The notes below the pieces were generated by a model. The model was not told the origin of the DNA. It made no database searches and worked only from the letters and a program-made list of their open reading frames with translations. The translations under genes were made by a program, and so were the position numbers. Below, one piece after another: positions 1 through 64,000 of a stretch of DNA of 64,000 nucleotides; the stretch's first letter is position 1, and every line of letters begins with the position of its first letter. This stretch comes from Hyphomicrobium album. Lineage in GTDB: Bacteria; Pseudomonadota; Alphaproteobacteria; Rhizobiales; Hyphomicrobiaceae. The stretch spans positions 620,001 to 684,000 of the forward strand of contig NZ_WMBQ01000002.1 of the NCBI RefSeq assembly GCF_009708035.1, read 5' to 3'.

Positions 1-164
1 CCACCGGCGGCACGGCGGAGGCCGCGGCCAAGCTCATCAGCCGCACGGGGGGGCTCGTGGCGGGGCCGGCGTTTCTCGTCGATCTCCCAGATTTGGGCGG
101 TCTCGACCTGTTGCGCAGCCACGGCATCCGCACCCATGCGCTGCTGGCCTTCGAAGGCCATTGA
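1..164 (+). CDS. apt: Adenine phosphoribosyltransferase, C-terminal fragment
   Basis: The gene is cut by the window edge; the visible frame runs from base 3 to a TGA at 162-164 (53 residues). It reads TGGTAEAAAKLISRTGG, the PRPP-loop region of type I phosphoribosyltransferases, followed by VAGPAFLVDLPDLGGLDLL, which fits the C-terminal part of adenine phosphoribosyltransferase. The enzyme converts adenine and PRPP to AMP in the cytoplasm. Its position just before mtnA suggests it recovers the adenine released when 5'-methylthioadenosine is cleaved. Only the tail is seen, so another PRPP-dependent transferase is possible but less likely. Confidence 0.8.
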   Translation, partial: TGGTAEAAAKLISRTGGLVAGPAFLVDLPDLGGLDLLRSHGIRTHALLAFEGH

Positions 165-170
165 GGACGC

Positions 171-408
171 GTGGCCGGCAATCCGCTTCCGCCCGACAAG
201 CTACGCCTAGCGCTGCAGAGGATCGCCGAATGGCGGCTCAATCGGCTCCTGCCGGTCGCCTGTCCCGTGTGTGAGGCTAAAGGCCTCGAGATCGTCGACC
301 GGTCGACCCGGCCGCACGCCGAAATGGTACGCGCTCAGCTGCCTCTCTTGCGGCCTGGAGCACACCATCCACATACCCATGGCGCCAACCCTGCCGAGCG
401 GTGATTAG
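171..408 (+). pseudogene. Small zinc-ribbon protein with an apparent single-base frameshift
   Basis: A GTG at 171 preceded by GAGG opens a frame seven bases after apt. It reads MAGNPLPPDKLRLALQRI and then VACPVCEAKG, the first half of a zinc ribbon. At the AAA run 322-324 the open frame becomes implausible (ending at a TGA, 402-404), while the frame entered by dropping one A continues WYALSCLSCGLEHTIHI and stops at TAG 406-408, four bases before mtnA. The repaired product would be about 78 residues with CPVC and CLSC knuckles, a complete four-cysteine ribbon. Either the gene carries a real frameshift or one base was added in sequencing. Function is unknown; it would be co-transcribed with apt and mtnA. 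Confidence 0.6.
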
Positions 409-411
409 ACG

Positions 412-1509
412 ATGAAGATCAAGGGCAAGGCTTACCGGACGATCTGGCTCGCCCCCGACGGATGGTCGGTGGAGGTCATCGACCAGACGCGGCTGCCGCA
501 CGAGTTCTCCGTCATTCCGCTGAAGTCGGCCGAGGACGCTGCGCGCGCGATCCTGTCGATGCAGGTGCGCGGCGCGCCGTTGATCGGCGCCACGGCCGCC
601 TACGGCCTCGCCATGGCCATCCGCCAGGACGCCTCCGACGAGGCGATCGACAAGGCCGTCGAGTTCCTGGCAAAGCAGCGGCCCACCGCCATCAACCTGC
701 GCTGGGCTCTGGAGGAGATGCGCCGCGCCGTGCAGAACCTGCCGCGCGAGGAGCGCGTCGCCGCCGCCTACAAGCGCGCCGCCGACATTTGTGACGAGGA
801 TGTCGAGACCTGCCGGCTGATCGGCGTCCACGGCAAGGCGCTGATCGACGATATCGCCCGAACCAAGGGCAACGGCGAGAAGATCGAGGTGCTGACCCAC
901 TGCAACGCCGGCTGGCTCGCCTGCGTCGACTGGGGCACGGCCACGTCGCCCATCTACCAGGCGCATGACGCCGGCGTGCCGCTGCATGTTTGGGTCGACG
1001 AGACCCGCCCGCGCAATCAGGGCGCCTCGCTGACCGCATATGAGCTCGGCAGCCACGGCGTGCCGCACACCATCGTCGTCGACAACGCCGGCGGCCATCT
1101 CATGCAGCACGGCAAGGTGGACCTCGTCATCGTCGGCACCGACCGCGTTGCCGCCAACGGCGACGTGGCGAACAAGATCGGCACCTATCTCAAGGCCTTG
1201 GCGGCAAAAGATAATAACGTGCCGTTCTACGTGGCGCTGCCGCACTCGACCATCGACTGGGCGCTGCAGGAGGGGCTGTCGATCCCCATCGAGGAGCGCT
1301 CGGCGGACGAGGTATTGAAGATGCCGGGACGGCTGGCGGACGGCAGCGTCGTCACGGTGGAGATTGCCGCGCCCGGCTCGCCGGCCGGCAACCCGGCGTT
1401 CGACGTTACCCCGGCGCGTCTCGTGACCGGCTTCATCACCGAGCGGGGCGTCTGTCCGGCGACGCGGGAGGGACTTCTGTCGCTCTATCCCGAGCGGGCC
1501 GGGGAGTAG
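412..1509 (+). CDS. mtnA: S-methyl-5-thioribose-1-phosphate isomerase
   Basis: This 365-residue protein converts methylthioribose-1-phosphate to methylthioribulose-1-phosphate, the second step in recycling 5'-methylthioadenosine. It belongs to the eIF2B-related aldose-ketose isomerase family. Diagnostic segments are MQVRGAPLIGATAAYGLA near residues 45-63, LTHCNAG around residue 160 with the catalytic cysteine, and TDRVAANGDVANKIGTY near 245, which carries the catalytic aspartate. Length is normal for the family. It lies between apt and a class II aldolase on the same strand. The ATG is four bases after the upstream stop, so translational coupling is likely. Confidence 0.95.
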   Translation: MKIKGKAYRTIWLAPDGWSVEVIDQTRLPHEFSVIPLKSAEDAARAILSMQVRGAPLIGATAAYGLAMAIRQDASDEAIDKAVEFLAKQRPTAINLRWALEEMRRAVQNLPREERVAAAYKRAADICDEDVETCRLIGVHGKALIDDIARTKGNGEKIEVLTHCNAGWLACVDWGTATSPIYQAHDAGVPLHVWVDETRPRNQGASLTAYELGSHGVPHTIVVDNAGGHLMQHGKVDLVIVGTDRVAANGDVANKIGTYLKALAAKDNNVPFYVALPHSTIDWALQEGLSIPIEERSADEVLKMPGRLADGSVVTVEIAAPGSPAGNPAFDVTPARLVTGFITERGVCPATREGLLSLYPERAGE

Positions 1510-1587
1510 CGACTACAACCTTTTATAGTTCTGCCATAGAACCTGTGGCAGGCTGCGCACCTAAAGTTGTGGTCGCGAGAGCCGAGC

Positions 1588-2274
1588 GTGAAAAAGAGCA
1601 AAACAAAACCCAAAGCCAGGGATGCCGAGAAGGTGGCGCGGCAGGTGGTGATCGACGCCGCGCTGGCGATGAGCGGCTCTGGCCTGTCGCCGGGTCGCTC
1701 GGGCAACGTCTCGTGCCGCTGGAAGGGCGGCATGCTCATCACGCCGACCGGCATGGCGTATGCGGAGATCCGTCCGCGCGACATCGTCTTCGTCAATGCG
1801 AAGGGCAACGTGCCCGACAAGAAATCGCGCAAGCCGTCGAGCGAGTGGCGCTTCCATCTCGCCGCCTATCACGCACGTCCCGACGTGAAAGCCGTGGTGC
1901 ACACGCATTCGCTCAACGCGACGGTCCTGGCCTGCGCGCACAAACCGATCCCGGCGTTTCACTACATGGTCGCGGTGGGCGGAGGGAACGACATTCCCCT
2001 CGTGCCGTACGACACATTCGGCACCGATGAGCTGGCGCAGTTCGTCGCCACTGGGCTCGCGCAGCGCAACGCCTGCCTGATGGCGAACCATGGGCAGATT
2101 GCCATTGGCGCCAACCTGGGGGCGGCGCTCGAGTTGGCGCGCGAGGTCGAAGTGCTGGCCGAGCAGTACGTGAAGGTGCTGACGCTCGGCGGCGAGCCGC
2201 ACATTCTTCCCGAGGACGAGATGGCGCGGGTGCTAGAGCGCTTCAAGAGCTACGGGCAGAACGCGCAGGGATAA
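1588..2274 (+). CDS. Class II aldolase/adducin family protein, probable methylthioribulose-1-phosphate aldolase
   Basis: This is a class II (zinc) aldolase fold of the fuculose-phosphate aldolase/adducin type. Visible residues are the glutamate in SSEWRFH, the zinc ligands in VVHTHSLNA, and a third histidine in MANHGQIAIG. The position next to mtnA suggests it acts on methylthioribulose-1-phosphate. Two related activities are known: dehydration (MtnB) in the full methionine salvage pathway, and aldol cleavage to DHAP and methylthioacetaldehyde (Ald2) in the DHAP shunt. No other salvage genes (mtnC, mtnD) are visible, so I favour the aldolase. The GTG at 1588 follows a GAGAG; an in-frame TTG at 1567 is the alternative start. 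Confidence 0.75.
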   Translation: MKKSKTKPKARDAEKVARQVVIDAALAMSGSGLSPGRSGNVSCRWKGGMLITPTGMAYAEIRPRDIVFVNAKGNVPDKKSRKPSSEWRFHLAAYHARPDVKAVVHTHSLNATVLACAHKPIPAFHYMVAVGGGNDIPLVPYDTFGTDELAQFVATGLAQRNACLMANHGQIAIGANLGAALELAREVEVLAEQYVKVLTLGGEPHILPEDEMARVLERFKSYGQNAQG

Positions 2275-2286
2275 GCCGCTCGGCGG

Positions 2287-2559
2287 CTAATCCATGAACT
2301 CGCCGAGCGTCGTCTTGCAGGTCCGGCGCCACTGCTGCTTCGTCATGTGCGTGCCCCGATCCCAGATCGCCATGCAGTCTTTCATGCGCTGCTCCGGTGA
2401 TGGGTCGAGATTGATGCTGCCGGTGGTGGTCGTTGCCGTCGGCGTCGTTCCCGCCGGAGTGTTAGCCGTGGCGCTGGTGCCGGGATCGGCAAGCGCTGTA
2501 GCGCTGATCAATAGAGCGCCGGCAATGGCAATCATGCTGGCCTTGGCAATTCTGCTCAT
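2287..2559 (-). CDS. Small exported protein of unknown function
   Basis: The 90-residue product starts with a clear Sec signal peptide (basic MSRIAK, hydrophobic AIAGALLISA, cleavage after TALA). A Thr/Ala/Pro-rich stretch follows and then a short C-terminal domain with two cysteines (MKDCMAIWD and RRTCKTTLG) that could form a disulfide in the periplasm. I do not recognise a family with confidence. It converges with the aldolase gene upstream in the window and has no obvious operon partner. Confidence 0.65.
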   Translation of the reverse strand: MSRIAKASMIAIAGALLISATALADPGTSATANTPAGTTPTATTTTGSINLDPSPEQRMKDCMAIWDRGTHMTKQQWRRTCKTTLGEFMD

Positions 2560-2616
2560 TCGTTTGTCCGTTGTCTGTCAGCGGGAACAGCGGCGATGCC
2601 GCTGCTCCCTGCGAGC

Positions 2617-2799
2617 CTAGCTAACGCGCGGGCCCTGCATTTGGCGCAGCGCCGCTTCAATTCGCCGCCAAGTCTCTGCCTGCATTGTGTCGCCCTCGTG
2701 CTCGAAATCGCGAGCCTTTTGAGCCGCGTGCGCCACGGCCAGTTCGCCCCGCGCTTCGCGCAGCTTGCGCGCATGCTCCTGAATTTCCATCGCCTGCAT
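2617..2799 (-). CDS. Small helical cytoplasmic protein, unknown
   Basis: A 60-residue charged protein beginning MQAMEIQEHARKLREARG, with no signal peptide or membrane segment. It is predicted from composition to be almost entirely helical, possibly a short coiled coil. The ATG at 2797-2799 is preceded by a strong GGAGG ribosome-binding site six bases away, which selects this start over a much longer open frame extending to 3030. It stands alone and no function can be assigned. Confidence 0.55.
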   Translation of the reverse strand: MQAMEIQEHARKLREARGELAVAHAAQKARDFEHEGDTMQAETWRRIEAALRQMQGPRVS

Positions 2800-2913
2800 G
2801 TCGGATCCTCCATGGTGTTGGCGATGGAGGGGATGTGGGGACGGAGCGGCGAGGTACCAAGTCGGTAACCGTTCCCGGTCAGGCGGCTGGCGGGAAAGGC
2901 GAGAGACCGGTAG

Positions 2914-2944
2914 GCTTTCGCGATTGCAGTTCACCTGCGAAAGC
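2914..2944 (+). other. Hairpin in the leader of the WD40 gene
   Basis: Perfect 8-bp inverted repeat GCTTTCGC (2914-2921) and GCGAAAGC (2937-2944) with a 15-base loop, about 30 bases before the ATG at 2975. It has no T-run, so it is more likely a leader structure than a terminator. Confidence 0.35.
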
Positions 2945-2974
2945 AACTGCGCACCGTACCTTTCGGTGGTTCCC

Positions 2975-3712
2975 ATGCGCCGCCCTGCCATCTTCCTAAC
3001 CGCCCTGACCGCGTGTGTCGCCCTCGCCATGGCAGAGGCAGTCGGCGAGCAGTACCAACAGTTCGGCGACGCTCAATCCGCCGATCTCGATCTCCTGAAC
3101 AGGAGCAGCGACGGGACCCGCGAGCTGAGACGAAGTGAGGGCAAGGCCTACGACATCGAGGTGTGGGACACAGAGGCGAAGAAGACCCTGGGCGCCATCA
3201 CCGGCCTGTCAGGTGTGGTCAACGTGGCGAACCTCAGTCCGGACGGAACGAAGGTCGTCACTGCCGAACGCACGGGCATCGTCGGACTGTGGGACGCCGC
3301 AACCGGCAAGCAGATCCGCTTGCTGCGCGGGCACGAGGACCAGATTCACGACGCGCGTTTCAGTCCGGACGGGACGACGATCGCGAGCGCCGCACGCGAT
3401 GGGACGGCGCGGACGTGGGACGCCGAGACCGGTGCGCAGATCGTCGGGCACAAGCAGTCGGGCGGAAGCTACGTCGATGCGGTCTCGTTCAGCCCCGACG
3501 GGCGATGGGTGCTGTCGTCGGGTAACGGGTGGGTCGATATCTGGAATGCGCGAACGGGCGACGTTCACTCCTCGACGAGGATCGGCCCCGAGGACGAAGG
3601 CGCCTTCACGACGTTTGCCCGCTTCAGCCCGGACGGCAAAGCTATTGTCGTCATGGACGACGATAAGCCGAAGGATCAGATCCCCCTCGTAATGCCGCTG
3701 CCGCGGAATTAG
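2975..3712 (+). CDS. Exported WD40-repeat protein
   Basis: The 245-residue product has a signal peptide (MRRPAIFLTALTACVALAMA) and then at least four WD40 blades. The blade hallmarks LSPDGTKVVTA, FSPDGTTIASAARDGTARTWD, FSPDGRWVLSSG and FSPDGKAIVVMDD are all visible, as is the GHEDQIHDARFSP strand. This is fewer than the seven blades of a normal closed propeller, so it may be incomplete, may oligomerise, or may have degenerate blades in the N-terminal part. Such proteins are usually interaction platforms; no partner can be named. The ATG at 2975 follows GGTGG and places the signal peptide at the N-terminus. Confidence 0.75.
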   Translation: MRRPAIFLTALTACVALAMAEAVGEQYQQFGDAQSADLDLLNRSSDGTRELRRSEGKAYDIEVWDTEAKKTLGAITGLSGVVNVANLSPDGTKVVTAERTGIVGLWDAATGKQIRLLRGHEDQIHDARFSPDGTTIASAARDGTARTWDAETGAQIVGHKQSGGSYVDAVSFSPDGRWVLSSGNGWVDIWNARTGDVHSSTRIGPEDEGAFTTFARFSPDGKAIVVMDDDKPKDQIPLVMPLPRN

Positions 3713-3735
3713 CCGTCAGCGTGCATGACTTCGCC

Positions 3736-4197
3736 CTATTGCGGCGGCGGCGCCGCAGCGCTGACGATCGTAAAGGTCGCGTCGACCTCCTCCGCCGGCG
3801 AGGGGGAGAATGCTGGTGGCGGGGCAAATGGTTTGGCGCGATCCAGTGCGGAGAGGAACACGGCGTCGAGCGGCTCGTACCCGCAGCTCATCTCGATGCG
3901 GCGGGAGAGCAGCTGGCCCGAGGGGCCGATCCTAATCTTGAACCGCACGCTGTTGACTTGCAGCATGCCGCCGGCCTCCTTCACGAGAGCGCCCACCTCG
4001 GCCATGTCGATCTGCCCGCCAATGAAACTCGACAGATAGGTACGGTATTTGACCACCTCGGCCTGCTGCTCCGGGGTCAACGGCGGCGGCGCGAAGTTGA
4101 GCGGCGGCGGCCCGTCTTGGTCTTTCGCCTGCTGTTGGGCGAAGCTGACGCAATGGCAGCTCAGGAGGGCGATGATCGCCAACAATGTCCGTCGCAT
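3736..4197 (-). CDS. Exported protein with a TonB/TolA C-terminal-like domain
   Basis: A 153-residue exported protein with signal peptide MRRTLLAIIALLSCHCVSFA and a proline-rich spacer (PPPLNFAPPPLTPEQQ). The second half reads VRFKIRIGPSGQLLSRRIEMSCG and LDAVFLSALDRAKPFAPPP. This pattern (basic strand, G-rich turn, SxG, LD helix, PFxPPP) resembles the C-terminal domain of TonB/TolA proteins. It lacks an N-terminal transmembrane anchor, so it is more likely a free periplasmic protein than an energy transducer. It lies downstream of ychF on the same strand, separated by a terminator-like hairpin. Confidence 0.6.
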   Translation of the reverse strand: MRRTLLAIIALLSCHCVSFAQQQAKDQDGPPPLNFAPPPLTPEQQAEVVKYRTYLSSFIGGQIDMAEVGALVKEAGGMLQVNSVRFKIRIGPSGQLLSRRIEMSCGYEPLDAVFLSALDRAKPFAPPPAFSPSPAEEVDATFTIVSAAAPPPQ

Positions 4198-4214
4198 ACT
4201 GAACCCAAACGCGG

Positions 4215-4236
4215 TCGTCTCTCATACTAGAGACGA
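4215..4236 (-). terminator. Terminator-like hairpin after ychF
   Basis: Perfect 7-bp inverted repeat TCGTCTC (4215-4221) and GAGACGA (4230-4236), eight-base loop, located 9 bases past the ychF stop. There is no strong T-run. Confidence 0.5.
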
Positions 4237-4245
4237 TTCCGGGTG

Positions 4246-5343
4246 CTAGTTTGCGAATCGGAAGTGCATGACGTCGCCGTCCTTGACGACGTACTCCTTG
4301 CCTTCCAGCCGCATCTTGCCGGCGTCTTTCGCCCCGTTCTCGCCGCCGAGCGCCACGTAGTCGTCATAGGCGATGGTCTCGGCGCGGATAAATCCCTTCT
4401 CGAAATCCGTGTGGATGACGCCGGCCGCCGCCGGACCCTTGGTGCCGCGCGTGATCGTCCAGGCGCGCGCCTCTTTCGGGCCGACGGTGAAGTAGGTGAC
4501 GAGATCGAGCAACTTGTAGCCGGCGCGGATAAGCCGATTGAGGCCCGGCTCGGCGAGGCCCATCTCGGCGAGGAACTCGGTGCGGTCCGCCGGCGGCAGG
4601 CCGGCGAACTCGGCCTCGATCTTGGCGGAGATGACGACGCTGACGGCGCCCTCGGCCTGCGCCTTCTCCTCGACCTTCTTGGAGTACGCGTTGCCGTTGG
4701 CGGCGGCGGACTCCTCGACGTTGCACACGTAGACGACCGGCTTGGAGGTGAGGAGCTGCAAGCCGACGAAGATCGGCCGCTCCTCGGGCGTGATGCTCGC
4801 CATGCGTGCCGGCTTGCCGTCGCGCAGGGGGACGAGCGCCTTCTCCATCACGGTGAACAGCGCTTTCGACTCCTTGTCGCCGGCCTTCGCCTTCTTCTCG
4901 GTGGCGACGCTCCGCTTCTCCAGGCTCTCCATGTCGGCGAGCATCAGCTCGGTCTCGACGACCTCGGCGTCGGCCAGCGGGTCGATGCGGTTCTCGACGT
5001 GCGTGATGTCGTCGTCCTCGAAGCAGCGCAGCACGTAGGCGACGGCATCGACCTCGCGGATGTGCGACAGGAACTTGTTGCCGAGGCCCTCGCCCTTGGA
5101 GGCGCCGCGTACCAGGCCGGCGATGTCGACGAACGTCAGCCGCGTCGGGATGATCTGGCCGGACTTGGCGATGGCGGCGAGCTTGTCGAGGCGCTCGTCG
5201 GGCACGCCGACCTCGCCGACGTTCGGCTCGATGGTGCAGAACGGATAGTTGGCGGCCTCGGCGGCAGCGGTCTGCGTCAGGGCGTTGAAAAGTGTCGACT
5301 TACCGACGTTGGGCAAGCCAACGATGCCGCATTTGAAGCCCAT
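4246..5343 (-). CDS. ychF: Redox-regulated ATPase YchF (Obg-related)
   Basis: This 365-residue translation-associated ATPase of the Obg family binds ribosomes and is universal in bacteria. The P-loop is GLPNVGKSTLFNAL near residue 8. The fourth nucleotide-binding motif is NVEE rather than NKxD, the NxxE form that gives YchF its preference for ATP over GTP. A coiled-coil segment lies between residues about 130 and 200. The C-terminal TGS domain is visible in ARAWTITRGTKGPAAAG. The start MGFKCGIVGL at 5341-5343 is the conserved one; the open frame extends further upstream but that part has no family match. Confidence 0.95.
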   Translation of the reverse strand: MGFKCGIVGLPNVGKSTLFNALTQTAAAEAANYPFCTIEPNVGEVGVPDERLDKLAAIAKSGQIIPTRLTFVDIAGLVRGASKGEGLGNKFLSHIREVDAVAYVLRCFEDDDITHVENRIDPLADAEVVETELMLADMESLEKRSVATEKKAKAGDKESKALFTVMEKALVPLRDGKPARMASITPEERPIFVGLQLLTSKPVVYVCNVEESAAANGNAYSKKVEEKAQAEGAVSVVISAKIEAEFAGLPPADRTEFLAEMGLAEPGLNRLIRAGYKLLDLVTYFTVGPKEARAWTITRGTKGPAAAGVIHTDFEKGFIRAETIAYDDYVALGGENGAKDAGKMRLEGKEYVVKDGDVMHFRFAN

Positions 5344-5514
5344 GAAACCCGCGCCTGGCTGATGAGGAGATTGGCTTGGGTTGCCTGGGACGTCGTGGCC
5401 ACCCGCCGGAGCTGCCGCATGCCTAGTGGCTTCGGGCCGGAAAGTGAAGCCCGCCGTTGCCGCAGCGGGTACGCTGGGGCGCTCTCCCAGCATTTCGGGT
5501 GACTTTGTTGTGTC

Positions 5515-5892
5515 CTACCGCGATCCGCGGCCCTTGGCGGCGAGATCGCACGGGTAGATGCCATTGACGATGCGGGCGATGACGGAGTCCACATCGGAGC
5601 CGGCGTCGCCGAAGCGGGCCGCGGAGAGCTGCAACCGCACGTGCTCGAGCAACGACACCGGGATGACGCCGCTTTCGACCATTGTGCCACCGAAGCTCCG
5701 CGGCAGGCAGATACGCCGGTTGGTGCCAGTGTTGAGGCTACTCAGCCGCGTGCCGATGCGATTGAAGCAGTGGCCTAGCTTCTCGTCATGGCAATGCTTC
5801 ACGAACTCGTAGACGGCCTCGGCATGCGCCGGGCGGGCGAGCAGCACAGCGCAAATCGCGATCGCCGTTGCAGTCAGCTTGGTCACCGCCAT
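5515..5892 (-). CDS. Exported cysteine-containing protein, possibly Rap1a/Tai-like
   Basis: 125 residues with signal peptide (cleavage after ARPAHA). Four cysteines are visible (KHCHDEKLGHCFN, RRICLPRS, GIYPCDLA). The pattern CLP, then a helix, then a terminal YPC is reminiscent of the Rap1a/Tai immunity-protein fold, but the match is weak and by eye only. No effector gene lies nearby, so an immunity role is not supported by context. It sits alone between ychF and a GAF protein. Confidence 0.55.
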   Translation of the reverse strand: MAVTKLTATAIAICAVLLARPAHAEAVYEFVKHCHDEKLGHCFNRIGTRLSSLNTGTNRRICLPRSFGGTMVESGVIPVSLLEHVRLQLSAARFGDAGSDVDSVIARIVNGIYPCDLAAKGRGSR

Positions 5893-6027
5893 GCTCCTCG
5901 GTTACACGAGGCTAACGCGCAGCGATGCATTCTGGATCAGTATCTGGCCGGCAGGCAAGGTATTGGCGCGGCCGCGAAGCACTATGGCGGGCGGCGCTCG
6001 TCGGTCGGCAAATCGTCCCGCTAAAGC

Positions 6028-6480
6028 CTAGCCCGCGCGCGCTCCATTCCCGCGCAGCGCCGCGAGCTGCCGGCCCTCGTGCATCAGCTGGGCGATCTCG
6101 CTCTCGGCAAACGTGCGCTCGGTTCGATTGGCCACGCCCAAGGCGCCGACGACCTCGGTGCCGTCGAAGATCGGCACGACGATCGAGCCGGCGAGGCCGG
6201 TGGCTTTGGCACCCGGGCGCACGTCGCCGGAATTGTCCGTCTGGATGTTGCAGGCGTTGACCGGCTCGGCGCGTTCCACCGCGAGCCCGGCCATGCCCTT
6301 GCCGACCGGGATCGTGCGGATGATGGCGACGACGGCTTCGGGCATGCCGGCACTCGCCGCCGCCAGGTGCAGCATGCCGTCGTCACCGAGGAAGTGGATC
6401 GTGCCGCTGTCGGCCGCGAAATCGCTGACGATCCGCTGCAGGGCAAGCGAGCAACCGTGGGCGCTAGGGGTCTCGGGCAT
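6028..6480 (-). CDS. GAF domain protein
   Basis: A single-domain 150-residue GAF protein. The central segment AGLAVERAEPVNACNIQTD and the C-terminal strand GSIVVPIFDGTEVVGALGVAN are the typical GAF beta-sheet, where small ligands bind. It lacks the three conserved cysteines of free-methionine-(R)-sulfoxide reductase, so it is probably a sensor or binding protein. ATG 6478-6480 has AGAGGAG nine bases upstream; an ATG six codons earlier is less well placed. A partial dyad GTAACAATATTAC lies at 6512-6524 in its promoter region. Confidence 0.8.
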   Translation of the reverse strand: MPETPSAHGCSLALQRIVSDFAADSGTIHFLGDDGMLHLAAASAGMPEAVVAIIRTIPVGKGMAGLAVERAEPVNACNIQTDNSGDVRPGAKATGLAGSIVVPIFDGTEVVGALGVANRTERTFAESEIAQLMHEGRQLAALRGNGARAG

Positions 6481-6511
6481 CTGTGGCGCTCCTCTCATGA
6501 GCGGAGAAGCG

Positions 6512-6524
6512 TAACAATATTACA
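6512..6524 (-). promoter_or_regulatory. Possible operator before the GAF gene
   Basis: AT-rich 13-base sequence GTAACAATATTAC in a GC-rich setting, with arms GTAA and TTAC forming an imperfect dyad. It lies about 32 bases upstream of the chosen GAF start. No regulator is identified. Confidence 0.3.
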
Positions 6525-6563
6525 TGAACGCGCAAGCGCCGGACGGCACCGGCTACAAAGAGA

Positions 6564-7478
6564 CTAGCGGAACTGGGTGAGCGTAAAGGCGGAATAACTC
6601 GCCGGGCTCGGCAGCTTCTCCTTGCCGCTCATGGCGTCGGCGAGCGCTTCCCCGATGTTGGTATCGGGATCGGCTTCCTTCACCGCGATGACGATGAACG
6701 GCCGCTGCCAGCTCGTGCCGCCCGTCTCGCAGTTGGTGCACGGGTCGCGGTACTGGCCGAGGTTGAGCGTCCAGATCGGTATGTTGGCCGTCACGGCGCC
6801 CGACACCAGCGTCGCCGCCTGCTTGGCGCGGCGCTCGGCGCGGGCCACCTCGTCGGCGGCATTGCCCTCCTGCGAGGCGGTGCCGACCGTGATCACTTCC
6901 TTGGCGTCGGCAAGCGCGTTCTTCACCTCGTCGTCGAGTACGGCGGCGGCGACCTGATCGCGCGGGATCGTCACGCCGTCCTTCTCGAGGTCCTCGGCGC
7001 TGCCGCGCACCCACAGGAAGCTCTTGTTCAAGACGACGACGTCGAAGGCGGCGTGCCGTCCGGCCTTGTCCTTGCCCTCGATGGCGAAGACGGTGGAGTT
7101 GCGCGTCTGGCGCACCTCCGCCTGCGGGTTGACGGCAGCCGTCTCGACTTTCAACGGCTCGATGACACGCTTGTGGATTTCGACGGCGCCGTAGGTCGCC
7201 GCGGCGCCGGTCGTGGCGACGAGCATGGCAACGCCGGCGTTGGTCTTGAAGAGACCCAGGAACCAGGAGATGCGATCCCACCAGCCGGCGCCCCTGTCGT
7301 AGGCGCGGTAGCCGCGCCAGAACCAGCCGAGCACGCCGCGCCGCCGCTCCTCCTCGCGCACGAGCGCGGCAGCTGCCGCGGCTTCCGGGTTGCCGCACGC
7401 GATCCACGCCACCACAAAGCCGACGGCGAATGCGCCAGCGATGTACCAGGAGAGATTGGTCATCAGGTCTTGCGGCAT
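6564..7478 (-). CDS. Membrane-anchored protein of unknown function
   Basis: 304 residues. An N-terminal transmembrane helix (WYIAGAFAVGFVVAWIAC) and a second near residue 85 (AGVAMLVATTGAAATYGAV) flank a short cytoplasmic segment. The remaining two thirds is soluble, probably periplasmic, and contains VITVGTASQEG followed by an ADEVARAERRAKQA helix, which recalls the peptidoglycan-binding OmpA-like pattern (GxxSxxG then Arg-rich helix), and a CTNC pair. The resemblance is partial and I do not assign the family. A small membrane protein gene lies immediately upstream, so the two may work together. Confidence 0.6.
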   Translation of the reverse strand: MPQDLMTNLSWYIAGAFAVGFVVAWIACGNPEAAAAAALVREEERRRGVLGWFWRGYRAYDRGAGWWDRISWFLGLFKTNAGVAMLVATTGAAATYGAVEIHKRVIEPLKVETAAVNPQAEVRQTRNSTVFAIEGKDKAGRHAAFDVVVLNKSFLWVRGSAEDLEKDGVTIPRDQVAAAVLDDEVKNALADAKEVITVGTASQEGNAADEVARAERRAKQAATLVSGAVTANIPIWTLNLGQYRDPCTNCETGGTSWQRPFIVIAVKEADPDTNIGEALADAMSGKEKLPSPASYSAFTLTQFR

Positions 7479-7568
7479 TGTTTCCCCTGACGTGGCGGTA
7501 GCAGCGCGGCACCGCGTCGTGTGGCGCCGCGGCCGGCGATACGTGCGCCGGCCCAGCGTGCAGCGACG

Positions 7569-7916
7569 CTAGAAGTTTACGTGCTGGATCACGTAGCCGG
7601 CGGCGAAGGCGATGAGGCCGGCAATGACGATCTGCGGCATCACGGAAACGAACTTGCCCAGCAACTCGACAAAGGCGTGGAACAGCGCGACGACGCCCGA
7701 CCACAGCACCATGAACGCCTTGTAGAGAATGTAGGCGATGGCGCCGAGGGCGATGATGAGGATCACGATCTTCCAGATCGGCAGCGACTGCCAGTCGGAC
7801 GAGAAAACGGAGACGATCTGGCCGAACGACCAGGTCCAGACCAGCTGCAGAAACTTGAAGATTGCAGCGATGCCCTGCTGCAGAAACTGAACTATGGAAT
7901 TGATGATCCCTTCCAC
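7569..7916 (-). CDS. Small integral membrane protein, unknown
   Basis: 115 residues, with three hydrophobic segments: IWKIVILIIALGAIAYILY, AFMVLWSGVVALFHAFVEL and MPQIVIAGLIAFAAGYVI. The N-terminal part is an amphipathic helix. The GTG at 7914-7916 is preceded by AGGGGAGG, a very strong ribosome-binding site, which decides this start over a TTG eight codons earlier. It lies 90 bases before the larger membrane-anchored protein gene on the same strand, so the two probably form an operon. No family recognised. Confidence 0.6.
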   Translation of the reverse strand: MEGIINSIVQFLQQGIAAIFKFLQLVWTWSFGQIVSVFSSDWQSLPIWKIVILIIALGAIAYILYKAFMVLWSGVVALFHAFVELLGKFVSVMPQIVIAGLIAFAAGYVIQHVNF

Positions 7917-8014
7917 GTGCGCCTCCCCTGGCGATCCCAACCTGTCCGGTCACCCCGGCCCGCGCCCACACTGACCCGAGCGTGGTGTGTACGCAAGCTG
8001 CGGCGCACAAGTGC

Positions 8015-8776
8015 TCAAGCTTTGAGCCGGTACCCGGTGGCGAAGATGCGCCAGATGATGGCGAGGCAGACGATCAAGAAAACGAACGTCATGCCCAGGC
8101 TGACGCCGACGTTCACGTCGGAAATTTCATAGAAGCTCCAGCGGAATCCGCTGACCAGGTACACGACAGGGTTGAACAGGGTGACCGTCTGCCAGAACTC
8201 CGGCAGCATCTTTATCGAGTAGAACGTGCCGCCCAAAAATGTCAGCGGTGTCACAATCAGCAGCGGGATGACCTGCAGCTTCTCGAAGCCGTCGGCCCAG
8301 ATGCCGATGATGAAGCCCAGAAGCGAGAAGGTCACGGCCGTCAGCACCATGAAGGCCAGCATCCACACCGGATGGGCGATGTGCAGATCGACGAACAGGG
8401 CCGCCGTGGCGAGGATGATGAGGCCGAGCATGAGCGACTTCGTCGCCGCGGCGCCGACGTAGCCCAGCACGATCTCGAGCGGCGAGATGGGCGCCGACAG
8501 GAGCTCGTAGATGGTGCCGGTGAAGCGGGGGAAGTAGATGCCGAACGAAGCGTTGGCGATCGACTGGGTGAGGAGCTGCAACATGATCAGCCCCGGCACG
8601 ATGAAGGCGCCGTAGCTGACGCCGTCGATCTGCGCGATGCGCCCGCCGATCGCCGCGCCGAAGACGATGAAATAGAGCGACGTCGACAGCACCGGCGAGA
8701 TGATGCTCTGCATGATCGTGCGAAAGGCGCGCGACATCTCGAACGCGTAGATGGCTTTGACCGCGTGCAGGTTCAT
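8015..8776 (-). CDS. ABC-2 type transporter permease
   Basis: 253-residue inner-membrane permease with six predicted transmembrane helices and no signal peptide. It carries the ABC-2 signature region [32 protein letters not shown] and, near the C-terminus, [20 protein letters not shown] followed by [15 protein letters not shown], as in the YadH/NodJ group of exporters. Its start overlaps the stop of the ATPase gene by four bases (ATGA), so the two are translationally coupled and form one exporter. The substrate cannot be read from the sequence. Confidence 0.88.
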
Positions 8777-9699
8777 TTCTTGCTCCTGACGAGATCGACG
8801 AAGATGTCTTCCAGGGAAGACTGCGTCGTGTTGAGGTCGGCAAACCCGATGCCCGCGGTGCGCATGTCGTTGAGCAGCGCGGTGATGCCGGTGCGGCCGG
8901 CGTGCGTGTCGTAGGTGAAGGTGAGCGCGCGTCCGTCGGTCGACAGCTCAAGCGCGTGCGGGGCGAGGGTTTCCGGAACGACGGCGAGCGGCTCGCTCAG
9001 CTGCAGCACGAGCTGCTTCTTCCCGAGCTTGGCCATCAACACGGCCTTCTCCTCGACAAGTATCAGCTCGCCCTTGGCGATGACGCCGACGCGGTCGGCC
9101 ATCTCCTCGGCTTCCTCGATGTAGTGCGTGGTGAGGATGATGGTGACGCCGGTGGCGCGCAGCTCGCGCACCACCTGCCACATGTCCTTGCGGAGCTCGA
9201 CGTCGACGCCCGCGGTCGGCTCGTCGAGGAAGAGGATGGTCGGCTCGTGCGCCAACGCCTTGGCAATCAACAGACGGCGCTTCATGCCGCCCGAGAGCGT
9301 CATGATGCGGTTGTCTTTCTTGTCCCACAGCGACAGCGCCTTCAGCACCTTCTCGACGTAGGCGGGGTTGGGCGCCTTTCCGAAGAGGCCGCGGCTGAAC
9401 GAGACGGCGTTGAATACGGATTCGAAGGCGTCAGTGGTCAGCTCCTGCGGGACGAGGCCGATCATCGAGCGGACGCGGCGGTAGTCCTTGCGGATGTCGC
9501 CGCCATCGACGGTCACGGAGCCGGTCGTGGCATTGACGATGCCGCAGACGATGGAGATGAGCGTCGTCTTGCCGGCGCCGTTGGGGCCGAGCAGCGCGAA
9601 GATTTCGCCGCGGCGGATGTCCAGGTTGATGTCCTTCAGGGCCTGGAAGCCGCCGGCGTAGGTCTTCGACAGGTCTTTGATGGAGATGATTGCTGTCAT
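8773..9699 (-). CDS. ABC transporter ATP-binding protein (YadG/CcmA-like)
   Basis: 308 residues. Walker A is GPNGAGKTT, the signature motif is [16 protein letters not shown], Walker B is [12 protein letters not shown], and the switch histidine is in ILTTHY. A C-terminal extension of about 90 residues after the switch region is usual for exporters paired with ABC-2 permeases. It is followed by its permease with a four-base overlap. YadG-type exporters handle lipids, polysaccharide or drugs; nothing here distinguishes these. Confidence 0.9.
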
Positions 9700-9757
9700 G
9701 CGGGAATGGCGGCTCGCGGCTGTTATGGCAAGGCGACTAGGTGCTGGATGAGCGACG

Positions 9758-10276
9758 CTAGCGGTTCTCCAGTCCGGTCTTGGTGCGACTGGCGCGGATC
9801 CGGTCCGCCTCGGCGAGCATCTTTGCCTTCATTGCCGTGAGGCCGTCGCGGACGCTTGCATGCGCGGCGGCGGATCCGGCCTGAGAGCCAAACGTGTCGG
9901 GATTGGCTGTATCATAGGCGAGGACCGCATCGATCGTGCGCGCCAAGCCGGGAATATCGCCGAAGGCATACTGATTGATCGGCTTGCCGGTGACTTGCGA
10001 CAGTGTCGCGAAGAGGGTCGGGTCCTCTGTTTTGGGATTTGCCAGCAGGAAGGTGCGATAGCGTAGCTGGCCGAGGTAGAAGACGAATACGGCATCGTCA
10101 TTCTTGCCGGCTTGGAGCAACTCGCCGGCGCGCTTGTAGTACTCGGCGGGGTGTTGACCGGCGAGCTCCTGCACGGCCGGCGGCGTGGCGATCGGCGCCT
10201 CTGCCCGCACGCCGATACTTGCGGTCAGTGTCACGAGCGCGAAGACGAATGGTGCGAGGCCGCGGCCGAGGTTCAT
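9758..10276 (-). CDS. Exported alpha-helical protein, unknown
   Basis: 172 residues with signal peptide ([19 protein letters not shown]). The mature part reads [29 protein letters not shown], which looks like one TPR or Sel1-type helical hairpin, and continues as a mostly helical protein without cysteines. I do not recognise a named family. The ATG at 10274-10276 puts the signal peptide at the N-terminus; an upstream ATG eleven codons earlier would give an unusual extension. Confidence 0.65.
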
Positions 10277-10349
10277 GGCTAACTCCCAAGTCCTTACACA
10301 AAACCGCATCTAGAGCGCCACGGCTGGTGGATCAAGCGATGGCCCCGGC

Positions 10350-11066
10350 TTACTCTTTGTCGGTGCGGCCGGCGAGCCACTTTTTCAGGTTCTCGGCGAG
10401 CGCACCGGCGCGTTTTGACGCTCGTTCGCCGGCCGGATGCTGTGAGGGCGCCGCCTTCTTCGGCGGCGGCGGCTCGCGCTCCTCGGGTGCCTCCTCGGCG
10501 TCACGGGTCTTGAGCGCGACCTGTGACAGGAAGCGGGCGCTGTCGCCCTTGGCGAGAAGCGGCGCGGCATCGGCCATCGCGTCGAGCAACGGGTCGAGCC
10601 AAGTATATTCGACCTTGGCGAAATCGCGCAGCACGTAATGGGCGACGGCGTCCTTGGCGCCCGGATGGCCGACGCCGATACGCACGCGGTTATACTCATT
10701 GCCCAGGTGGGCGGTGAGGGAGCGCAGGCCGTTGTGGCCGGCGTTGCCGCCGCCTGCCTTCACCTTCAGCTTGGCGGGGGCGAGGTCGATCTCGTCGTGA
10801 AAGACGTAGATGTCCTCGACGGGGATTTTGAGAAAGCGCGCGGCCTCGCCGACGGAGCGGCCGCTGTCGTTCATGTAGGTGGTGGGCTTCAGCAGCACGA
10901 CGCGCTCGCCGCCGAGGGTGCCTTCCGCCGTCTCGCCTTGGAAGCGCTTCCGCCACGGGCCGAGGCCGTGCGCCGCAGCGATGCGGTCGAGCGCAACGTA
11001 GCCGACGTTGTGGCGGTGGCGGGCGTACTGCGCGCCTGGGTTACCCAGTCCGACGAACAGCTTCAT
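10350..11066 (-). CDS. pth: Peptidyl-tRNA hydrolase
   Basis: This enzyme cleaves the ester bond of peptidyl-tRNAs that drop off the ribosome. At 238 residues it is longer than the E. coli enzyme because of a charged C-terminal tail (about residues 190-238, rich in Glu, Pro and Lys). Conserved sites are GLGNPG with the substrate-binding Asn, [12 protein letters not shown] with the catalytic His, FHDEIDL with the catalytic Asp, and GHNGLRSL. It follows rplY on the same strand, an arrangement common in alphaproteobacteria, with a strong hairpin between the two. Confidence 0.96.
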
Positions 11067-11092
11067 GGACTTGCCCCGGCGAGGAAAGAGAA

Positions 11093-11122
11093 GGCGGGCG
11101 CGCTCTTACCGTCGCGCCCGCC
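11093..11122 (-). terminator. Hairpin terminator or attenuator between rplY and pth
   Basis: Perfect 10-bp inverted repeat GGCGGGCGCG (11093-11102) and CGCGCCCGCC (11113-11122), ten-base loop, 13 bases past the rplY stop. In the direction of transcription it is followed by a pyrimidine-rich stretch, TTCTCTTTCC. Some read-through into pth is likely, since pth starts only 27 bases further on. Confidence 0.65.
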
Positions 11123-11135
11123 TGCCGTGTGCGTA

Positions 11136-11885
11136 TTACTTCTTCTTGGCGGCCGGAGCAGCGGCCTTGGCAGCCGGCGCGGCAGCGCCCTTGGCGGCAG
11201 CCGGAGCCGCACCGCCCTTGGCAGCCGCAGCGCCCTTGTCGCCAGCGGCGGGAGCCGCAGCAGCGCCTTCGGCCGGAGTTGCGGCGGCTGCGGCAGTCGG
11301 AACTTCCTCCTCCTGCTTCACGGCGCCGGCGATGGTGGCGATGGTGAAGTCGCGGTCCTTGATGGTCAGCTCCGCGTCCTTCGGCAGGGTTACCGCCGAG
11401 ATGTGGATCGAGCGGCCGATCTCCAGGCCGGTAAGATCGATCTCGAAGTAGAGCGGGATGTGATCGTACGGGCAGATCACTTCGATGTCGTGGCGGACGA
11501 TGTTGAGAACGCCGCCGCGCTTCAGTCCGGGCGAGAGCTGGTCGTTGATGAAGCGGACCGGAACCTCGACACGGATGCGTCCGTCCTTGCCGATGCGCAT
11601 GAAGTCGACGTGGATCGGCTGGTCCTTGACCGGGTCGACCTGCAGGTCGCGCGGGATGACGCGGTTCTTCGTCCCGTCGACGTCAACGTCGAGGACGGTC
11701 GAGGTGAAGTGACCCTTGATGACCTGCTTCCACAGGTCGTTGTAGTCGAGGACGATGGTCAGCGGCGTTTCGCCGTTGCCATAGATGACAGCCGGAACTT
11801 TTCCTTCACGACGAGCTTGGCGTGCGGCCCCCTTGCCGGCACGTGGGCGCGCCGTGGCTTTCAGCTCGATCGGTTGCTGAGCCAT
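11136..11885 (-). CDS. rplY: 50S ribosomal protein L25/Ctc
   Basis: This is the Ctc-type L25, which binds 5S rRNA. It has an N-terminal L25 domain (KATARPRAGKGAARQARREG, then VPAVIYGNGE) and the C-terminal TL5 domain to about residue 195 (DIEVICPYDHIPLYFEIDLTG). The last 50 residues are a low-complexity tail of Ala, Lys, Gly and Pro, common in this lineage. The ATG at 11883-11885 is the conserved start MAQQPIELKA; the frame continues upstream without family similarity. Pth follows downstream. Confidence 0.95.
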   Translation of the reverse strand: MAQQPIELKATARPRAGKGAARQARREGKVPAVIYGNGETPLTIVLDYNDLWKQVIKGHFTSTVLDVDVDGTKNRVIPRDLQVDPVKDQPIHVDFMRIGKDGRIRVEVPVRFINDQLSPGLKRGGVLNIVRHDIEVICPYDHIPLYFEIDLTGLEIGRSIHISAVTLPKDAELTIKDRDFTIATIAGAVKQEEEVPTAAAAATPAEGAAAAPAAGDKGAAAAKGGAAPAAAKGAAAPAAKAAAPAAKKK

Positions 11886-12062
11886 GGACACTTCTCCAAA
11901 AAATTGCGGGCCTTGCGGCCCGTTGATCGACGCGGCCTCCAAGGGTGCCGGGCGCCGTCTCATGCTGAAATGCTTGAGATGGCGCGGGTTATAGCGGCGG
12001 ATCAGGTGCTTGGCAATTGCCCGGGGCAGGGCCGGATCAGGCCCGGGCCTGCCGGATTGCGC

Positions 12063-13277
12063 CTATTGGCGTTGCCACAGCGGGAACGGATCGTCCAGCG
12101 ATGTCCAGGACTTGGGGTCCAGCGGCCCGCTCTCCGGCACGGGCAGCAGGCAGTCGTCCAGCTCCTCGACAATGGCGCCCTTATCCATGTCGCCGACACC
12201 GATGAAAACGAGTTCCTGGCGCCGGTCGCCCCACAGGGCGTGCCAGGCCTTGTCGATGCGGGCGCGCAGTTCCTCGTCCTCCGGCCACTTGGCCTTGGGC
12301 ACCGCCGCCCACCAGTAGCCGGCGGCCTCGTGGCGGACGAGCGCCCCGGCCTGGCTCAACTCGCCGACCCAGGCTGGCCGCGTCGCCAGCCAGAAGAAAC
12401 CCTTGGCGCGAATGACGCCGGGCCAAGGCTTGTTGAAGAAGGCGTGCAGCTTCGCCGGGGCAAACGGGCGGCGCGCACGGTAGACGAAGCTCGAAACGCC
12501 GTATTCCTCCGTCTCCGGCACGTGATCCTTGAAGCCGGCCAACTCGCGGTACCAGAGCGGGTGGCTGTGCGCCGCCTCGAAGGAGAACAGCTCGGTGTCG
12601 AGGATGGCGTCGATGGCGACCACGCCGCGCGTCGTTTCGATGATGCGCGCATCGGCGTTGAGGGCGCGAATGATCGATTTCGCCAGCTCGATCTCGCGCG
12701 GCGTCGCAACGTCGATCTTGTTCAGGACGATGACGTCGGCGAACTCGATCTGCTCGGTGAGCAGGCCGACGAGCGAGCGCTCGTCATGCCGCCCGAGCGA
12801 TTGGCCGCGGTCGGTGAGAAAGTCCTCCGAGCGGTAGTCCTTGAGGAGATTGGCGGCGTCGACGACCGTTACCATGGTGTCGAGGCGCGCGACATCCGAC
12901 AGGCTGCGGCCGTCCTCGTCGCGGAACTCGAAGGTGGTGGCGACGGGGAGCGGCTCGGCGATGCCGGTCGATTCAATGAGGAGGTAATCGTAGCGGCCGC
13001 TCGCGGAGAGCGCCCGCACCTCGGTCAGCAGGTCGTCGCGCAGGGTGCAGCAGATGCAGCCGTTCGACATCTCCACGAGCGTCTCGTCGGTGCGGGACAG
13101 GTTCGCCCCGCCGTTGCGCACCAGCGCCGCGTCGATGTTCACCTCGCTCATGTCGTTGACGATGACCGCGACGCGCCGGCCGTCCCGGTTGTTCAGCACA
13201 TGATTGAGCAGCGTCGTCTTGCCTGCACCGAGAAAACCAGACAGTACTGTTACCGGGAGACGCTTACCGAGCTGCAT
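12063..13277 (-). CDS. CobW-family zinc chaperone GTPase (ZigA type)
   Basis: 404-residue G3E-family GTPase with P-loop [15 protein letters not shown], the metal-binding CxCC motif NGCICCTLR near residue 75, the GTP-specificity motif NKID, and a C-terminal CobW_C domain. Under zinc limitation ZigA-type proteins are thought to deliver zinc to client enzymes. It is divergent from zur, and a near-palindrome in the 73-base intergenic space could repress both promoters when zinc is sufficient. A GC-rich palindrome, CAGGCCCGGGCCTG, at 12037-12050 just past its stop may act as terminator. The symbol is left blank because CobW subfamilies cannot be separated by eye. Confidence 0.9.
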
Positions 13278-13298
13278 GTTTTTGCTCCTGTTTTGATC

Positions 13299-13316
13299 GT
13301 GATGTTATAATATCCG
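13299..13316. promoter_or_regulatory. Zur-box-like palindrome between zigA-like gene and zur
   Basis: The sequence GTGATGTTATAATATCCG has symmetric arms around TTATAA. Sixteen of its bases (13301-13316) are the exact reverse complement of 13918-13933 upstream of the TonB-dependent receptor. It lies between two divergent genes, 35 bases before zur and 22 before the GTPase start. Position, AT-rich core and symmetry fit a Zur operator. Confidence 0.75.
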
Positions 13317-13350
13317 AACTGAGACATTCGCGAAGAGCCGGGATCGCCTG

Positions 13351-13767
13351 ATGGTTCGCAAGGTGGCCAAACGCCGGCCTGCCCCCGAGCAGGACAAGAT
13401 GATCGTCGAGGCGCTGCGCGACGTCGGGCGCCCGGTGAGCGCGTACGAGCTGATCGAGGAGCTGCGCAGCAAGGCGAGCCTCGCGCCGCAGACGGTCTAT
13501 CGCTCGCTCGACCGGCTCATCGCCGATGGGCAAGCGCATCGTCTGGAATCGCTCAACGCATTCGTCGCTTGCCGGCATGCGAGCCACGAGGGCGAGACGG
13601 CGGTGTTCGCCATTTGCAACGACTGCGGCACCGTCAGCGAGTTCGACGAGCCGGCGGCCGTCGATCGGCTCGCTGCGTGGGCGCGCAAGGCTAAGTTCGC
13701 CGTCGACCGCATGACGCTCGAGTTGCGCGGTCACTGCCGTGAGTGCATCGCCCGCACGACGCGTTGA
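13351..13767 (+). CDS. zur: Fur-family zinc uptake regulator Zur
   Basis: 138-residue Fur-family repressor. The winged helix includes LAPQTVYRSLDRLIADGQAHRLES, the classic Fur recognition region. Metal ligands are visible: CRHASHEGE (Cys/His-rich regulatory site), the structural zinc site CNDCG and HCREC. The CxxC pair at each end is typical of Zur. Context decides between Fur, Zur and PerR: the divergent zinc-chaperone GTPase, the TonB-dependent receptor and the His-rich protein all point to zinc. The palindrome at 13299-13316 in its promoter suggests autoregulation. Confidence 0.9.
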   Translation: MVRKVAKRRPAPEQDKMIVEALRDVGRPVSAYELIEELRSKASLAPQTVYRSLDRLIADGQAHRLESLNAFVACRHASHEGETAVFAICNDCGTVSEFDEPAAVDRLAAWARKAKFAVDRMTLELRGHCRECIARTTR

Positions 13768-13917
13768 GGCGTTGCCGGCCAGCGCCGCGCTCTTGGTAAT
13801 CGCGCCGTGCACCCATGCCGCTGTGTCGTTCGCAACACGCTGCATCACGTAACGTCCTTCGTTGCTACCGCCACGGCACCCCGCTTCGGCGCGAAGCCCT
13901 TGACCACGGTTAATATG

Positions 13918-13935
13918 CGGATATTATAACATCCG
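13918..13935. promoter_or_regulatory. Zur-box-like palindrome before the TonB-dependent receptor
   Basis: CGGATATTATAACATCCG is an 18-base palindrome with a single mismatched pair. It ends 25 bases before the GTG start of the receptor, overlapping the likely promoter. It shares a 16-base core with the site at 13299-13316. Confidence 0.75.
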
Positions 13936-13960
13936 TAAAGCGTATTCTCGGGGGCGTTCA

Positions 13961-16207
13961 GTGAAAGTATGCGTAGCGTTGGGTGCTGCAGCCGTGGCTG
14001 TGGCGATGCAGGCCGCGCCGGCACAGGCGCAATCGGCACAGGGACAGGCGCAGCCGGCGGCGCCACAGGCGTCGGACACGGTGCAATTGCCGGCGGTCAC
14101 CGTGACCACCGCGAGCCCCGTCGCCAAGCCGAAGAAGACCAAGCACAAGTCGACGAGCACGGCGCCGGCTTCCGGCGAGCCGGCAGAAGCGCCCTCCGCG
14201 CCGCTACCGGCCGTGGAACTGCAGCCGCTTCCCGGTGCCATCGTCGATGATCAGTCGTTCGTCGCGGTGACGGTGGCGACGGCGCGCGAGTTCGCGGCCA
14301 GCGGCGGCGCCACGATCACCGACACGCTGGAAATGAAGCCCGGCATCGCCGGCACCAACTTCGCGCCGGGCGCCAACCGGCCGATCATCCGCGGCCTCGA
14401 CAGCTATCGCGTGCGCACGCAGGAGAACGGCATCGGCACGCATGACGTGGCCGCCATCTCCGAGGACCACGCAATCCCGCTCGACCCGCTGGCGGCCGAT
14501 CGTGTGGAGGTGGTCCGCGGACCGGCAACGCTGCGCTATGGCAGCCAAGCCATCGGTGGTGTCGTGGCGGCCGAGAACGAGCGCATCCCGACGTTCATTC
14601 CCAAAGGTGGGTTCACCGGCCGCATCGTCGGCGGGTTCACATCGGTCGACGACGGCTCCGATGGGGCGCTGAGCGCTACGGCCGGCTCCGGCGGCGTCGC
14701 CGTGCATGCCGACGGCTTCAAGCGTAGCGCCGATGACTATCAGTCTCCACGCGGTAGCGTGCTCAACAGCTTCGTCGAAAGCGAGGGCGCGTCGATCGGC
14801 ACCTCGCTGATCGGCACCGACGGCTTCGTCGGCGTCTCCTTCACGCGTTTTGCCAGCCTCTACGGCATCCCCGGCGAGGAGGCCGAGGAAGGCGTCAATC
14901 CGCGCATCGACATGGAGCAGAACAAGTTCATGGCCAAGGGCGAATGGCGCGTGCGTAGCTCAGGTGTCGACGCCATACGTTTCTGGTTCGGCGCGTCCGA
15001 CTATGCGCATGACGAGCTCGCCATCCACGATCCGACAGTCGATACCGAGTTCGAGGTGGGCTCGCGCTTCACCAATCGCGAACAGGAGGCGCGCGTCGAG
15101 ATCCAGCACGCGCCGTTCATGACCGGCCTGGGCGAGATCAGCGGTGCCGTCGGCGTGCACGTCGACAACCGCGACACGCGCGGCCAGAGCTTCGAAGGAG
15201 ATTCTCTGCTCGAACCGGCGCAGACGCAGAGCGTCGCCGCCTTCTGGTTCGAGGAGCTGGCGGTCACGCGACAACTGCGCCTGCAGGCGGCGACCCGCGT
15301 CGAGCACACGGCGGTCGACGGAACGGGTTGGGCGGATGTGACCGATCCGCTTGCGCCCGCGGTGTTTGCCGGCGAGCGCTCGTTCGCGCCGGTGAGCGGC
15401 GGCGTAGGGCTCCTCCATGCATTGCCGGCGGGTGTCGAAGCGCGTCTTAATGGCCAGTACGTCGAGCGCGCCCCAGATGCGGCGGAGCTGTTCTCCAAAG
15501 GTATGCACGAGGCAACGGGCACCTTCGAGATCGGCAATCCGTTCCTCACCGAAGAGAAGTCGGCCACCGTCGAGGCCGGCTTGAAGCGCGCGCATGGAGG
15601 CTTTCGCTTCGACGCTTCGGCCTACTACACGCGCTATTACGGCTTCATCTACCGGCAGCTCACCGGCGTCACCTGCGGGACGACGCTTGCCGAGTGCCCG
15701 CCGACGGTGCCGACGGACGAGGAGTTCGATCAGGTGCTGTTCCAGCAGCGCAACGCGACGTTCTATGGCGCCGAGCTTGCGGCGCAACTCGATGTGGGGC
15801 GTGTCTGGAACGGCATTTGGGGCATCGACGGCCAGTATGACTTCGTGCGCGCCGAGTTCGAGAATGGCGAGAATGTCCCGCGCATCCCTCCGCACCGGCT
15901 CGGCGGGGGCGTCTACTACCACGACGCGGCCTGGCTGGCGCGCGTCGGGCTCCTGCACGCGTTCGCCCAAGACCAGATTGGCCTCAACGAGATCGAGACG
16001 CCCGGTTACACGCTGGTCTCGGCGGAGCTGAGCTACACGACCGACGTCAAGGCGCCGGACGGCACGGCCTCGCAAGTCACGATCGGCATCAAGGGTGAAA
16101 ACCTCGCCGACGAGGAGGTGCTCGATCACACGTCGTTCAAGCGGCGCGAGGACGTGCTGCAGCCCGGCGCAAGCGTGCGCGCCTTCGGCATCGTCAAGCT
16201 GAACTGA
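13961..16207 (+). CDS. TonB-dependent outer-membrane receptor, probable zinc uptake (ZnuD-like)
   Basis: 748-residue outer-membrane receptor. A GTG start gives a signal peptide (CVALGAAAVAVAMQAAPAQA), then a proline-rich linker and a plug domain with GANRPIIRGLDSYRVRTQENG and DRVEVVRGPATLRYGSQAIGG, typical of TonB-dependent receptors. The C-terminal barrel ends in the aromatic-rich strand after GEN LADEEVLDHTSFKRRE. The plug and the DHTSFKR ending resemble ZnuD. With the Zur-like box before it and a His-rich protein after it, zinc is the probable substrate. A strong hairpin follows at 16213-16251. Confidence 0.88.
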   Translation: MKVCVALGAAAVAVAMQAAPAQAQSAQGQAQPAAPQASDTVQLPAVTVTTASPVAKPKKTKHKSTSTAPASGEPAEAPSAPLPAVELQPLPGAIVDDQSFVAVTVATAREFAASGGATITDTLEMKPGIAGTNFAPGANRPIIRGLDSYRVRTQENGIGTHDVAAISEDHAIPLDPLAADRVEVVRGPATLRYGSQAIGGVVAAENERIPTFIPKGGFTGRIVGGFTSVDDGSDGALSATAGSGGVAVHADGFKRSADDYQSPRGSVLNSFVESEGASIGTSLIGTDGFVGVSFTRFASLYGIPGEEAEEGVNPRIDMEQNKFMAKGEWRVRSSGVDAIRFWFGASDYAHDELAIHDPTVDTEFEVGSRFTNREQEARVEIQHAPFMTGLGEISGAVGVHVDNRDTRGQSFEGDSLLEPAQTQSVAAFWFEELAVTRQLRLQAATRVEHTAVDGTGWADVTDPLAPAVFAGERSFAPVSGGVGLLHALPAGVEARLNGQYVERAPDAAELFSKGMHEATGTFEIGNPFLTEEKSATVEAGLKRAHGGFRFDASAYYTRYYGFIYRQLTGVTCGTTLAECPPTVPTDEEFDQVLFQQRNATFYGAELAAQLDVGRVWNGIWGIDGQYDFVRAEFENGENVPRIPPHRLGGGVYYHDAAWLARVGLLHAFAQDQIGLNEIETPGYTLVSAELSYTTDVKAPDGTASQVTIGIKGENLADEEVLDHTSFKRREDVLQPGASVRAFGIVKLN

Positions 16208-16212
16208 GGGTG

Positions 16213-16251
16213 GTCATTGGCGCCGAAGCGACGTAGCTTGGCGCCAATGAC
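16213..16251 (+). terminator. Hairpin after the TonB-dependent receptor gene
   Basis: Perfect 12-bp inverted repeat GTCATTGGCGCC (16213-16224) and GGCGCCAATGAC (16240-16251), extended inward by AAGC/GCTT across a one-base bulge. It lies six bases past the stop codon and 19 bases before the His-rich gene. There is no T-run, so it may reduce rather than stop transcription into that gene. Confidence 0.65.
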
Positions 16252-16269
16252 ACGCGCAGGGAGGCCACC

Positions 16270-16623
16270 ATGTCGACGTGCAAGGAACCACATCACGCCA
16301 ATCACTCGCATCAACACGGCCCCAACTGCGGGCACACCGCTGTGCGCCACGGGGACCATGTCGACTATCTGCACGACGGGCATCTGCATCACATGCACGG
16401 CGACCACGTCGACGAGCACGCCATCGAGGTCTCAGACAAGAACCCGGACCGCTGCACGCCCGAGCATCGTTGCAAGGGGCACGAGCCGGGGCACAAGCAC
16501 GGACCCGGATGCGGGCACGAGGCGGTGCCGCATGGCGATCACGTCGACTATCTCGTCGACGGTCACCTGCATCACCTGCACGGGGACCACTGCGACGACC
16601 ACGGCCCGCTCGACAAGGCCTGA
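16270..16623 (+). CDS. Histidine-rich tandem-repeat protein, probable zinc buffer
   Basis: 117 residues made of two copies of one unit: HGPNCGHTAVRHGDHVDYL at about residue 16 and HGPGCGHEAVPHGDHVDYL at about 77, each followed by DGHLHHxHGDH. About a quarter of all residues are histidine, with single cysteines in each unit. There is no signal peptide, so the protein is cytoplasmic. It lies directly downstream of the presumed zinc receptor. A role in binding or handing over zinc is inferred from composition and position only. The ATG follows GGGAGG by six bases. Confidence 0.75.
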   Translation: MSTCKEPHHANHSHQHGPNCGHTAVRHGDHVDYLHDGHLHHMHGDHVDEHAIEVSDKNPDRCTPEHRCKGHEPGHKHGPGCGHEAVPHGDHVDYLVDGHLHHLHGDHCDDHGPLDKA

Positions 16624-16748
16624 AGGCACATCGGCCCCACACTGCGCCCGCAAACCGATTTGTGCCGCGAACGCAAGTCCCAGCGGCACAGCGAGGGCTG
16701 GTGAGAAGCAGTGATGAGGAGGGCAAAGATTTCCTTTTGGAGTCTCCC

Positions 16749-17684
16749 ATGCCGGCGGCTGCATTCGATCTTCTGATCCTCGCCAATCCTCAAGTGACGG
16801 TCCACGGCGCCTACACGGTCCTCGCGGATGCGGTGGAGGTTGGCCGCTTTACGGTGTCGGGCGAGGTTGGCGACCCGATCGAGGTGCGCATAGCCGTTCC
16901 TCGTGATGCCAGGAAGCTTACGCTCGCGCGCAAGCGGATGCCGATGATCGCGGCGATGCTGGGTGCTCCTGAGCGGACCTTCGATCTGGTCCCCGTCGAT
17001 GGCGTGACTTCACCACTGCGCCATGCGCCCCCCGCTACGTCACTCGCCAGCCTGAGGAGCGGCGTCGACAAGCTCCTCGCCGAGATCGGGTGGCAAGGCA
17101 CTGGCGAAGACCTTGGGCTCGTTTTTGATCAACCCCAATCCAAAAGCGTGCTCGAGGCGGCGGAGCTGCGGCTAGGGTTTGCGCTCGATCCTCAATTGAA
17201 GGCGGCGCTGTCGGGTCCGGGGCCGCTGAGGCTGCAGGACTCGCGCATGACTACGGCCATCGAATTGGCACCGACGGATCGGCAGTTCGTCACGCTATGG
17301 GGACACGCCGAGAACGTGTCGGCGGAAACGCTCGCCATCTATCGATCGTCGACCATGGTCTGGATCGAAGCCGGTGACGGATATGGCGCCGTGATCTACC
17401 AGCCCGAGGGACCGCAGCGCTGCAGCGCTGGACCCGCCTACTGGCGCATCCATCAGGAGCACATCGATAGTCCGCAGCTCATCCTTGGGCGAGACGGAGG
17501 CTGCGGCGGACCTTCAGACGCCCTGTTCCCGATGTTTGCGCGCGAGCTCATCGAGCGTATCGAGGATGAAGCCTCAGAGACCCAGCTTCTCGTCGACCGC
17601 GACATGCCGGACTTTTCGGTATGGCTGCAAACGGACCGCAATGGCATGCCGCGCCTGCGACCGGATTGGAGCAAGCTGCGCTGA
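16749..17684 (+). CDS. Protein of unknown function, weakly SMI1/KNR4-like
   Basis: 311-residue soluble protein with no signal peptide or membrane segments. The middle part (KSVLEAAELRLGFALDPQLK and the following acidic stretch) faintly resembles the SMI1/KNR4 fold found in polymorphic-toxin immunity proteins, but no toxin gene is near, so I would not infer immunity. Other parts carry no recognised motif. The ATG at 16749 is the first with plausible protein sequence after it; the frame is open much further upstream, across the His-rich gene, in a shadow frame. Its stop is 11 bases from that of the convergent prs. Confidence 0.5.
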   Translation: MPAAAFDLLILANPQVTVHGAYTVLADAVEVGRFTVSGEVGDPIEVRIAVPRDARKLTLARKRMPMIAAMLGAPERTFDLVPVDGVTSPLRHAPPATSLASLRSGVDKLLAEIGWQGTGEDLGLVFDQPQSKSVLEAAELRLGFALDPQLKAALSGPGPLRLQDSRMTTAIELAPTDRQFVTLWGHAENVSAETLAIYRSSTMVWIEAGDGYGAVIYQPEGPQRCSAGPAYWRIHQEHIDSPQLILGRDGGCGGPSDALFPMFARELIERIEDEASETQLLVDRDMPDFSVWLQTDRNGMPRLRPDWSKLR

Positions 17685-17698
17685 GGTTTGCGCCTCAG
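17681..17698. terminator. Small dyad spanning two convergent stop codons
   Basis: CTGAGG (17681-17686) and CCTCAG (17693-17698) form a 6-bp dyad that contains the stop codons of both the upstream plus-strand gene and prs. It could act as a weak bidirectional terminator. Confidence 0.35.
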
Positions 17699-18669
17699 TA
17701 GAAGAGGCTGGAGACGCTTTCCTCGCGCGCGGTGCGCAGGATGGCCTCGCCGATCAAGGGCGCAATCGACAGCACGCGAATGTTCTTGGCGGCGAGCACG
17801 GCGGCGGTCGGCTGGATCGAATCCGTAATCACGAGCGACTTGAGCTTCGAGGCCTGGATGCGGCTGACCGCACCACCCGAAAGTACGCCGTGCGTAATGT
17901 AGGCCATCACCTCGACGGCGCCGTGCTTCAGCAGCGCTTCGGCGGCATTCACCAACGTGCCGCCGGAATCGACAATGTCGTCGATCAGGATGCAGCGCAT
18001 GCCCTTCACATCGCCAATGACGTGCATGACTTCGGATTCACCGGGTCGGTCGCGGCGTTTGTCGCAGATGGCGATGGGCGCCTCGATGCGCTTGGCGAGG
18101 GCACGCGCGCGCACCACGCCGCCGACGTCGGGCGAGACAACCATCAGGTTGCTGCCCTTGTGCTGTTCCTGAATGTCGCGGACCATCACCGGCGCGGCGA
18201 ACAGGTTGTCGGTCGGGATATCGAAGAAACCCTGGATCTGCCCGGCGTGCAGGTCGAGCGTCATAACGCGGTCGGCCCCGGCGCGCTCGATCAGGTTGGC
18301 GACGAGCTTGGCGGTGATCGGGGTGCGCGGACCGGGTTTGCGATCCTGGCGGGCGTAGCCGTAGTAAGGGATGACGGCGGTGATTCGGGCTGCCGACGCG
18401 CGCTTGAGCGCGTCGATGAGGATCAGCAGCTCCATCAGGTTGTCGTTCGCCGGGAACGAGTTCGACTGGATCACGAAGAGGTCCTGGCCGCGGACGTTCT
18501 CCTGGATTTCGACGAAGATCTCCATGTCGGCGAAGCGCTTCACCTGGCCCTTGGTGAGGGGCAGCTTCAGGTGCGCGCCGATCGCCTCGGCGAGAGGGCG
18601 GTTGGAGTTGCCGGCGACGAGTTTCATCGTCGGGGTCGTGCGACCCTCTGGACGGGGATCGAAAGGCAT
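17695..18669 (-). CDS. prs: Ribose-phosphate pyrophosphokinase
   Basis: Makes PRPP from ribose-5-phosphate and ATP, feeding purine, pyrimidine, histidine, NAD and tryptophan synthesis. Motifs visible are [10 protein letters not shown] (flexible loop and metal site), [11 protein letters not shown], and the PRPP-binding loop [14 protein letters not shown]. The conserved family start is MKLVAGNSN at 18627, but that ATG has no ribosome-binding site. An ATG 14 codons upstream (18667-18669) has GGAGG five bases before it, so I chose it; the product is then 324 residues, otherwise 310. Confidence 0.93.
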
Positions 18670-18784
18670 GTACGCCTCCACAGCCGTTCGCCGGGCGCTT
18701 CTAGCAAGAGGGCCCACACCTGTAAACGGCGGGGCCCTCAAGTTACGACGGATTTTTGACGCGGCGTCTTAGCGCCGTGTGAAC

Positions 18785-19837
18785 TCAGTTCGAACTGGTC
18801 GTCTGCGTCGGCTGCGGCAGGAGCTTGACGATGCCCTGGGCTGCGGCGGCTGCCGCGGCGTCGGCCGTCTTGCCCCACGAGCCGTCGAGCGAGCCCTGCG
18901 GAACCTCGTTCTTCTGCGAGACGGTGCCGAGCTTCTTGCCAGAGGGGTCGGTCACGCTCCAGTCGATGGTGATGGGCTGCTTGCCGTCCTTGCCGGGGCC
19001 CATCACGACCTTGCCTTCGACGATGTAGTTGTCGGCCGATGGCGCCTCGGCGAGGGTCACGTTGCTGCGCGTCAGCTCACGCTGGAGCGCTGCCCGCAAT
19101 GTCGAGCTGCCGTCGCCGGGAGCGCCGGTTACGGTCGGCACGAAGGCCTTCACCTTGCCGCCGGTGCTGCCCGTAACGATCTGCTTGGCGGGCGTCGGCG
19201 CGGTGTAGGCACCCGGCGTCGCCGCCGCGGTCTGCACCATGCCGCCGGCAGTTCCGGCGCTCGCAACGGCCGCGCCGCCGCCCGGCATCCAGGCGGTGAC
19301 CGAAGTAACCGTCTTCGAAGCGATCGTCTGCACGAGGGGCGGCGTGACGGCCGTCCACGGGTCCTTGCTCTTGCCGGCAGGGGCCGTCTCTTCGCCGCTC
19401 ACGCGGTGGACGCCCTTGCCCGAGGCGTCGGTGACGTCCCAGATGTAGGACACCTTCGACTTGTTGCCCTTCTTCTCGAGCGATGACACGACGTAGCCGC
19501 GGAGCGTGTACTCCGCTTTCTCGTCGGGCGTCTTGGCGACGCGGATGTTCTGGCGCTCGAGTTCAGAGATGAGCTGATTGCGCAGTTCGCCCGACACGTT
19601 CTCGGGCGGACCGATCACGGGCGCGATGGCAAACTGGGCGCCGCGCGCAGTCGCCGCCATCGGCGGCGGGCTCGCGACGGATGCCGTCGGGGCTTCACCG
19701 CCCGACGAACTGAATAGCGAAGTGAGCGAATTGGCCGTCTCGCATCCTGCGAGTCCGAAGGCCAGCAACCCCGCAAATAGTGCGGACGCTAGTGGCTTCT
19801 TTTTTTGCCAAGCCGCAGCAGCATCAAAGGTCGTCAC
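18785..19837 (-). CDS. Lipoprotein with two homologous domains, unknown
   Basis: 350 residues, with signal sequence ending in the lipobox LAGC (Cys32), so the protein is probably lipidated by Lgt. Two domains of similar sequence follow. The first (about 70-150) has LRNQLISELERQNIRVAK, YTLRGYVVSSLEKKG and SYIWDVTDASGKGVHRVSGEE. The second (about 230-345) has LRAALQRELTRSNVTLAE, YIVEGKVVMGPGKDG and TIDWSVTDPSGKKLGTVSQKN. They are joined by an Ala/Thr/Gly-rich linker. The repeat suggests an internal duplication. Function unknown. Confidence 0.75.
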   Translation of the reverse strand: MTTFDAAAAWQKKKPLASALFAGLLAFGLAGCETANSLTSLFSSSGGEAPTASVASPPPMAATARGAQFAIAPVIGPPENVSGELRNQLISELERQNIRVAKTPDEKAEYTLRGYVVSSLEKKGNKSKVSYIWDVTDASGKGVHRVSGEETAPAGKSKDPWTAVTPPLVQTIASKTVTSVTAWMPGGGAAVASAGTAGGMVQTAAATPGAYTAPTPAKQIVTGSTGGKVKAFVPTVTGAPGDGSSTLRAALQRELTRSNVTLAEAPSADNYIVEGKVVMGPGKDGKQPITIDWSVTDPSGKKLGTVSQKNEVPQGSLDGSWGKTADAAAAAAAQGIVKLLPQPTQTTSSN

Positions 19838-20039
19838 GGCGACGCTCCCCCGTTGAGTCCCGCTGTTTCTTCCGGCGGCCGGCGTACATACCCTGCGGCC
19901 TTACTCTCCTTAATGACCGGTACCTCTCTAAGAATCGTCTAACCAGTCACCCAGGCCACGTCCAGATCGAATCCGAGCGTTTAGGCGTTCGAGCGTATTT
20001 CGCCGAACAAAACGCAAGACGCCATTGTGGATTGTGCAA

Positions 20040-20813
20040 TTACGCCACGACAATGGCGGAGATTTGACGTCCGTAATCCCCCTCTGAACGGTGCTGAGAG
20101 CGCCGAAAACTGAAGAACTTCGATTCGTTCACGTACGTGCACGGGCTCTGCCTCTCAACCCCGCCGAGACCACAGTCCTGCAGCCGTTTGGCCACAAATC
20201 CCGGCAAGTCGAAATGTGCCCGCTCCTCCGGACTATTGCGAGCCAGAAACGTTTCGTTGCTCGCGCAACTTTCCAGAAGGGTTGCTACGAAGTCTGGGCC
20301 GACTTCATATGAAACTTGGTTAATGCAGGGTCCAATGGCCGCGACAATGCGATTTCTCGCGGCGCCGAGCTTCTCCATTTCTGCAACGGTCGCCTCGAGC
20401 ACCCCGGCGACGGCGCCGCGCCAGCCCGCGTGGGCAGCGGCGACGATCCCGGCTTCAGGGTCGGCGAAGAGGACGGGCGTGCAGTCGGCGGTGAGGATGC
20501 CGATGACCAGACCCGGGGTCGCGGTGACGATGGCATCGGCCTTGGGACGGGCGTTTGGATCGACCGGGGCGCCGAGGGCGACGGCGTCGCCGCTGTGCAC
20601 CTGGTACACGGTGGTCACGTCGGAGTGGCTGCCGCCGAGGTGGCGTGCAACCCGGGCACGGTTCTCGGCGACGTTGGCAGGCACGTCGGCCGACCCTGGC
20701 CCGCAGTTGAGGCCCACATAGAGACCCTCCGAGACGCCACCGGCGCGGGTGAAGAACCCGTGGCGGATGTTCGGCAGGCGGGCGAGCGCCGCAGCTTCGA
20801 TGGGTTTCAGCAT
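20040..20813 (-). CDS. pgeF: Purine nucleoside phosphorylase-like laccase-domain protein (PgeF/YfiH family)
   Basis: 257 residues of the YfiH/PgeF family (formerly polyphenol oxidase). Metal-site signatures are visible: QVHSGD, LTADCTPVLF, AAHAGWRGAV and IGPCIN. Family members act as peptidoglycan-editing factors (removing L-Ser-containing precursors) and also show purine nucleoside phosphorylase activity; which applies here cannot be read from sequence. Its ATG is 11 bases beyond the stop of midA, so it follows lgt and midA in what appears to be one operon. Confidence 0.9.
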   Translation of the reverse strand: MLKPIEAAALARLPNIRHGFFTRAGGVSEGLYVGLNCGPGSADVPANVAENRARVARHLGGSHSDVTTVYQVHSGDAVALGAPVDPNARPKADAIVTATPGLVIGILTADCTPVLFADPEAGIVAAAHAGWRGAVAGVLEATVAEMEKLGAARNRIVAAIGPCINQVSYEVGPDFVATLLESCASNETFLARNSPEERAHFDLPGFVAKRLQDCGLGGVERQSPCTYVNESKFFSFRRSQHRSEGDYGRQISAIVVA

Positions 20814-20824
20814 GGCCTGAGCAC

Positions 20825-21946
20825 TTAAGGTGCGCTACCCGGCATGTCCACGGGGGCGAGCCCCGGAAGTGGTGGCAATGCCGGGCCGCGGAAGCCGAGG
20901 ACGCGGAAGCGGGTGCCCATGCCGTGCGGCGCGATCAGCCGGGCGACGGACGCTTCGATCTCAGCCGCCTTTGCCGGATTGGCCGCCATCAGCCGCGAGG
21001 CGCGCTCGACGATCCCGAGCCGCCCGAGGAACTCGCCCTGCGCCACCGGCCCGTCGCTGGCAAGACCGGCATCGTGCAGGGCTGCGGCGAGGGCGGCGAA
21101 GTCGACCTGCAGCGACAGGTCCGTCTCGCCCGGTGCGGCGAGCGGGTCGATGTAGCGATGCGCGGCGACGGCCTGCAGCGTGTCGCCGAAGCTCGGCCGG
21201 TCGTGCCCGTAGTCGATGAGGAGACCGGCGCAGGGCTCGCCCGCGGTCGCGAGGGCGCCGGCAAGATCGGGAAGGGCCGCGGCGGGCGGCTGAAAGATGT
21301 CGCCTTCCGTGGGCGGCGGAAGCTCCGGTGCCAGTACGGCTCCGGCGACGGGCGGACCATCGACGAAGGCGAGGTTCCCGTCTGCATCGGCGCCGACGCA
21401 GCGCGTGTGCCACGTGCCGCCGCGGCAGACCCATTGGTCCGCAGCCAGCGTGTCGACGAACTCGTTGGCAATGATGATGGTGGGCGTGTCGCCGGCGGGG
21501 ATGGTGCGCTCCCAGGTGATGGCGACGCCCTCGACGGCAAGGGTCTCGCGCTGGACTTGTTCCAGCGCGTGGTTGCTCTCGACGAGCGTGACGGCGAGCG
21601 CCGCGTTGAACGCCGGCACGAGCCGCGCCGCACGCAGCCCATCGCGCATCAGCGTGCCGCGACCAGGCCCCAGCTCGATCAGGTGCAGGCGCGCGGGCGA
21701 GCCCATTTGTTGCCAGACGACGGCGCACCACAGCCCGATGAGCTCACCGAACGCCTGGCTGATCTCCGGCGCGGTGACGAAATCGCCGGCGCGGCCGATG
21801 GCCAGCTGCCGGCGATAGTAGCCGTGCTCGGAATCGTGGAGGCAGGCTTCGATGTAGGCGGCGATGCCGATCGGGCCGTCGCGGGCAATGCGCTGGGCGA
21901 GCTTCTGCGCCAGCGGCGTCGGCGCGCGCTGTGCGTCGCCGCTCAC
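20825..21946 (-). CDS. SAM-dependent methyltransferase of the MidA/NDUFAF7 family
   Basis: 373 residues. The SAM-binding motif is LIELGPGRGTLMRDGLRA and the family segments GYYRRQLAIGRAGDFVTAPEIS and ANEFVDTL are clear. Mitochondrial NDUFAF7 methylates an arginine of a complex I subunit during assembly; bacterial substrates are unknown. It starts with GTG at 21944-21946, overlapping the lgt stop by four bases, so translation is coupled. The reading frame stays open through much of lgt, but the GTG is where family sequence starts. Confidence 0.88.
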   Translation of the reverse strand: MSGDAQRAPTPLAQKLAQRIARDGPIGIAAYIEACLHDSEHGYYRRQLAIGRAGDFVTAPEISQAFGELIGLWCAVVWQQMGSPARLHLIELGPGRGTLMRDGLRAARLVPAFNAALAVTLVESNHALEQVQRETLAVEGVAITWERTIPAGDTPTIIIANEFVDTLAADQWVCRGGTWHTRCVGADADGNLAFVDGPPVAGAVLAPELPPPTEGDIFQPPAAALPDLAGALATAGEPCAGLLIDYGHDRPSFGDTLQAVAAHRYIDPLAAPGETDLSLQVDFAALAAALHDAGLASDGPVAQGEFLGRLGIVERASRLMAANPAKAAEIEASVARLIAPHGMGTRFRVLGFRGPALPPLPGLAPVDMPGSAP

Positions 21947-22797
21947 TTCAAGTCGCGGGTGCGCGCCAGGTAGATGACGGCGAGCCCGGCGAGCAGCATG
22001 GGAATGGAGTAGACGATGCCGGGCGTCAGCGGACCGATGTTGAAGGCGTGCGCAAAGTGCGGCTCGCGGAACAGCTCGGAGGTCGAGCGGGCGAGCGCAT
22101 AGCCGGCGAGGAACACGCCCGATACGACGCCCGGACGCTTCAGCGCGTCGAAGTAGTGCGTGAGAAGCCGCAGCACGAGAAAGAGCAGCAGGCCTTCGAG
22201 TGCCGCCTCGTAGAGTTGGCTCGGGTGGCGCGGGGTCGGCTCGACGTTCGGGTAGTGGAAGGCGGCCTCGGGGAACACCATGCCCCAGGGAAGCGTCGTC
22301 GGCCGGCCGAACAGCTCGCCGTTGATGAAGTTGGCGATGCGTCCGAAGAACAGTCCGATCGGCACCGCCGCGGTGACGAGGTCGCCGGTGCTCCATGGAT
22401 TGACGCCGTTGCGGCGCGCGAATGCCCAAATGGCGATGAGGCAGCCGACGAGTGCCCCGTGGAACGCCATGCCACCTTTCCAGACGGCGATGATGTCTTG
22501 CGGGTTCTCGAGGTAGTAGCTCGGCTCATAGAAAATGACGAAGCCGAGACGCCCGCCGAGCACGACGCCGGCGGTGATGTAGAGGAGCAAGTCGTCGACC
22601 TTGGCCGCCTCGAACGGTGGCCGGTCATTGGCCCATAGGTAAGGCTCGGACAGCAGGCGGCGAATGTATAGCCAGCCGAGCAGCAGGCCGGCGAGGTAGG
22701 CAAGGCCATACCACTTGATGGCCACCGGTCCGATCTGCAGGGCAACGGGGTCGATGTTTGGAAACGGAATCGTCCACAGGGTTGTCAGCAGGTTCAT
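21943..22797 (-). CDS. lgt: Prolipoprotein diacylglyceryl transferase
   Basis: Inner-membrane enzyme that transfers diacylglycerol from phosphatidylglycerol to the cysteine of prelipoproteins. The 284-residue protein has the expected set of about seven transmembrane segments. Conserved sites: HGALVG with the essential His, GRIANFINGELFGRPT (signature), and RHPSQLYEA. The catalytic arginine region is present. It is first in the lgt-midA-pgeF operon, with a four-base overlap to midA. Confidence 0.96.
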   Translation of the reverse strand: MNLLTTLWTIPFPNIDPVALQIGPVAIKWYGLAYLAGLLLGWLYIRRLLSEPYLWANDRPPFEAAKVDDLLLYITAGVVLGGRLGFVIFYEPSYYLENPQDIIAVWKGGMAFHGALVGCLIAIWAFARRNGVNPWSTGDLVTAAVPIGLFFGRIANFINGELFGRPTTLPWGMVFPEAAFHYPNVEPTPRHPSQLYEAALEGLLLFLVLRLLTHYFDALKRPGVVSGVFLAGYALARSTSELFREPHFAHAFNIGPLTPGIVYSIPMLLAGLAVIYLARTRDLK

Positions 22798-22995
22798 GCA
22801 ATGCTTCGGCCGGCGCGGTGCGGCCGCTCCCCTGGGATTACGGCGTAGACGCCCGTGATGGGCGCCGCACGATTTCGGCAGGCGCGACGGCTGTCAAGGG
22901 CCGTGGCTGTCTTGAACGGCTCGCCGCTGCCGCTCATAGTCCCCACCTCCAGCACAGTCCAATGCATGCGGCGCAGCTCCGCGGAGGTAGATGCC

Positions 22996-23259
22996 ATGAC
23001 CCAGACGACCAATCGCTTCCTCGACGAGTTTGCCAAGTTGATGACAGATGCCGCCGGCGCGGCCGATGGCCTCAGGAAAGAGGCCGAGACGTTCTTCAAG
23101 GCGCAGGGCGAGAAAGTCCTTCGCGACATGGACGTGGTGCGCCGGGAGGAGTTCGAGGCGGTGAAGGCGATGACCGAGAAGGCTCGCGCGGAGAACGAGC
23201 GCCTCGAAGCGCGCATCCTCGCGCTGGAGACACAACTCGCGCAGCGCGGCACCGCGTGA
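22996..23259 (+). CDS. UbiK-family accessory protein (BMFP domain)
   Basis: 87 residues, fully helical. It begins MTQTTNRFLDEFAKLMTDAAG and has a C-terminal coiled coil (ENERLEARILALETQLAQ), the layout of the BMFP/UbiK family. In E. coli UbiK assists ubiquinone synthesis by binding UbiJ and lipids; whether that holds here is inference. The ATG at 22996 has GGAGG nine bases upstream. It is divergent from lgt. Confidence 0.82.
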   Translation: MTQTTNRFLDEFAKLMTDAAGAADGLRKEAETFFKAQGEKVLRDMDVVRREEFEAVKAMTEKARAENERLEARILALETQLAQRGTA

Positions 23260-23438
23260 GTCGCCAATCGTTCAATTGCCGGCACATTGGCCGTGGACAA
23301 GGCCGGGGCGAACTTGCGACTCGTGGTCCCGTCTGTTTTCGTCGCGACCGTTGATTGCATTCGTCGCTCTGTGGTGTCGCGTAGCTTTGTATCGACTACG
23401 AAAAAAGACCGCGAGACCTATAGAGGGATCCACGAAGC

Positions 23439-23936
23439 ATGTCGGCTGAACACGTGGGCTACGGCCGGGTGACCAACCCTATCGATCTCATCGAGCGGCT
23501 CTCCGCCGCGCACGACTGGTCTTGCGACCGCACGAACGACGACGAGCTGACGCTGGTGATCGCCGGCACGTGGACCGACTATCACGTCTCGCTCAACTGG
23601 CGCGACGACCTCGAGGCGCTGCACGTCGCCTGCGCGTTCGACTTCCGCGTGCCGGAGAACCGGCTCAACGAAATGTACAAGCTCGTGGCGCAGATCAACG
23701 AGCAGCTCTGGCTCGGCCACTTCGACCTGTGGACCGGCGAAGGCCTCGTGATGTTCCGCCACGCGCTGCTGCTCAACGGCTCCGTCGCCACGAGCGCGCA
23801 ATGCGAAGCGATGCTGCATGCTGCGCTCGAGGCCTGCGAGCGCTACTATCAGGCCTTCCAGTTCGTGGTCTGGGCGGGTAAGCAGAGCCGCGAGGCACTG
23901 GTCTCCACGATGTTCGAGACCGAAGGCCAGGCCTAA
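23439..23936 (+). CDS. YbjN domain-containing protein
   Basis: 165 residues, cytoplasmic, matching the YbjN pattern by its segments WTDYHVSLNWRDDLEALHVAC and LVAQINEQLWLGHFDLWTGEG, with a C-terminal helix ending FVVWAGKQSREAL. YbjN proteins have the type III secretion chaperone-like fold; their role in alphaproteobacteria is not established. It is followed 42 bases later by proC on the same strand, a gene pair often seen in Hyphomicrobiales. Confidence 0.85.
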   Translation: MSAEHVGYGRVTNPIDLIERLSAAHDWSCDRTNDDELTLVIAGTWTDYHVSLNWRDDLEALHVACAFDFRVPENRLNEMYKLVAQINEQLWLGHFDLWTGEGLVMFRHALLLNGSVATSAQCEAMLHAALEACERYYQAFQFVVWAGKQSREALVSTMFETEGQA

Positions 23937-23978
23937 CAACGCGGGCGCGCTCACGTCGCCCGCAGAAGCGGGGCGCCG

Positions 23979-24800
23979 ATGACGTTCACCTCACAAGGTC
24001 CGCTGCTGCTGGCCGGTGCCGGCAAGATGGGTGGAGCGATCCTGGAAGGATTGCTCGCCCGCGGGCTCGATCCGCGCACCGTGATCGTGCAGGACCCCGA
24101 TCCCGCGCCGGCTGTCGGAGACCTACTCGCCGACAACGGCATCGACGTGCTGCCGTTCATCGACGAGCTGACCCAGCCTCCGGGCGTCATCCTCATCGCC
24201 GTCAAGCCGCAGATCATGGAAGCGGTGCTGCCGGGTCTCGCCAAGCTCGCGGGGCCGCATACGCTGGTCGTGTCGATTGCAGCAGGGCGACGCTTGGCGA
24301 GCTTCGAGAAGTTCATGCCGGGCGCTGCGGTGGTGCGGGCGATGCCGAACACGCCGGCCGCGATCCGCCGCGGGATCACGGTCGCCGTTGCTAACAAGCG
24401 GGTCACGCCCGTGCAGCGCGCGTTCGCCGATGACCTGCTGTCGGCGGTCGGCGAAGTGCTTTGGGTGGACGATGAGGCTCTGCTCGATCCGGTGACTGCC
24501 GTGTCGGGATCGGGACCGGCCTACGTGTTCCTGCTGGCCGAGTGCCTTGCCGAGGCGGGCCGGGCCGCAGGGCTCGATGCCAAGCTCGCCGCGCAACTCG
24601 CGCGCGCGACCGTTGCGGGCTCGGGCGCGCTGCTCGAGCAATCCGATCTTTCGGCCGAGCAACTTCGGAAGAACGTGACGTCGCCCGGCGGGACGACGGC
24701 GGCGGCGCTCGAGGTTCTTGGCGGTGTGGACGGCCTGCAGAAGTTGATGACGGCCGCCGTGGCGGCGGCAACGAAACGCGGCCGCGACTTGGCGAAATGA
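23979..24800 (+). CDS. proC: Pyrroline-5-carboxylate reductase
   Basis: Last step of proline synthesis: NAD(P)H-dependent reduction of pyrroline-5-carboxylate. The 273-residue protein has the dinucleotide-binding turn GAGKMGGAILEGLL, the AMPNTPAAIRRG segment, GSGPAYVF, and the C-terminal dimerisation and substrate region QLRKNVTSPGGTT. Length is normal. It follows a YbjN protein gene. Confidence 0.95.
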   Translation: MTFTSQGPLLLAGAGKMGGAILEGLLARGLDPRTVIVQDPDPAPAVGDLLADNGIDVLPFIDELTQPPGVILIAVKPQIMEAVLPGLAKLAGPHTLVVSIAAGRRLASFEKFMPGAAVVRAMPNTPAAIRRGITVAVANKRVTPVQRAFADDLLSAVGEVLWVDDEALLDPVTAVSGSGPAYVFLLAECLAEAGRAAGLDAKLAAQLARATVAGSGALLEQSDLSAEQLRKNVTSPGGTTAAALEVLGGVDGLQKLMTAAVAAATKRGRDLAK

Positions 24801-25251
24801 GCGGGAGAGCCCTGGAGCCAATGTGCGGCCGCGTCTCTTGCGTTGCCTGAGCGGGCGTGAGCCCCGGCGGGCCCAGGCAAATTTGGTGGGCGGTGGGCAC
24901 CAACGGCTCGGAAACCAAGGAGGATAGGTCCCAGAGCCGGTTGCGCGTAAGGCGCCGTCCCGCGTCGCACCGTGTTTTCAGTTATGATATACTGTTACAC
25001 ATATGGCAAGCCCCAGTTTGCCGCGCTCACGCGTTCGTGTGCGGCCAACTATGCGAAATATCACGGGAATTTTTCCCGGCCCGGCGTCTTGCCGCGGCTC
25101 AAGAGGGGCGCGGGTTTGCTGCGATCAAAGCTCAAGTATTTGTAGCCTCGGGCGGATTTCGCCTTGGTCGTCACCGGTGATCCGCGTCTTCAACCTTTTG
25201 GCCGCGCCTTCCGCTACCTACGTGTCTCGAAGGACAACACGGGAGCAGGCC
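24801..25251. other. Non-coding gap of about 450 bases before the TetR gene
   Basis: No convincing coding frame is visible; the open frames here are broken or lack a start and typical codon use. The one distinct element is an AT-rich patch at 24981-25005 (GTTATGATATACTGTTACAC) in otherwise GC-rich DNA, which contains a TATACT at 24988-24993 and could be the promoter and operator for the TetR-type gene. Confidence 0.4.
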
Positions 25252-25941
25252 ATGCTGGACCAACTCACCATTCGCGGGCGGCTGGTCGCCGCTGCGCTGA
25301 AGCTCGCCGCCGAGCGCCCCTGGCGGGAGGTGACGCTGGCGAACATCGCCGAGGCCGCCGGCGTGAGCCTCGTCGACGTGCGGCGCGAGTTCAACGGCAA
25401 GTCCGACGCGCTCGCGGCGTTCGTGCGCATGGTCGATGACGCAGTGCTGGCGCGCGCGCCGCATCGCACGGGCACGCAGCCGGCCCGTGATGCGCTGTTC
25501 GAGGTGATCATGAGCCGTTTCGACGTGCTCGCCGCCTACAAGCCGGCGCTGAAGTCGATCGCGGCGTCCTGGACGCTCGATCCGTCGGTCGCGTGTGCGG
25601 TCGGACAATCACAGGCGTGGATGCTGCGCGCGGCGGGTATCCGGGCTGAAGGTCTGGAGGGGCAGGCGCGTGCCGCGGGCCTCGCCGCCGTCTACGCTTC
25701 GGTCTATCGCACCTGGCTCTCCGACGACGATCCGGGTTTGGCGAAGACGATGGCGGCCCTCGACCGGCATCTGCGCCGCGGCGAGCGCGCGTTGCAGTCG
25801 ATCGACGATGTGACGGCGAAACTGTGCAGCGCGTTCAAGTCGTGCTGCGAGACTTTCCGCAATCGGTCGAAGCCAGCATCGGGCGCGGCCCCGGGTGACG
25901 CCGATCCGGCCGCCGCCGTTCCTCCCGGCGCTCTGTCGTAG
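25252..25941 (+). CDS. TetR-family transcriptional regulator (COQ9-like)
   Basis: 229 residues. The N-terminal helix-turn-helix is visible in WREVTLANIAEAAGVSLVDVRREFNGKSD (read as two overlapping segments), the usual TetR DNA-binding domain. The helical ligand-binding part contains AVYASVYRTWLSDDDPGL, which resembles the COQ9-like TetR subgroup found in alphaproteobacteria. The ATG at 25252 follows GGGAGC; the open frame upstream has no family match. It is convergent with the histidine kinase gene, five bases apart. Confidence 0.85.
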   Translation: MLDQLTIRGRLVAAALKLAAERPWREVTLANIAEAAGVSLVDVRREFNGKSDALAAFVRMVDDAVLARAPHRTGTQPARDALFEVIMSRFDVLAAYKPALKSIAASWTLDPSVACAVGQSQAWMLRAAGIRAEGLEGQARAAGLAAVYASVYRTWLSDDDPGLAKTMAALDRHLRRGERALQSIDDVTAKLCSAFKSCCETFRNRSKPASGAAPGDADPAAAVPPGALS

Positions 25942-25945
25942 GGCT

Positions 25946-27505
25946 CTACAGCGGGACGGAGATGACGGCGCGCAGGCCGCCCATCGAGCTTTCGCCGAGC
26001 GTGATGTCGCCGCCGTGGCTCTTGGCTATATCGCGGGCGATGGCGAGGCCGAGACCGGTGTTACCCTCGTCCTGGTTGCGCGCGTGGTCGAGCCTGTAGA
26101 ACGGCTTGAACACGTTGGCGCGCTCGTCGGGCGGGATGCCGGGACCGTTGTCGTCGACCTCGACGCGCACCCACTGGCCTTCGACGGCGCCGCGAATGAT
26201 GATCTGATCGCCGAAGCGCGCCGCGTTCGACACCAGGTTGGTGACCGCACGCTTGAACGCCTGCCGTTTCAACGGGAGCACGAGGTCCTCGCGCCGCTTG
26301 CGCATCTTGAGCTCGATCGGCGTGCCGAAGTACTGCGCCTCGACCTCCACCTCCTCGAGTAGCTCGCGCAAATTGGTCGGCGCGGATTCCTCGCCGCCGT
26401 CGCCTTTGGCGAACGCAAGGTAATCCTCGAGCATGTCCTGCATCTCACGCACGTCCGCCTGCAGCGAGAGCGCCTCGGGCGTATCGCCGAGCAGCGCCAG
26501 CTCCAGCTTGAAGCGGGTGAGGATGGTGCGCAGGTCGTGGCTGACGCCGGCGAGCATGGTGGTGCGTTGCTCGACGTGCGTGGTGATGCGGTCGCGCATT
26601 TCGAGGAACGCCGTCGCCGCCTGCCGCACCTCGCGGGCGCCGCGCGGACGGAAGTCGTCCGGTACCCGGCGCCCTTTGCCGAAGGCGTCTGCCGCCTCGG
26701 CGAGCCGCAGGATCGGACGGATCTGGTTGCGCAGGAAGAGAATGGCGACGGTGAGCAGGATCACCGACGAGCCGATCATCCACAACAGGAAGATGTGCGA
26801 GTTCGACGCGTACGTTTGCGAGCGCGTGGCGACGAAGCGCAGGATCGCGTTCTCGAGCTTGACGCGGATTTCCACGTGGCGCGACTGGCCGACGGTGTCG
26901 ATCCAGAACGGCTTCTGCACCTGGCGGCGGATCTCGACCGACAGCGCCCGGTCGAGCAGCGCGAAGAACGGCTTCGGCCGAGGTGCGGGCAGGTCGCCGG
27001 GCGGCAGCACCTGCATCGACAGGTTGAGACGGTCGCGCGCCATCTCGATGAGCTGGCTGTACTCGTCTTTCTTCGGATAGTCCTCGTAGATGTCGATGAC
27101 GGCGGCGATGTCGCGTGCCGTCGCCTCCGACAGGCGTCGCGTCACCGCCTGCCAATGCCGCTCCATGAACACGAAGGCGACGACGCCCTCGAGCACGACG
27201 ATGGGCGCGATGATGATGATGAGCGCGCGGGCGTAGAGGCCTTTGGGCAAAACGTCGGCGATCCAGCCGCCGATGATTTGCATGTTGCGATTATGCGTCT
27301 TCGCGAACCACGTGAAGAAGACCGTCAACCAAGCGGGTGCCGGCGGTAGCTTCTCCCAGAGTTTCAACACGGGCTGGGGGACGTAAAAGTCGTCGCGGCG
27401 CGGCCAGCGCCATCGCGGCAGGCGGGCACGCGCAAGCGCCTGCCGCAGCGCATGCCAGGGCAGAAAGGGACGGCGCTCGGGCTCCTCGCCTTTGGCGAGC
27501 ATCAA
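25946..27505 (-). CDS. Sensor histidine kinase, EnvZ type
   Basis: 519-residue inner-membrane kinase. After a cytoplasmic N-terminal segment of about 90 residues lie a first transmembrane helix (ALIIIIAPIVVLEGVVAFVF), a periplasmic domain, a second helix (IFLLWMIGSSVILLTVAILF), HAMP (NQIRPILRLAEAADAFGKG), the phosphoacceptor motif VSHDLRTILTRF and the ATP-binding boxes NLVSNAARF, VDDNGPGIPP and GLGLAIA. It is the partner of the OmpR-type regulator at 27689-28399. The two genes, normally adjacent or overlapping, are separated here by 183 bases filled by two palindromic elements. The cue is unknown. Confidence 0.92.
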   Translation of the reverse strand: MMLAKGEEPERRPFLPWHALRQALARARLPRWRWPRRDDFYVPQPVLKLWEKLPPAPAWLTVFFTWFAKTHNRNMQIIGGWIADVLPKGLYARALIIIIAPIVVLEGVVAFVFMERHWQAVTRRLSEATARDIAAVIDIYEDYPKKDEYSQLIEMARDRLNLSMQVLPPGDLPAPRPKPFFALLDRALSVEIRRQVQKPFWIDTVGQSRHVEIRVKLENAILRFVATRSQTYASNSHIFLLWMIGSSVILLTVAILFLRNQIRPILRLAEAADAFGKGRRVPDDFRPRGAREVRQAATAFLEMRDRITTHVEQRTTMLAGVSHDLRTILTRFKLELALLGDTPEALSLQADVREMQDMLEDYLAFAKGDGGEESAPTNLRELLEEVEVEAQYFGTPIELKMRKRREDLVLPLKRQAFKRAVTNLVSNAARFGDQIIIRGAVEGQWVRVEVDDNGPGIPPDERANVFKPFYRLDHARNQDEGNTGLGLAIARDIAKSHGGDITLGESSMGGLRAVISVPL

Positions 27506-27526
27506 CCGACCTCGAAACGCGGCGGA

Positions 27527-27602
27527 CTAGTGCGATGATCGAGAAATTCGCAAGCGTCAGCGGCGAGGTACTGAGCGAATTTCTCGATCTGAATCGCACT
27601 AG
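27527..27602. repeat. Palindromic repeat element A
   Basis: 76-bp element bounded by CTAGTGCGAT (27527-27536) and its exact inverse ATCGCACTAG (27593-27602). Inside, a 15-base arm at 27537-27551 is exactly inverted at 27575-27589. The whole could fold as one long hairpin. It shares the CTAGTG...CACTAG ends with element B immediately after it. Confidence 0.75.
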
Positions 27603-27615
27603 CGAGTTTATGGTT

Positions 27616-27692
27616 CTAGTGTCCCTTATGATTTCGAAGTTCGCTCGGCTACTAGCATCGAACTCTGGCGAACTTCGAAATCGGGACACTAG
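27616..27692. repeat. Palindromic repeat element B
   Basis: 77-bp element bounded by CTAGTGTCCC (27616-27625) and GGGACACTAG (27683-27692). Inner arms are exact: GATTTCGAAGTTCGC (27630-27644) and GCGAACTTCGAAATC (27668-27682). The last bases overlap the regulator gene: its TAG stop (27689-27691, minus strand) is inside the element's end. Confidence 0.78.
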
Positions 27693-28399
27693 TCGGAATA
27701 GAGGATATACCCTTTGCCGCGCACTGTCTGGAGGTACACGGGATTGGAAGGGTCAGTCTCGATTTTCCGCCGCAGACGGTTGATTTGCACATCGATCGCG
27801 CGGTCGCTGCCGGTGGAATCCTCCGGGGCAAGCTCGTGGCGGGGAATGGGGCTGCCGATGCGCTGGGCGAACATGCGTAGAAGGTCGCGTTCGCGCTCGG
27901 TGAGCTTGATCGTCTCGTCGTTGTGCTTGAGCTCGCCGCGCGACACGTGGAACACGTGGTTGCCCATGCGCACTTCTTCGCTCGGTCCGGAGCCGCCCGC
28001 GGCGCGACGCAGGATGTTGCGCAAGCGCAGAAGTAGCTCGCGCGGTTCGAACGGCTTCGGCAGGTAGTCGTCGACGCCGGCTTCCAGACCTTCGATGCGG
28101 TGCTCGGGCTCGGAGCGCGCGGTCAGCATGCAGATGGGAATGGAGCGCGTGGCCTTGAGCTCGCGCGCCAGGTCGAGGCCGTTCTCGCCGGGCATCATCA
28201 CGTCGAGCAGCACCGCGTCGAACTCGAGCCCGCGCATGCCGGCGCGCGCAGTGGCTGCGTCCTGCGCGGTCGTCACGCGGAAGCCCTGCTCCGAAAGGTA
28301 GCGGCCGAGGAGGTCGCGGATCTTCTGATCGTCGTCGACGATGAGCACGTGCGGAGCGTTGTCGGGAAGCGGTGCGCTCGCGACTTTCGCGGTTCTCAT
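27689..28399 (-). CDS. OmpR-family response regulator
   Basis: 236 residues. The receiver domain has the acidic pair in VDDDQK, the phosphorylated aspartate in FDAVLLDVMMPGENG, and the KPFEPRELLLR switch lysine. The C-terminal winged helix (HDETIKLTERERDLLRMF and IDVQINRLRRKIE) is of the OmpR/PhoB type. It is the cognate partner of the downstream EnvZ-type kinase. The stop codon lies in the terminal inverted repeat of element B, so the last residues may have been altered by the insertion. Confidence 0.93.
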   Translation of the reverse strand: MRTAKVASAPLPDNAPHVLIVDDDQKIRDLLGRYLSEQGFRVTTAQDAATARAGMRGLEFDAVLLDVMMPGENGLDLARELKATRSIPICMLTARSEPEHRIEGLEAGVDDYLPKPFEPRELLLRLRNILRRAAGGSGPSEEVRMGNHVFHVSRGELKHNDETIKLTERERDLLRMFAQRIGSPIPRHELAPEDSTGSDRAIDVQINRLRRKIETDPSNPVYLQTVRGKGYILYSD

Positions 28400-28430
28400 A
28401 ATTGCCCCTCGTCCTCGAGCCGTCGTCTCG

Positions 28431-29006
28431 TCAGGCGCGCGTTTCGGATGCGAGCTTTACCAGCGCCTCGACGCGCGGACGATCCGACTCCGTAATCATG
28501 GCAAAAAGGAAGCGACGCGCAAACTCTGCCGCCCCCGGGCCCGCTTTGGCCAGGGCAGCCTCGATATGCTTGATCTGCTGGATCGATAGCTTGTCGGCCA
28601 GGCGCCCGCCCTTTGCCGTCACAAACAGACGCCGCTCGCGCCGGTCGTCGTTTCCGGCGCGCTGCATAATGAAACCTTTATCGATGAGCTGCTTTAGAAC
28701 GCGGGCGAGGCTCTGCTTGGTGATTTTGAGGATGTCCAAGAGATCGGCGACGCGCAGGCCCGGATTGCGATGCACGAAATGTAGGACCCGGTGATGGGCG
28801 CGGCCGAAGCCGTACTCCTCGAGCACCGCGTCGGGGCCGCCGGTGAAATCCCGATAGGCGAAGAACAAGAGCTCGACGCAGGCGACGAGGTCGGTCTGGG
28901 GACCGTCCTCAGGCTGAGGGCGCGATGCCCCGTTGGTGGTTGATTGCGCGGCGGATGAGCGCGACATGCGGCGGCCCGCAACGCTGTCGGACGTTATGTC
29001 AGTCAT
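28431..29006 (-). CDS. MarR-family transcriptional regulator
   Basis: 191 residues with an N-terminal Ser/Ala-rich leader of about 35 residues. The winged helix-turn-helix is seen in RVADLLDILKITKQSLARVLK and the wing in AGNDDRRERRLFVTAKG, both characteristic of MarR. It is divergent from ilvE, and several AGTCAT-type repeats lie between the two and overlap its start codon. That suggests autoregulation and possibly control of ilvE. An internal ATG at 28967 is an alternative start. Confidence 0.88.
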   Translation of the reverse strand: MTDITSDSVAGRRMSRSSAAQSTTNGASRPQPEDGPQTDLVACVELLFFAYRDFTGGPDAVLEEYGFGRAHHRVLHFVHRNPGLRVADLLDILKITKQSLARVLKQLIDKGFIMQRAGNDDRRERRLFVTAKGGRLADKLSIQQIKHIEAALAKAGPGAAEFARRFLFAMITESDRPRVEALVKLASETRA

Positions 29007-29047
29007 GTTGACTTATTTGGCCTCGATTGTTAGTCATGGCAAGTCAT
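29001..29047. promoter_or_regulatory. AGTCAT-type repeat cluster between marR-like gene and ilvE
   Basis: AGTCA-TGT-TGACT (29001-29013) is a perfect 5-bp dyad covering the MarR-type gene's start codon. Two more AGTCAT copies follow at 29032 and 29042, ten bases (one helical turn) apart. Spacing and placement suggest an operator for the MarR-type protein. Confidence 0.45.
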
Positions 29048-29204
29048 TTTGCGCAGGCGATCGGCGCGTTCGCACGAGCAGCACAAGCTTGAGCGAGGGG
29101 CGCGGGGGCGATCTGGATCACCAGCAGCGTTGCCCGCCAGCAGGCTCGTCACCGAGCCAGCTTAAGTAACGATCTTGGCGCAAAAGTCTACGGAGAGAGA
29201 ACGC

Positions 29205-30101
29205 ATGTCCGGGACAACTCCCTTTCACGATCGTGACGGCCTTATCTGGCTCGATGGCAAGATGGTTCCCTGGCGCGAGGGAAACATCCACGTCCTGACG
29301 CACGCTCTCCATTACGGCAGTGCGGTATTCGAGGGTCTGCGCGCCTACGGGGGCGAAATCTTCAAGCTGTCCGAGCATTCGCAGCGCCTGATCGAGAGCG
29401 CTAAAATGCTCGACTTCGACGTGCCCTACACCGCCGCCGAGATCGACAAGATCTGCCGCGACGTCGTCGAGGCCAACAAGCTTTCGGACTGCTACATCCG
29501 GCCGCTCGCCTGGCGCGGCTCGGAGCAAATCGGCGTGTCGGCGCAGGCGACCAAGATCCATCTCGCAGTTGCGGCGTGGCAGTGGGGCTCCTACTTCCCG
29601 ATGGAGCAGCGGCTGAAAGGCATCCGCCTGACAATGGCGAAGTATCGCCGCCCCGATCCGGCGACGGCGCCCTCGAAGAGCAAGGCCGCCGGCCTCTACA
29701 TGATCTGCACGGTCGAGAAGCATCGCGCCGAGAACGCCGGCTATGCCGACGCGCTCATGCTCGATTGGCGTGGCCGCGTTGCCGAGTGCACGGGCGCCAA
29801 CATCTTCCTGATCAAAGATGGTGTCATCCACACGCCCGATCCCGACTGCTTCCTCGACGGCATCACGCGGCGAACGGTCATCGATCTGGCCAAGAAGCGC
29901 GGCTATCAGGTGATCGAGCGGGCGATCATGCCGGAGGAGCTCAAAGACTTCTCGGAGGTGTTCGTGACCGGCACGGCTGCCGAGGTGACGCCGGTCTCCG
30001 AGATCGGCGAGCACAAATACAAGCCCGGGCAGATCACGGAAAACCTGCTCAACGACTACATGGCTGCCGTGCAGCAACCGGCGCGCAAGGCGGCAGAGTA
30101 A
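29205..30101 (+). CDS. ilvE: Branched-chain amino acid aminotransferase
   Basis: Class IV PLP enzyme for the last step of valine, leucine and isoleucine synthesis. The 298-residue protein shows LHYGSAVFEGLRAYGG, the PLP-lysine region SKAAGLYMI, EKHRAENAGYADALMLD and AECTGANIFLIKDG, followed by DGITRRTVIDLA. All are conserved family segments. The ATG at 29205 has GGAGAG upstream; an in-frame TTG at 29175 is weaker. The divergent neighbour is a MarR regulator. Confidence 0.94.
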   Translation: MSGTTPFHDRDGLIWLDGKMVPWREGNIHVLTHALHYGSAVFEGLRAYGGEIFKLSEHSQRLIESAKMLDFDVPYTAAEIDKICRDVVEANKLSDCYIRPLAWRGSEQIGVSAQATKIHLAVAAWQWGSYFPMEQRLKGIRLTMAKYRRPDPATAPSKSKAAGLYMICTVEKHRAENAGYADALMLDWRGRVAECTGANIFLIKDGVIHTPDPDCFLDGITRRTVIDLAKKRGYQVIERAIMPEELKDFSEVFVTGTAAEVTPVSEIGEHKYKPGQITENLLNDYMAAVQQPARKAAE

Positions 30102-30149
30102 TTGAAGGCGCTCGCCGCCCTCCGCTAGTGCAAGGTTCCGGCCGCCGGC

Positions 30150-30611
30150 TCACGGCAGAATGTCGAAGTGCAGCACGTCCTCGCGCGTCCCGAGCTTAGT
30201 GTAGAGCGCGATGGCGGGTGGGTCGATGTAGTCTGCCTGCACGTAGATCACGTACGCGCCGCGCCTGCGCGCAATCGCCTTGAGCTCGTCGATCATCGCG
30301 GTCGCGATGCCCTGCCGCCGATACTCCTCGCGCACGGCGAGGTCGTAGATGTAGATCTCGCAGCGCGCCTGCTCGAACTTCTTCAGCTCGTACGCCGCCA
30401 GCCCTCCGGCCACGATCCCTTCGTGCAACGCGACGAGCGCAATGAAGGTATCCCCGGCGAGCAGCTTCCCGATGTAAGCATCGTCCGGCTGCGCGCGCAT
30501 GTAGCTCTCGGTATCGCTGAATACCTCGCCGAACATCGTCAGCAGCGCGCGAAAGAGATCGGCATCGCCCGGCTGCAGTTGACGGTAGGCGTGAGATGCG
30601 GCTGGCGGCAT
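30150..30611 (-). CDS. GNAT acetyltransferase of the AAC(3)-I aminoglycoside type
   Basis: 153 residues. The sequence follows the AAC(3)-I pattern throughout: [66 protein letters not shown] (acetyl-CoA-binding RRxGxA), [18 protein letters not shown] and a final [14 protein letters not shown](3)-I acetylates the 3-amino group of gentamicin-type aminoglycosides. Chromosomal homologs like this one often have other or unknown substrates, so resistance is not shown. No integron or transposon features are nearby. The ATG at 30609-30611 matches the family N-terminus. Confidence 0.85.
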
Positions 30612-30887
30612 GCGGCGATCCCGTTCACGTGTCCGCCGCAGTGCAAGTCGAGAAATCGGGCGACATTCAGGATCGCCGGGTCCGGCGCAGGCCACGTGTA
30701 CGACACCCCATCCACAGGGCGCCGAGCCTGGACACCGTTCCAGATTGTCCCGCGGGGTAAGGCGCGCCCATACAAGGCGTGGCCACAACGGCACACCGGT
30801 GCGCGTGTCGTGCACTGAGAATCGGCCACTCGGTTGCCACCGCTCCGTCTCTCCCACACACTGTTCGCGCTTGGGATGCATCGGGGC

Positions 30888-31163
30888 ATGCGCATGCGGC
30901 GACTGGGTCTATTGGCGATGACGTTGGCCGCGGCGATGGCCATGGCGCCTGATCTGCGTGCCCAGGAGGGGCCGGGCGGCCTCATCAATCCGCAGCGCGA
31001 CTGCCAGACAATTCGCACCTGCAACTTCCGCAAGGGCGGGTCGTATCGCGGCTGCCTGTCGAGCTACAGCTGCCGGGCGTGCCGTTTCGTGCGCGTGCCG
31101 TGCAAGGGCGTGCGCGGCGGCACCTGCCAGCGGATGCGTTGCGGCTGGGGTGGCGTCAGCTAA
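30888..31163 (+). CDS. Small secreted cysteine-rich protein
   Basis: 91 residues with signal peptide ([20 protein letters not shown]). The mature part of about 65 residues has eight cysteines ([39 protein letters not shown]), enough for four disulfides, and is strongly basic. No family name is known to me. The start could also be the ATG at 30876. About 275 bases upstream (30612-30887) hold no gene that I can see. Confidence 0.6.
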
Positions 31164-31169
31164 GCGACT

Positions 31170-31412
31170 TCAGGATTTTTGGCTGAACAGCATCTGGCCG
31201 ACGCCGGCGCAGAAGATGGCGATGGCCGTGCCGATGGTCATGAGCGACACCGCGCTCGGGCTGTGGCCAACGGCGGCCCCGATGCCGGCGATGAGCGCCG
31301 TCCAGAAGAGTGCGGGAAAGAGCGAGACGATCAGCAGCCCGGCGAACTGGTAGGAAGCCTCGTCCTGCGCGTCGCGGCGGGTGATGGCCTTGGCGTTCGC
31401 GGCGATCTGCAT
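31170..31412 (-). CDS. Small two-helix membrane protein, unknown
   Basis: 80 residues, with two transmembrane segments (FAGLLIVSLFPALFWTALIAG and LMTIGTAIAIFCAGVGQML) and a charged N-terminus. The ATG at 31410-31412 was chosen because a GGAG lies 12 bases before it and the longer frame adds an odd N-terminus. It converges with the Cys-rich gene, ending six bases from its stop. No function assigned. Confidence 0.5.
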   Translation of the reverse strand: MQIAANAKAITRRDAQDEASYQFAGLLIVSLFPALFWTALIAGIGAAVGHSPSAVSLMTIGTAIAIFCAGVGQMLFSQKS

Positions 31413-31601
31413 GGCGTTCCAACTCCAGGCGTCCGGATCTGATACGGCAACGCTAGGCGTTTGCTCTAAACGACATACTAACGGCTCCAATTGAAGCAAG
31501 ATCCGGGTGATCAGTGTTAATTACGAGTATTAGATTGTTCGCTACCGCACACAGAGCCCCGCGTCCCGCGTCGCGAGGCCTTGCGGCGTGACCGCAGACT
31601 G

Positions 31602-33248
31602 ATGGCTACGAGCATGCAATCTTCGGGCGACTTCGATGCCGTTCTCATCGGCGGAGGGCACAACGGTCTGACCTGCGCCGCCTATCTGGCGGCGGCGGGG
31701 CTCAAGGTCGTCGTGCTCGAGCAGAACGATGTGGTCGGCGGCGCGGCGGTGACGGAGGAGTTCCATCCCGGCTTTCGCAATTCGGTCGCTGCCTACACGG
31801 TGAGCCTCCTCAATCCGAAGGTCATCGCCGATCTCGAGCTGGCGCGGCATGGGCTGAAGATCGTGCAGCGTCCGGCGGCGAACTTCTGGCCCATCGACGA
31901 CAAGCGCTATCTGTTGATGCGCGGCGACCAGGCCGAACGGCAGGCGGCCATCGCCCGCTTCTCCAAGCGCGACGCGGAGCGGCTTCCCGCATACGAGACG
32001 ATGTTGGAGCGCGCCGCCGACGCCTTGCGCGATCTCGTGCTGGTGACGCCGCCCAATGCCGGCGGCGGCATCCTCGAATTGCTCAAGGGCGCCGGCGTCG
32101 GCAGGCGCCTGCTGAAGCGCAGCGTCGATGAGCAGCGCGTGCTGCTCGATCTCTTCACGCGCAGCGCGGCGGACTTTCTCGACGATTGGTTCGAGAGCGA
32201 CGTCGTCAAAGGTGCGTTTGCGTTCGACGGCATCGTCGGCAACTACGCGGCGCCCTCGACGACTGGTACTGCCTACGTCCTGTTGCACCACTGCTTTGGC
32301 GAGGTGAACGGCAAGCGTGGCGCCTGGGGGCACGCCATCGGCGGCATGGGTGCGATCACGCGGGCGATGGCGTCGTCGGCGCAGGCGCGCGGGGCGCTTA
32401 TCCGTACCGGCGCCAAGGTGCGCGAGGTCATGGTGCGCGACGGCGCGGCCCGTGGCGTTGTCCTCGAGAACGGCGAGGAAATCCCGGCGCGCGCCGTCGT
32501 GGCCAATGTCGGCCCAAAGCTATTATTCCGCGATCTGCTGCCGTCGGATGCGGTCGCTCCGGAAACGCGCTCTCTCTTCACGCGCATGAAAACCGGCTCC
32601 GGCACCTTCCGCATGAACGTGGCGTTGAGCGAGCTGCCGAGCTTCACCTGCCTGCCGGGCACCAACGCGCAGGACCACCACGGCGCCGGCATCATCATCG
32701 GGCCGGACATCGGCTATCTCGAGCGTGCGTACGACGACGCGCGGGCGGGCGGATGGTCGCGCGATCCGGTTGTCGAAATGCTGATCCCTTCGACGCTCGA
32801 TGACTCTCTGGCGCCCCCGGGGCAACACGTCGCCAGCTTGTTCGTGCAGCACGTCGCGCCGCACTTGCCCACGGGTCGCAGCTGGGAGGACGCGCGCGAG
32901 AAGGAAGCCTTCGCCGACCTCGTCATCGATACGGTGAGCAAATACGCGCCGAACTTCGAGCGCGCGGTCATCGCTGCGCAGATCCTCTCGCCGCTCGATC
33001 TGGAGCGACGCTTCGGCATGATCGATGGCGACATTTTCCACGGCGCGCTGACGCTCGATCAGCTGTTCTCCGCGCGCCCGAGCCTCGGCTACGCCGACTA
33101 CCGGCTGCCGCTCGCGGGGCTCTATTTGTGCGGCTCGGGGGCCCATCCGGGCGGCGGCGTCACCGGCGCGCCGGGCCACAACGCGGCCCGCGAGATTGTC
33201 CACGACCTCAAAGGCTGGCGGACGTTCGTGCGCCGCGCGAGGAGCTGA
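31602..33248 (+). CDS. FAD-dependent oxidoreductase of the phytoene-desaturase/PYROXD2 type
   Basis: 548 residues. The N-terminal Rossmann motif is VLIGGGHNGLTCAAYLAAAGLKVVVLE (read in two overlapping parts), with the following GGAAVTEEF segment of the amine-oxidase/phytoene-desaturase group. The C-terminal FAD-contact region is LAGLYLCGSGAHPGGGVTGAPGHNAA. The overall layout matches the mammalian PYROXD2-like subgroup rather than carotenoid desaturases, and there are no carotenoid genes near. Substrate unknown. It is followed three bases later by arfB. An upstream TTG at 31581 is an alternative start. Confidence 0.85.
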   Translation: MATSMQSSGDFDAVLIGGGHNGLTCAAYLAAAGLKVVVLEQNDVVGGAAVTEEFHPGFRNSVAAYTVSLLNPKVIADLELARHGLKIVQRPAANFWPIDDKRYLLMRGDQAERQAAIARFSKRDAERLPAYETMLERAADALRDLVLVTPPNAGGGILELLKGAGVGRRLLKRSVDEQRVLLDLFTRSAADFLDDWFESDVVKGAFAFDGIVGNYAAPSTTGTAYVLLHHCFGEVNGKRGAWGHAIGGMGAITRAMASSAQARGALIRTGAKVREVMVRDGAARGVVLENGEEIPARAVVANVGPKLLFRDLLPSDAVAPETRSLFTRMKTGSGTFRMNVALSELPSFTCLPGTNAQDHHGAGIIIGPDIGYLERAYDDARAGGWSRDPVVEMLIPSTLDDSLAPPGQHVASLFVQHVAPHLPTGRSWEDAREKEAFADLVIDTVSKYAPNFERAVIAAQILSPLDLERRFGMIDGDIFHGALTLDQLFSARPSLGYADYRLPLAGLYLCGSGAHPGGGVTGAPGHNAAREIVHDLKGWRTFVRRARS

Positions 33249-33251
33249 GCC

Positions 33252-33680
33252 GTGGGCACGATCCGCATCAGCGAAAGCGTGACGATCGACGAGAGCGAGC
33301 TGGAGGAGCGCTTCGTGCGCTCGTCCGGCCCCGGCGGCCAAAACGTCAACAAGGTGTCGACGGCGGTGGAGCTGCGGTTCAACGTCGCCGCCTCTTCGGC
33401 GCTGCCGGGCGAGGTGCGGGCGCGGTTGGTTCGGCTTGCTGGCCGGCGGCTGACGGACGACGGCGTGCTCGTCATTCGCGCCGAGCGCTTCCGCACTCAG
33501 GAGCGCAACCGCGAGGATGCCCAGGAGCGCCTGTTCGATATGATCCGCGAGGCATGCATCGTGCCCAAGCGACGCATCAAGACCAAGCCGAGCCGTGGGG
33601 AGAAGGAGCGGCGGCGGGAGGCGAAGGCGAAGCGCAGCCACGTCAAGCGGTTGCGCGGCTCGAAGCCTGATTTCGGCTGA
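33252..33680 (+). CDS. arfB: Alternative ribosome-rescue peptidyl-tRNA hydrolase ArfB
   Basis: 142 residues of the ICT1/YaeJ family. The GGQ motif lies in VRSSGPGGQNVNKVSTAVEL near residue 30 and hydrolyses peptidyl-tRNA on stalled ribosomes. The basic C-terminal tail (SRGEKERRREAKAKRS) would enter the empty mRNA channel, as in E. coli ArfB. It starts with GTG and follows the oxidoreductase by three bases. Confidence 0.94.
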   Translation: MGTIRISESVTIDESELEERFVRSSGPGGQNVNKVSTAVELRFNVAASSALPGEVRARLVRLAGRRLTDDGVLVIRAERFRTQERNREDAQERLFDMIREACIVPKRRIKTKPSRGEKERRREAKAKRSHVKRLRGSKPDFG

Positions 33681-33868
33681 TCCGCCATCGGCCGAACGCG
33701 AATCACGCGTTCAATTGCGCCACCCGTATTTATTGGCTTATCGTCCGTTTGAGGCGTTGGACCGCGTGACATCTGACCGGCGCAATTCTAAGACATGCGA
33801 TGAGCAGGGTGGGTGCGGCGAACGGCCGAGTGGGCTGTTGCCGTAAGGATTTCGGCAGGGGAAGTGCA

Positions 33869-34282
33869 ATGACTAGACTTGCAAAGGTGGGCCTCGCGGC
33901 GGCCGCGTTGGTGACAGCGGCGGCAGGTTTGTGCGCGGCGGCCGAGGAGGGTCCGCTCGGCGTGTGGATCGATCACACCGGCCGCGGTGCGGTCGAGATC
34001 ACCAAGTGCGGCGATGCCCTGTGCGGCAAGGTCGTGTGGGTTGCCGACATGAAGAATTCCGAAGGTTGCGGCTTGGAAATCCTCGGCGACGTGAAGCCCA
34101 TGGGTGACGGGACCTACGACGAAGGCTGGATCTACGATCCCGACAGAGACGCCAAGTTCAGTGTCGAACTCGTGCCGCAGGGCAACAAGCTTTCGGTCCA
34201 CGGGTACAAGGGCATCAAGATGCTCGGCGAGACTTTTGTGTGGACGCGTGCCCCGGCGGATCTCGCGCGCTGCCCATCGTAA
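33869..34282 (+). CDS. Exported DUF2147 protein
   Basis: 137 residues with signal peptide (VGLAAAALVTAAAGLCAAA). The mature part has the DUF2147 pattern: GPLGVWIDHTGRGAVEITKCG, DALCGKVVWV, GWIYDPDRDAKFSVEL and GKLSVHGY-type strands ending TFVWTRA. This is a lipocalin-like beta-barrel of unknown function, widespread in alphaproteobacteria. ATG 33869 follows GGGGAAG. Upstream 33681-33868 holds no gene that I recognise. Confidence 0.85.
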   Translation: MTRLAKVGLAAAALVTAAAGLCAAAEEGPLGVWIDHTGRGAVEITKCGDALCGKVVWVADMKNSEGCGLEILGDVKPMGDGTYDEGWIYDPDRDAKFSVELVPQGNKLSVHGYKGIKMLGETFVWTRAPADLARCPS

Positions 34283-34299
34283 ACTAAGCGTCAAATCGC

Positions 34300-36123
34300 C
34301 TAGCGTGCCGTCGCCGTCGCTTCCACCGCGGCGATCAACGGATGGCGCGCGCGCTTCAGGCGCTGCACCTCTTCCAGTCCCCACCAGTAGGCGTTGCGCA
34401 CCAGCTCCGCGTGCCGGTGCCAATCGAGAATGCCCATGTCGGCGGGAATGGGCGGCACGAACAGGACGTCGTCCTGCTTCATCTGCCGGAGGAAGTCGTC
34501 GCGCCCCGCCATCAGCGAGCGCATCAGCACGGTCGTGAGCCCCGGCGCGGCCGGCAGCTTGCCGCGCGTCAACGGGTTGATGGACATGCGGATCAGCTCG
34601 GCGCGTGAGGGAAGCGATTCATACTTCACGTCGAAGCGCTCCAGCTCCGGGATATCGAAGCTCACGACGACGTTCGGTCCGCTCTTCAGCGCATGCATGG
34701 TGGTGATGGGCAAGTTGTCGAGCAGGCAGCCGTCGACCAGCATCTCCCCTTCGGGCGTATAAACGGGCGGTAGCAGCACCGGGATCGACGACGAAGCGCG
34801 GATCGCCTCGAACAGGTCGCCGCGGTCGTGGCGGTGCAATTGGTAGCTCGACAGGTTGGTCGAGACGGAGAAGAACGGGACCCAGAGGTCCTCGATGTTG
34901 ACGCCGCCGAAGTAGCGCGACAGCTGCGTGTCGTAGTGGCGGTGGTCGAGCAGCGAGTAGCGCGGCCAGGTGTAGCGCTGCATCGCCCGGTTGGTGACGA
35001 AGATGTCGTGTGTGCCGCGGTCGATGTCGTCGGGGTGCTTGTCCATGGCGAAGGCGCCGGTCATCGCCGCGCCGGCTGACGTGCCGCCGACAATGTCGAA
35101 TTCGAAACCCGACTCGAGCAGCGCTTTGTAGAGGCCGACGTGCGCGGCGCAGAGCGCTCCGCCGCCGCAAGCGACGAGGCCCAACGCGCTGCCGTTGATG
35201 AACCGATAGAGCCGCGCCATCGTGCTGCGGTCGTCGAGCGCCACGTGATGATGCATGGCGACGCTGCGGCGACGCAGCCAGCGGGCGGTACCGGAGAGAG
35301 GCGCGCGGCGCTCGTGCACGACGACGAGGCGCCGGGCCTCCGTATCGACGAATGCCGCGGCAAGCTGTTCGAGCGCATTGGGGGCCGGATCGGCGTCGGG
35401 CGTGGCGATGGCCAGCACCAGATCGGCGTGGCGGATTGCCTTCTGCGACCAGGGTGTGAGCTCGGCGTCGGCGAGGAAGACCAGGTAGTCATAAGAGCTT
35501 TCGAGCTGGTTGAGGGCTTGCGTCGCCTCGGCGCTGTCGAGGGGGGGAAGGAGCTCGGCAGCGCGCGCCGAATTGAGCACCAATGTGTTGGCGCTCGCCG
35601 AAAAGACGGCGTTGAGCTGATCGAGGAAGCGCTCCGGGACATGGGCGCCGCCGGCGCGGATGACGGCGATGGTGCGGGGCCGCGGGTCGGGTGCCGACGG
35701 CTGCGAGATGCTGGTGGTGGCGGCGAGCCGCTGGGCCAGCGAGGCGGTGAGCGTCCGCCAGATCCCGGGGCACTTAGCGGCGATGGAATCGAACTCGGCG
35801 CGCCCGAGGCGCAGCACCAGGCTGTCCCGCATGGCCGTCACCGTTGCGGTACGCGTGCCGCCGGTAAGGAAAGCGATCTCGCCGATCGGCTGCTCGGGTC
35901 CGATCTCGGTGAGCGGTTCGCGCCGTCCGTCGAGGGTCACCGAGAAGCGCCCGGAGATGACGATGTATAGCGCGTCGGCGGCCTCTCCCTGCCGCACCAG
36001 CACGTCGCCGCGCTTCAGTGGTTGCGTCTCGAGCCCGGACATGAGCGCGGCGCGCTCGTCCGCGCTCAGCTCGGAGAAGATGCCGATGACGGGAAGCCCG
36101 GCTTTGGACAGGAGCGAATGCAT
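34300..36123 (-). CDS. Patatin-like phospholipase with cyclic-nucleotide-binding domain (NTE type)
   Basis: 607 residues. The N-terminal cNMP-binding domain (residues 1-130) contains LKRGDVLVRQGEAADALYIV and PIGEIAFLTGGTRTATV. The C-terminal patatin domain starts near residue 310 with the oxyanion loop GLVACGGGALCAAHVG, the catalytic serine in GGTSAGAAMTG, and the catalytic aspartate in LVDGCLLDNLPI. This is the architecture of neuropathy target esterase-like lysophospholipases, here without N-terminal membrane helices. The middle part (130-310) resembles the linker seen in bacterial members. Lipid substrate unknown. Confidence 0.92.
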   Translation of the reverse strand: MHSLLSKAGLPVIGIFSELSADERAALMSGLETQPLKRGDVLVRQGEAADALYIVISGRFSVTLDGRREPLTEIGPEQPIGEIAFLTGGTRTATVTAMRDSLVLRLGRAEFDSIAAKCPGIWRTLTASLAQRLAATTSISQPSAPDPRPRTIAVIRAGGAHVPERFLDQLNAVFSASANTLVLNSARAAELLPPLDSAEATQALNQLESSYDYLVFLADAELTPWSQKAIRHADLVLAIATPDADPAPNALEQLAAAFVDTEARRLVVVHERRAPLSGTARWLRRRSVAMHHHVALDDRSTMARLYRFINGSALGLVACGGGALCAAHVGLYKALLESGFEFDIVGGTSAGAAMTGAFAMDKHPDDIDRGTHDIFVTNRAMQRYTWPRYSLLDHRHYDTQLSRYFGGVNIEDLWVPFFSVSTNLSSYQLHRHDRGDLFEAIRASSSIPVLLPPVYTPEGEMLVDGCLLDNLPITTMHALKSGPNVVVSFDIPELERFDVKYESLPSRAELIRMSINPLTRGKLPAAPGLTTVLMRSLMAGRDDFLRQMKQDDVLFVPPIPADMGILDWHRHAELVRNAYWWGLEEVQRLKRARHPLIAAVEATATAR

Positions 36124-36293
36124 CGGCGCTTGGTGCCTTCAAAGCAGCTCGGCGGGCAGCATAGTTCAGTTCCGGCGCGAGCGCGCCGGCAATCGGCCGA
36201 AAGCGTTCACGCCTCGTGCATCTGGTCGCCGAGCCGGGCTTCGGTTACCCTGATGCATGGTGGTGCGGTCTGGCGGACGCGGGGGATATTGCC

Positions 36294-36698
36294 ATGCGCT
36301 TCATTGTATTTTTGCTGGCCCTAGCGGCGGCGCTGACCGCGGTCGCAGCGCTTCTCATCGCGACGATGTCGATCTTCACCGACAATCCTCACGACCCCAA
36401 GGTTCCCTGGGGCTACGCATTGGTGGTCGCCGCCGGCGTCGCGATGGCACTATCGGCAATCTCGGCCTTGGCGATTTGGGGCAGTCCGCGCGCTGCGGCA
36501 TGGCTGCTGTCGAGTGCTGCAATGGCCGGCGTCGTCGGCATGGCGGCTCAGGGCGTCATCATGTTCCTCGTCCGGAACAATCCGAACGCTCCCGATGCCT
36601 ATAACATCGCGACTGCCATAGTATTGGCGGGCGCCGCGCCGGCGCTGCTGGCCACGCTAGGAGCGTGGCTGTCACGGCGCGTCGCAACGGCCGGTTAG
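36294..36698 (+). CDS. Four-helix membrane protein, unknown
   Basis: 134 residues with four transmembrane segments: FIVFLLALAAALTAVAALL, ALVVAAGVAMALSAISALA, AWLLSSAAMAGVVGMAAQG and IATAIVLAGAAPALLATLG. No motif points to a family. The stop overlaps by four bases the stop region of the convergent gene at 36695. Start chosen at the ATG that begins the first helix. Confidence 0.55.
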   Translation: MRFIVFLLALAAALTAVAALLIATMSIFTDNPHDPKVPWGYALVVAAGVAMALSAISALAIWGSPRAAAWLLSSAAMAGVVGMAAQGVIMFLVRNNPNAPDAYNIATAIVLAGAAPALLATLGAWLSRRVATAG

Positions 36699-37135
36699 GC
36701 GGCGAGGCGGGCAGCCTCCTCGGTCGACGGCGCGGGGCGCTTTTCAAGTGTGACGACGTTGGCGGCGCGTACCTCGTTGAGGGCGATGAGGAAGCGCTGC
36801 GGGCTGAACCCGCGATGGCCGTTGAGGCGCTGGCTGGCGGCAATGGCGATGGCCGGGGCGAGCAGCGCATGCCCGCCATCGAGCAGCATGTCCTTGAGGC
36901 GGCGGGCGCCGAACACTTCCACGAGGTGGCGGAAGCGGACGAAGGAGGCCAGCGCGCTCTGAGGCTCGGCGTGATGACGGCTCTGCATGACAGTACGCGC
37001 TGTGTCGAGATCGGCATCGGTGGCGCCATTGAGTAGCACCAGCCCGCGGCCACTCTCGACAAGGGATCGCATGGCGGCTGCAAGATCGGCGGCATCGACG
37101 GCCGGGATGTCGCTGAGGTCGAAGGTCATGGCCAT
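36695..37135 (-). CDS. Cytoplasmic protein of unknown function
   Basis: 146 residues, acidic at the N-terminus (MTFDLSDIPAVDAADLAAAM) with no signal or membrane segment. It has helical segments around LVEVFGARRLKDMLLDGGHA, and a segment ending GHRGFSPQRFLIALNEVRAA. I recognise no family. It is downstream of the cold-shock-like gene on the same strand (23 bases apart), so the two may be co-transcribed and co-regulated. Confidence 0.5.
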   Translation of the reverse strand: MAMTFDLSDIPAVDAADLAAAMRSLVESGRGLVLLNGATDADLDTARTVMQSRHHAEPQSALASFVRFRHLVEVFGARRLKDMLLDGGHALLAPAIAIAASQRLNGHRGFSPQRFLIALNEVRAANVVTLEKRPAPSTEEAARLAA

Positions 37136-37158
37136 TGGTCTGTGCTCCCGCTCGATCG

Positions 37159-37377
37159 TCAGTGGCTGCCGCCGCCGAAGGCGGTCCAGGGCGAGCCGGT
37201 CATGAGGAAGATTTCCTTGCCGCGGCGGGCGGAAACCAGGAAGTCGACCGAGTGGCCGACGAGCTTGCCATTGAGGTTGACGACCTCGTCCTTGGCGAAG
37301 CGGTACTTGGCGCCGTTCTCGGCTTCGATGACGCCGAAGCCGACTTCCGGGCTGAACTTCGTGATGCGTCCGTGCAT
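37159..37377 (-). CDS. Cold-shock-like (CSD/OB-fold) protein
   Basis: 72 residues. MHGRITKFSPEVGFGVIEAENGAKYRF follows the cold-shock domain plan (xGxIKWF...KGFGFI) in two overlapping parts, but the aromatic RNP motifs are altered (KFSPEVGFGVIEA instead of WFNxxKGFGFI). It may bind nucleic acid weakly or have another role. The ATG at 37375-37377 follows GGGAGAG. A 20-bp dyad matching those of the 53-56 kb secreted gene cluster lies 72 bases upstream in the same orientation. Confidence 0.7.
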   Translation of the reverse strand: MHGRITKFSPEVGFGVIEAENGAKYRFAKDEVVNLNGKLVGHSVDFLVSARRGKEIFLMTGSPWTAFGGGSH

Positions 37378-37449
37378 GGCACTCTCCCTGAATTTTGCGG
37401 CCATTCCTGGCCGGCTATGGGGGCAGATTGCCTCAGGGCTCGGGGAGCG

Positions 37450-37469
37450 CGCTGTTCCGGCAGTGACAG
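37450..37469 (-). promoter_or_regulatory. Shared dyad site S5, upstream of the cold-shock-like gene
   Basis: On the minus strand it reads CTGTCACTGCCGGAACAGCG, matching 16 of 20 bases of the dyad S4 before the secreted cluster. It lies 72 bases before the cold-shock-like start. It could also serve the plus-strand gene at 37653, but orientation matches the minus-strand gene. Confidence 0.55.
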
Positions 37470-37652
37470 GTTTTTGGAAGTTTTTCGCCGGCGGCCCGTG
37501 CCCGTCGAGAGCCCTCGCCGGGGCCGCATTTGCGGTGTATTGAACTGGGCTTGGCGGGCGTTAACCGTGCACGCCGGGCATTCAGTCTGGGTTCATGGCT
37601 GCGGCCCTAGGGTCGAGATGCGATCCGTAAGAGGACGTTGAAGGTGAGGACG

Positions 37653-37928
37653 ATGACGAGCGCTCTGCGTGCAGCGTTTCCGGTGCTGGCTCTGATCGGC
37701 GCGGCCGCGGGGCTAACTGCTCCCGCGCTCGCCAACTGCGACTGGTACGTGAAGACGTCGCTTGAGCAGCAGCAGCGCAACCTGAAGCTCAAGTGCGGGT
37801 TGTCGGGTGCCGAGTGGTCCGTCGACAAGGGGGCGCACGCGGCGTGGTGCGCTTCGGTAAGCCCCGACACGTCGCGCTCGACCGCGCAGAAGCGCGAGGC
37901 CGACCTCGGCAAGTGCGCGGCGAAGTAG
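37653..37928 (+). CDS. Small exported protein with three cysteines
   Basis: 91 residues; signal peptide MTSALRAAFPVLALIGAAAG with cleavage after PALA. The mature part starts NCDWYVKTSLEQQQRN and continues KLKCGLSGAEWSVDKGAH, WCASVSPD and GKCAAK, giving four cysteines in all. It is a short periplasmic protein common in this lineage by impression, with no known role. AGGTGAGG lies just before the ATG at 37653; a TTG at 37638 is the alternative. Confidence 0.6.
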   Translation: MTSALRAAFPVLALIGAAAGLTAPALANCDWYVKTSLEQQQRNLKLKCGLSGAEWSVDKGAHAAWCASVSPDTSRSTAQKREADLGKCAAK

Positions 37929-38041
37929 TTTGCGACGGCGCACGCGGCGCCGGAAATTTCTCCATCGGTGTGCACGAAGGTTGGGCGCTCTAACGCCACA
38001 CCCGGCTTGATCGCGCGCGCGACGCAGCCGATGCTGTGCAC

Positions 38042-39052
38042 ATGGAAGATCCGATCCTGATCGAAGTCACGCGCGGCCCGCTGGTCGAGAGCTGGCATCG
38101 CGGCGCGGTCGCCGTTGCGGCGCCATCCGGCGCGCTGGCGTTGCGCCTGGGCGACGTCGAGCGCTTGGTCTATCCGCGTTCGGCGGTGAAGGCGCTGCAG
38201 GCCCTGCCGCTGATCGAGACAGGCGCTGCCGATCGTTTCGGCTTCGGCGCGGCCGAGATCGCGCTCGCCTGCGGCTCGCACGCGGGCACGGAGCGGCACA
38301 CGCATCTCGCCGCCGCCATGCTCGAGCGGGCCGGCTTGAGCGAGAGCGCGCTCGGCTGCGGGGCGCACGCTCCGCTCGGCGCCTCGGCTGCCAATGCGCT
38401 GATCAAGGCCGGCGAAACGCCGACGCAACTCCACAACAACTGCTCCGGCAAGCACGCGGGCATGCTGGCGACAGCCGTGCACTTGAAAGAGCCGATCAAG
38501 GGCTATTGGGAGGCGGCGCATCCGGTGCAGGCCCGCGTACACGAGGCGCTGGCCGACATTTCCGGGCTGCCGTTGGGAGATGACGTGCGGGGCTTCGACG
38601 GCTGCTCAGTGCCGAACTGGGCGATGCCGCTGTCGGCGATGGCGCGCATGTTCGCTAAGCTCGTCACGGGTCAGGGAATGACGCCGGAGCGACGCGCCGC
38701 CGTGTCGCGCATTCTCGATGCGTGCTGGGAGTTCCCCGACATGGTCGCCGGCAAGAGCCGCGCCGACACCGTCGTCATGCGCGCGCTGCCGCGGCAGGTG
38801 TTCATGAAGACGGGCGCCGAGGGCGTCTACTGCGGCGCTTTTCCCGAGCTGGGCCTGGGTTTCGCGTTGAAGATCGACGACGGCGCCAAGCGTGCGGCGG
38901 CCGGCGCGGCGATCTCGCTGGTCGAGCGTCTATATCCGGCGGCGCGCGGGCTGATGCCGGTCGGGGCGCTGAAGACGTGGCGCGGGCACGAGGTCGGCGG
39001 CGTGCGCTCGTCACCGCTGTACGAGGACGCCCTCGCCAAACTCAAGGTTTAG
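38042..39052 (+). CDS. Asparaginase, Rhizobium etli AnsA family
   Basis: 336 residues of the asparaginase II family typified by the inducible, thermolabile enzyme of Rhizobium etli, unrelated to E. coli AnsB. Family segments: RGPLVESWHRGAVAV, RSAVKALQALPL, ACGSHAGTERHTHLAA, the conserved HNNCSGKHAGMLA, DGCSVPNWAMPL and KTGAEGVYCGAFPELGLG. It hydrolyses asparagine to aspartate and ammonia. It converges on the Tat-exported gene, stops three bases apart. Confidence 0.9.
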   Translation: MEDPILIEVTRGPLVESWHRGAVAVAAPSGALALRLGDVERLVYPRSAVKALQALPLIETGAADRFGFGAAEIALACGSHAGTERHTHLAAAMLERAGLSESALGCGAHAPLGASAANALIKAGETPTQLHNNCSGKHAGMLATAVHLKEPIKGYWEAAHPVQARVHEALADISGLPLGDDVRGFDGCSVPNWAMPLSAMARMFAKLVTGQGMTPERRAAVSRILDACWEFPDMVAGKSRADTVVMRALPRQVFMKTGAEGVYCGAFPELGLGFALKIDDGAKRAAAGAAISLVERLYPAARGLMPVGALKTWRGHEVGGVRSSPLYEDALAKLKV

Positions 39053-39055
39053 CGA

Positions 39056-40414
39056 TCAGACCGACAGGTTGCCGGCGATAGCGAGCAGCTTTTCGGAGCT
39101 GCCGCCGTGCGTCAGCTCAGGGCCGGTGGGGTTGCCGGCCGCGTCCATGGCGCGGATAGCCCCATCGCTCGCGCCGGAGATCATGTTGTTGGCGAGCACG
39201 CAGGCGCCGGCCGCCCGGTCCGTCGAAACGAGGATGCCGACGCGCGAGGCGCGCACCAGGTTCCCCGTCGCCACTACCTCACGCATATAGGCGCCCCAGC
39301 CGATGACGATGCCGGCGGTCGGTGCACCTTCGACGACGTTGCCGGTTATGGCCGTGTCGGCCTCCACGGTGATGCCGTGGCCGCGCTTGTCGACCGGCTC
39401 CTGCTCGCGGCGGAACAGGTTGCGCACGAGGTTGCCCTGCACGACGCCGAGGCGTCCGCCGTCGTTGAAGTTGGTGAGCGTGATGCCGGTCGCCGCGGTG
39501 TCGACGACATTGTTGGCGACGAGCGCGCCCTCGAAGCCGAACTCGGCGTAGATCGCCACTTCGCCGAGGCGCGCGCACGAATTGGCGAGGATCTGGATGT
39601 TGGAGGACGCGTTGCCGCGCACGGCGCTGAAGGCGCAATCGGTGATGCGGTTGCCCGAGACGAGCACGCTGCCGGCGCGAAAAACGTTCACGCCGTTGCC
39701 GTTCTCGCCGGTGCCGCCGCCGTCGGCGCGGATGCGCGCGATGCGGTTGCCGGTGACGATGCTGCCGTCCTCGCCGGGCTCGGAGCGCCACACCTGGACG
39801 CCGTTGTTGCCGCAGTGGGCGATGTCGTTGTGCGTGATTTCGAGACCGGCGGCGTCGACGCTGCGGATGGCCGCCTGCAAAGTATTCGAGACGGTGCAGT
39901 CGGCGACGGAACCTGCACAAGCCATGAGCGAGATGCCGTTGGCGGGGCTGCGGCTCAGAGCGAGGTGCCGCAAGCGCACGCCGCGTGAGTTGCGCACGTC
40001 GATCAGGCCGTCGGCGGCGCCAAGCATCTGGTAACCGCCGTCGAGCACCAGACCTTCGATGAGGATGTTGTCGGCGTGGTCGGCGGTGATGAAGCCTTCG
40101 CCACCGGCGAACTCCAAGGTCGTCGCGCCGGCAGCGCCGACGAGGCGTGCACCGGCGCGCAATTCGAGCGCGCCTATGCGAAAGCGCCCGGCGGGGAGCT
40201 CGAGCGGCTCACCTCGGTTCGTGGCGGCGTCGAGCGCGGCCTGCAGTGCCACCGTTTGATCGGAGGTGCTGCCGGGAACGAGACCGAGGTCGCCGGCCGC
40301 CGACGCGCGCTTGCGCGCCTCGGCCGGGCGTGCGCCAGCGGCGGCACCGGCAGCGATGCCAGCGGCGAGGCCGGCGGACAGCATATGGCGGCGATCGATG
40401 GTCATGGGGCTCAT
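39056..40414 (-). CDS. Tat-exported right-handed beta-helix protein (TIGR03808-like)
   Basis: 452 residues. The N-terminus MTIDRRHMLSAGLAAGIAAG is a twin-arginine signal with cleavage near ARPAEA. The rest is a chain of parallel beta-helix repeats rich in Asn and Gly: DNILIEGLVLDGG, LEITHNDIAHCGNNGVQ, SILVSGNRIT-type turns, and LVANNVVDTAATGITLTN. This matches the twin-arginine repeat protein family TIGR03808 of Rhizobiales, whose function is unknown; the fold is that of polysaccharide-processing beta-helix proteins. ATG 40405 is an alternative start. Confidence 0.87.
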   Translation of the reverse strand: MSPMTIDRRHMLSAGLAAGIAAGAAAGARPAEARKRASAAGDLGLVPGSTSDQTVALQAALDAATNRGEPLELPAGRFRIGALELRAGARLVGAAGATTLEFAGGEGFITADHADNILIEGLVLDGGYQMLGAADGLIDVRNSRGVRLRHLALSRSPANGISLMACAGSVADCTVSNTLQAAIRSVDAAGLEITHNDIAHCGNNGVQVWRSEPGEDGSIVTGNRIARIRADGGGTGENGNGVNVFRAGSVLVSGNRITDCAFSAVRGNASSNIQILANSCARLGEVAIYAEFGFEGALVANNVVDTAATGITLTNFNDGGRLGVVQGNLVRNLFRREQEPVDKRGHGITVEADTAITGNVVEGAPTAGIVIGWGAYMREVVATGNLVRASRVGILVSTDRAAGACVLANNMISGASDGAIRAMDAAGNPTGPELTHGGSSEKLLAIAGNLSV

Positions 40415-40472
40415 TGCTCGGCTGCTTCAGGGAAGCCAAGCAAGTCTGAGGCCAGCTCCGGTTAACGGAGGA

Positions 40473-41120
40473 TTAGGCAGGCGCATCCTCGAGGCAGGTT
40501 GCGATGATTTCCAGGCCGCCGGCCACCGCCGTGGGCCAGGTCAGCCGGCATTCGACGATTTCGGCGGGGTCGCAGGCGCCGGCGGCCAGCGCGGCCGGGA
40601 TGTGAACGAAGCCCGCGATATGCGGTCTCGCCTGGGTGCTCGCGGCGGCCAGCGAATGATAGAGCAGGGCATTGCACAGGTAGGCGCCGGCGTCGTCGGA
40701 GGTACAACATGGGACGCCGATTGCCTTCAGCCGCTCGACGATGCGTTCGATCGGCAGCGTCGTGGAAAGCGTGTCGGCGCCGGACTTCACCACGGCGACC
40801 TCCGCTGGCAGCGCGCCGCAGGCGTCATGGCGGGGCTCGCAGACGTTGCGGGAGACCCGCTCGATCCGGAAGTCCTCCGCGCCCTGGGATATGCCGAAGT
40901 GCAGCGCCAGGCGTGGCGCATTCGCACTGAGGAGGGATTGCAGCAGCTCGGGTGCCCGGTTCCAATCGACGGGAAGCACCGCATCGACGATGTCATAATC
41001 GGGAAAGCGCTCACGCGCGGCGGCGGCGAGCTGCGGCACGAGCGTCTCGGTGGCGTTGGCGGCAATGCCGGGAAACGCGCCGAAGCCGGTGAGTAGAACT
41101 GTGGGGCGCTGTGAGGTCAC
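40473..41120 (-). CDS. pcp: Pyroglutamyl-peptidase I
   Basis: 215-residue cysteine peptidase that removes N-terminal pyroglutamate. The glutamate-containing segment is LHFGISQGAEDFRIERVSRN, the catalytic cysteine is in SDDAGAYLCNALLYHSL, and the catalytic histidine is in GFVHIP. Starts with GTG (41118-41120). It follows meaB after 22 bases, probably in the same transcript, although the functions are unrelated. Confidence 0.9.
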   Translation of the reverse strand: MTSQRPTVLLTGFGAFPGIAANATETLVPQLAAAARERFPDYDIVDAVLPVDWNRAPELLQSLLSANAPRLALHFGISQGAEDFRIERVSRNVCEPRHDACGALPAEVAVVKSGADTLSTTLPIERIVERLKAIGVPCCTSDDAGAYLCNALLYHSLAAASTQARPHIAGFVHIPAALAAGACDPAEIVECRLTWPTAVAGGLEIIATCLEDAPA

Positions 41121-41142
41121 GACGGCTCGCTGCAGCGCCGGC

Positions 41143-42147
41143 TTACGCTCGAATGCCGGCCAACGCCATTATCTCGTCGACGGCAAGCGTGGGCAACAGG
41201 CGTCCCTCGCGCACGTCGGCCTCCAGCTGCGGCAGTCGCTGCGCGACCTGCGCATTGGCCTGCACCGCGCCCATGATGCGGTCGGACAGCATGTCGCGCA
41301 TCCAGGCGACGGCCTGACGCTGACGGCGCTCGTCGAATTCGCCCGACGCGGTGAGTGCCTTCTTATGCGCGAGGATGCTGTCCCACAGCTTGTCGAGGCC
41401 CTTGTTCTCGCGGCCGGAGATGGTGATGACCGTCGGCGTCCAGGTCGGCGACGGCGGGTTGAGGATCTGCAGCGCCGCGCGATATTCCGCGGCGGCGCGC
41501 TCGGCGCGCGTGACGTTGTCGCCGTCCGCCTTGTTGATGGCGATCATGTCGGCGATCTCGATGATGCCCTTCTTGATGCCCTGCAGGTCGTCGCCGCCGC
41601 CGGCGAGCAGCAGCACGAGGAAGAAGTCGACCATGTCGGCGACGGCGATCTCCGACTGGCCGACGCCCACCGTCTCGACGATGATCACGTCGAAGCCGGC
41701 CGCTTCACACAACGCCATCGTCTCGCGTGTCTTGCGGGTGACGCCGCCGAGCGTGCCGGAGGTGGGCGATGGCCGGATGAAGGCGTTCGGCTCCTGTGCC
41801 AGCCGGTTCATGCGCGTCTTGTCGCCGAGGATGGAGCCCCCGGTGCGCTTCGACGTCGGGTCGACGGCGAGCACGGCGACGCGACGCCCCATGCCGACGA
41901 GATTCATGCCGAGTTCGTCGATGGTCGTCGACTTGCCGACGCCCGGCACGCCGGTGACGCCGAGCCGCAAGGCGCCGGTCTTCGCCGGCAACAGGGCCTG
42001 CAGCAATTGCTGCGCCCGCGCCTGATGCTGGGCTTTGGTGCTTTCGACGAGCGTGATGGCGCGCGCCAGCATTGCCCGGTCGCCGGAGCGCACGCCCTCG
42101 ACGTAGGCGTCGAGCGAGGGTCCCGTTGCGGCGGCGGCGGTTTGCAT
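41143..42147 (-). CDS. meaB: Methylmalonyl-CoA mutase-associated GTPase MeaB
   Basis: 334-residue G3E GTPase that protects and reloads the adenosylcobalamin cofactor of methylmalonyl-CoA mutase. P-loop GVTGVPGVGKSTTID, base-recognition motif NKADGD and the family segments DPTSKRTGGSILGDKTRM, RPSPTSGTLGGVTRKTRE and ETVGVGQSE are all visible. The mutase subunits are not in this window. The ATG at 42145-42147 follows AGGAGAAG; the longer frame upstream is not supported. Confidence 0.93.
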   Translation of the reverse strand: MQTAAAATGPSLDAYVEGVRSGDRAMLARAITLVESTKAQHQARAQQLLQALLPAKTGALRLGVTGVPGVGKSTTIDELGMNLVGMGRRVAVLAVDPTSKRTGGSILGDKTRMNRLAQEPNAFIRPSPTSGTLGGVTRKTRETMALCEAAGFDVIIVETVGVGQSEIAVADMVDFFLVLLLAGGGDDLQGIKKGIIEIADMIAINKADGDNVTRAERAAAEYRAALQILNPPSPTWTPTVITISGRENKGLDKLWDSILAHKKALTASGEFDERRQRQAVAWMRDMLSDRIMGAVQANAQVAQRLPQLEADVREGRLLPTLAVDEIMALAGIRA

Positions 42148-42308
42148 GGCTTCTCCTAGAATCCGGCGCCCTGTTGATAGTTTGACGAAATCATTGTTCG
42201 CAAGCGTGGCATGCCGACGCCTGTGTGGGATCGGCACCTTGCCGGGTACATCCCCGGTTCATAATCTGCCGGATAAGCAAAAAGGGATAAACGAGGGGAG
42301 GGGCGTCG

Positions 42309-43673
42309 ATGCCCGCGCTTTCCGGCCTGATGTTGGCGGCGCTGGGGCTTCTGGCGGCGCTCGTCGTCTATTTTCTCGCCTGGCGCGCGACCGCCCACCG
42401 CTCGATTGCGACGCAGGCGCTGGTGCGCGGCGGCTTGTTCGTGCTGCTCGCCGTCCCGCTCGCGGCGGTATTTCTTCTCAGCCCGACGATGCACCGCGCC
42501 TTCGACAAGCGCGAGCCGCAGCTTTCCTCGCCGCTCGATGACGAGGCGCCCCCGACGCCGACGGCGAAGTCGGATGCCAAGCCCCGAGGTCGCTTGGGTG
42601 ATCCGGCTGACGGTTCCAGTCCGCCGATGGCGACAATGGCCCGGGAGGCAGCATGGGATGTGGTGCCGGTGTTCTTCGGCACCGACCGCGAGGAGAAGCC
42701 TGACCCAAAGCGCCTGGCCTACAGCGCCGAGCGTGGTCGCCGGTTGGAGCTGGGTCGCGCAATGGTGACAGTGCCCAAGAGCCATCAGGTTCCGAACGTC
42801 GAGCGGCCGTGGGTGGTCAAGATCCCGTATTTCGACGTGACGATCTACGAGCAGGCGGAGGATCCGGCCCAGCATTTCACCATGCAGGAGATGAAGAAGC
42901 TGTCGCAGACGGACTTCGTCGCGCTGGTGGGCGAGCGTCTCACGGCATCGAACCGCTACAAGGATCACGCGCTCGTTTTCGTGCACGGCTACAACACGTC
43001 TTTCGACAATGCGGTCTACCGCACAGGGCAGATCGCCTACGACTTGAAGTTCGACGGCGCGGCGTTCCTCTACAGCTGGCCCTCCGGCGGTGCCGTGGCG
43101 AGCTACACCTACGACCGCGAGAGCGCGCAGGCGTCGGAGCCGTACATGCGCGCGTTCCTCGATCTCGTCATCAAGCAATCGGGGGCGAAGTCGGTCAGCA
43201 TCATCGCCCACTCGATGGGCAACCAGCCGCTGATGGATGTCTTGAAGGACATGCGCAACGCCGCGCCGGAGGTGGCTATCAACGAAGTGATCCTTGCTGC
43301 TCCCGACGTCGACGCCGACAATTTCGCCAACGTCGCGCAGCGTATCGAGGGGATTGCCCGGGGTGTCACGCTCTATGCCGCCGCCAACGACCGGGCGCTG
43401 ATCGTATCACGCAACTTCTGGCAAAATCCGCGGGCCGGCGACGTTACGGCTTCTGGCCCCCTGATCGTGCCGGGCATCGAAACCATTGATGTGACAGCGG
43501 CGTCCACAGACAGTTTCGCCTTAAATCACTCGGGTTACGCGGAGAACAACGAGCTGTTGCAGGATATTGGTAAGCTCATTCTGAGCGGCCTGCGTCCGCC
43601 CGATCAGCGGTTGCCGGCCCTCAAGCGCACGTCCTCGCCAAAGGGGGACTATTGGCGCTATACGGCGCCCTAA
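42309..43673 (+). CDS. Alpha/beta hydrolase of the DUF900 family
   Basis: 454 residues. Two hydrophobic segments (LAALGLLAALVVYFLAW and GGLFVLLAVPLAAVFLLSP) anchor the protein in the membrane; a hydrolase domain follows from about residue 115. Catalytic residues are visible: serine in IIAHSMGNQ, aspartate in LAAPDVDADNF, histidine in FALNHSGYAEN. DUF900 hydrolases are esterase-like, substrate unknown. The domain is closely related to that of the next gene (PYFDVTIY, VHGYNTSFDNA, YSWPSGGAVASYTYDR are shared), so the two arose by tandem duplication. Confidence 0.88.
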   Translation: MPALSGLMLAALGLLAALVVYFLAWRATAHRSIATQALVRGGLFVLLAVPLAAVFLLSPTMHRAFDKREPQLSSPLDDEAPPTPTAKSDAKPRGRLGDPADGSSPPMATMAREAAWDVVPVFFGTDREEKPDPKRLAYSAERGRRLELGRAMVTVPKSHQVPNVERPWVVKIPYFDVTIYEQAEDPAQHFTMQEMKKLSQTDFVALVGERLTASNRYKDHALVFVHGYNTSFDNAVYRTGQIAYDLKFDGAAFLYSWPSGGAVASYTYDRESAQASEPYMRAFLDLVIKQSGAKSVSIIAHSMGNQPLMDVLKDMRNAAPEVAINEVILAAPDVDADNFANVAQRIEGIARGVTLYAAANDRALIVSRNFWQNPRAGDVTASGPLIVPGIETIDVTAASTDSFALNHSGYAENNELLQDIGKLILSGLRPPDQRLPALKRTSSPKGDYWRYTAP

Positions 43674-43734
43674 GGGAGCCACAGCTGGAGCGTAATGCGG
43701 CGCGTCGTTTGCCGCCTTATTGAGGAATTCGACC

Positions 43735-46221
43735 GTGTTCGCCCGAAAAACGATTGCCGTTACGAGCCTTCTGGCGCTGCTCGCGCTGTTCTCAGTGCTG
43801 ATGCACGGCGCCGCCGACGCCCAATCGCGCTGGCCGCCGTGGCAAAGTTACGGTGAAGCGGAGGATGCGTCTCGCAAGAAGCCGCGCAAGGCTCGGCCGG
43901 GCGAAACCGCCCTGCTCAACCGGCAGATCGCCCAGCTGAAGGCCGCCGGCAAGTATGCCGAGGCGATACCGCTGGCGCAGAAGGCGCTGGCGCTGGCGGA
44001 AAAGAAAGGTGCGACGAGCCCTGACGTCGCCAATGCACTCGATACGCTCGCCTCGCTCTATGAGGCACAGAACAACTACGCGGAAGCCGAGCCGCTCTTG
44101 AAGCGCTCGCTGGCCATCCGCGAGGAGGCAACAGGGCAACCGGGCGTCGCTGCGTCGCGCGAGCGTCTTGCCGTCACCTATGACAAGCTCGGTCGTTCGG
44201 CTGACGCGCAGGCCACGCGCGAGGAGACGATCGTCGTAGGCAAGGGCGGCGGCAACGGCGCGGCCATGAAAGAAGCGCCCAGTGCCGAGGTTGCCGTGAA
44301 GGAAAAGGCCGCCCAGGAAGCAAAGAAGGCCGCCGAAGAAGCGAAGGAAACGGCTGAGGAAGACCTGGCGCGGAAACAAGCAGAGCAGCAGCAAGCCAAG
44401 CAAGAGCCGGCCAAGCCGGACGCGCCGCTGCCGCGCTACAGCGCGCGGCCGGTCGAGCCGCAGGAGCCTGCCGGTGGCGCCGCACCGCCCGATGCTGCCC
44501 CGCCTGCGGCAGCGCCCGATGATCCTGCCACCGTCCAGATCCCGGCGGCGGACGGAGCCGGTTCATCCGGTGGCGGTGGCGCGAGCACGGCCGAGGCCCC
44601 GCCCGCCGCAGCCAACGGCCAGCCGCACGTGCCCGAGCCGCCGGTCGGCGCGCCGAGTAGCGATGCGGGCGAGATGAAGCCGGGAGCGCCGGCGCCCGAT
44701 TCCGCTGAAGCCGCCAAAGCGGAGGAGCCCGCAAAGGGCGAAATTGAGTCTCCCTCCTGGTTGCGCTTGGAGCGCGAGGCTCCGCCACCGGTCGCCGAGC
44801 CCTCGCCTCCTCGTCCTCCACCTGCAGCAGCCAACGGTACCCCTCCTGCAGACGCCGCTCCGCCGCCCGAGGGCGCCTTCGGCGGTGCCCCTCCGCCGAT
44901 GGCCGAGGCTGCCCCGCCGGCGGATGGAGACGACGCGGCGGGACCGCCCGTTGCGACCGCACAGCCGCCGCCTCCCCCTCCGGACGCCGTGCCACCGCCG
45001 GCGCTGCCTGACACTGGAACGGATCAAGACGGTGTCGGACGTGGCCGCGCCGACGCAAAGCGTATGGGGGCGCCGCGGGCTCCGTCGGCTGCCGCACCGG
45101 CGCCCGTTACGGAAGCACCCACAGGCGGCGGCGCCGCTGCTCCGCCCGCCGGACCGGAAGGCGACTGGCAGGTCGTTCCCGTCTATTGGGGAACCGACCG
45201 CGCCGTTCAGCCGAACGCGCAACGGCTGGTGTTCGGCTCTGATCGCGCGCGCAAGCTGCAGCTCGGCATGGCCGAGATCACCGTGCCGAAGGTGCACGAG
45301 GTGCCGAACGTCGAGCGGCCGTGGGTGGTGAAGATCCCCTATTTCGACGTGACGATCTACGCCGAGAAGGAAGACGCGAAGAAGCACTTCACGGTGAAGG
45401 AGATCAAGGCCCTCAGCCGCGAGGAATTGGTGGCGCTGGTGAAGGCGCGCCTCAAGGATTCAAAAATCTTCAAGGATCAGGCGCTCGTCTTCGTGCACGG
45501 CTACAACACGTCGTTCGACAACGCGCTCTACCGCACGGCGCAGATTGCCTACGACCTCGACTTCGACGGCGCGCCGTTCCTCTACAGCTGGCCGTCGGGC
45601 GGGGCAGTGGCGAGCTACACCTACGATCGCGAGAGCGCGCAGGCGTCCGAGCCGTACCTGCGCGAGTTCCTGCAAATGGTCGTGAAGGAGACCGGCGCGA
45701 AGCAGGTGAGTATCATCGCGCATTCGATGGGCAACCAGCCGGTGATGGACGTGCTGCGCGACATGCGCAACGCGGCGCCGGAAGGCGTCGAGATCAGCCA
45801 GGTGATCCTCGCCGCCCCCGATGTCGACGCCGACAGCTTCTCCAACCTCGCCAAGACGATCCAGGGGCTTGCCAAGAACGTCACGCTCTATGTGGCGGGC
45901 AACGATCGGGCGCTGATCGTGTCGCGCAACTTCTGGGGCAGCTACCGCGCCGGCGACGTGCCGCCGGCCGGGCCGCTGATCCTGCCGGGCATCGACACCA
46001 TCGACGTGACGGCCGCCTCGACCGACACGTTCGCCATCAACCACTCGGGCTATGCCGCCAACAACAAGCTGCTCGACGACGTCGGCGAGCTCCTGAAGAC
46101 GGGACTTCGGCCCCCGGAGAAGCGGGTTCTCAAGCCGGACAAGGTCACCATCCAGGCCGGCGATTACTGGAAATACGTGCCATCGCTTGCGGCGCCGGTG
46201 GTCACCGGGTCGCCTCCATAA
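43735..46221 (+). CDS. TPR-linker-DUF900 alpha/beta hydrolase fusion
   Basis: 828 residues in three parts. After a signal peptide (IAVTSLLALLALFSVLMHGA) come TPR-type repeats (about residues 55-150: AIPLAQKALALAEKKG, NALDTLASLYEAQNNYAEAE). A linker of about 300 residues (165-475) is almost entirely Pro, Ala, Gly and charged residues. The C-terminal DUF900 domain has AHSMGNQ, AAPDVDADSF and AINHSGYAAN as catalytic segments. The GTG at 43735 follows GAGG; TTG 43720 is the alternative. It is a fused paralog of the preceding gene and likely acts in the periplasm on cell-envelope targets. Confidence 0.85.
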   Translation: MFARKTIAVTSLLALLALFSVLMHGAADAQSRWPPWQSYGEAEDASRKKPRKARPGETALLNRQIAQLKAAGKYAEAIPLAQKALALAEKKGATSPDVANALDTLASLYEAQNNYAEAEPLLKRSLAIREEATGQPGVAASRERLAVTYDKLGRSADAQATREETIVVGKGGGNGAAMKEAPSAEVAVKEKAAQEAKKAAEEAKETAEEDLARKQAEQQQAKQEPAKPDAPLPRYSARPVEPQEPAGGAAPPDAAPPAAAPDDPATVQIPAADGAGSSGGGGASTAEAPPAAANGQPHVPEPPVGAPSSDAGEMKPGAPAPDSAEAAKAEEPAKGEIESPSWLRLEREAPPPVAEPSPPRPPPAAANGTPPADAAPPPEGAFGGAPPPMAEAAPPADGDDAAGPPVATAQPPPPPPDAVPPPALPDTGTDQDGVGRGRADAKRMGAPRAPSAAAPAPVTEAPTGGGAAAPPAGPEGDWQVVPVYWGTDRAVQPNAQRLVFGSDRARKLQLGMAEITVPKVHEVPNVERPWVVKIPYFDVTIYAEKEDAKKHFTVKEIKALSREELVALVKARLKDSKIFKDQALVFVHGYNTSFDNALYRTAQIAYDLDFDGAPFLYSWPSGGAVASYTYDRESAQASEPYLREFLQMVVKETGAKQVSIIAHSMGNQPVMDVLRDMRNAAPEGVEISQVILAAPDVDADSFSNLAKTIQGLAKNVTLYVAGNDRALIVSRNFWGSYRAGDVPPAGPLILPGIDTIDVTAASTDTFAINHSGYAANNKLLDDVGELLKTGLRPPEKRVLKPDKVTIQAGDYWKYVPSLAAPVVTGSPP

Positions 46222-46225
46222 AGAG

Positions 46226-46264
46226 CCGGCGCCCGCAGCTTCTGGGCGCCGGAAGGTTTTGTTT
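46226..46264 (+). terminator. Intrinsic terminator after the fusion hydrolase
   Basis: Perfect 9-bp stem CCGGCGCCC (46226-46234) and GGGCGCCGG (46244-46252), followed by AAGGTTTTGTTT. It begins five bases after the stop. This is the clearest rho-independent terminator in the window. Confidence 0.8.
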
Positions 46265-46349
46265 ACCCTGCCTTGCGAGACTTGCCGCCGGTCAACGTCG
46301 ACCGGTGGTGAGGGCGCACGCCGGCAAACGGCGGGTCGCAGTGTGGTGT

Positions 46350-46868
46350 ATGCGTTGGCAGCGACTTGAGAATTCTGATCATTCCACAGCGCGCTCGGTG
46401 CGGCTGGCATCACCCCTGGTCTTTGCAACCTGCATTGCCGCGGTAGGCGCGCTGCTCTTTGCCTCGACCCCGGCGCCGGCCGAGGAGGAGCTGGTCGAAG
46501 GCGGCAAGGTCACGGACATCGAGGACCCCGGGAGCGGCATGCCGGCTTCCAATCCGCGCGTGAAGAGCCTCCTCGCCGGACATTCCAACGACTTCGTAAC
46601 GCTTTGCGTCGCCGGATGCGCAGGCAAGCCGGCGATCGTGCAGGTGCTGCCGAAACCGGTTCAGGCGCGCACGGCGGCCATGCGCACCACGGCAGCCGGC
46701 GGCGCGCGGCAGCCAAGCCCTGCCGCCGCGGACAACAGCGTCACGTGCGTTGCCGGATGCGGCGGGAAGGCAGGCGAGGCGGTGCAGCGTCTTCCGGATC
46801 TGCTGCCGCCCAAGCCGGTTGCGCCACGCTCCGAGGACGGCAATGAGCCGCTCGACATCGTCCGCTGA
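46350..46868 (+). CDS. Exported protein with two Cys-rich repeats
   Basis: 172 residues with signal-like N-terminus (VFATCIAAVGALLFASTPAPA). Two related short motifs occur in the mature part: TLCVAGCAGKPAIVQVLPK and TCVAGCGGKAGEAVQRLP, separated by an Ala/Thr/Pro-rich spacer. Each has a CxxxC pair, possibly a disulfide. Its ATG at 46350 has a weak ribosome-binding site; GTG 46398 is the alternative. It converges with the peptidase gene at 46881. Function unknown. Confidence 0.5.
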   Translation: MRWQRLENSDHSTARSVRLASPLVFATCIAAVGALLFASTPAPAEEELVEGGKVTDIEDPGSGMPASNPRVKSLLAGHSNDFVTLCVAGCAGKPAIVQVLPKPVQARTAAMRTTAAGGARQPSPAAADNSVTCVAGCGGKAGEAVQRLPDLLPPKPVAPRSEDGNEPLDIVR

Positions 46869-46880
46869 ACGTTTCGCGCT

Positions 46881-47936
46881 TCACTCGATGAGCTTGCGCA
46901 CGTCGTCGTAGCTGGCGACCTTGTAGACCATGCCGTTCTTGATGAAGTAGAGCCACTCGAGCTTGTCGCTGGCGGCGAGGTTCTCCGGCGTCACTGATTG
47001 CAGCGCGTCGAAGTTCTGCTTCCTGAACAGCACCGCCGTCGTCTTGGACGTCTCGTCGTCAAGGTAGCCCCAGTCCTCCTGCGCGGGCAGACGTGTCGCC
47101 GCCTCCGGCTCGAAGACGACCTCGTTCAGCGCCGAGGCTGGCAATTGCCCCGCCTTGATGTATTCGATCGCCGCTTCGACGAAGCCGACCTGAACCAGGC
47201 CCGAGCAGATGAACTCGTTCGGCGCGTCCCAATTGCGCTCACGGAAATTGCGCACCGCGTCGCGCTCGCCGGTGACGCTGCGCTCCACGCCGAACCACAG
47301 GCTGCGCGCGATCGAGCCGATCGCCCAGTAGTTATAGCTCGCCTTGATCTTGTCGAGCAGCAGCCCGCGCACGCGCGACTGCTTGGGCTCGTCGAACCAT
47401 TCCTTGCGGAACCGCTTGATGGCGATGAAGGCGCTCTTGTCGGCGATGTAGTCGCGCAGGTTGGTGAGATCGACGCCGCCGGTGCCCGCTTCGATGACGA
47501 AGGTGCTCGTGTAGCCCGACTCGAACTGCGGCCCGGTGAACACCATCGCCGAGTGCGAGAACGGCGAGTTGGTCGCCCAGCGGATGGCCCACGAGGCGAC
47601 GTCCCATTCGCGGCGCGTCAGCACCACGTCGGCACGCTCGAGATACTTGCCGGCGAGGAAATCCTCGACGGGCATCGGCCACACCTCTTGGACGACCTCT
47701 TCCTCGAGCGGCGGCGGCTCCCCGCCAGTGGCGGGTTGCGGGGCGGGCACGGGGGCCGGCGTCGGTGCAGACGGGGCTGCTGCTGGCGGTTGTGTGGCGG
47801 GCGCAGTCTCACTTTGCGCCAGCGCATCGGGGCGCTCGGCCGGGATCGGGGTCGGCGGCGTCAGGGCGAAAGGCGTTCCGGCAATGGCGAGAAGCGCCAG
47901 AACCGCCAGTCCGGTTGCGATGAGATAGCGATGCAT
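46881..47936 (-). CDS. YiiX/YebB-like permuted papain (NlpC/P60) peptidase
   Basis: 351 residues. Signal or anchor segment YLIATGLAVLALLAIAGTPFAL, then a Pro/Ala-rich spacer to about residue 75. The catalytic domain has the permuted papain order: histidine in SPFSHSAMVFTG, acid in FVIEAGTGGVDL, and cysteine in FICSGLVQVGF toward the end. The family includes poxvirus G6R-like enzymes and acts on envelope amide or thioester bonds. It converges with the Cys-repeat gene; it is divergent from hisZ. Precise substrate unknown. Confidence 0.8.
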   Translation of the reverse strand: MHRYLIATGLAVLALLAIAGTPFALTPPTPIPAERPDALAQSETAPATQPPAAAPSAPTPAPVPAPQPATGGEPPPLEEEVVQEVWPMPVEDFLAGKYLERADVVLTRREWDVASWAIRWATNSPFSHSAMVFTGPQFESGYTSTFVIEAGTGGVDLTNLRDYIADKSAFIAIKRFRKEWFDEPKQSRVRGLLLDKIKASYNYWAIGSIARSLWFGVERSVTGERDAVRNFRERNWDAPNEFICSGLVQVGFVEAAIEYIKAGQLPASALNEVVFEPEAATRLPAQEDWGYLDDETSKTTAVLFRKQNFDALQSVTPENLAASDKLEWLYFIKNGMVYKVASYDDVRKLIE

Positions 47937-48167
47937 CGACGGCCCCCTGGAGTGAGCGCTGCTTTGCCTGATGGCTTAGTCCAACGACGCGCGCCGGCAA
48001 GCGGAGCTCAACATAGCTTGTTAACGGACGGAAGGCACCGCCGGCGGACCGGCCAATTCACTGCCGCGGCCCGGCGTGCGACCGCGCTGCATCATCGGCC
48101 TTGCCGAGGGGCCCCGCCTCGTCCAAAAGATCGGCCCTTGAACTCAGCTACAGCTCTGGAAGCGGTT

Positions 48168-49346
48168 ATGGGCGCGGCGCAGCCGGTAAATTTCGAGGCA
48201 CTCGAGGCGCAAGCGCGCACGCTGCTGGCTGTTTTCATCGCAGCGGGCTACGAGGCCGTGGCGCCCGACATCATTCAGCCGGCGGGCGTATTCCTCGACG
48301 TGGTCGGCGAGGCGCTGCGCGGGCGCACCTATGTGTTCACCGACTTGAGCGGCGAGGAGCTGTGCCTGCGGCCCGACCTTACGGTGCCGACGTGCCGGCT
48401 CTACCTGCAGCGGCACCCGCACGCCGACCGCGAGGCTTTCTACAGCTACAACGGCCCCGCCTTCCGCTTCCAGCCGGCGAGCGCCGACGCATCGCACCCG
48501 CGCGAATTCCGCCAGGCGGGTATCGAAGCCTTCGGCGACAAGGACGCGAGCGAAGCTGATGCGCGCACGCTCGTGCTCATGCTGCGCGCGCTGCAGCAGG
48601 CGGGACTTCCCGGCTGGCGGTTGCGCATCGGCGATGTCGGCTTGTTCGACGCGCTGCTTGCTGCCGGCGATATGCCGGAGCGTTGGCGGCGGCGGCTGCG
48701 GCACCAATTCTGGCGTCCGGACGCGTTCCGTGCCGAGCTGAAGCGACTATCGAGCGGCCCGGCTCGGTCGGCGGCGTCGTTTCCGCGCGCGCTGATCGAC
48801 AAACTCGATCCCGAGGATGCCGCCGGCGCCGAGCTGCTGGTGACGGAGTATCTGGACGCGGGCAACGTGGAGCTCATTGGCGTACGCTCGGCAGCGGAGA
48901 TCGCCGAGGGCCTGCTTGCCGTCGCCGCCGATGCGAAGGCACCGCCGCTGAAACCGGATACGGCGGCGCTGATTGACGCGTACGTGCGCACGCGCGTGCC
49001 GGCACCGCAGGCGACCACCGCGCTGCGCGACCTGGTCGGTACCGGAAGCGAGCGCTTTGCCGCGGCGCTCGAGGCCTATGATCGGCGCTGCATGCTGCTT
49101 GCCGAAAGCGGCGTCGACATCGCCGCGATGGAGTTCTCCGCCGAGTTCGGGCGCAGCGTCGGGTACTACACCGGGTTCGTGTTCGAGATCGTAGTCGATG
49201 CGCTCGGGCCGACGAGCCCGGTTGGCGGCGGCGGCCGCTACGACGGCCTGTTGAAGGCGGTGGGTGCGCCGCGCAACGTGCCCGCCGTCGGCGGCGCCGT
49301 GCACACCGAACGCCTGCTAACCGTCGTGCGCGGGGGCAAGCGATGA
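48168..49346 (+). CDS. hisZ: ATP phosphoribosyltransferase regulatory subunit
   Basis: 392-residue HisRS-like protein that lacks synthetase function and forms the regulatory subunit of the short-form ATP phosphoribosyltransferase. Segments seen: PDIIQPAGVFLDVVGEALRG, SGEELCLRPDLTVPTCRLYL, RQAGIEAFGDKDASEADA and GGGGRYDGLLKAVGAPRNVPAVG. The ATG of hisG overlaps its TGA by four bases. ATG 48168 is chosen; TTG 48138 in frame is possible. Confidence 0.93.
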   Translation: MGAAQPVNFEALEAQARTLLAVFIAAGYEAVAPDIIQPAGVFLDVVGEALRGRTYVFTDLSGEELCLRPDLTVPTCRLYLQRHPHADREAFYSYNGPAFRFQPASADASHPREFRQAGIEAFGDKDASEADARTLVLMLRALQQAGLPGWRLRIGDVGLFDALLAAGDMPERWRRRLRHQFWRPDAFRAELKRLSSGPARSAASFPRALIDKLDPEDAAGAELLVTEYLDAGNVELIGVRSAAEIAEGLLAVAADAKAPPLKPDTAALIDAYVRTRVPAPQATTALRDLVGTGSERFAAALEAYDRRCMLLAESGVDIAAMEFSAEFGRSVGYYTGFVFEIVVDALGPTSPVGGGGRYDGLLKAVGAPRNVPAVGGAVHTERLLTVVRGGKR

Positions 49347-50056
49347 GCACGCGGCTGACATTTGCGGTGCCGTCGAAGGGGCGGCTGATGGAGCAGACGG
49401 CCGAGTTCCTCGGCAAGTCGGGCCTGAAGCTGCGCAAGGTCGGCAACGAGCGCGGCTACCGCGGCGAGGTCGAGGGCGTCGACGGCATCGACGTCGCGTT
49501 CATCTCCGCATCCGAGATCGTCTCCGCGTTGAACAACGGACGCGCACACATCGGCGTCACCGGCGAGGATCTGGTACGCGAGAACATCGTCAACGCCGAC
49601 GAGCGCGTGGCGCTCCTGAAGCCGCTCGGCTTCGGGCATGCCAATGTGGTCGTCGCGGTGCCGTCGTGCTGGATCGACGTGAACGAGGTGAGCGATCTGG
49701 AGGCTGCGGCCGTTGCGTTCCGGCGCGAGCACGGGCGGCCGTTCCGCGTGGCGACCAAGTACCTGAACTTGGCGCGCCGCTTCCTGTCGGGCAAAGGCCT
49801 GGCCGACTACCGCATCGTGGAAAGCCTGGGCGCCACCGAAGGCACGCCGGCCGCCGGCACGGCCGATCTCATTGTCGACATCACATCGACCGGGGCGACG
49901 CTCGCTGCCAACGGCCTGAAGGTGCTCGAGGACGGCGTCATCCTGCGGTCGGAGGCGAACCTCGTCGCCTCGCGCATGGCGACGTGGGCGCCGGAAACGA
50001 AAAAGGCGCGCGATACTCTGCTCGCGCGCCTCGGTATTTCTCACACTCTAGCCTAG
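49343..50056 (+). CDS. hisG: ATP phosphoribosyltransferase, short form
   Basis: First enzyme of histidine synthesis, joining ATP and PRPP. At 237 residues it is the short form without the C-terminal regulatory domain, so HisZ supplies regulation. Segments: VPSKGRLMEQTAEF, DVAFISASEIVSAL, HIGVTGEDLVREN, and the PRPP-binding loop ADLIVDITSTGATLAANGL. A perfect 8-bp hairpin (50005-50012 with 50023-50030) lies in its last codons. It converges with the exporter adaptor gene, stops five bases apart. Confidence 0.94.
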   Translation: MSTRLTFAVPSKGRLMEQTAEFLGKSGLKLRKVGNERGYRGEVEGVDGIDVAFISASEIVSALNNGRAHIGVTGEDLVRENIVNADERVALLKPLGFGHANVVVAVPSCWIDVNEVSDLEAAAVAFRREHGRPFRVATKYLNLARRFLSGKGLADYRIVESLGATEGTPAAGTADLIVDITSTGATLAANGLKVLEDGVILRSEANLVASRMATWAPETKKARDTLLARLGISHTLA

Positions 50057-50060
50057 CCGA

Positions 50061-51098
50061 TCAGCGATCGGGGCGCACGAAGGCCTCGACGCGCATGCCG
50101 GGCAGCAGTGGCACGTCGCCTTCGAGATCGATGGTCATCTCCAGCACCTCGATGTCGGACGGGCGGCGCGGACCGCGGGCGGAGATTCGCGGGGTGGCCA
50201 TGGTCGGCGCCAGCGCGGTCACCTTGCCTTCGAAGTCCTTGCCCGGATAGTTGATCGAGCGCACGAACGCCTTCTGGCCGACCTTGATCTTGGCGACGTC
50301 GCCGTCGTCGACCTCGGCCTTGACCTTCAGCACGTCCATGTCGCCGACGACGACGAGCGGGTGCTCGGGCGACGGCGAGACGATCTCACCCTGCTTGACA
50401 GAGAGTTGCAGCACGCTGCCCTTGCGCGGGGTGCGAATACGCGTCTTGTCGAGCTGCGAGGCAGCCAGCGCCACGTTGGCACGAGCCGCAGTGAGCGCCG
50501 ACTCGAACTGGTTCGGCGACGGCAAGCTCGCCTTCGCCTGCGCCTGGGCATACGACAGGCGCTCGCGCTCGACGCGCTCCTGCGCCTTGCCGAGACGGCG
50601 GCGGGCGTCGGCGAGCTGCTGCTCGGTCGCTTCGCCGCGGCGCTTGCCGGTGAGCGCGGCGTCGAGCTCGAAGCGAGCGCCGATGACCTCGCGCTCGGAG
50701 GAGAACACGTTGTCCTCGCCCTTGGTCACGTCCTCGCGGCCGCTGGTCGAGGGCTCGGCGTCGCGCTGACGCTTGCGCAGGCCCGCTTCGGCCTCCGCCG
50801 CGGCGAGACGCGCACGTGCCTCCTCGTCATCAAGACGGATGAGCAACTCGCCCTCCTCGACGTCGTCGTTGAGCTTCACCGTCACGTCGGCGACTTGGCC
50901 GAGGATGGCGACGCCGATGTTGACCTCGCCGGAGCCGGGCTCGACCCGGCCGGGCGCGGCGGCGACCCATTGGGCGCCGGTTTTGGGCGTCTCCTTGGCG
51001 GTTTTAGTCTCGCCGGAGAAGTAGGTGCCCTCGCTCAGCACGTAGCCGAGAAGGGCGGCCGCGACCAGCGCCGCGACGATACCGATAGTTCTAAGCAT
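50061..51098 (-). CDS. HlyD/DevB-type periplasmic adaptor
   Basis: 345 residues. N-terminal anchor IVAALVAAALLGYVLSEG, then lipoyl halves around a long coiled coil (about residues 110-215, rich in Glu, Arg, Ala) and a C-terminal barrel (VVVGDMDVLKVKAEVDDGDV, GMRVEAFVRPDR). The layout is that of adaptors of the DevBCA/MacAB-like exporters. The start ATG 51096-51098 overlaps the ATPase stop by eight bases. It is last in a three-gene operon with its ATPase and permease; an outer-membrane TolC-type partner is not in the window. Confidence 0.88.
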   Translation of the reverse strand: MLRTIGIVAALVAAALLGYVLSEGTYFSGETKTAKETPKTGAQWVAAAPGRVEPGSGEVNIGVAILGQVADVTVKLNDDVEEGELLIRLDDEEARARLAAAEAEAGLRKRQRDAEPSTSGREDVTKGEDNVFSSEREVIGARFELDAALTGKRRGEATEQQLADARRRLGKAQERVERERLSYAQAQAKASLPSPNQFESALTAARANVALAASQLDKTRIRTPRKGSVLQLSVKQGEIVSPSPEHPLVVVGDMDVLKVKAEVDDGDVAKIKVGQKAFVRSINYPGKDFEGKVTALAPTMATPRISARGPRRPSDIEVLEMTIDLEGDVPLLPGMRVEAFVRPDR

Positions 51099-51957
51099 TT
51101 CGTCTGATCCTATAGCGGCCGCCGAGACCTTTCGGCGATGTGTTGGAGTCATCGTCATTCGGCGTCGGCTCGGTGACGGGTATCACCAGCTCGGCGCGTT
51201 CATGAGCTTCGTGTTGTTCGGCGGCATGGGCGTAGGTCGGGTTGGCACCTTTCTGCGGCCGCTCGTCACTGTGAATCTTACCGTCCTCGATGCGCACGAT
51301 GCGGTCGGCATAAGGCAGTGTGCGGTGATCGTGTGTAACGGCGAGAACAGCTCGGTTGGGATCTTTGGCGACCTCGGAGAGAAGCGCCATCACCGCCCGG
51401 CCGTTCTCCGCGTCGAGTGCAGCCGTCGGCTCGTCGGCGAGGATCACCGACGGCGCGCCGGCGAGCGCGCGGGCCAGCGCGACGCGCTGCTTCTCGCCGC
51501 CCGACAGTTTTGCCGGGTAGGTGTTGGCGCGATGGCCAAGGCCCACCGCGATGAGCGCATTGAGGGCGTGGACCGGAGGGTCGACGACCGGCTTGGCGCG
51601 CACGTCGAGGGCCAGCATGACGTTCTCGGTTGCCGTCATGGTGGGGAACAGGTTGTACCCCTGGAACACGAAGCCGACGTGCTGGCGCCGGACGTTGGCG
51701 AGACCCTCTGCATCGAGGCCGACCGTCTGGTTGCCGGCCACATCGAGCTGGCCCTCGGTCGGCGACAGGATGCAGCCGAGGATCGACAACAGAGTCGTCT
51801 TGCCCGAGCCCGACGGTCCCATGAGTAGGGTGAGCTCGCCCGAGTAGAGCTTGAGATCGATGCCTTTCAGCGGCCTCACCTCGTAGGCGCCCGAGCCGAA
51901 CACCTTCACAATGTCGCGGGCCTCGAGCAGGACCTTGCGGTCCGGGTTGGCGGTCAT
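51091..51957 (-). CDS. ABC exporter ATPase, DevA/LolD type
   Basis: 288 residues. Walker A GPSGSGKTTLLSILG, Q-loop VFQGYNLFPTMTATENV, signature KLSGGEKQRVALARAL, Walker B ILADEPTAALD and switch VTHDHR. The first 225 residues are a standard LolD/MacB-type ATPase; a hydrophilic C-terminal tail (about 60 residues) is extra. The start overlaps the permease stop by four bases (ATGA). Together with the neighbours it forms a DevBCA-type exporter. Confidence 0.92.
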   Translation of the reverse strand: MTANPDRKVLLEARDIVKVFGSGAYEVRPLKGIDLKLYSGELTLLMGPSGSGKTTLLSILGCILSPTEGQLDVAGNQTVGLDAEGLANVRRQHVGFVFQGYNLFPTMTATENVMLALDVRAKPVVDPPVHALNALIAVGLGHRANTYPAKLSGGEKQRVALARALAGAPSVILADEPTAALDAENGRAVMALLSEVAKDPNRAVLAVTHDHRTLPYADRIVRIEDGKIHSDERPQKGANPTYAHAAEQHEAHERAELVIPVTEPTPNDDDSNTSPKGLGGRYRIRRNA

Positions 51958-53147
51958 CGGCTGAACACTCCTGCGGGATCGATGCGCGTCACCTTGAAGA
52001 TGGCCGAAACGGCGGCGATGGCGCACATGCCAATAGTGAGAGCGAAGAGAAGCAGGGCGAGGCCCGGCGTCATGATGATGAATAGAGTGGTGTCCTTCGA
52101 CGCCCAGATGACGAGCATCGACAGCACCATCCCGATGCCGTAGCCGACCACGGCCGACATCATGGCCTGGAAAAGGATGACCTTGTGAATGTATCCGGCC
52201 GAGGCGCCGAGGGCGCGCAGGGTGGCGAACTCATTCAAGTGGTCCTTGGTGCTCGAGTAGAGCGTCTGGGCGACGATGACGACGCCGACGATCATGCCAA
52301 GCGCGGCACCGGCGATGAGCGCCGAGCCGGCGCCCGTCTGGAACAGCCAGTAGTCGACGCTGCGGTTGCGGAACTCCTGTTGGGTGAGGATCTCGCGATC
52401 CTGCAGCCGGGCCATGAGGTCTGCGCGCACGGTCTCGATGTCGGCGCCGGGCTCCAGCCGCACCAGCGTATAGGAGGACTGGTTGCTGCCGGCGTCGAGC
52501 AGCGTACGGGCGAGGTTCAAGGAAGTGAACACGTAAGGCAGCGTCGTGAAGGAGCGGATGGCGTGCGTCACGGCGGCTATCTTGACGCGCATACCGTTGA
52601 TCTCGGCCGTCTCACCGTTGTTCTCGACGCCGAGATCCTTGAAGTAGGTGTCGTCGACGGCGACCGACAAGGGTGCATCGAGGTCGCCGAGGTTGCCGGC
52701 GACGAGGTTCCAAGGCTTCAGCGTGCCGTCCTCATGATCCGAGCCGACGATCAACACTGCCGTCATGCCGCCCTTGGGCTTGCGCCAGGCAGCAAAGCCG
52801 ACAACCAGCTCTTCGCTGCCGGCGACGCCTTTCGTCGACAGCACCGAATACTTCTCGTGGCCGATGAGCAGCGATGGATCGTCGAAGCTTTTAGTGCCGA
52901 GCGGTGCCACCCAAAGGTCGCCCTTCGACTGGTCGAGCATGGCGGCGATCATCCGCTCCGAGCCGATGTACAGGCCGCACTGAACGGCGACGAGCACGAC
53001 GGAGAAGACGATGCCGGTGAGCGTGACGATGAGACTGAGACGATCGTGAAACAGATTTCGGTAGGCAAGCTTGCCCGCCATCTTGACGGTCTTCGGCTTG
53101 CCTTGCGGTACCTGTGCCTGGATAGGCAAAGTATCGGCTTGCGCCAT
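51954..53147 (-). CDS. FtsX-type ABC permease, DevC family
   Basis: 397 residues with the MacB/DevC layout: helix 1 (LIVTLTGIVFSVVLVAVQCGL), a large periplasmic domain of about 200 residues, then three helices near the C-terminus (LIAGAALGMIVGVVIVAQ, VVGYGIGMVLSMLVIW, LALLLFALTIGMCAIAAV). The DHLNEFATLRALGASAGYI segment before helix 3 is typical. First gene of the three-gene operon. Substrate is unknown; DevBCA of cyanobacteria exports envelope lipids. Confidence 0.9.
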   Translation of the reverse strand: MAQADTLPIQAQVPQGKPKTVKMAGKLAYRNLFHDRLSLIVTLTGIVFSVVLVAVQCGLYIGSERMIAAMLDQSKGDLWVAPLGTKSFDDPSLLIGHEKYSVLSTKGVAGSEELVVGFAAWRKPKGGMTAVLIVGSDHEDGTLKPWNLVAGNLGDLDAPLSVAVDDTYFKDLGVENNGETAEINGMRVKIAAVTHAIRSFTTLPYVFTSLNLARTLLDAGSNQSSYTLVRLEPGADIETVRADLMARLQDREILTQQEFRNRSVDYWLFQTGAGSALIAGAALGMIVGVVIVAQTLYSSTKDHLNEFATLRALGASAGYIHKVILFQAMMSAVVGYGIGMVLSMLVIWASKDTTLFIIMTPGLALLLFALTIGMCAIAAVSAIFKVTRIDPAGVFSR

Positions 53148-53235
53148 GTTGGATCCCCTTCGCCGGCGTAATCGACTGCGGGCGGTTGCGGCGGTGCATC
53201 AATAAGGTCCGGCCAGCGCCGGAGAGTGTCACGAA

Positions 53236-53264
53236 GCCGCGAGCCGGTACACCCGGCTCGCGGC
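53236..53264 (-). terminator. Hairpin after secreted paralog 1
   Basis: Perfect 11-bp stem: GCCGCGAGCCG (53236-53246) and CGGCTCGCGGC (53254-53264), seven-base loop, 18 bases past the paralog 1 stop. Transcription continues leftward through TTCGTGACACTCTCC, a weak pyrimidine tail. Confidence 0.65.
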
Positions 53265-53282
53265 CGTCAGAAGGTCAAATCC

Positions 53283-53807
53283 TCATTCGCACCGCACTGA
53301 AAGCGTCATGCCAACGGAGGGAAAGAACTTCTTGCAGTCAAGCTTTCCGGCGGTCTTGTCCGGCTTTGCCTCGTCTTTCGCGGACTTGGCATCGACCTTA
53401 ACTGCAACCGGGGTTTCGGTTTCCGGCTCGGCGATGGCCGAAGTCTTGATGGGCTCGGCAGCGCTCGCGATCGACGAGTTCTCGGTGTCGGCGATCACCT
53501 CCACCTCGTCGGTGACCGGCGCAGTGGCGACGACCTCCGGCTTGGACACCTTCTTGTCGACCTTGGCGACCTTGGAAACCGACGGCGTCGACTTCTTGGC
53601 GACGTATGTCTTCTTCGCGACCCGGCGCGCGATGTAGCGCTTACGCTTGTAGTGGCGATGACTGTAGCCGCCACCGCCGCCGTGCGAGTTGAATGCCGGG
53701 AACCCACCGAACCCGAGCCGGATCTTGAGACCCGCCTCCGCCGACGACGCGAAAATGGTCGCCGCCGCGATCAGCGTGCCGATGAGAGCGACTAGGGACT
53801 TATTCAT
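53283..53807 (-). CDS. Secreted paralog 1 of the ENSS/FFPSVGMTLSVPC family
   Basis: 174 residues. Signal peptide MNKSLVALIGTLIAAATIFA with cleavage near SSAEA. A Gly/His-rich patch (SHGGGGGYSHRHYKRKRY) and a long Lys/Val/Ala-rich variable region follow, then the ENSSIASAAEP motif (residues about 113-123) and the terminal LDCKKFFPSVGMTLSVRCE. The two C-terminal cysteines probably form a disulfide. Unlike its three neighbours it has Arg instead of Pro before the last cysteine. Own dyad upstream (53902-53921) and own hairpin downstream. The function is unknown. Confidence 0.7.
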   Translation of the reverse strand: MNKSLVALIGTLIAAATIFASSAEAGLKIRLGFGGFPAFNSHGGGGGYSHRHYKRKRYIARRVAKKTYVAKKSTPSVSKVAKVDKKVSKPEVVATAPVTDEVEVIADTENSSIASAAEPIKTSAIAEPETETPVAVKVDAKSAKDEAKPDKTAGKLDCKKFFPSVGMTLSVRCE

Positions 53808-53901
53808 TTCTTTCTCCAGTGCCTTCCTGTTCGTGTTGCGAACGATGGGCGGCGCGGGTTGCGCTCACCTTGGCGCTTGTTTGCCAGGGATTGGAAATGG
53901 A

Positions 53902-53921
53902 CGCTGTTCCAGCAGGCACAG
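53902..53921 (-). promoter_or_regulatory. Shared dyad site S1, upstream of secreted paralog 1
   Basis: Minus strand reads CTGTGCCTGCTGGAACAGCG, 94 bases before the start codon. It matches 18 of 20 positions of the perfect-looking copy S4. Confidence 0.6.
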
Positions 53922-53971
53922 GTCGAGAGTGTTTCGCGGGCATGCGTCGGCGACCGCCACGTCGAAAAGCA

Positions 53972-54001
53972 AACGGCCCCGGACACGATGCCGGGGCCGT
54001 T
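53972..54001 (-). terminator. Hairpin after secreted paralog 2
   Basis: Perfect 11-bp stem AACGGCCCCGG (53972-53982) and CCGGGGCCGTT (53991-54001), eight-base loop, 23 bases past the stop of paralog 2; followed leftward by TTGCTTTTCGAC. Confidence 0.72.
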
Positions 54002-54024
54002 GCGTGCTGCTCAATTTAGGCGGG

Positions 54025-54540
54025 TTACTTGGCGCAGGGGACCGAGAGGGTCATGCCCACGGTGGCGAAGAAGGATTTGCAGCCGATGTCCTTGATGGCC
54101 GCGGCGACCTTCTGCGCCGGCTCCTCGGCCGGAGCGGCGGCAACCTTCGCGAGCTTCTTCGCGGGCACGTCCACCGGAGTTTCGACGACGGCCTCGGCGA
54201 CTTCCTTCGAGGTCGAAATCGACGAGTTCTCGAACTCGGCCGACTTCTGCGCGATCTTCTCGACAGGCGCCGTCTTGGGCTCGGCCTTGGCGACGACCGC
54301 AGGCTTTTCGATCGTACGGCTCGCGGTCTGCACCTTGGCGGCGCTGCGGCGCACGGACTGACGCACCACGCGCTTGCGATAGGCGCGGTAACCGCCGCCA
54401 CCGCCGCCACACCCGGCCTTGTGGACCTGGTTGAAGCCGGCGGGAGCGGCGAGGCGGACATTGAAGGCGGCCTCGGCGCCGGTGGCGACGGAGGCGAGGG
54501 CGACGAGGGTGGCGGCGATCACGGTGAGCAGCTTGGTCAT
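54025..54540 (-). CDS. Secreted paralog 2 of the ENSS/FFPSVGMTLSVPC family
   Basis: 171 residues. Signal peptide MTKLLTVIAATLVALASVAT with cleavage near GAEA. A Gly patch with one Cys (HKAGCGGGGGGYRAYRKR) parallels paralog 1. A variable Lys/Ala-rich part carries EFENSSISTSKEV and the C-terminus is IGCKSFFATVGMTLSVPCAK, with Ala replacing Pro after FF. The ATG at 54538-54540 is chosen because the signal peptide begins there. The dyad is at 54601-54620 and the hairpin at 53972-54001. Confidence 0.7.
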   Translation of the reverse strand: MTKLLTVIAATLVALASVATGAEAAFNVRLAAPAGFNQVHKAGCGGGGGGYRAYRKRVVRQSVRRSAAKVQTASRTIEKPAVVAKAEPKTAPVEKIAQKSAEFENSSISTSKEVAEAVVETPVDVPAKKLAKVAAAPAEEPAQKVAAAIKDIGCKSFFATVGMTLSVPCAK

Positions 54541-54600
54541 GGTCGTCTCCGGGGACTGGTGTTCAAATCTGCGTCCACTTTGGGCGAGATGCCGCGCCGT

Positions 54601-54620
54601 CGCTGTCTCGGCCGGAACAG
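54601..54620 (-). promoter_or_regulatory. Shared dyad site S2, upstream of secreted paralog 2
   Basis: Minus strand reads CTGTTCCGGCCGAGACAGCG, 60 bases before the start codon. The left half CTGTTCC is intact; the right half is GAGACAG instead of GGAACAG. Confidence 0.58.
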
Positions 54621-54664
54621 GGCTGGGGAATTTCGCGGGCCGGCCGCCCGCGCTGCAAAGCAAA

Positions 54665-54690
54665 CGACCCCGGCCGGAGGCGCGGGGTCG
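54665..54690 (-). terminator. Hairpin after secreted paralog 3
   Basis: 7-bp stem CGACCCC (54665-54671) and GGGGTCG (54684-54690) with a 12-base GC-rich loop, 27 bases past the paralog 3 stop. Followed leftward by TTTGCTTTGC. Confidence 0.6.
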
Positions 54691-54717
54691 GTGCAGGCGC
54701 GGGGCTCTGGGACGGCG

Positions 54718-55200
54718 CTAATCGCAGGGGACCGACAGCGTCATGCCGACGGAGGGGAAATAGCTCTTGCAGCCGGTCGAGCGGCTCGCCTTACGCTCGC
54801 GGGGCGCATCTTCATGGCTGGCGTCGTCGGCCGCGACTTCGCTAGACCCCGTGGCAACGGAAGAATTCTCCTTGGCGACCTTGGTGCGGACCGTGCGCGG
54901 CTCCGACTGGGCCGGGGCGGACGGCTTGGGCTCGGCGACGGTCTGTTCGGGCTGCTGCTGTCGGGGAGCGCCGCGTTGAGCGGCACGGCGGCGCGAGGCG
55001 CCGGAAGATCCGGGAGACCCGCGACTGTAATAGCCCTCCTCGGCGGCTTCCTCGCGGGCGGATTCGCGGTCGTAAGCGCGTTCGTAGGCGGCTTCGTGGC
55101 GCTCGTAGGCGCAGTCCTCGTCGCAGGCTTTGGCGCCCGGCGTGACGGTAGCTGCGAGGGTTAGAAACGTGACGGCGGTAGCGGCGAGAAGTTTGAGCAT
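54718..55200 (-). CDS. Secreted paralog 3 of the ENSS/FFPSVGMTLSVPC family
   Basis: 160 residues. Signal peptide MLKLLAATAVTFLTLAATVT. The mature N-terminus has two cysteines (ACDEDCAYERHE) and a strongly charged stretch (YERAYDRESAREEAAEEGYY) replacing the Gly patch of paralogs 1 and 2, so this region diverges freely. AKENSSVATGSSEV and the C-terminal TGCKSYFPSVGMTLSVPCD are kept. Own dyad (55258-55277) and own hairpin (54665-54690). Confidence 0.7.
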   Translation of the reverse strand: MLKLLAATAVTFLTLAATVTPGAKACDEDCAYERHEAAYERAYDRESAREEAAEEGYYSRGSPGSSGASRRRAAQRGAPRQQQPEQTVAEPKPSAPAQSEPRTVRTKVAKENSSVATGSSEVAADDASHEDAPRERKASRSTGCKSYFPSVGMTLSVPCD

Positions 55201-55257
55201 GTCGTCCCCAAGCGGTTAGGCATCGCGGGGAGCATGATGAATGCCGGCTGAACGCTG

Positions 55258-55277
55258 CGCTGTTCCGCGCGGTACAC
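55258..55277 (-). promoter_or_regulatory. Shared dyad site S3, upstream of secreted paralog 3
   Basis: Minus strand reads GTGTACCGCGCGGAACAGCG, 57 bases before the start codon. The right half GGAACAGCG is exact and the left half is weaker. Confidence 0.55.
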
Positions 55278-55306
55278 GCGCGTCGAGCGTCCGGCGCTCC
55301 AACGCA

Positions 55307-55336
55307 ATCGACCCCGGCGTTTCCGCCGGGGTCGAT
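55307..55336 (-). terminator. Hairpin after secreted paralog 4
   Basis: Perfect 13-bp stem ATCGACCCCGGCG (55307-55319) and CGCCGGGGTCGAT (55324-55336), loop of four bases, 30 bases past the paralog 4 stop. Its core CGACCCC matches the stem after paralog 3. Confidence 0.75.
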
Positions 55337-55366
55337 GATGTCAGGAGGCAGATGTGCCCGGTTCCT

Positions 55367-55960
55367 TTACTCGCAGGGCACCGACAGCGTCATGCCGGCC
55401 GAGGGGAAGAACTTCTTGCAGTCGAGGCTCTTCGCTTCCTTGCTCGCGGTCTTGGTGTCGGTGTCGGTGTCGGTGCTGGCGGTATCGATCTTCTTCGCCG
55501 TGTCCTGCGACTTGGCGTCGGCGAGCGAGATTGACGAATTCTCGGTCTGGGCGGTTGCCGTATCGGTCGAGCCGGTGGTTACGGGCGCCGGAGCGGACTC
55601 GCCGGCCAACCTGGCGATGCTGCTCGGCTCGTTGCTGGCGTCGGTCGACGGCTTGGCATCGGCGGTCTCGGTCTTGGCCTTCGACTCGCTCTTAGCCTCT
55701 TGCGAATTCGACTTCGATTTCTTGCTGGTGACTTTCTTTTCCGAGCTGCTCTCGCGGCGAGAAGAGCGCTCCTTCTTGCGCTGGCGGTATTCACGTGCCT
55801 CGTAGCTGCCGCGGCCGCTGTTGGACATGGCGCCTATGGCTCCGAGGCCAACGCCGATTCCGATGCCGATTCCGACGCCGCGCATGCCCGCTTGCGCCGT
55901 CGACAGCGTGGTGGTGAAGGCGAGTAGGAGGGCGGCGGCAAGGGTGAGCAGCTTATTCAT
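55367..55960 (-). CDS. Secreted paralog 4 of the ENSS/FFPSVGMTLSVPC family
   Basis: 197 residues, the longest member. Signal peptide MNKLLTLAAALLLAFTTTLS. A Gly/Ile stretch (GVGIGIGIGVGLGAIGAM) could be a glycine-zipper segment that inserts in a membrane. A Ser/Lys/Glu-rich part follows, then QTENSSISLADAK and the C-terminal LDCKKFFPSAGMTLSVPCE. Probably first of the tandem set by position, and it has the best-formed dyad (56037-56056). Function unknown, exported by Sec. Confidence 0.7.
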   Translation of the reverse strand: MNKLLTLAAALLLAFTTTLSTAQAGMRGVGIGIGIGVGLGAIGAMSNSGRGSYEAREYRQRKKERSSRRESSSEKKVTSKKSKSNSQEAKSESKAKTETADAKPSTDASNEPSSIARLAGESAPAPVTTGSTDTATAQTENSSISLADAKSQDTAKKIDTASTDTDTDTKTASKEAKSLDCKKFFPSAGMTLSVPCE

Positions 55961-56036
55961 GACATTCTCCGTCGGTTTCAGCGTGGCGCCCGGTTGGGCT
56001 TCCATGACGCTGAGAGTGACGCAGACACCAATATGC

Positions 56037-56056
56037 CGCTGTTCCAGCCGGAACAG
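56037..56056 (-). promoter_or_regulatory. Shared dyad site S4, upstream of secreted paralog 4
   Basis: Minus strand reads CTGTTCCGGCTGGAACAGCG. CTGTTCC and GGAACAG are exact inverses around a four-base centre. It lies 76 bases before the start codon and is the best copy of the five. Confidence 0.65.
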
Positions 56057-56477
56057 GACAGAAATTTTCACCTTCCGCGCCGCCGGTGAGACCGGCGGTC
56101 GGGCGTAGGTTTAGTAAACATCGACATATCATACGATTGCGCAGTTGAGATCAGATAGCGAATGAACTCCTCTTCTTGTGGGCGCGCGGGCAGGCGATCC
56201 GCCAACGCTCGGCTGACCCAATGCAGTCTTCCGACGGCATAGGGCCCTTTCGCGAGGGATGCTGTTCCGCCGGTGACAAGGCGCGCCATCCGTATCGGGG
56301 AGGCTCGCAAGGCCCTGCGATGTAAGCTTTTCTAATGCGAGGTGGCGAGCTTGCCTGTTAAGGTGCGTTCCGGGCACGGAGGGGGCAATTCTCCGGCTCG
56401 AGCGGCAAGGGGCGGTTGCCAAGCTTGCCCGATATGCCGTAACGCTGATTGACCCTCGCCAGAGATATCGGAATCGC
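56057..56477. other. Non-coding gap between secreted cluster and Rrf2 gene
   Basis: No gene is convincing here. The only distinct element is a perfect 11-base palindrome GTTTAGTAAAC at 56109-56119. It is 53 bases beyond dyad S4 and might belong to either divergent promoter. Confidence 0.4.
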
Positions 56478-56966
56478 ATGCGCCTCAATAAATCCACGAG
56501 CCACGCTGTCCGCATCCTGATCGACTGTGCCAAAGCCGAGTCCCGGTTGGTCAAGGTGGCCGATATCGCCGAGCGGCTCGACATCACCCAGCAGAACGCT
56601 TTCAAGATCGTGCATCTGCTGTCCAAGGCCGGTTTCCTGACCTCGGTGCGCGGTCGCCACGGCGGCGTGCGTCTCGCCCGCCCGGCGGTGCAGATCCGCG
56701 TTGGCGACGTCGTCCGGTCGATCGAGACCCTTGGCCAGGAGGAGAAGCCGGCCGGCACTGGCGGCAACCTCCACCGCATCGTCGATGACGCCCTCGACGC
56801 CTTCATCAGCGTGCTGGACCAGCACACGCTGGAGGACATGGCGGGGGCATCCCAGTCTACCGGGACGCGAGAATCCGGCGGGCGCTCGGGCAAGTCGCGT
56901 TCGGGCGGGGGCTCCGGCCGCTCCCGGCGCGGGCCGCAGCAGTCCGCGCCGCGGACTCTTGGTTAA
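56478..56966 (+). CDS. Rrf2-family transcriptional regulator
   Basis: 162 residues. The N-terminal winged helix is typical: MRLNKSTSHAVRILIDCAK, VADIAERLDITQQNAFKIVH and GRHGGVRLARP. The three cysteines that hold the Fe-S cluster in NsrR, IscR and RirA are missing (only one Cys, in the first helix), so it cannot be a canonical Fe-S sensor. The C-terminal 35 residues are Ser/Gly/Arg-rich and probably disordered. Lying just before bfd and bfr, it may control iron storage or another oxidative function. Confidence 0.88.
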   Translation: MRLNKSTSHAVRILIDCAKAESRLVKVADIAERLDITQQNAFKIVHLLSKAGFLTSVRGRHGGVRLARPAVQIRVGDVVRSIETLGQEEKPAGTGGNLHRIVDDALDAFISVLDQHTLEDMAGASQSTGTRESGGRSGKSRSGGGSGRSRRGPQQSAPRTLG

Positions 56967-57062
56967 CGCCGGCCAGCTAATCCTCGACACGAGCGCTCAC
57001 GAGTAGATCGCCGAATTGTGCGGCGTAAGAGCGCTTGACACGAGCCTTCCGGCCTTCAAATG

Positions 57063-57079
57063 TGGAAACGTCATTTCCA
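57063..57079. promoter_or_regulatory. Dyad operator before bfd
   Basis: TGGAAA (57063-57068) and TTTCCA (57074-57079) form a perfect 6-bp dyad around CGTCA. A TTGACA (57035-57040) lies at a -35 distance, so the dyad would cover the -10 region of a promoter for bfd, which starts 52 bases later. Regulator unknown. Confidence 0.45.
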
Positions 57080-57130
57080 TATTTAAAGCACGCGCAGCCT
57101 TAGAGAAAATGCGCGCAGGGAAGCCCGGCG

Positions 57131-57475
57131 ATGATCGTCTGTTCTTGTACTGAGATTTCTGATCGCGACATCGAAAGCGCGTTGCTCGAGATCCTGCGTG
57201 CACCCGATGCACCGATCCCGACGCCCGGCATCGTCTATCGTCATCTCGCCAAGCGCATGAACTGCTGCAGCTGCGCGCCGCTCGCCGTCGAGACGATCTA
57301 CAACAAGGTCGATGCGCTGGAGAAGAAGGGCCTGATCTCTCCGACGCTCAGTGCGACGACGCGCTCGAAGCTGCTCGAGTTCACGTCACTCCGTTCGAGC
57401 CCTCGCATCTTGTCGCGCAATTCTGACCCCGAGACTCAGACTTCCGACGACAACGTCGTTCGCAAGATCGCCTGA
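57131..57475 (+). CDS. bfd: Bacterioferritin-associated ferredoxin with C-terminal extension
   Basis: 114 residues. The first 60 match Bfd: MIVCSCTEISDRDIESAL and MNCCSCAPLAVETIY, giving ligands Cys4, Cys6, Cys45 and Cys48 for one [2Fe-2S] cluster. Bfd delivers electrons to bacterioferritin so that iron can be released. The last 50 residues (from about 65, Ser/Arg/Thr-rich, ending NVVRKIA) are an unusual extension. Its 3' end is partly duplicated in the next small ORF. Bfr follows 280 bases later. Confidence 0.85.
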   Translation: MIVCSCTEISDRDIESALLEILRAPDAPIPTPGIVYRHLAKRMNCCSCAPLAVETIYNKVDALEKKGLISPTLSATTRSKLLEFTSLRSSPRILSRNSDPETQTSDDNVVRKIA

Positions 57476-57485
57476 ACGACGGTCC

Positions 57486-57608
57486 ATGAGTGCGCCGAAG
57501 CGCTCGCACTCCCCACATTCACGGCACTTCCTCGACAAGCGCACGAAGCAGCGGAATTCTGAGTCCGAGACTCAGGCTTCGCAGGAATGCGTTCGCAAAA
57601 TCGCTTGA
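57486..57608 (+). CDS. 40-residue ORF duplicating the end of bfd
   Basis: Starts ATG 57486, ends TGA 57608. The C-terminal RNSESETQASQECVRKIA matches the end of Bfd, RNSDPETQTSDDNVVRKIA, and the DNA is similarly related (57540-57608 against 57419-57475). The N-terminal part (MSAPKRSHSPHSRHFLDKR) is basic and different. It might be a small protein or only a remnant of a tandem duplication. Confidence 0.35.
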   Translation: MSAPKRSHSPHSRHFLDKRTKQRNSESETQASQECVRKIA

Positions 57609-57619
57609 GCGAATTTTAC

Positions 57620-57636
57620 ACTAGAATCATTCTCAT
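57620..57636. promoter_or_regulatory. Irr-type iron-control element (ICE) before bfr
   Basis: ACTAGAATCATTCTCAT is a near dyad around TAGAAnnATTCT, similar to the Irr operator known in Hyphomicrobiales (TAGAA and TTCTA half-sites). It is 120 bases before bfr, a recognised Irr target in related bacteria. Confidence 0.5.
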
Positions 57637-57755
57637 TAACGAACCAATATCGCACCGCGTCCTCCGATCGAGGATCGCGTTCCTGAGCGACGTCGCCGTG
57701 CGCGCCAACGTCAGACTCAGTACCCAAGCATATCGTTGAGGCACAGAGGGCGGCC

Positions 57756-58253
57756 ATGAAAGGCAACAAGGAAGTTATCGACGCGCTGAACTTCGCGCTC
57801 AAGTTGGAGCTCGGCGCGGTCAATCAATATTGGCTGCATTATCGTCGGCTCGACGACTGGGGCTACACGAAGATCGCCAAGAAGGAGCGCGAGGAATCGA
57901 TCGAGGAGATGCATCACGCCGACAAGCTGATCACGCGCATCATCTTCCTTGAGGGCTTCCCCAAGATGCAGGAGATCGCGCCGATGATGATCGGCGAGAA
58001 CCTGAAAGAGGTGCTCGAGTGCGATCTGAAGGGCGAGTACATCGCGCAGGAGTTCTATTCCAAGGCGCGTGAGCTGTGCCGTCAGCACAAGGACTACGTG
58101 TCGATGGATCTCTTCGAGGAACTCCTGAAGGACGAAGAAGGCCACATCGACTTCATCGAGACGCAGCTCGACCTGTTGAAGAGCATCGGCATCCAGAACT
58201 ACGGGCAGCTGCAGGCGGATTCGGCCGACAAGGTCGAAGGCCACGCTGACTGA
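57756..58253 (+). CDS. bfr: Bacterioferritin
   Basis: 165 residues; subunit of the 24-mer iron-storage shell. The ferroxidase ligands are seen as Glu18 ([10 protein letters not shown]), Glu51 and His54 in EEMHHADK, then Glu94, Glu127 and His130 (DEEGHIDF region). Met52 is the haem ligand. Bfd 280 bases upstream serves in iron release, and an Irr-type box lies between the two. Confidence 0.95.
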
Positions 58254-58272
58254 TCAGGCTACGTACGCTTCC

Positions 58273-58308
58273 CAGCGGCGGGTGTCCCAAGCGGATCGCC
58301 CGCCGCTG
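58273..58308. terminator. Bidirectional terminator between bfr and the AmpG-like gene
   Basis: Perfect 10-bp stem CAGCGGCGGG (58273-58282) and CCCGCCGCTG (58299-58308) between two convergent genes, with a 16-base loop. Confidence 0.7.
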
Positions 58309-58313
58309 TGCGT

Positions 58314-59663
58314 TTAGCCGCCGTTGCGCTGGGTCTCGAGGGCGCGGAAGTGTCCGCGCCGCTGCAGCCACACCATCAGCATTAGCGCCGGCACCGCCGT
58401 CAGCGATGTGCCGACAAAGAACGCCGGCCAGCCGAGCGTCTCTGCCGCAAATCCTGCACCCGACGAGAACAGCGTGCGCCCCGTCGAGGCGAGCGCGGTC
58501 AACAGCGCGTACTGCGTAGCCGTGTGCAGCGGGTTGTTGCACAACGCCGACAGGTAGGCGACGAAGATCACCGTGCCGATGGCGCCGGCGAAATTCTCGA
58601 CCACGATGGCGACGGTAAGCGCTTCGGCGCTCACCGGCTGATAGCCGAGCCACACGAACACCAGGTTGGAGAACATCTGCAGGAACGCGGCGATCCATAA
58701 CGCCTTGTGCAGCGGCAGGGTTCGCGCCACTGCGCCACCGGCGAACCCGCCGACGAGCAGCGCGGCGAGACCCACGCCCTTGACGATTGCCGCGTACATT
58801 CCCTTCGTGTAACCGAGCGATAGGACGAACGGCGCCGTCATGGTGCCGGCGAGCGCATCGCACAGCTTGAAGAGAATGACGAACAGCAGAATGGCGATCG
58901 CCGCGTCGCGGACGAGAAACTCCGAAAAGGAATCCCTCGCCGTGGCGTAGAGCCGCTCCAGCGGACTGCCCTCCTGCGGGGCAAGGTCGCGGTCGGACTT
59001 CGGCTCGCGCGCGACGACCGCGGCAAAGAGGCCGACGAGCACGAGCAGTGCGGCGGCAGCGTAAGCAATCGGCCAGACGGCCTCCCTGCTCAGCCCCTCG
59101 GCTTCGAGCCAGGCGCTGAAGCCGATGACGCCGGCGCCCGACGCCAGCATGCCGATGCGATAAGCGGCGACGTAACCGGCCATGCCCGCGGCCTGCTCGT
59201 CGGTCGGCAGCGATTGGACGCGATATGCATCGACGACGATGTCCTGCGTCGCCGAGGCGAAGGCGACGATGAGCGCGCCGAGCCCGATCATCCACGGCGC
59301 ATTGATCGGGTCGCGCGTGCCGAGAAAGACGATCGCCGCCATCAGCACGAGCTGCGAGGCGATGAGCCACGCGCGGCGGCGCCCGAACCGCCGCGACAGC
59401 CCCGGCACTTCCCAGGCGTCGACCACGGGCGCCCAGATGAATTTCAACGTGTAGGGCAATCCGGCGAGCGACAGCAGCCCGATGGTGCCGAGGTCGACGC
59501 CGCTGTCGGCCATCCACACGCGCAGGGTCTCGCCCGACAGCGCCAGCGGCAGACCGGAGGAAAACCCCAGAAGCATGATGACGAGCACGCTCGGCCGGAG
59601 ATAGACGGTGAGCGCCTCGAGGTAGGACGACTTCTGCGGCTCGCTCTGCGTCGGGGCGCTCAT
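58314..59663 (-). CDS. AmpG-like muropeptide permease (MFS)
   Basis: 449 residues with about 12-14 transmembrane helices. AmpG-type segments are GFSSGLPLALSGETLRVWM, GLLSLAGLPYTLKFIWAPVVD, FGRRRAWL and SATQDIVVDAYR. AmpG imports anhydromuropeptides for cell-wall recycling. The ATG at 59661-59663 is chosen because family sequence begins there; the frame extends 41 codons upstream. It is divergent from glpK. No beta-lactamase or other recycling gene is next to it. Confidence 0.88.
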   Translation of the reverse strand: MSAPTQSEPQKSSYLEALTVYLRPSVLVIMLLGFSSGLPLALSGETLRVWMADSGVDLGTIGLLSLAGLPYTLKFIWAPVVDAWEVPGLSRRFGRRRAWLIASQLVLMAAIVFLGTRDPINAPWMIGLGALIVAFASATQDIVVDAYRVQSLPTDEQAAGMAGYVAAYRIGMLASGAGVIGFSAWLEAEGLSREAVWPIAYAAAALLVLVGLFAAVVAREPKSDRDLAPQEGSPLERLYATARDSFSEFLVRDAAIAILLFVILFKLCDALAGTMTAPFVLSLGYTKGMYAAIVKGVGLAALLVGGFAGGAVARTLPLHKALWIAAFLQMFSNLVFVWLGYQPVSAEALTVAIVVENFAGAIGTVIFVAYLSALCNNPLHTATQYALLTALASTGRTLFSSGAGFAAETLGWPAFFVGTSLTAVPALMLMVWLQRRGHFRALETQRNGG

Positions 59664-59784
59664 TCGTATCAGCCTCCGGTGGGATTGGTGGGCAGGGCTT
59701 GCTACTAAGGCGCGGGCCGTCTGTCGATTGATGTCGGCGAATAGAGTGACCGCAGTGCGGCAATAAGAACTGGGGGAGGGCGGC

Positions 59785-61275
59785 ATGGCACGCTACGTGC
59801 TGGCGATCGACCAGGGGACCACGTCGTCACGGGCGTTGCTGTTCGATAGGGAGGCGCGCGTCGCCGCTGTCGCGCAGCAGGAATTCACGCAGCACTTTCC
59901 ACGCTCTGGCTGGGTGGAGCACGATCCGGAGGAGATCTGGACGGGCGCGGTGGCGACAGCCCGCGAGGCGATTGCGAAGGCGGGCGGTGCCGTCAACATC
60001 GTCGGCGTCGGCATTTCCAATCAGCGCGAGACCTCCGTCATCTGGGAGCGGGCCAGCGGCCGACCGATCCACAACGCCATCGTCTGGCAAGACCGGCGCA
60101 CGGCGGAAGCGTGCGAGGCGCTGCGCGCGGCGGGACACGAGGCGACAGTGACGGCCAAGACCGGGTTGCTGCTCGATCCCTATTTCTCGGCGACCAAGAT
60201 CGCCTGGATGCTCGATCAGGTGCCGGGTTCCCGGGCGCGGGCGGAGCGTGGCGAGCTCGCCTTCGGCACCATCGACTGTTTCCTGTTGTGGCGGCTGACC
60301 GGCGGGCGCGTACACGCCACCGACGTGACCAACGCCGCGCGCACCTGTCTGCTCGATATCCACACCGGGCAATGGGACTCGAAGCTGCTCGACATCTTCG
60401 GCGTTCCTCGCGCGCTGCTACCGGAGGTGCGCGACAACGCGGCGGAGTTCGGCGACACGGACGCTGACTTGTTTGGAGGTGCCATTCCCATCCGCGGCAT
60501 GGCAGGCGACCAGCAGGCGGCGACGATCGGTCAGGCCTGCTTCGAAGCCGGCATGCTGAAATCCACGTACGGAACTGGTTGCTTCGCGGTGCTGAACACG
60601 GGCGCGGAGTGCATCGCTTCGAAGAACCGGCTGTTGACGACCATCGCCTATCAGCTCGGAGGCGAGCGAACGTACGCGCTCGAAGGCTCCATCTTCATCG
60701 CCGGGGCAGCGGTGCAGTGGCTGCGCGACGGGTTGAAGATCGTGCCGCACGCGTCGAAGACGGGCGCAATGGCGCGGGGCGCCGATCCTGAGCAGAACGT
60801 GGTGCTGGTGCCGGCGTTCGTCGGCCTTGGCGCGCCGTACTGGGACCCCGACTGCCGCGGCGCTCTCTATGGGCTCACCCGCAACACCGGCCCGGACGAG
60901 CTGGCGCGCGCGGCGTTGCAATCGGTCTGCTTCCAAACCTACGATCTTTTGCAGGCGATGCGCGGCGACTGGCCGGCGGCTGGGGAAAGCACGGTGCTGC
61001 GTGCCGACGGCGGCATGGCGGCTTGCGACTGGACCATGCAGCGCCTCGCCGACATCCTCGACGTGCCCGTCGACCGGCCGACAGTGGTGGAGACGACGGC
61101 GCTCGGGGCCGCTTATCTCGCGGGGCTACAGTCGGGGTTTTATCCCGAGCCCAAGCAGTTCGCCGAGCGGTGGGCGCTGGATCGGCGCTTCACGCCAAGT
61201 ATGGGCGCGGAGGAGCGCTCGCGCTTGCTTTCCTCCTGGCACGATGCCGTCCGCCGCACGCTCACACCGCGCTGA
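59785..61275 (+). CDS. glpK: Glycerol kinase
   Basis: 496 residues; phosphorylates glycerol to sn-glycerol-3-phosphate. N-terminal ATP loop [13 protein letters not shown]; then [19 protein letters not shown] and [13 protein letters not shown], and the C-terminal phosphate-binding segment [14 protein letters not shown]. Length is normal. The glycerol facilitator and dehydrogenase genes are not in this window. Confidence 0.96.
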
Positions 61276-61279
61276 AGCG

Positions 61280-62599
61280 ATGAATTCGCCAGAGCGCCCC
61301 AAAAAATTTCTGATCTATCTCGATCAGAACTTTATCAGCGAAATGGCGAAGCTGGGAATAAACGACAGAGTGCGCCCGGACTTCCGTCGGCTTTTCGATC
61401 TCTTGCACACGGGCTTTCGAGCGGAAAAGCTTGTCGTGCTGCGATCAACAATACATGAGGTCGAGACGAGTCTTGCTGGGCACCTTCGCGATGCCATACG
61501 GGGACGTCAGTCTATGTTGGGCCATGTCCATCTGGAAACACCGTACGCGGTGAAACGCCGCCAGATAGGGCGCGCTCTTTGCCGCTATACAGCGGGTACG
61601 GGAAACATCCTGTGCCACGATGATGTACTAGAAGATGATCCCGATAAGCGGGTGGGGCAATTCGATATTGATGTGGATATGGACTGGCGCTTCGCGCAGG
61701 CCAAAGAACAGCGCGCCGAGCTGGCTGCGCGACTTGAGACCCTTCGTAAGCGCGTAGCTGAGAGCCGTATCTCTTATGAAGAACAGCGGCGGATAGAACT
61801 GGCCACGGAGCGGGAGGCGATGTTGACGAGAGCCAGCATTGCTGAATTTACGACCGTCTACGAGGTAACGGTAGAGACTTGGCGTCAGTTCGTTGCGTCG
61901 GCTGCATTCGCGAGCATACCCATAGTCGATCTCGAAGTGTCCCTTATTGCACGCGTGCTGACGGGCAACCCCAATCGAACTATCAAGCCGGGCGATTCAG
62001 CGGACCTTGATGCCGTGGCTGCATATCTGCCTTATAGCGACACGTACGCTACGGACGCTTTTGCCGCGACGTTGGTGCGATCGCTGGCTTATCACTCGAA
62101 ATACAAGTGTCCTGTATTCGATGCCAAGTCGGCCGGCGTCAATAAATTGATCGAACACTTATGCAGCACTTTGGAGAGTATGAAACCCGTCAACTTGCCG
62201 GCTCTGACAATTTTTGTGGCGGCCGACGGTTCAGTGAAAGAGCAATCGTGGGAGCTCTACCGTCAGTTGGGATCGCAGGCCAGGGCCACTGGCGAGTGGA
62301 TCGAAATCTACGGCTTCGATGACGGTTCGATGCCACGGTATCAGATGCGTCAAATGCCTCACATCCCGGCACCATTTTACGGGCTCCAGGAGGTAACAAC
62401 ACTTAGTTGTTCTGCTGACGCGTCAATCGATCGATTACTAGAAGAGTGTCGTCGCCAGTGCCGGTCTACACACTTTGTGTTCATAGACAGTGCAAAGCCG
62501 CTTTCGCCTCATTTCGTCGTGGGAGCCCTGATGGCTTGCGAAGTTGGGATGACGCAGATTGAGGGTTACGGTCTCCACCGCGCTGCCCTGACCGCTTGA
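61280..62599 (+). CDS. PIN-like domain protein, accessory gene, function unknown
   Basis: 439 residues. An N-terminal PIN-like region begins KFLIYLDQNFISEM (Asp15), then a likely acidic residue in STIHEVETS, and further acidic sites in SADLDAVAAYLPYSDTYATDAF and KCPVFDAKSAG, the spacing expected of a PIN-type nuclease. A coiled-coil region (residues about 130-180) interrupts the fold. The last 65 residues contain THFVFIDSAKPL and GALMACEVGMTQIEGYGL, an unknown second domain. Codon use is more AT-rich than in neighbouring genes. Starts four bases after glpK. PIN-like proteins are often RNases, toxins or defence nucleases; no antitoxin is seen. Confidence 0.65.
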   Translation: MNSPERPKKFLIYLDQNFISEMAKLGINDRVRPDFRRLFDLLHTGFRAEKLVVLRSTIHEVETSLAGHLRDAIRGRQSMLGHVHLETPYAVKRRQIGRALCRYTAGTGNILCHDDVLEDDPDKRVGQFDIDVDMDWRFAQAKEQRAELAARLETLRKRVAESRISYEEQRRIELATEREAMLTRASIAEFTTVYEVTVETWRQFVASAAFASIPIVDLEVSLIARVLTGNPNRTIKPGDSADLDAVAAYLPYSDTYATDAFAATLVRSLAYHSKYKCPVFDAKSAGVNKLIEHLCSTLESMKPVNLPALTIFVAADGSVKEQSWELYRQLGSQARATGEWIEIYGFDDGSMPRYQMRQMPHIPAPFYGLQEVTTLSCSADASIDRLLEECRRQCRSTHFVFIDSAKPLSPHFVVGALMACEVGMTQIEGYGLHRAALTA

Positions 62600-63340
62600 A
62601 GCCGACCCTGCGAGCGAACTATGTGATGGCGATGACTATTTGCTCCTGGTTAGAACCGAACTTATTCCCACCACCTCCCGCACCCGCATACTGCCCGCGT
62701 CTTGCCCGATAGAGGGACGCGTCAAGCTTGAGCGTCTTACGTGGGGCAGGCCGGTGACCCGGACGAGGCCGCGTGAATGTTTCCGTTCGCACGCGTGTCG
62801 CGAGGACTAGCTCGTCCTCTCAAATCCGGGGTCGCGGACCGAGGCTGTGCAGGCGTGGCAACACTCTGCACGGACGCCCTCCGGCAGCGGCGCTCAGCAT
62901 CCTAGAGCGCAGTCGCCTTACGATCCCGAACGCAACAGCCCGGCGTTGAACGCCACAGGGTGGGATCGGACGGTCGCTGACGATGTGCTTGCACCCTCGG
63001 CACGGCAGCACACCGACGCGGGCGCCGAAAGGCTGCCGGACTTGAAACCAGGATGGCGGTCGTTTGGCGCCCGCGCTCCCTCGTTTGTTGCGCCCACCGA
63101 CTCGCACTCCGGCGAGCCGGCCGGTGGGCGCGTGGGCGATCGCCGGTTGGCGCGGGCGCCAGGGCGCATCTGCTCTTTGACATCATCGACGGTCGAGGCC
63201 GACGAGGCCGCATGTGGTTCGCAACTGGACTCTTGGCCGCGAAGCGGCAAGGCGCCAAGGGCGCCCGGCGCGAGCGCCGGCCATCAGCTCGCGTGACATA
63301 TGCCGAACGCCAAGCTTTCTTCAGCTTGTGTCGCGCAACC
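62600..63340. other. Non-coding gap of 740 bases between convergent genes
   Basis: Open frames exist on both strands but none has credible start, composition or similarity; they are shadows of one another. No tRNA, insertion-sequence ends or repeat longer than a few bases were noticed by eye. It lies just after the low-GC PIN-like gene, so it may be degraded mobile DNA. Confidence 0.4.
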
Positions 63341-64000
63341 TTACCTGATCACGGCGACGACGCGGGCCGGGGCCGCCGAGGCGCCGACGATCTTCAGCGG
63401 GAACACCATCACCTCGAAGCCCTTGGGCGGCAGCGCGCCGAGGTTGGTCAGCTGTTCCATGTGCCAGAAGGGGCGGCGCTGCCCGACGCGGTGTGCCTCC
63501 CAGAACAGCGTGTCGTCGTTGTCCGCCTTCGAGCGCGCGATCTGCGTGCGGAACGGCAGATCCCAGCCCCATTGGTCGATGCCCATGACGGTCGGACCGC
63601 GATCGAGGAGCCATTCGGTGGCGGCGGCGCTCATGCCGGTGCCGCGCGAAAAGAACTCCTTCGTGCCCATCAGCTTGTCGCGGCCGGTGCGAATGAGAAC
63701 GATGGTCTTGGCGTCGAGGGTCGCGCCGGTCTTGGCGAGCGCCGCCTCGAGGTCGGCGGGTGTAATCGCGTCGTCGTCGTCCTTGTGCGTCAGGTCGAGG
63801 ACGACGCCGGGGCCGATGCACTTTTCCAGCGGCATCTCGTCGATCGTTTGCGCACGCGTGCCGCCCGACGTCGGCCCGTAGTGCCAAGGCGCATCGATGT
63901 GCGTCGTCGCGTGGACCCCCATCTTGGTGATGGTGTCGTCGGCCCAGCCGGTGAAATCCTTCGGAAACAGCCGCGTCGGGAGTCCGAGCAGCCAGACGAG
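63341..64000 (-). CDS. Cyclase/kynurenine formamidase-like protein, 5' part missing
   Basis: The gene enters from the right edge; the frame is open from 64000 to TGA 63341 (219 residues). It contains the zinc-binding motif HATTHIDAPWHYG, the catalytic His in HMEQLTNL and PPKGFEVMVFPLKIVGASAAPARVVAV at the C-terminus (read as two overlapping parts). These belong to the metal-dependent cyclase family, which includes kynurenine formamidase and isatin hydrolase. Substrate cannot be decided. Confidence 0.85.
   Translation of the reverse strand, partial: LVWLLGLPTRLFPKDFTGWADDTITKMGVHATTHIDAPWHYGPTSGGTRAQTIDEMPLEKCIGPGVVLDLTHKDDDDAITPADLEAALAKTGATLDAKTIVLIRTGRDKLMGTKEFFSRGTGMSAAATEWLLDRGPTVMGIDQWGWDLPFRTQIARSKADNDDTLFWEAHRVGQRRPFWHMEQLTNLGALPPKGFEVMVFPLKIVGASAAPARVVAVIR

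Follow-up and report, generated by a model that had tools for sequence, protein, structure and literature searches.

What a conserved C-terminal tail does on otherwise dissimilar exported-looking proteins is the question raised by a group of genes in the window analysed here, a 64,000-nucleotide stretch of the Hyphomicrobium album genome (Table 1). The original prediction described an array of four same-strand, exported-looking paralogs with a common tail, and this array is real: four minus-strand open reading frames lie within 53283-55960, and all four proteins have a signal-peptide-like N-terminus, judged by eye and with a crude rule rather than with SignalP. When one tail was used as query, the other three were recovered from the same genome at E = 1.9e-7, 3.9e-6 and 1e-4, and the similarity among the four tails is far beyond chance. 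The one-tail query gave nine matches in this genome altogether (the last three weak), and a second search found 10 at E <= 0.001; further tail proteins are thus encoded outside the array, which makes up a fraction of the genome's set.

Table 1. Positions of the tail genes, their upstream palindromes and the adjoining exporter genes in the window.
Feature	Positions	Strand	Remarks
DevB/HlyD-like periplasmic adaptor	50061..51158	-	start codon uncertain
DevA-like ABC ATPase	51091..51957	-	
DevC-like (MacB-type) ABC permease, clade A	51954..53147	-	
Tail protein gene 1	53283..53807	-	174 aa; permease-proximal member
C-terminal tail, gene 1	53286..53345	-	LDCKKFFPSVGMTLSVRCE; predicted beta-hairpin
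Palindrome upstream of gene 1	53904..53921	.	1 mismatch to CTGTTCC-N4-GGAACAG
Tail protein gene 2	54025..54540	-	171 aa
C-terminal tail, gene 2	54028..54090	-	
Palindrome upstream of gene 2	54603..54620	.	2 mismatches
Tail protein gene 3	54718..55200	-	160 aa
C-terminal tail, gene 3	54721..54783	-	
Palindrome upstream of gene 3	55260..55277	.	2 mismatches
Tail protein gene 4	55367..55960	-	197 aa
C-terminal tail, gene 4	55370..55435	-	
Palindrome upstream of gene 4	56039..56056	.	exact

The tail and the proteins that carry it

The array tails read C-K-x-[FY]-F-[PA]-[ST]-[VA]-GMTLSV-x-C, followed by one or two residues to the end of the protein; the C-x14-C spacing sets the cysteines 15 residues apart. 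Comparison of positional orthologs (genes 1, 3 and 4 in four congeners, gene 2 in two) bears out the expectation that the C-terminus is the most conserved part of these proteins, with identities of 0.69-0.95 over the last 20 residues against 0.33-0.75 in the signal peptide and 0.42-0.58 in the middle. Both cysteines are invariant in 65/65 aligned tails, which had been picked with a pattern that requires cysteines. A second proposed signature, ENSS[IV], is present in each array protein 50-68 residues before the C-terminal end, and its strict form occurs in 15 of 31 tail proteins of the same genus (23 with a relaxed pattern); it is missing from all 118 carriers of other genera (one of 118 when relaxed), which rules it out as a family signature and leaves it as a genus-level feature.

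The claim that no described family has this signature held in Pfam, NCBIfam, the PDB searched by sequence, and the literature. None of the four array proteins matched Pfam or NCBIfam above a curated cut-off, the best sub-cut-off matches being to Utp14 (15.6 versus 30.2 bits) and MamD (18.8 versus 100 bits), and Pfam and NCBIfam scans of carriers returned no model covering the tail. The PDB sequence search yielded nothing for the tail apart from two partial matches below threshold (best E 0.24), a fold search with the hairpin model gave a single, meaningless match (E 6.9), and literature searches found no family with this tail signature. Together, the Pfam, NCBIfam, PDB sequence and fold searches gave no known domain for the tail. 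AlphaFold, supplied with 61 relatives of the gene 1 protein, predicts the tail to be a beta-hairpin (strands 157-162 and 167-172; mean pLDDT 90 across residues 161-170) and leaves the body mostly at low confidence; a single-sequence run gave no hairpin and was uninformative (mean pLDDT 52.9).

Judged from sequence, the tail is a two-cysteine module that is portable, usually sits at the C-terminus and is carried by exported-looking proteins. Among 162 distinct tail matches in the loci examined, 155 end within three residues of the stop, and the module lies away from the C-terminus in four proteins. A signal-peptide-like start was assigned to 152 of the 162 by a crude rule that chooses the best-looking start codon, and so is biased towards finding a signal peptide. 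Carrier bodies are unrelated or fast-changing, and most of those scanned have no domain at all. Besides unclassified low-complexity proteins, the carriers include TPR proteins, one PDZ/Sel1/peptidoglycan-binding protein, and one protein with a Clp-protease match narrowly under the Pfam cut-off (19.8 versus 20.2 bits). Of the 19 TPR matches, 17 were readable to their end, and every one of these, from five genera, keeps the tail at the C-terminus. The idea that the centre serves as a variable display or spacer suits the short carriers, in which a basic first half is followed by an acidic second half, but does not extend to carriers of the TPR or Sel1/PDZ type.

The tail is present in 83 of 103 genomes of the Hyphomicrobium family (Hyphomicrobium and relatives), with 1 to 12 matches per tail-bearing genome. 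An order sample searched with model A3 gave the tail in 8 of 297 genomes, of which seven belong to this family; in the eighth (G238) a 69-aa frame matches weakly, which was taken as chance. A class sample searched with the broader model A4 gave three of 289, namely the genome under study and two with matches of 11-12 residues, also taken as chance, as was a match in G028, from another family, to a 90-aa frame containing a stop (E 0.279; one-tail query, E up to 1). Within the order and class samples no convincing tail lies outside the Hyphomicrobium family.

The neighbouring exporter and the upstream palindrome

Adjoining the array, and not mentioned in the original prediction, is a DevCAB-like exporter, whose permease, ATPase and adaptor genes are adjacent on the minus strand from 53147 to 50061, an order kept in related loci of sufficient length. 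In NCBIfam the ATPase and permease best match the DevA and DevC models, and the adaptor best matches EmrA/EmrK, with DevB among its matches; all three proteins fall under the curated cut-offs of the DevBCA models TIGR02971/TIGR02982/TIGR01185 (scores against cut-offs, in that order, of 76.8/129 bits for the adaptor, 228.1/295.8 bits for the ATPase and 151.5/290.35 bits for the permease).

Clade membership was assigned by a permease tree. Upstream sequence of 1 kb or more was available for 67 clade-A permease loci, and 65 of these are preceded on the same strand by a tail ORF with a signal-peptide-like start; in 64 the distance from the end of this ORF to the permease is under 400 bp. In sister clade B, by contrast, an upstream tail gene was found at 0 of 22 sampled permease loci. 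The clade-A count leaves out G327 (at a contig start) and eight loci with less than 1 kb upstream, in five of which the contig end truncates a tail frame, with one also visible in G022; it counts once the G307 permease represented by L150 and L074. The clade-B sample comprised 23 loci, one of which was dropped for having only 61 bp upstream; at L250 a 55-aa frame fit the regular expression and was excluded by the 60-aa rule. G384 (L211), which the tree places on the clade-B side and which has no tail, was excluded both from clade A and from the 22 clade-B loci. The permease-proximal tail genes can be recognised as a lineage: their products have an N-terminal FGxPLGxF-like motif in 44 of 65 genomes, a motif shared by only 8 of the 86 other carriers.

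Across the 103 family genomes, at a 482-bit clade-A cut, 74 have both tail and clade A, none has clade A alone, nine have the tail alone and 20 have neither, in a co-occurrence test that counts related genomes as independent. Within each of the genera g3, g137, g6 and g140, some genomes have both and others have neither. Among the tail-only genomes, the carrier lies at a contig end in G007 and G336 and was not located in G357; the others are G013 and G386 (of the same genus), G010, G316, G319 and G365, the last with an internal match. The clade-A permease is as a rule present once per genome; G020 has two, the second without a tail gene upstream, and G315, kept in clade A by the tree (58% identity), has no upstream tail gene and no tail in its genome. 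Genus g10, which had seemed to lack the tail with model A3, proved to have a diverged form of it (CRRYSAAIAGLVDVPC and similar) on the upstream protein at the 22 g10 clade-A loci examined, and model A4 gives a tail match in the g10 genomes. Tight linkage and co-occurrence, as read from these genomes, tie the tail genetically to one clade of DevCAB-like exporter.

Among the 141 tail genes with 300 bp of upstream sequence, 114 are preceded by a palindrome, CTGTTCC-N4-GGAACAG (up to three mismatches), whether they are exporter-linked or scattered, compared with 3 of 141 when the initial 300 bp of each gene itself is searched; unlinked TPR tail genes of four genomes have an exact copy. It is missing upstream of the other 27, and it also precedes non-tail genes and is thus not exclusive to this set. 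Extended stress-type promoters combine GGAAC with a downstream CGTT, and this interpretation was considered for the palindrome; it was dropped because a second conserved element, CAT..T, about 20 bp beyond the palindrome, and the inferred transcription start would put the palindrome centre near -41.5, a position as for a CRP/FNR-type activator. That most tail genes have the palindrome in common suggests co-regulation, which we counted in favour of an export function for the tail.

What the tail may do

We propose, with confidence that stops just short of even, that the tail is a C-terminal export tag read by the clade-A exporter, with Sec acting first and onward transport following. Sec would carry the tail proteins across the inner membrane; in the periplasm the two tail cysteines would form a disulfide, closing the beta-hairpin; the periplasmic part of the DevC-like permease, working with the ATPase and the HlyD-like adaptor, would recognise the hairpin; and the exporter, together with a TolC-type channel encoded elsewhere, would drive the protein outward or to the outer membrane. 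A single exporter would handle every tail protein in the cell, whether its gene is linked or lies elsewhere, and the basic low-complexity bodies would be the displayed or released portion. More tentatively, the portable, disulfide-closed hairpin may be a general export address for a family-specific DevCAB-like exporter, such that a tail of about 18 residues makes any Sec-exported protein a substrate of a many-cargo, two-step route, with the palindrome marking most of the regulon. The earlier suggestion of an interaction or sorting module is supported by the tail's mostly C-terminal position, portability, predicted hairpin and tie to the exporter.

Export by means of the tail is made less certain by the existence of tails without clade A and by the substrate of the pump: DevBCA, its nearest characterised relatives by name, move glycolipids, and none of the three proteins reaches its DevA, DevB or DevC cut-off. 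It is further weakened because Aat cargoes are, in the available text on that system, recognised by acylation of an N-terminal glycine and not by a C-terminal tag, because four proteins hold the module internally, because G315 and the second G020 copy have no upstream tail gene, because 27 of 141 carriers have no palindrome while other genes do, and because AlphaFold without an alignment gave no hairpin.

The exporter could instead move a lipid or glycolipid, like DevBCA of Anabaena, with the tail proteins forming an envelope matrix that binds this lipid, or another envelope component, via the hairpin; the genes would then be neighbours and co-regulated since their products belong to the same layer. 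We consider this rather unlikely, although DevBCA is described as exporting heterocyst glycolipids in the available parts of PMC5985334 and PMC8277102, putative alpha/beta hydrolase genes adjoin clade-B loci L207-L210 and also clade-A loci L205 and L206 (genus g36), and a related E. coli ABC system, YbbAP-TesA, includes a lipid hydrolase (PMC12646458, available part). Lipid transport alone leaves unexplained why the same C-terminal module occurs on TPR and Sel1/PDZ proteins, and why genus g10 has retained a diverged tail beside clade A. Tails that occur without clade A would suit this explanation and equally one that we judge improbable, in which the tail is a mere stabilising cap, a disulfide hairpin that guards disordered exported proteins from C-terminal proteases, and the exporter linkage stems from an ancient gene cluster and a shared promoter. 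The low-confidence gene 1 body and the lack of a domain in most scanned carriers are consistent with a cap, but the presence or absence of tail and clade A as a pair inside four genera, and the 0 of 22 sampled clade-B loci with a tail gene, call for more than that.

The close linkage of tail genes upstream of the permease, and the FGxPLGxF-like lineage found there (44/65 genomes versus 8/86 other carriers), could also mean that the tail proteins belong to the exporter as accessory subunits or regulate it, perhaps as a periplasmic plug or adaptor, with the tail as docking site. This is very improbable in our estimation: a subunit is expected to be single and conserved, whereas there are 1 to 12 tail matches per tail-bearing genome against usually one clade-A permease (two in G020), on bodies that are unrelated or fast-changing.

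If the tail does act as an export tag, it would bear on cargo choice by MacB-type exporters, which appears largely open, Aat using N-terminal acylation according to the available text; our literature searches found no C-terminal tag for this exporter class. The Hyphomicrobium family offers dozens of natural tag variants next to one exporter clade, and a tagless sister clade, which together with paired presence and absence within genera make cargo recognition testable in cultivable bacteria. The proposal also points to a role for the many exported proteins in which no domain is known.

Comparison with known systems

LPXTG, PEP-CTERM and the type IX CTD each represent one machine that handles many unrelated proteins with a common C-terminal module; the tails described here have no transmembrane helix or basic end, and their putative partner is an ABC exporter. 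BA14K-type modules (PF07886) of Rhizobiales are short, cysteine-bearing and located at the end of exported low-complexity proteins; Pfam scans of 21 tail proteins gave no BA14K match. The exporter itself resembles DevBCA-HgdD of Anabaena in the best matches of its ATPase and permease (DevA and DevC) and in having DevB among the adaptor matches, and differs in scoring below all three curated cut-offs.

Proteins brought to the periplasm by Sec can leave it through MacB-type pumps, STII through MacAB and dispersin and CexE through Aat, according to the available parts of PMC5985334, PMC8277102 and PMC7943197. Aat (AatPABCD) handles small surface proteins delivered by Sec, as is proposed for the tail proteins, with a MacB/Lol-like ABC pump, and in 18.4% of cases its cargo gene precedes the pump operon by no more than 400 bp (PMC7943197, available part). 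AatD acylates an invariant N-terminal glycine of the cargo, whereas the mark here would be a C-terminal cysteine hairpin; 101 of 156 tail proteins have AxAG within their first 45 residues (cleavage sites not assigned by SignalP), so that an N-terminal glycine after the signal peptide is common and not invariant as in Aat. In E. coli, STII passes through Sec to the periplasm, forms its disulfides and leaves by the MacB-type tripartite pump MacAB-TolC (PMC5985334, available part). That cargo is one small toxin, for which the same text mentions no portable C-terminal tag, and our locus encodes three DevA/B/C-like proteins with permease and ATPase on separate genes. The likeness would lie in the two-step route of Sec, disulfide formation and a MacB-type pump; the route proposed here is modelled on STII/MacAB and dispersin/Aat, and we counted both as precedent for reading the tail as an export tag.

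A common C-terminal tail in four exported-looking paralogs

The four minus-strand genes of the array are genuine open reading frames at the place originally predicted, and each encodes a protein with a signal-peptide-like start and an ENSS[IV] motif 50–68 residues from its C-terminal end. All four end in C-K-x-[FY]-F-x-x-[VA]-GMTLSV-x-C followed by one or two residues, a two-cysteine module hereafter called the tail; in a search of the H. album genome, one tail as query recovered the other three (E 1.9e-7 to 1e-4). Comparison with positional orthologs (two congeners in the case of gene 2, four for each of the other genes) upheld the claim that the C-terminus is the most conserved part, identity being 0.69–0.95 over the last 20 residues versus 0.33–0.75 in the signal peptide and 0.42–0.58 in the middle. 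The original prediction of no described family also stands as to Pfam and NCBIfam, where none of the four proteins had a match above cut-off. Relatives in sequence records (10 loci) came from species and MAGs of Hyphomicrobium and from a single MAG of an uncultured member of the Rhizobiales.

An AlphaFold model of gene 1 made with 61 relatives was poor as a whole (mean pLDDT 61). At its end it contains a predicted two-stranded hairpin (strands 157–162 and 167–172; mean pLDDT 90 over residues 161–170), with Cys158 and Cys173 probably at the open end, as judged from sequence position. Neither sequence nor fold searches of the PDB found anything like the tail.

Coordinates of features discussed in the text
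Feature	Location	Strand
Array genes 1–4	window 53283-55960	minus
DevC-like permease, DevA-like ATPase, DevB/HlyD-like adaptor	window 53147 to 50061	minus
Rrf2-type regulator, ferredoxin-like protein, bacterioferritin	window 56478-58253	plus
Permease-proximal carrier with FGxPLGxF-like motif	L197:4340-4909	
Protein with mid-protein tail	L118:2773-5643	
Protein with tail-like module near its start	L285:1426-2085 (H. album C1:330919)	
Short protein with internal tail	L164:5849-6268	
Short protein with internal tail	L289:36-482	
Palindrome locus L317	H. album C1:863212	
Palindrome locus L325	H. album C1:1057664	

Tail carriers and their upstream palindrome

In H. album the tail also ends two more short proteins and two TPR proteins, these four lying outside the window; a weaker version ends one additional protein. 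A profile built from 20 tails (A3) detected it in 60 of 103 genomes of Hyphomicrobium and relatives, here called the family (E ≤ 0.01), and one built from 65 tails (A4) in 83 (E ≤ 0.001). Sampling of the order with A3 gave eight of 297 genomes, seven of them within the family; sampling of the class with A4 gave three of 289, namely H. album itself and two short chance-like matches. Within the range of these samples, the tail is therefore confined to the family.

Most of the 162 distinct tail matches at the loci analysed (155) stop within three residues of the protein end; one lies 7 residues from it, two chance-like matches 14 and 29, and four are internal or at the protein start (69, 69, 174 and 442 residues before the stop). 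Carriers include TPR proteins, with 19 TPR matches in the 103 genomes; leaving out one broken and one unread match, the tail is kept in 17 of 17, from five genera. Another carrier is a PDZ/Sel1/peptidoglycan-binding protein (L118, described below) and one had a Clp-protease match just below cut-off; the remaining carriers among 17 relatives scanned for domains had no match above it. Carriers are more basic in their first half and more acidic in their second, the first half being the more positive in 113 of 118 carriers outside the genus of H. album and in 24 of 31 within it.

Some proteins bear the module away from the end. The 956-residue L118 protein combines PDZ domains, Sel1 repeats and peptidoglycan-binding domains, its tail sitting between halves that resemble each other, as though it arose by fusion of a pair of tail-bearing genes. 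The exported-looking L285 protein has a tail-like C-x14-C near its start, not its end, and in the short, exported-looking L164 and L289 proteins an internal tail is followed by a second common end (CSEILLRIQLDD... and CSEILQRIQLDD...).

The palindrome CTGTTCC-N4-GGAACAG lies 78–115 bp upstream of all four array genes with 0–2 mismatches, and the window holds 10 sites with up to three mismatches versus 2.24 expected. It precedes 114 of the 141 carriers with 300 bp of upstream DNA, half of the sites being at most 101 bp from the start and 90% within 77–132 bp; controls gave 3/141 in the first 300 bp of those genes and, more crudely, 5/162. Unlinked TPR genes also have it upstream, exact in four genomes, and one TPR gene (at L007) lacks it. 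Alignment of 110 upstream regions on the palindrome brought out a second element (CAT..T) about 20 bp further and, close to the expected start, a preference for CA. On this arrangement the palindrome would lie at about −41.5, where class II activators bind, and we infer a binder of the CRP/FNR type. Just upstream of the exporter operon in the window no palindrome was found, the best candidate having 6 mismatches. Elsewhere in H. album it precedes, by eye, TauD/TfdA-type dioxygenase-like and FecR-domain-like genes (L317, L325), so that the regulon extends beyond the tail proteins.

An exporter clade beside the tail genes

Gene 1 is directly followed, in the same orientation, by a permease/ATPase/adaptor set (DevC-, DevA- and DevB/HlyD-like) that recurs next to tail genes in many genera. 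With homologs from outside the family drawn from an order sample of 199 genomes, a 106-tip tree split the family permeases into two groups: clade A (74 tips, support 0.90), with no tip labelled B by score, and a clade-B side (32 tips, support 0.98 with midpoint root) where 23 tips labelled B fell together with G384 and all eight homologs from outside the family.

Upstream DNA was examined for every clade-A match of at least 482 bits, G327 excepted, a tail ORF being defined by C-x14–17-C within 10 residues of the end and a crude signal-peptide rule. Among the 67 clade-A loci that had 1 kb or more of upstream DNA (G315 counted in by tree), 65 had a same-strand, signal-peptide-like tail ORF upstream of the permease, the nearest ending less than 400 bp before it in 64 and 746 bp before it in G021; no such ORF was present at G315 or at the second permease copy of G020. 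None was found at the 22 clade-B loci sampled.

With clade A scored at the 482-bit cut, the 103 family genomes comprised 74 with both clade A and tail, none with clade A without tail, nine with the tail alone and 20 with neither (Fisher p about 1e-14, relatedness of genomes ignored). Were the 58% permease of G315 counted as clade A, as its place in the tree suggests, G315 would be the sole genome with exporter and without tail. In each of four genera (g3, g137, g6 and g140) some genomes have both and others have neither, a pattern less well accounted for by relatedness alone. Some neither-genomes are incomplete (e.g. G379, G381); in the tail-only genomes G007 and G336 the carrier lies at a contig end, and in G357 it was not located.

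Several further features of these neighbourhoods were observed. After the signal peptide, permease-proximal carriers bear an FGxPLGxF-like motif in 44 of 65 genomes, versus 8 of 86 other carriers. Genes that by eye are alpha/beta hydrolase-like adjoin the permease at L207, L208, L209 and L210 (clade B) and at L205 and L206 (clade A, genus g36). The array is flanked, in congeners too, by genes for a regulator of the Rrf2 type (above cut-off for the Rrf2 superfamily; closest subtype RirA, below cut-off), a ferredoxin-like protein and a bacterioferritin; the short cysteine-bearing protein beside the array resembles, by eye, bacterioferritin-associated ferredoxin.

Proposed role and known systems

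A portable module that mostly stands at the C-terminus, shares its regulation in large part and goes with clade A and not with the sister clade looks as an export tag would; we tentatively favour, at close to an even chance, the tail's being such a tag, read by the clade-A exporter. Sec-delivered tail proteins would then be taken from the periplasm outward by this MacB-type exporter. Three papers describe such exporters moving Sec-delivered, disulfide-bonded or surface proteins out of the periplasm, as with STII by MacAB and dispersin and CexE by Aat (PMC5985334, PMC8277102, PMC7943197).

In the main rival reading, which we regard as appreciably less probable, the cargo of the exporter would be an envelope lipid, as in the case of DevBCA, and the tail proteins would be co-assembled envelope proteins. 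The hydrolase-like genes beside permeases of both clades recall YbbAP-TesA, a lipid-hydrolase ABC system. Six genomes with the tail and without clade A (G010, G013, G316, G319, G365 and G386) argue that the tail does not depend strictly on the exporter. That the tail is a mere protective cap seems unlikely given its tie to clade A, and that the tail protein is an exporter subunit, as its place beside the permease might suggest, more unlikely still.

If the tail is an export tag, the system would work like the known MacB-type two-step export. It does not belong to Aat, as the tail proteins have no glycine mark that is invariant, and the window permease, ATPase and adaptor score below the DevBCA family cut-offs. 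The literature searched, thin in subscription papers, contained no account of the tail, nor of any C-terminal tag serving exporters of this class.
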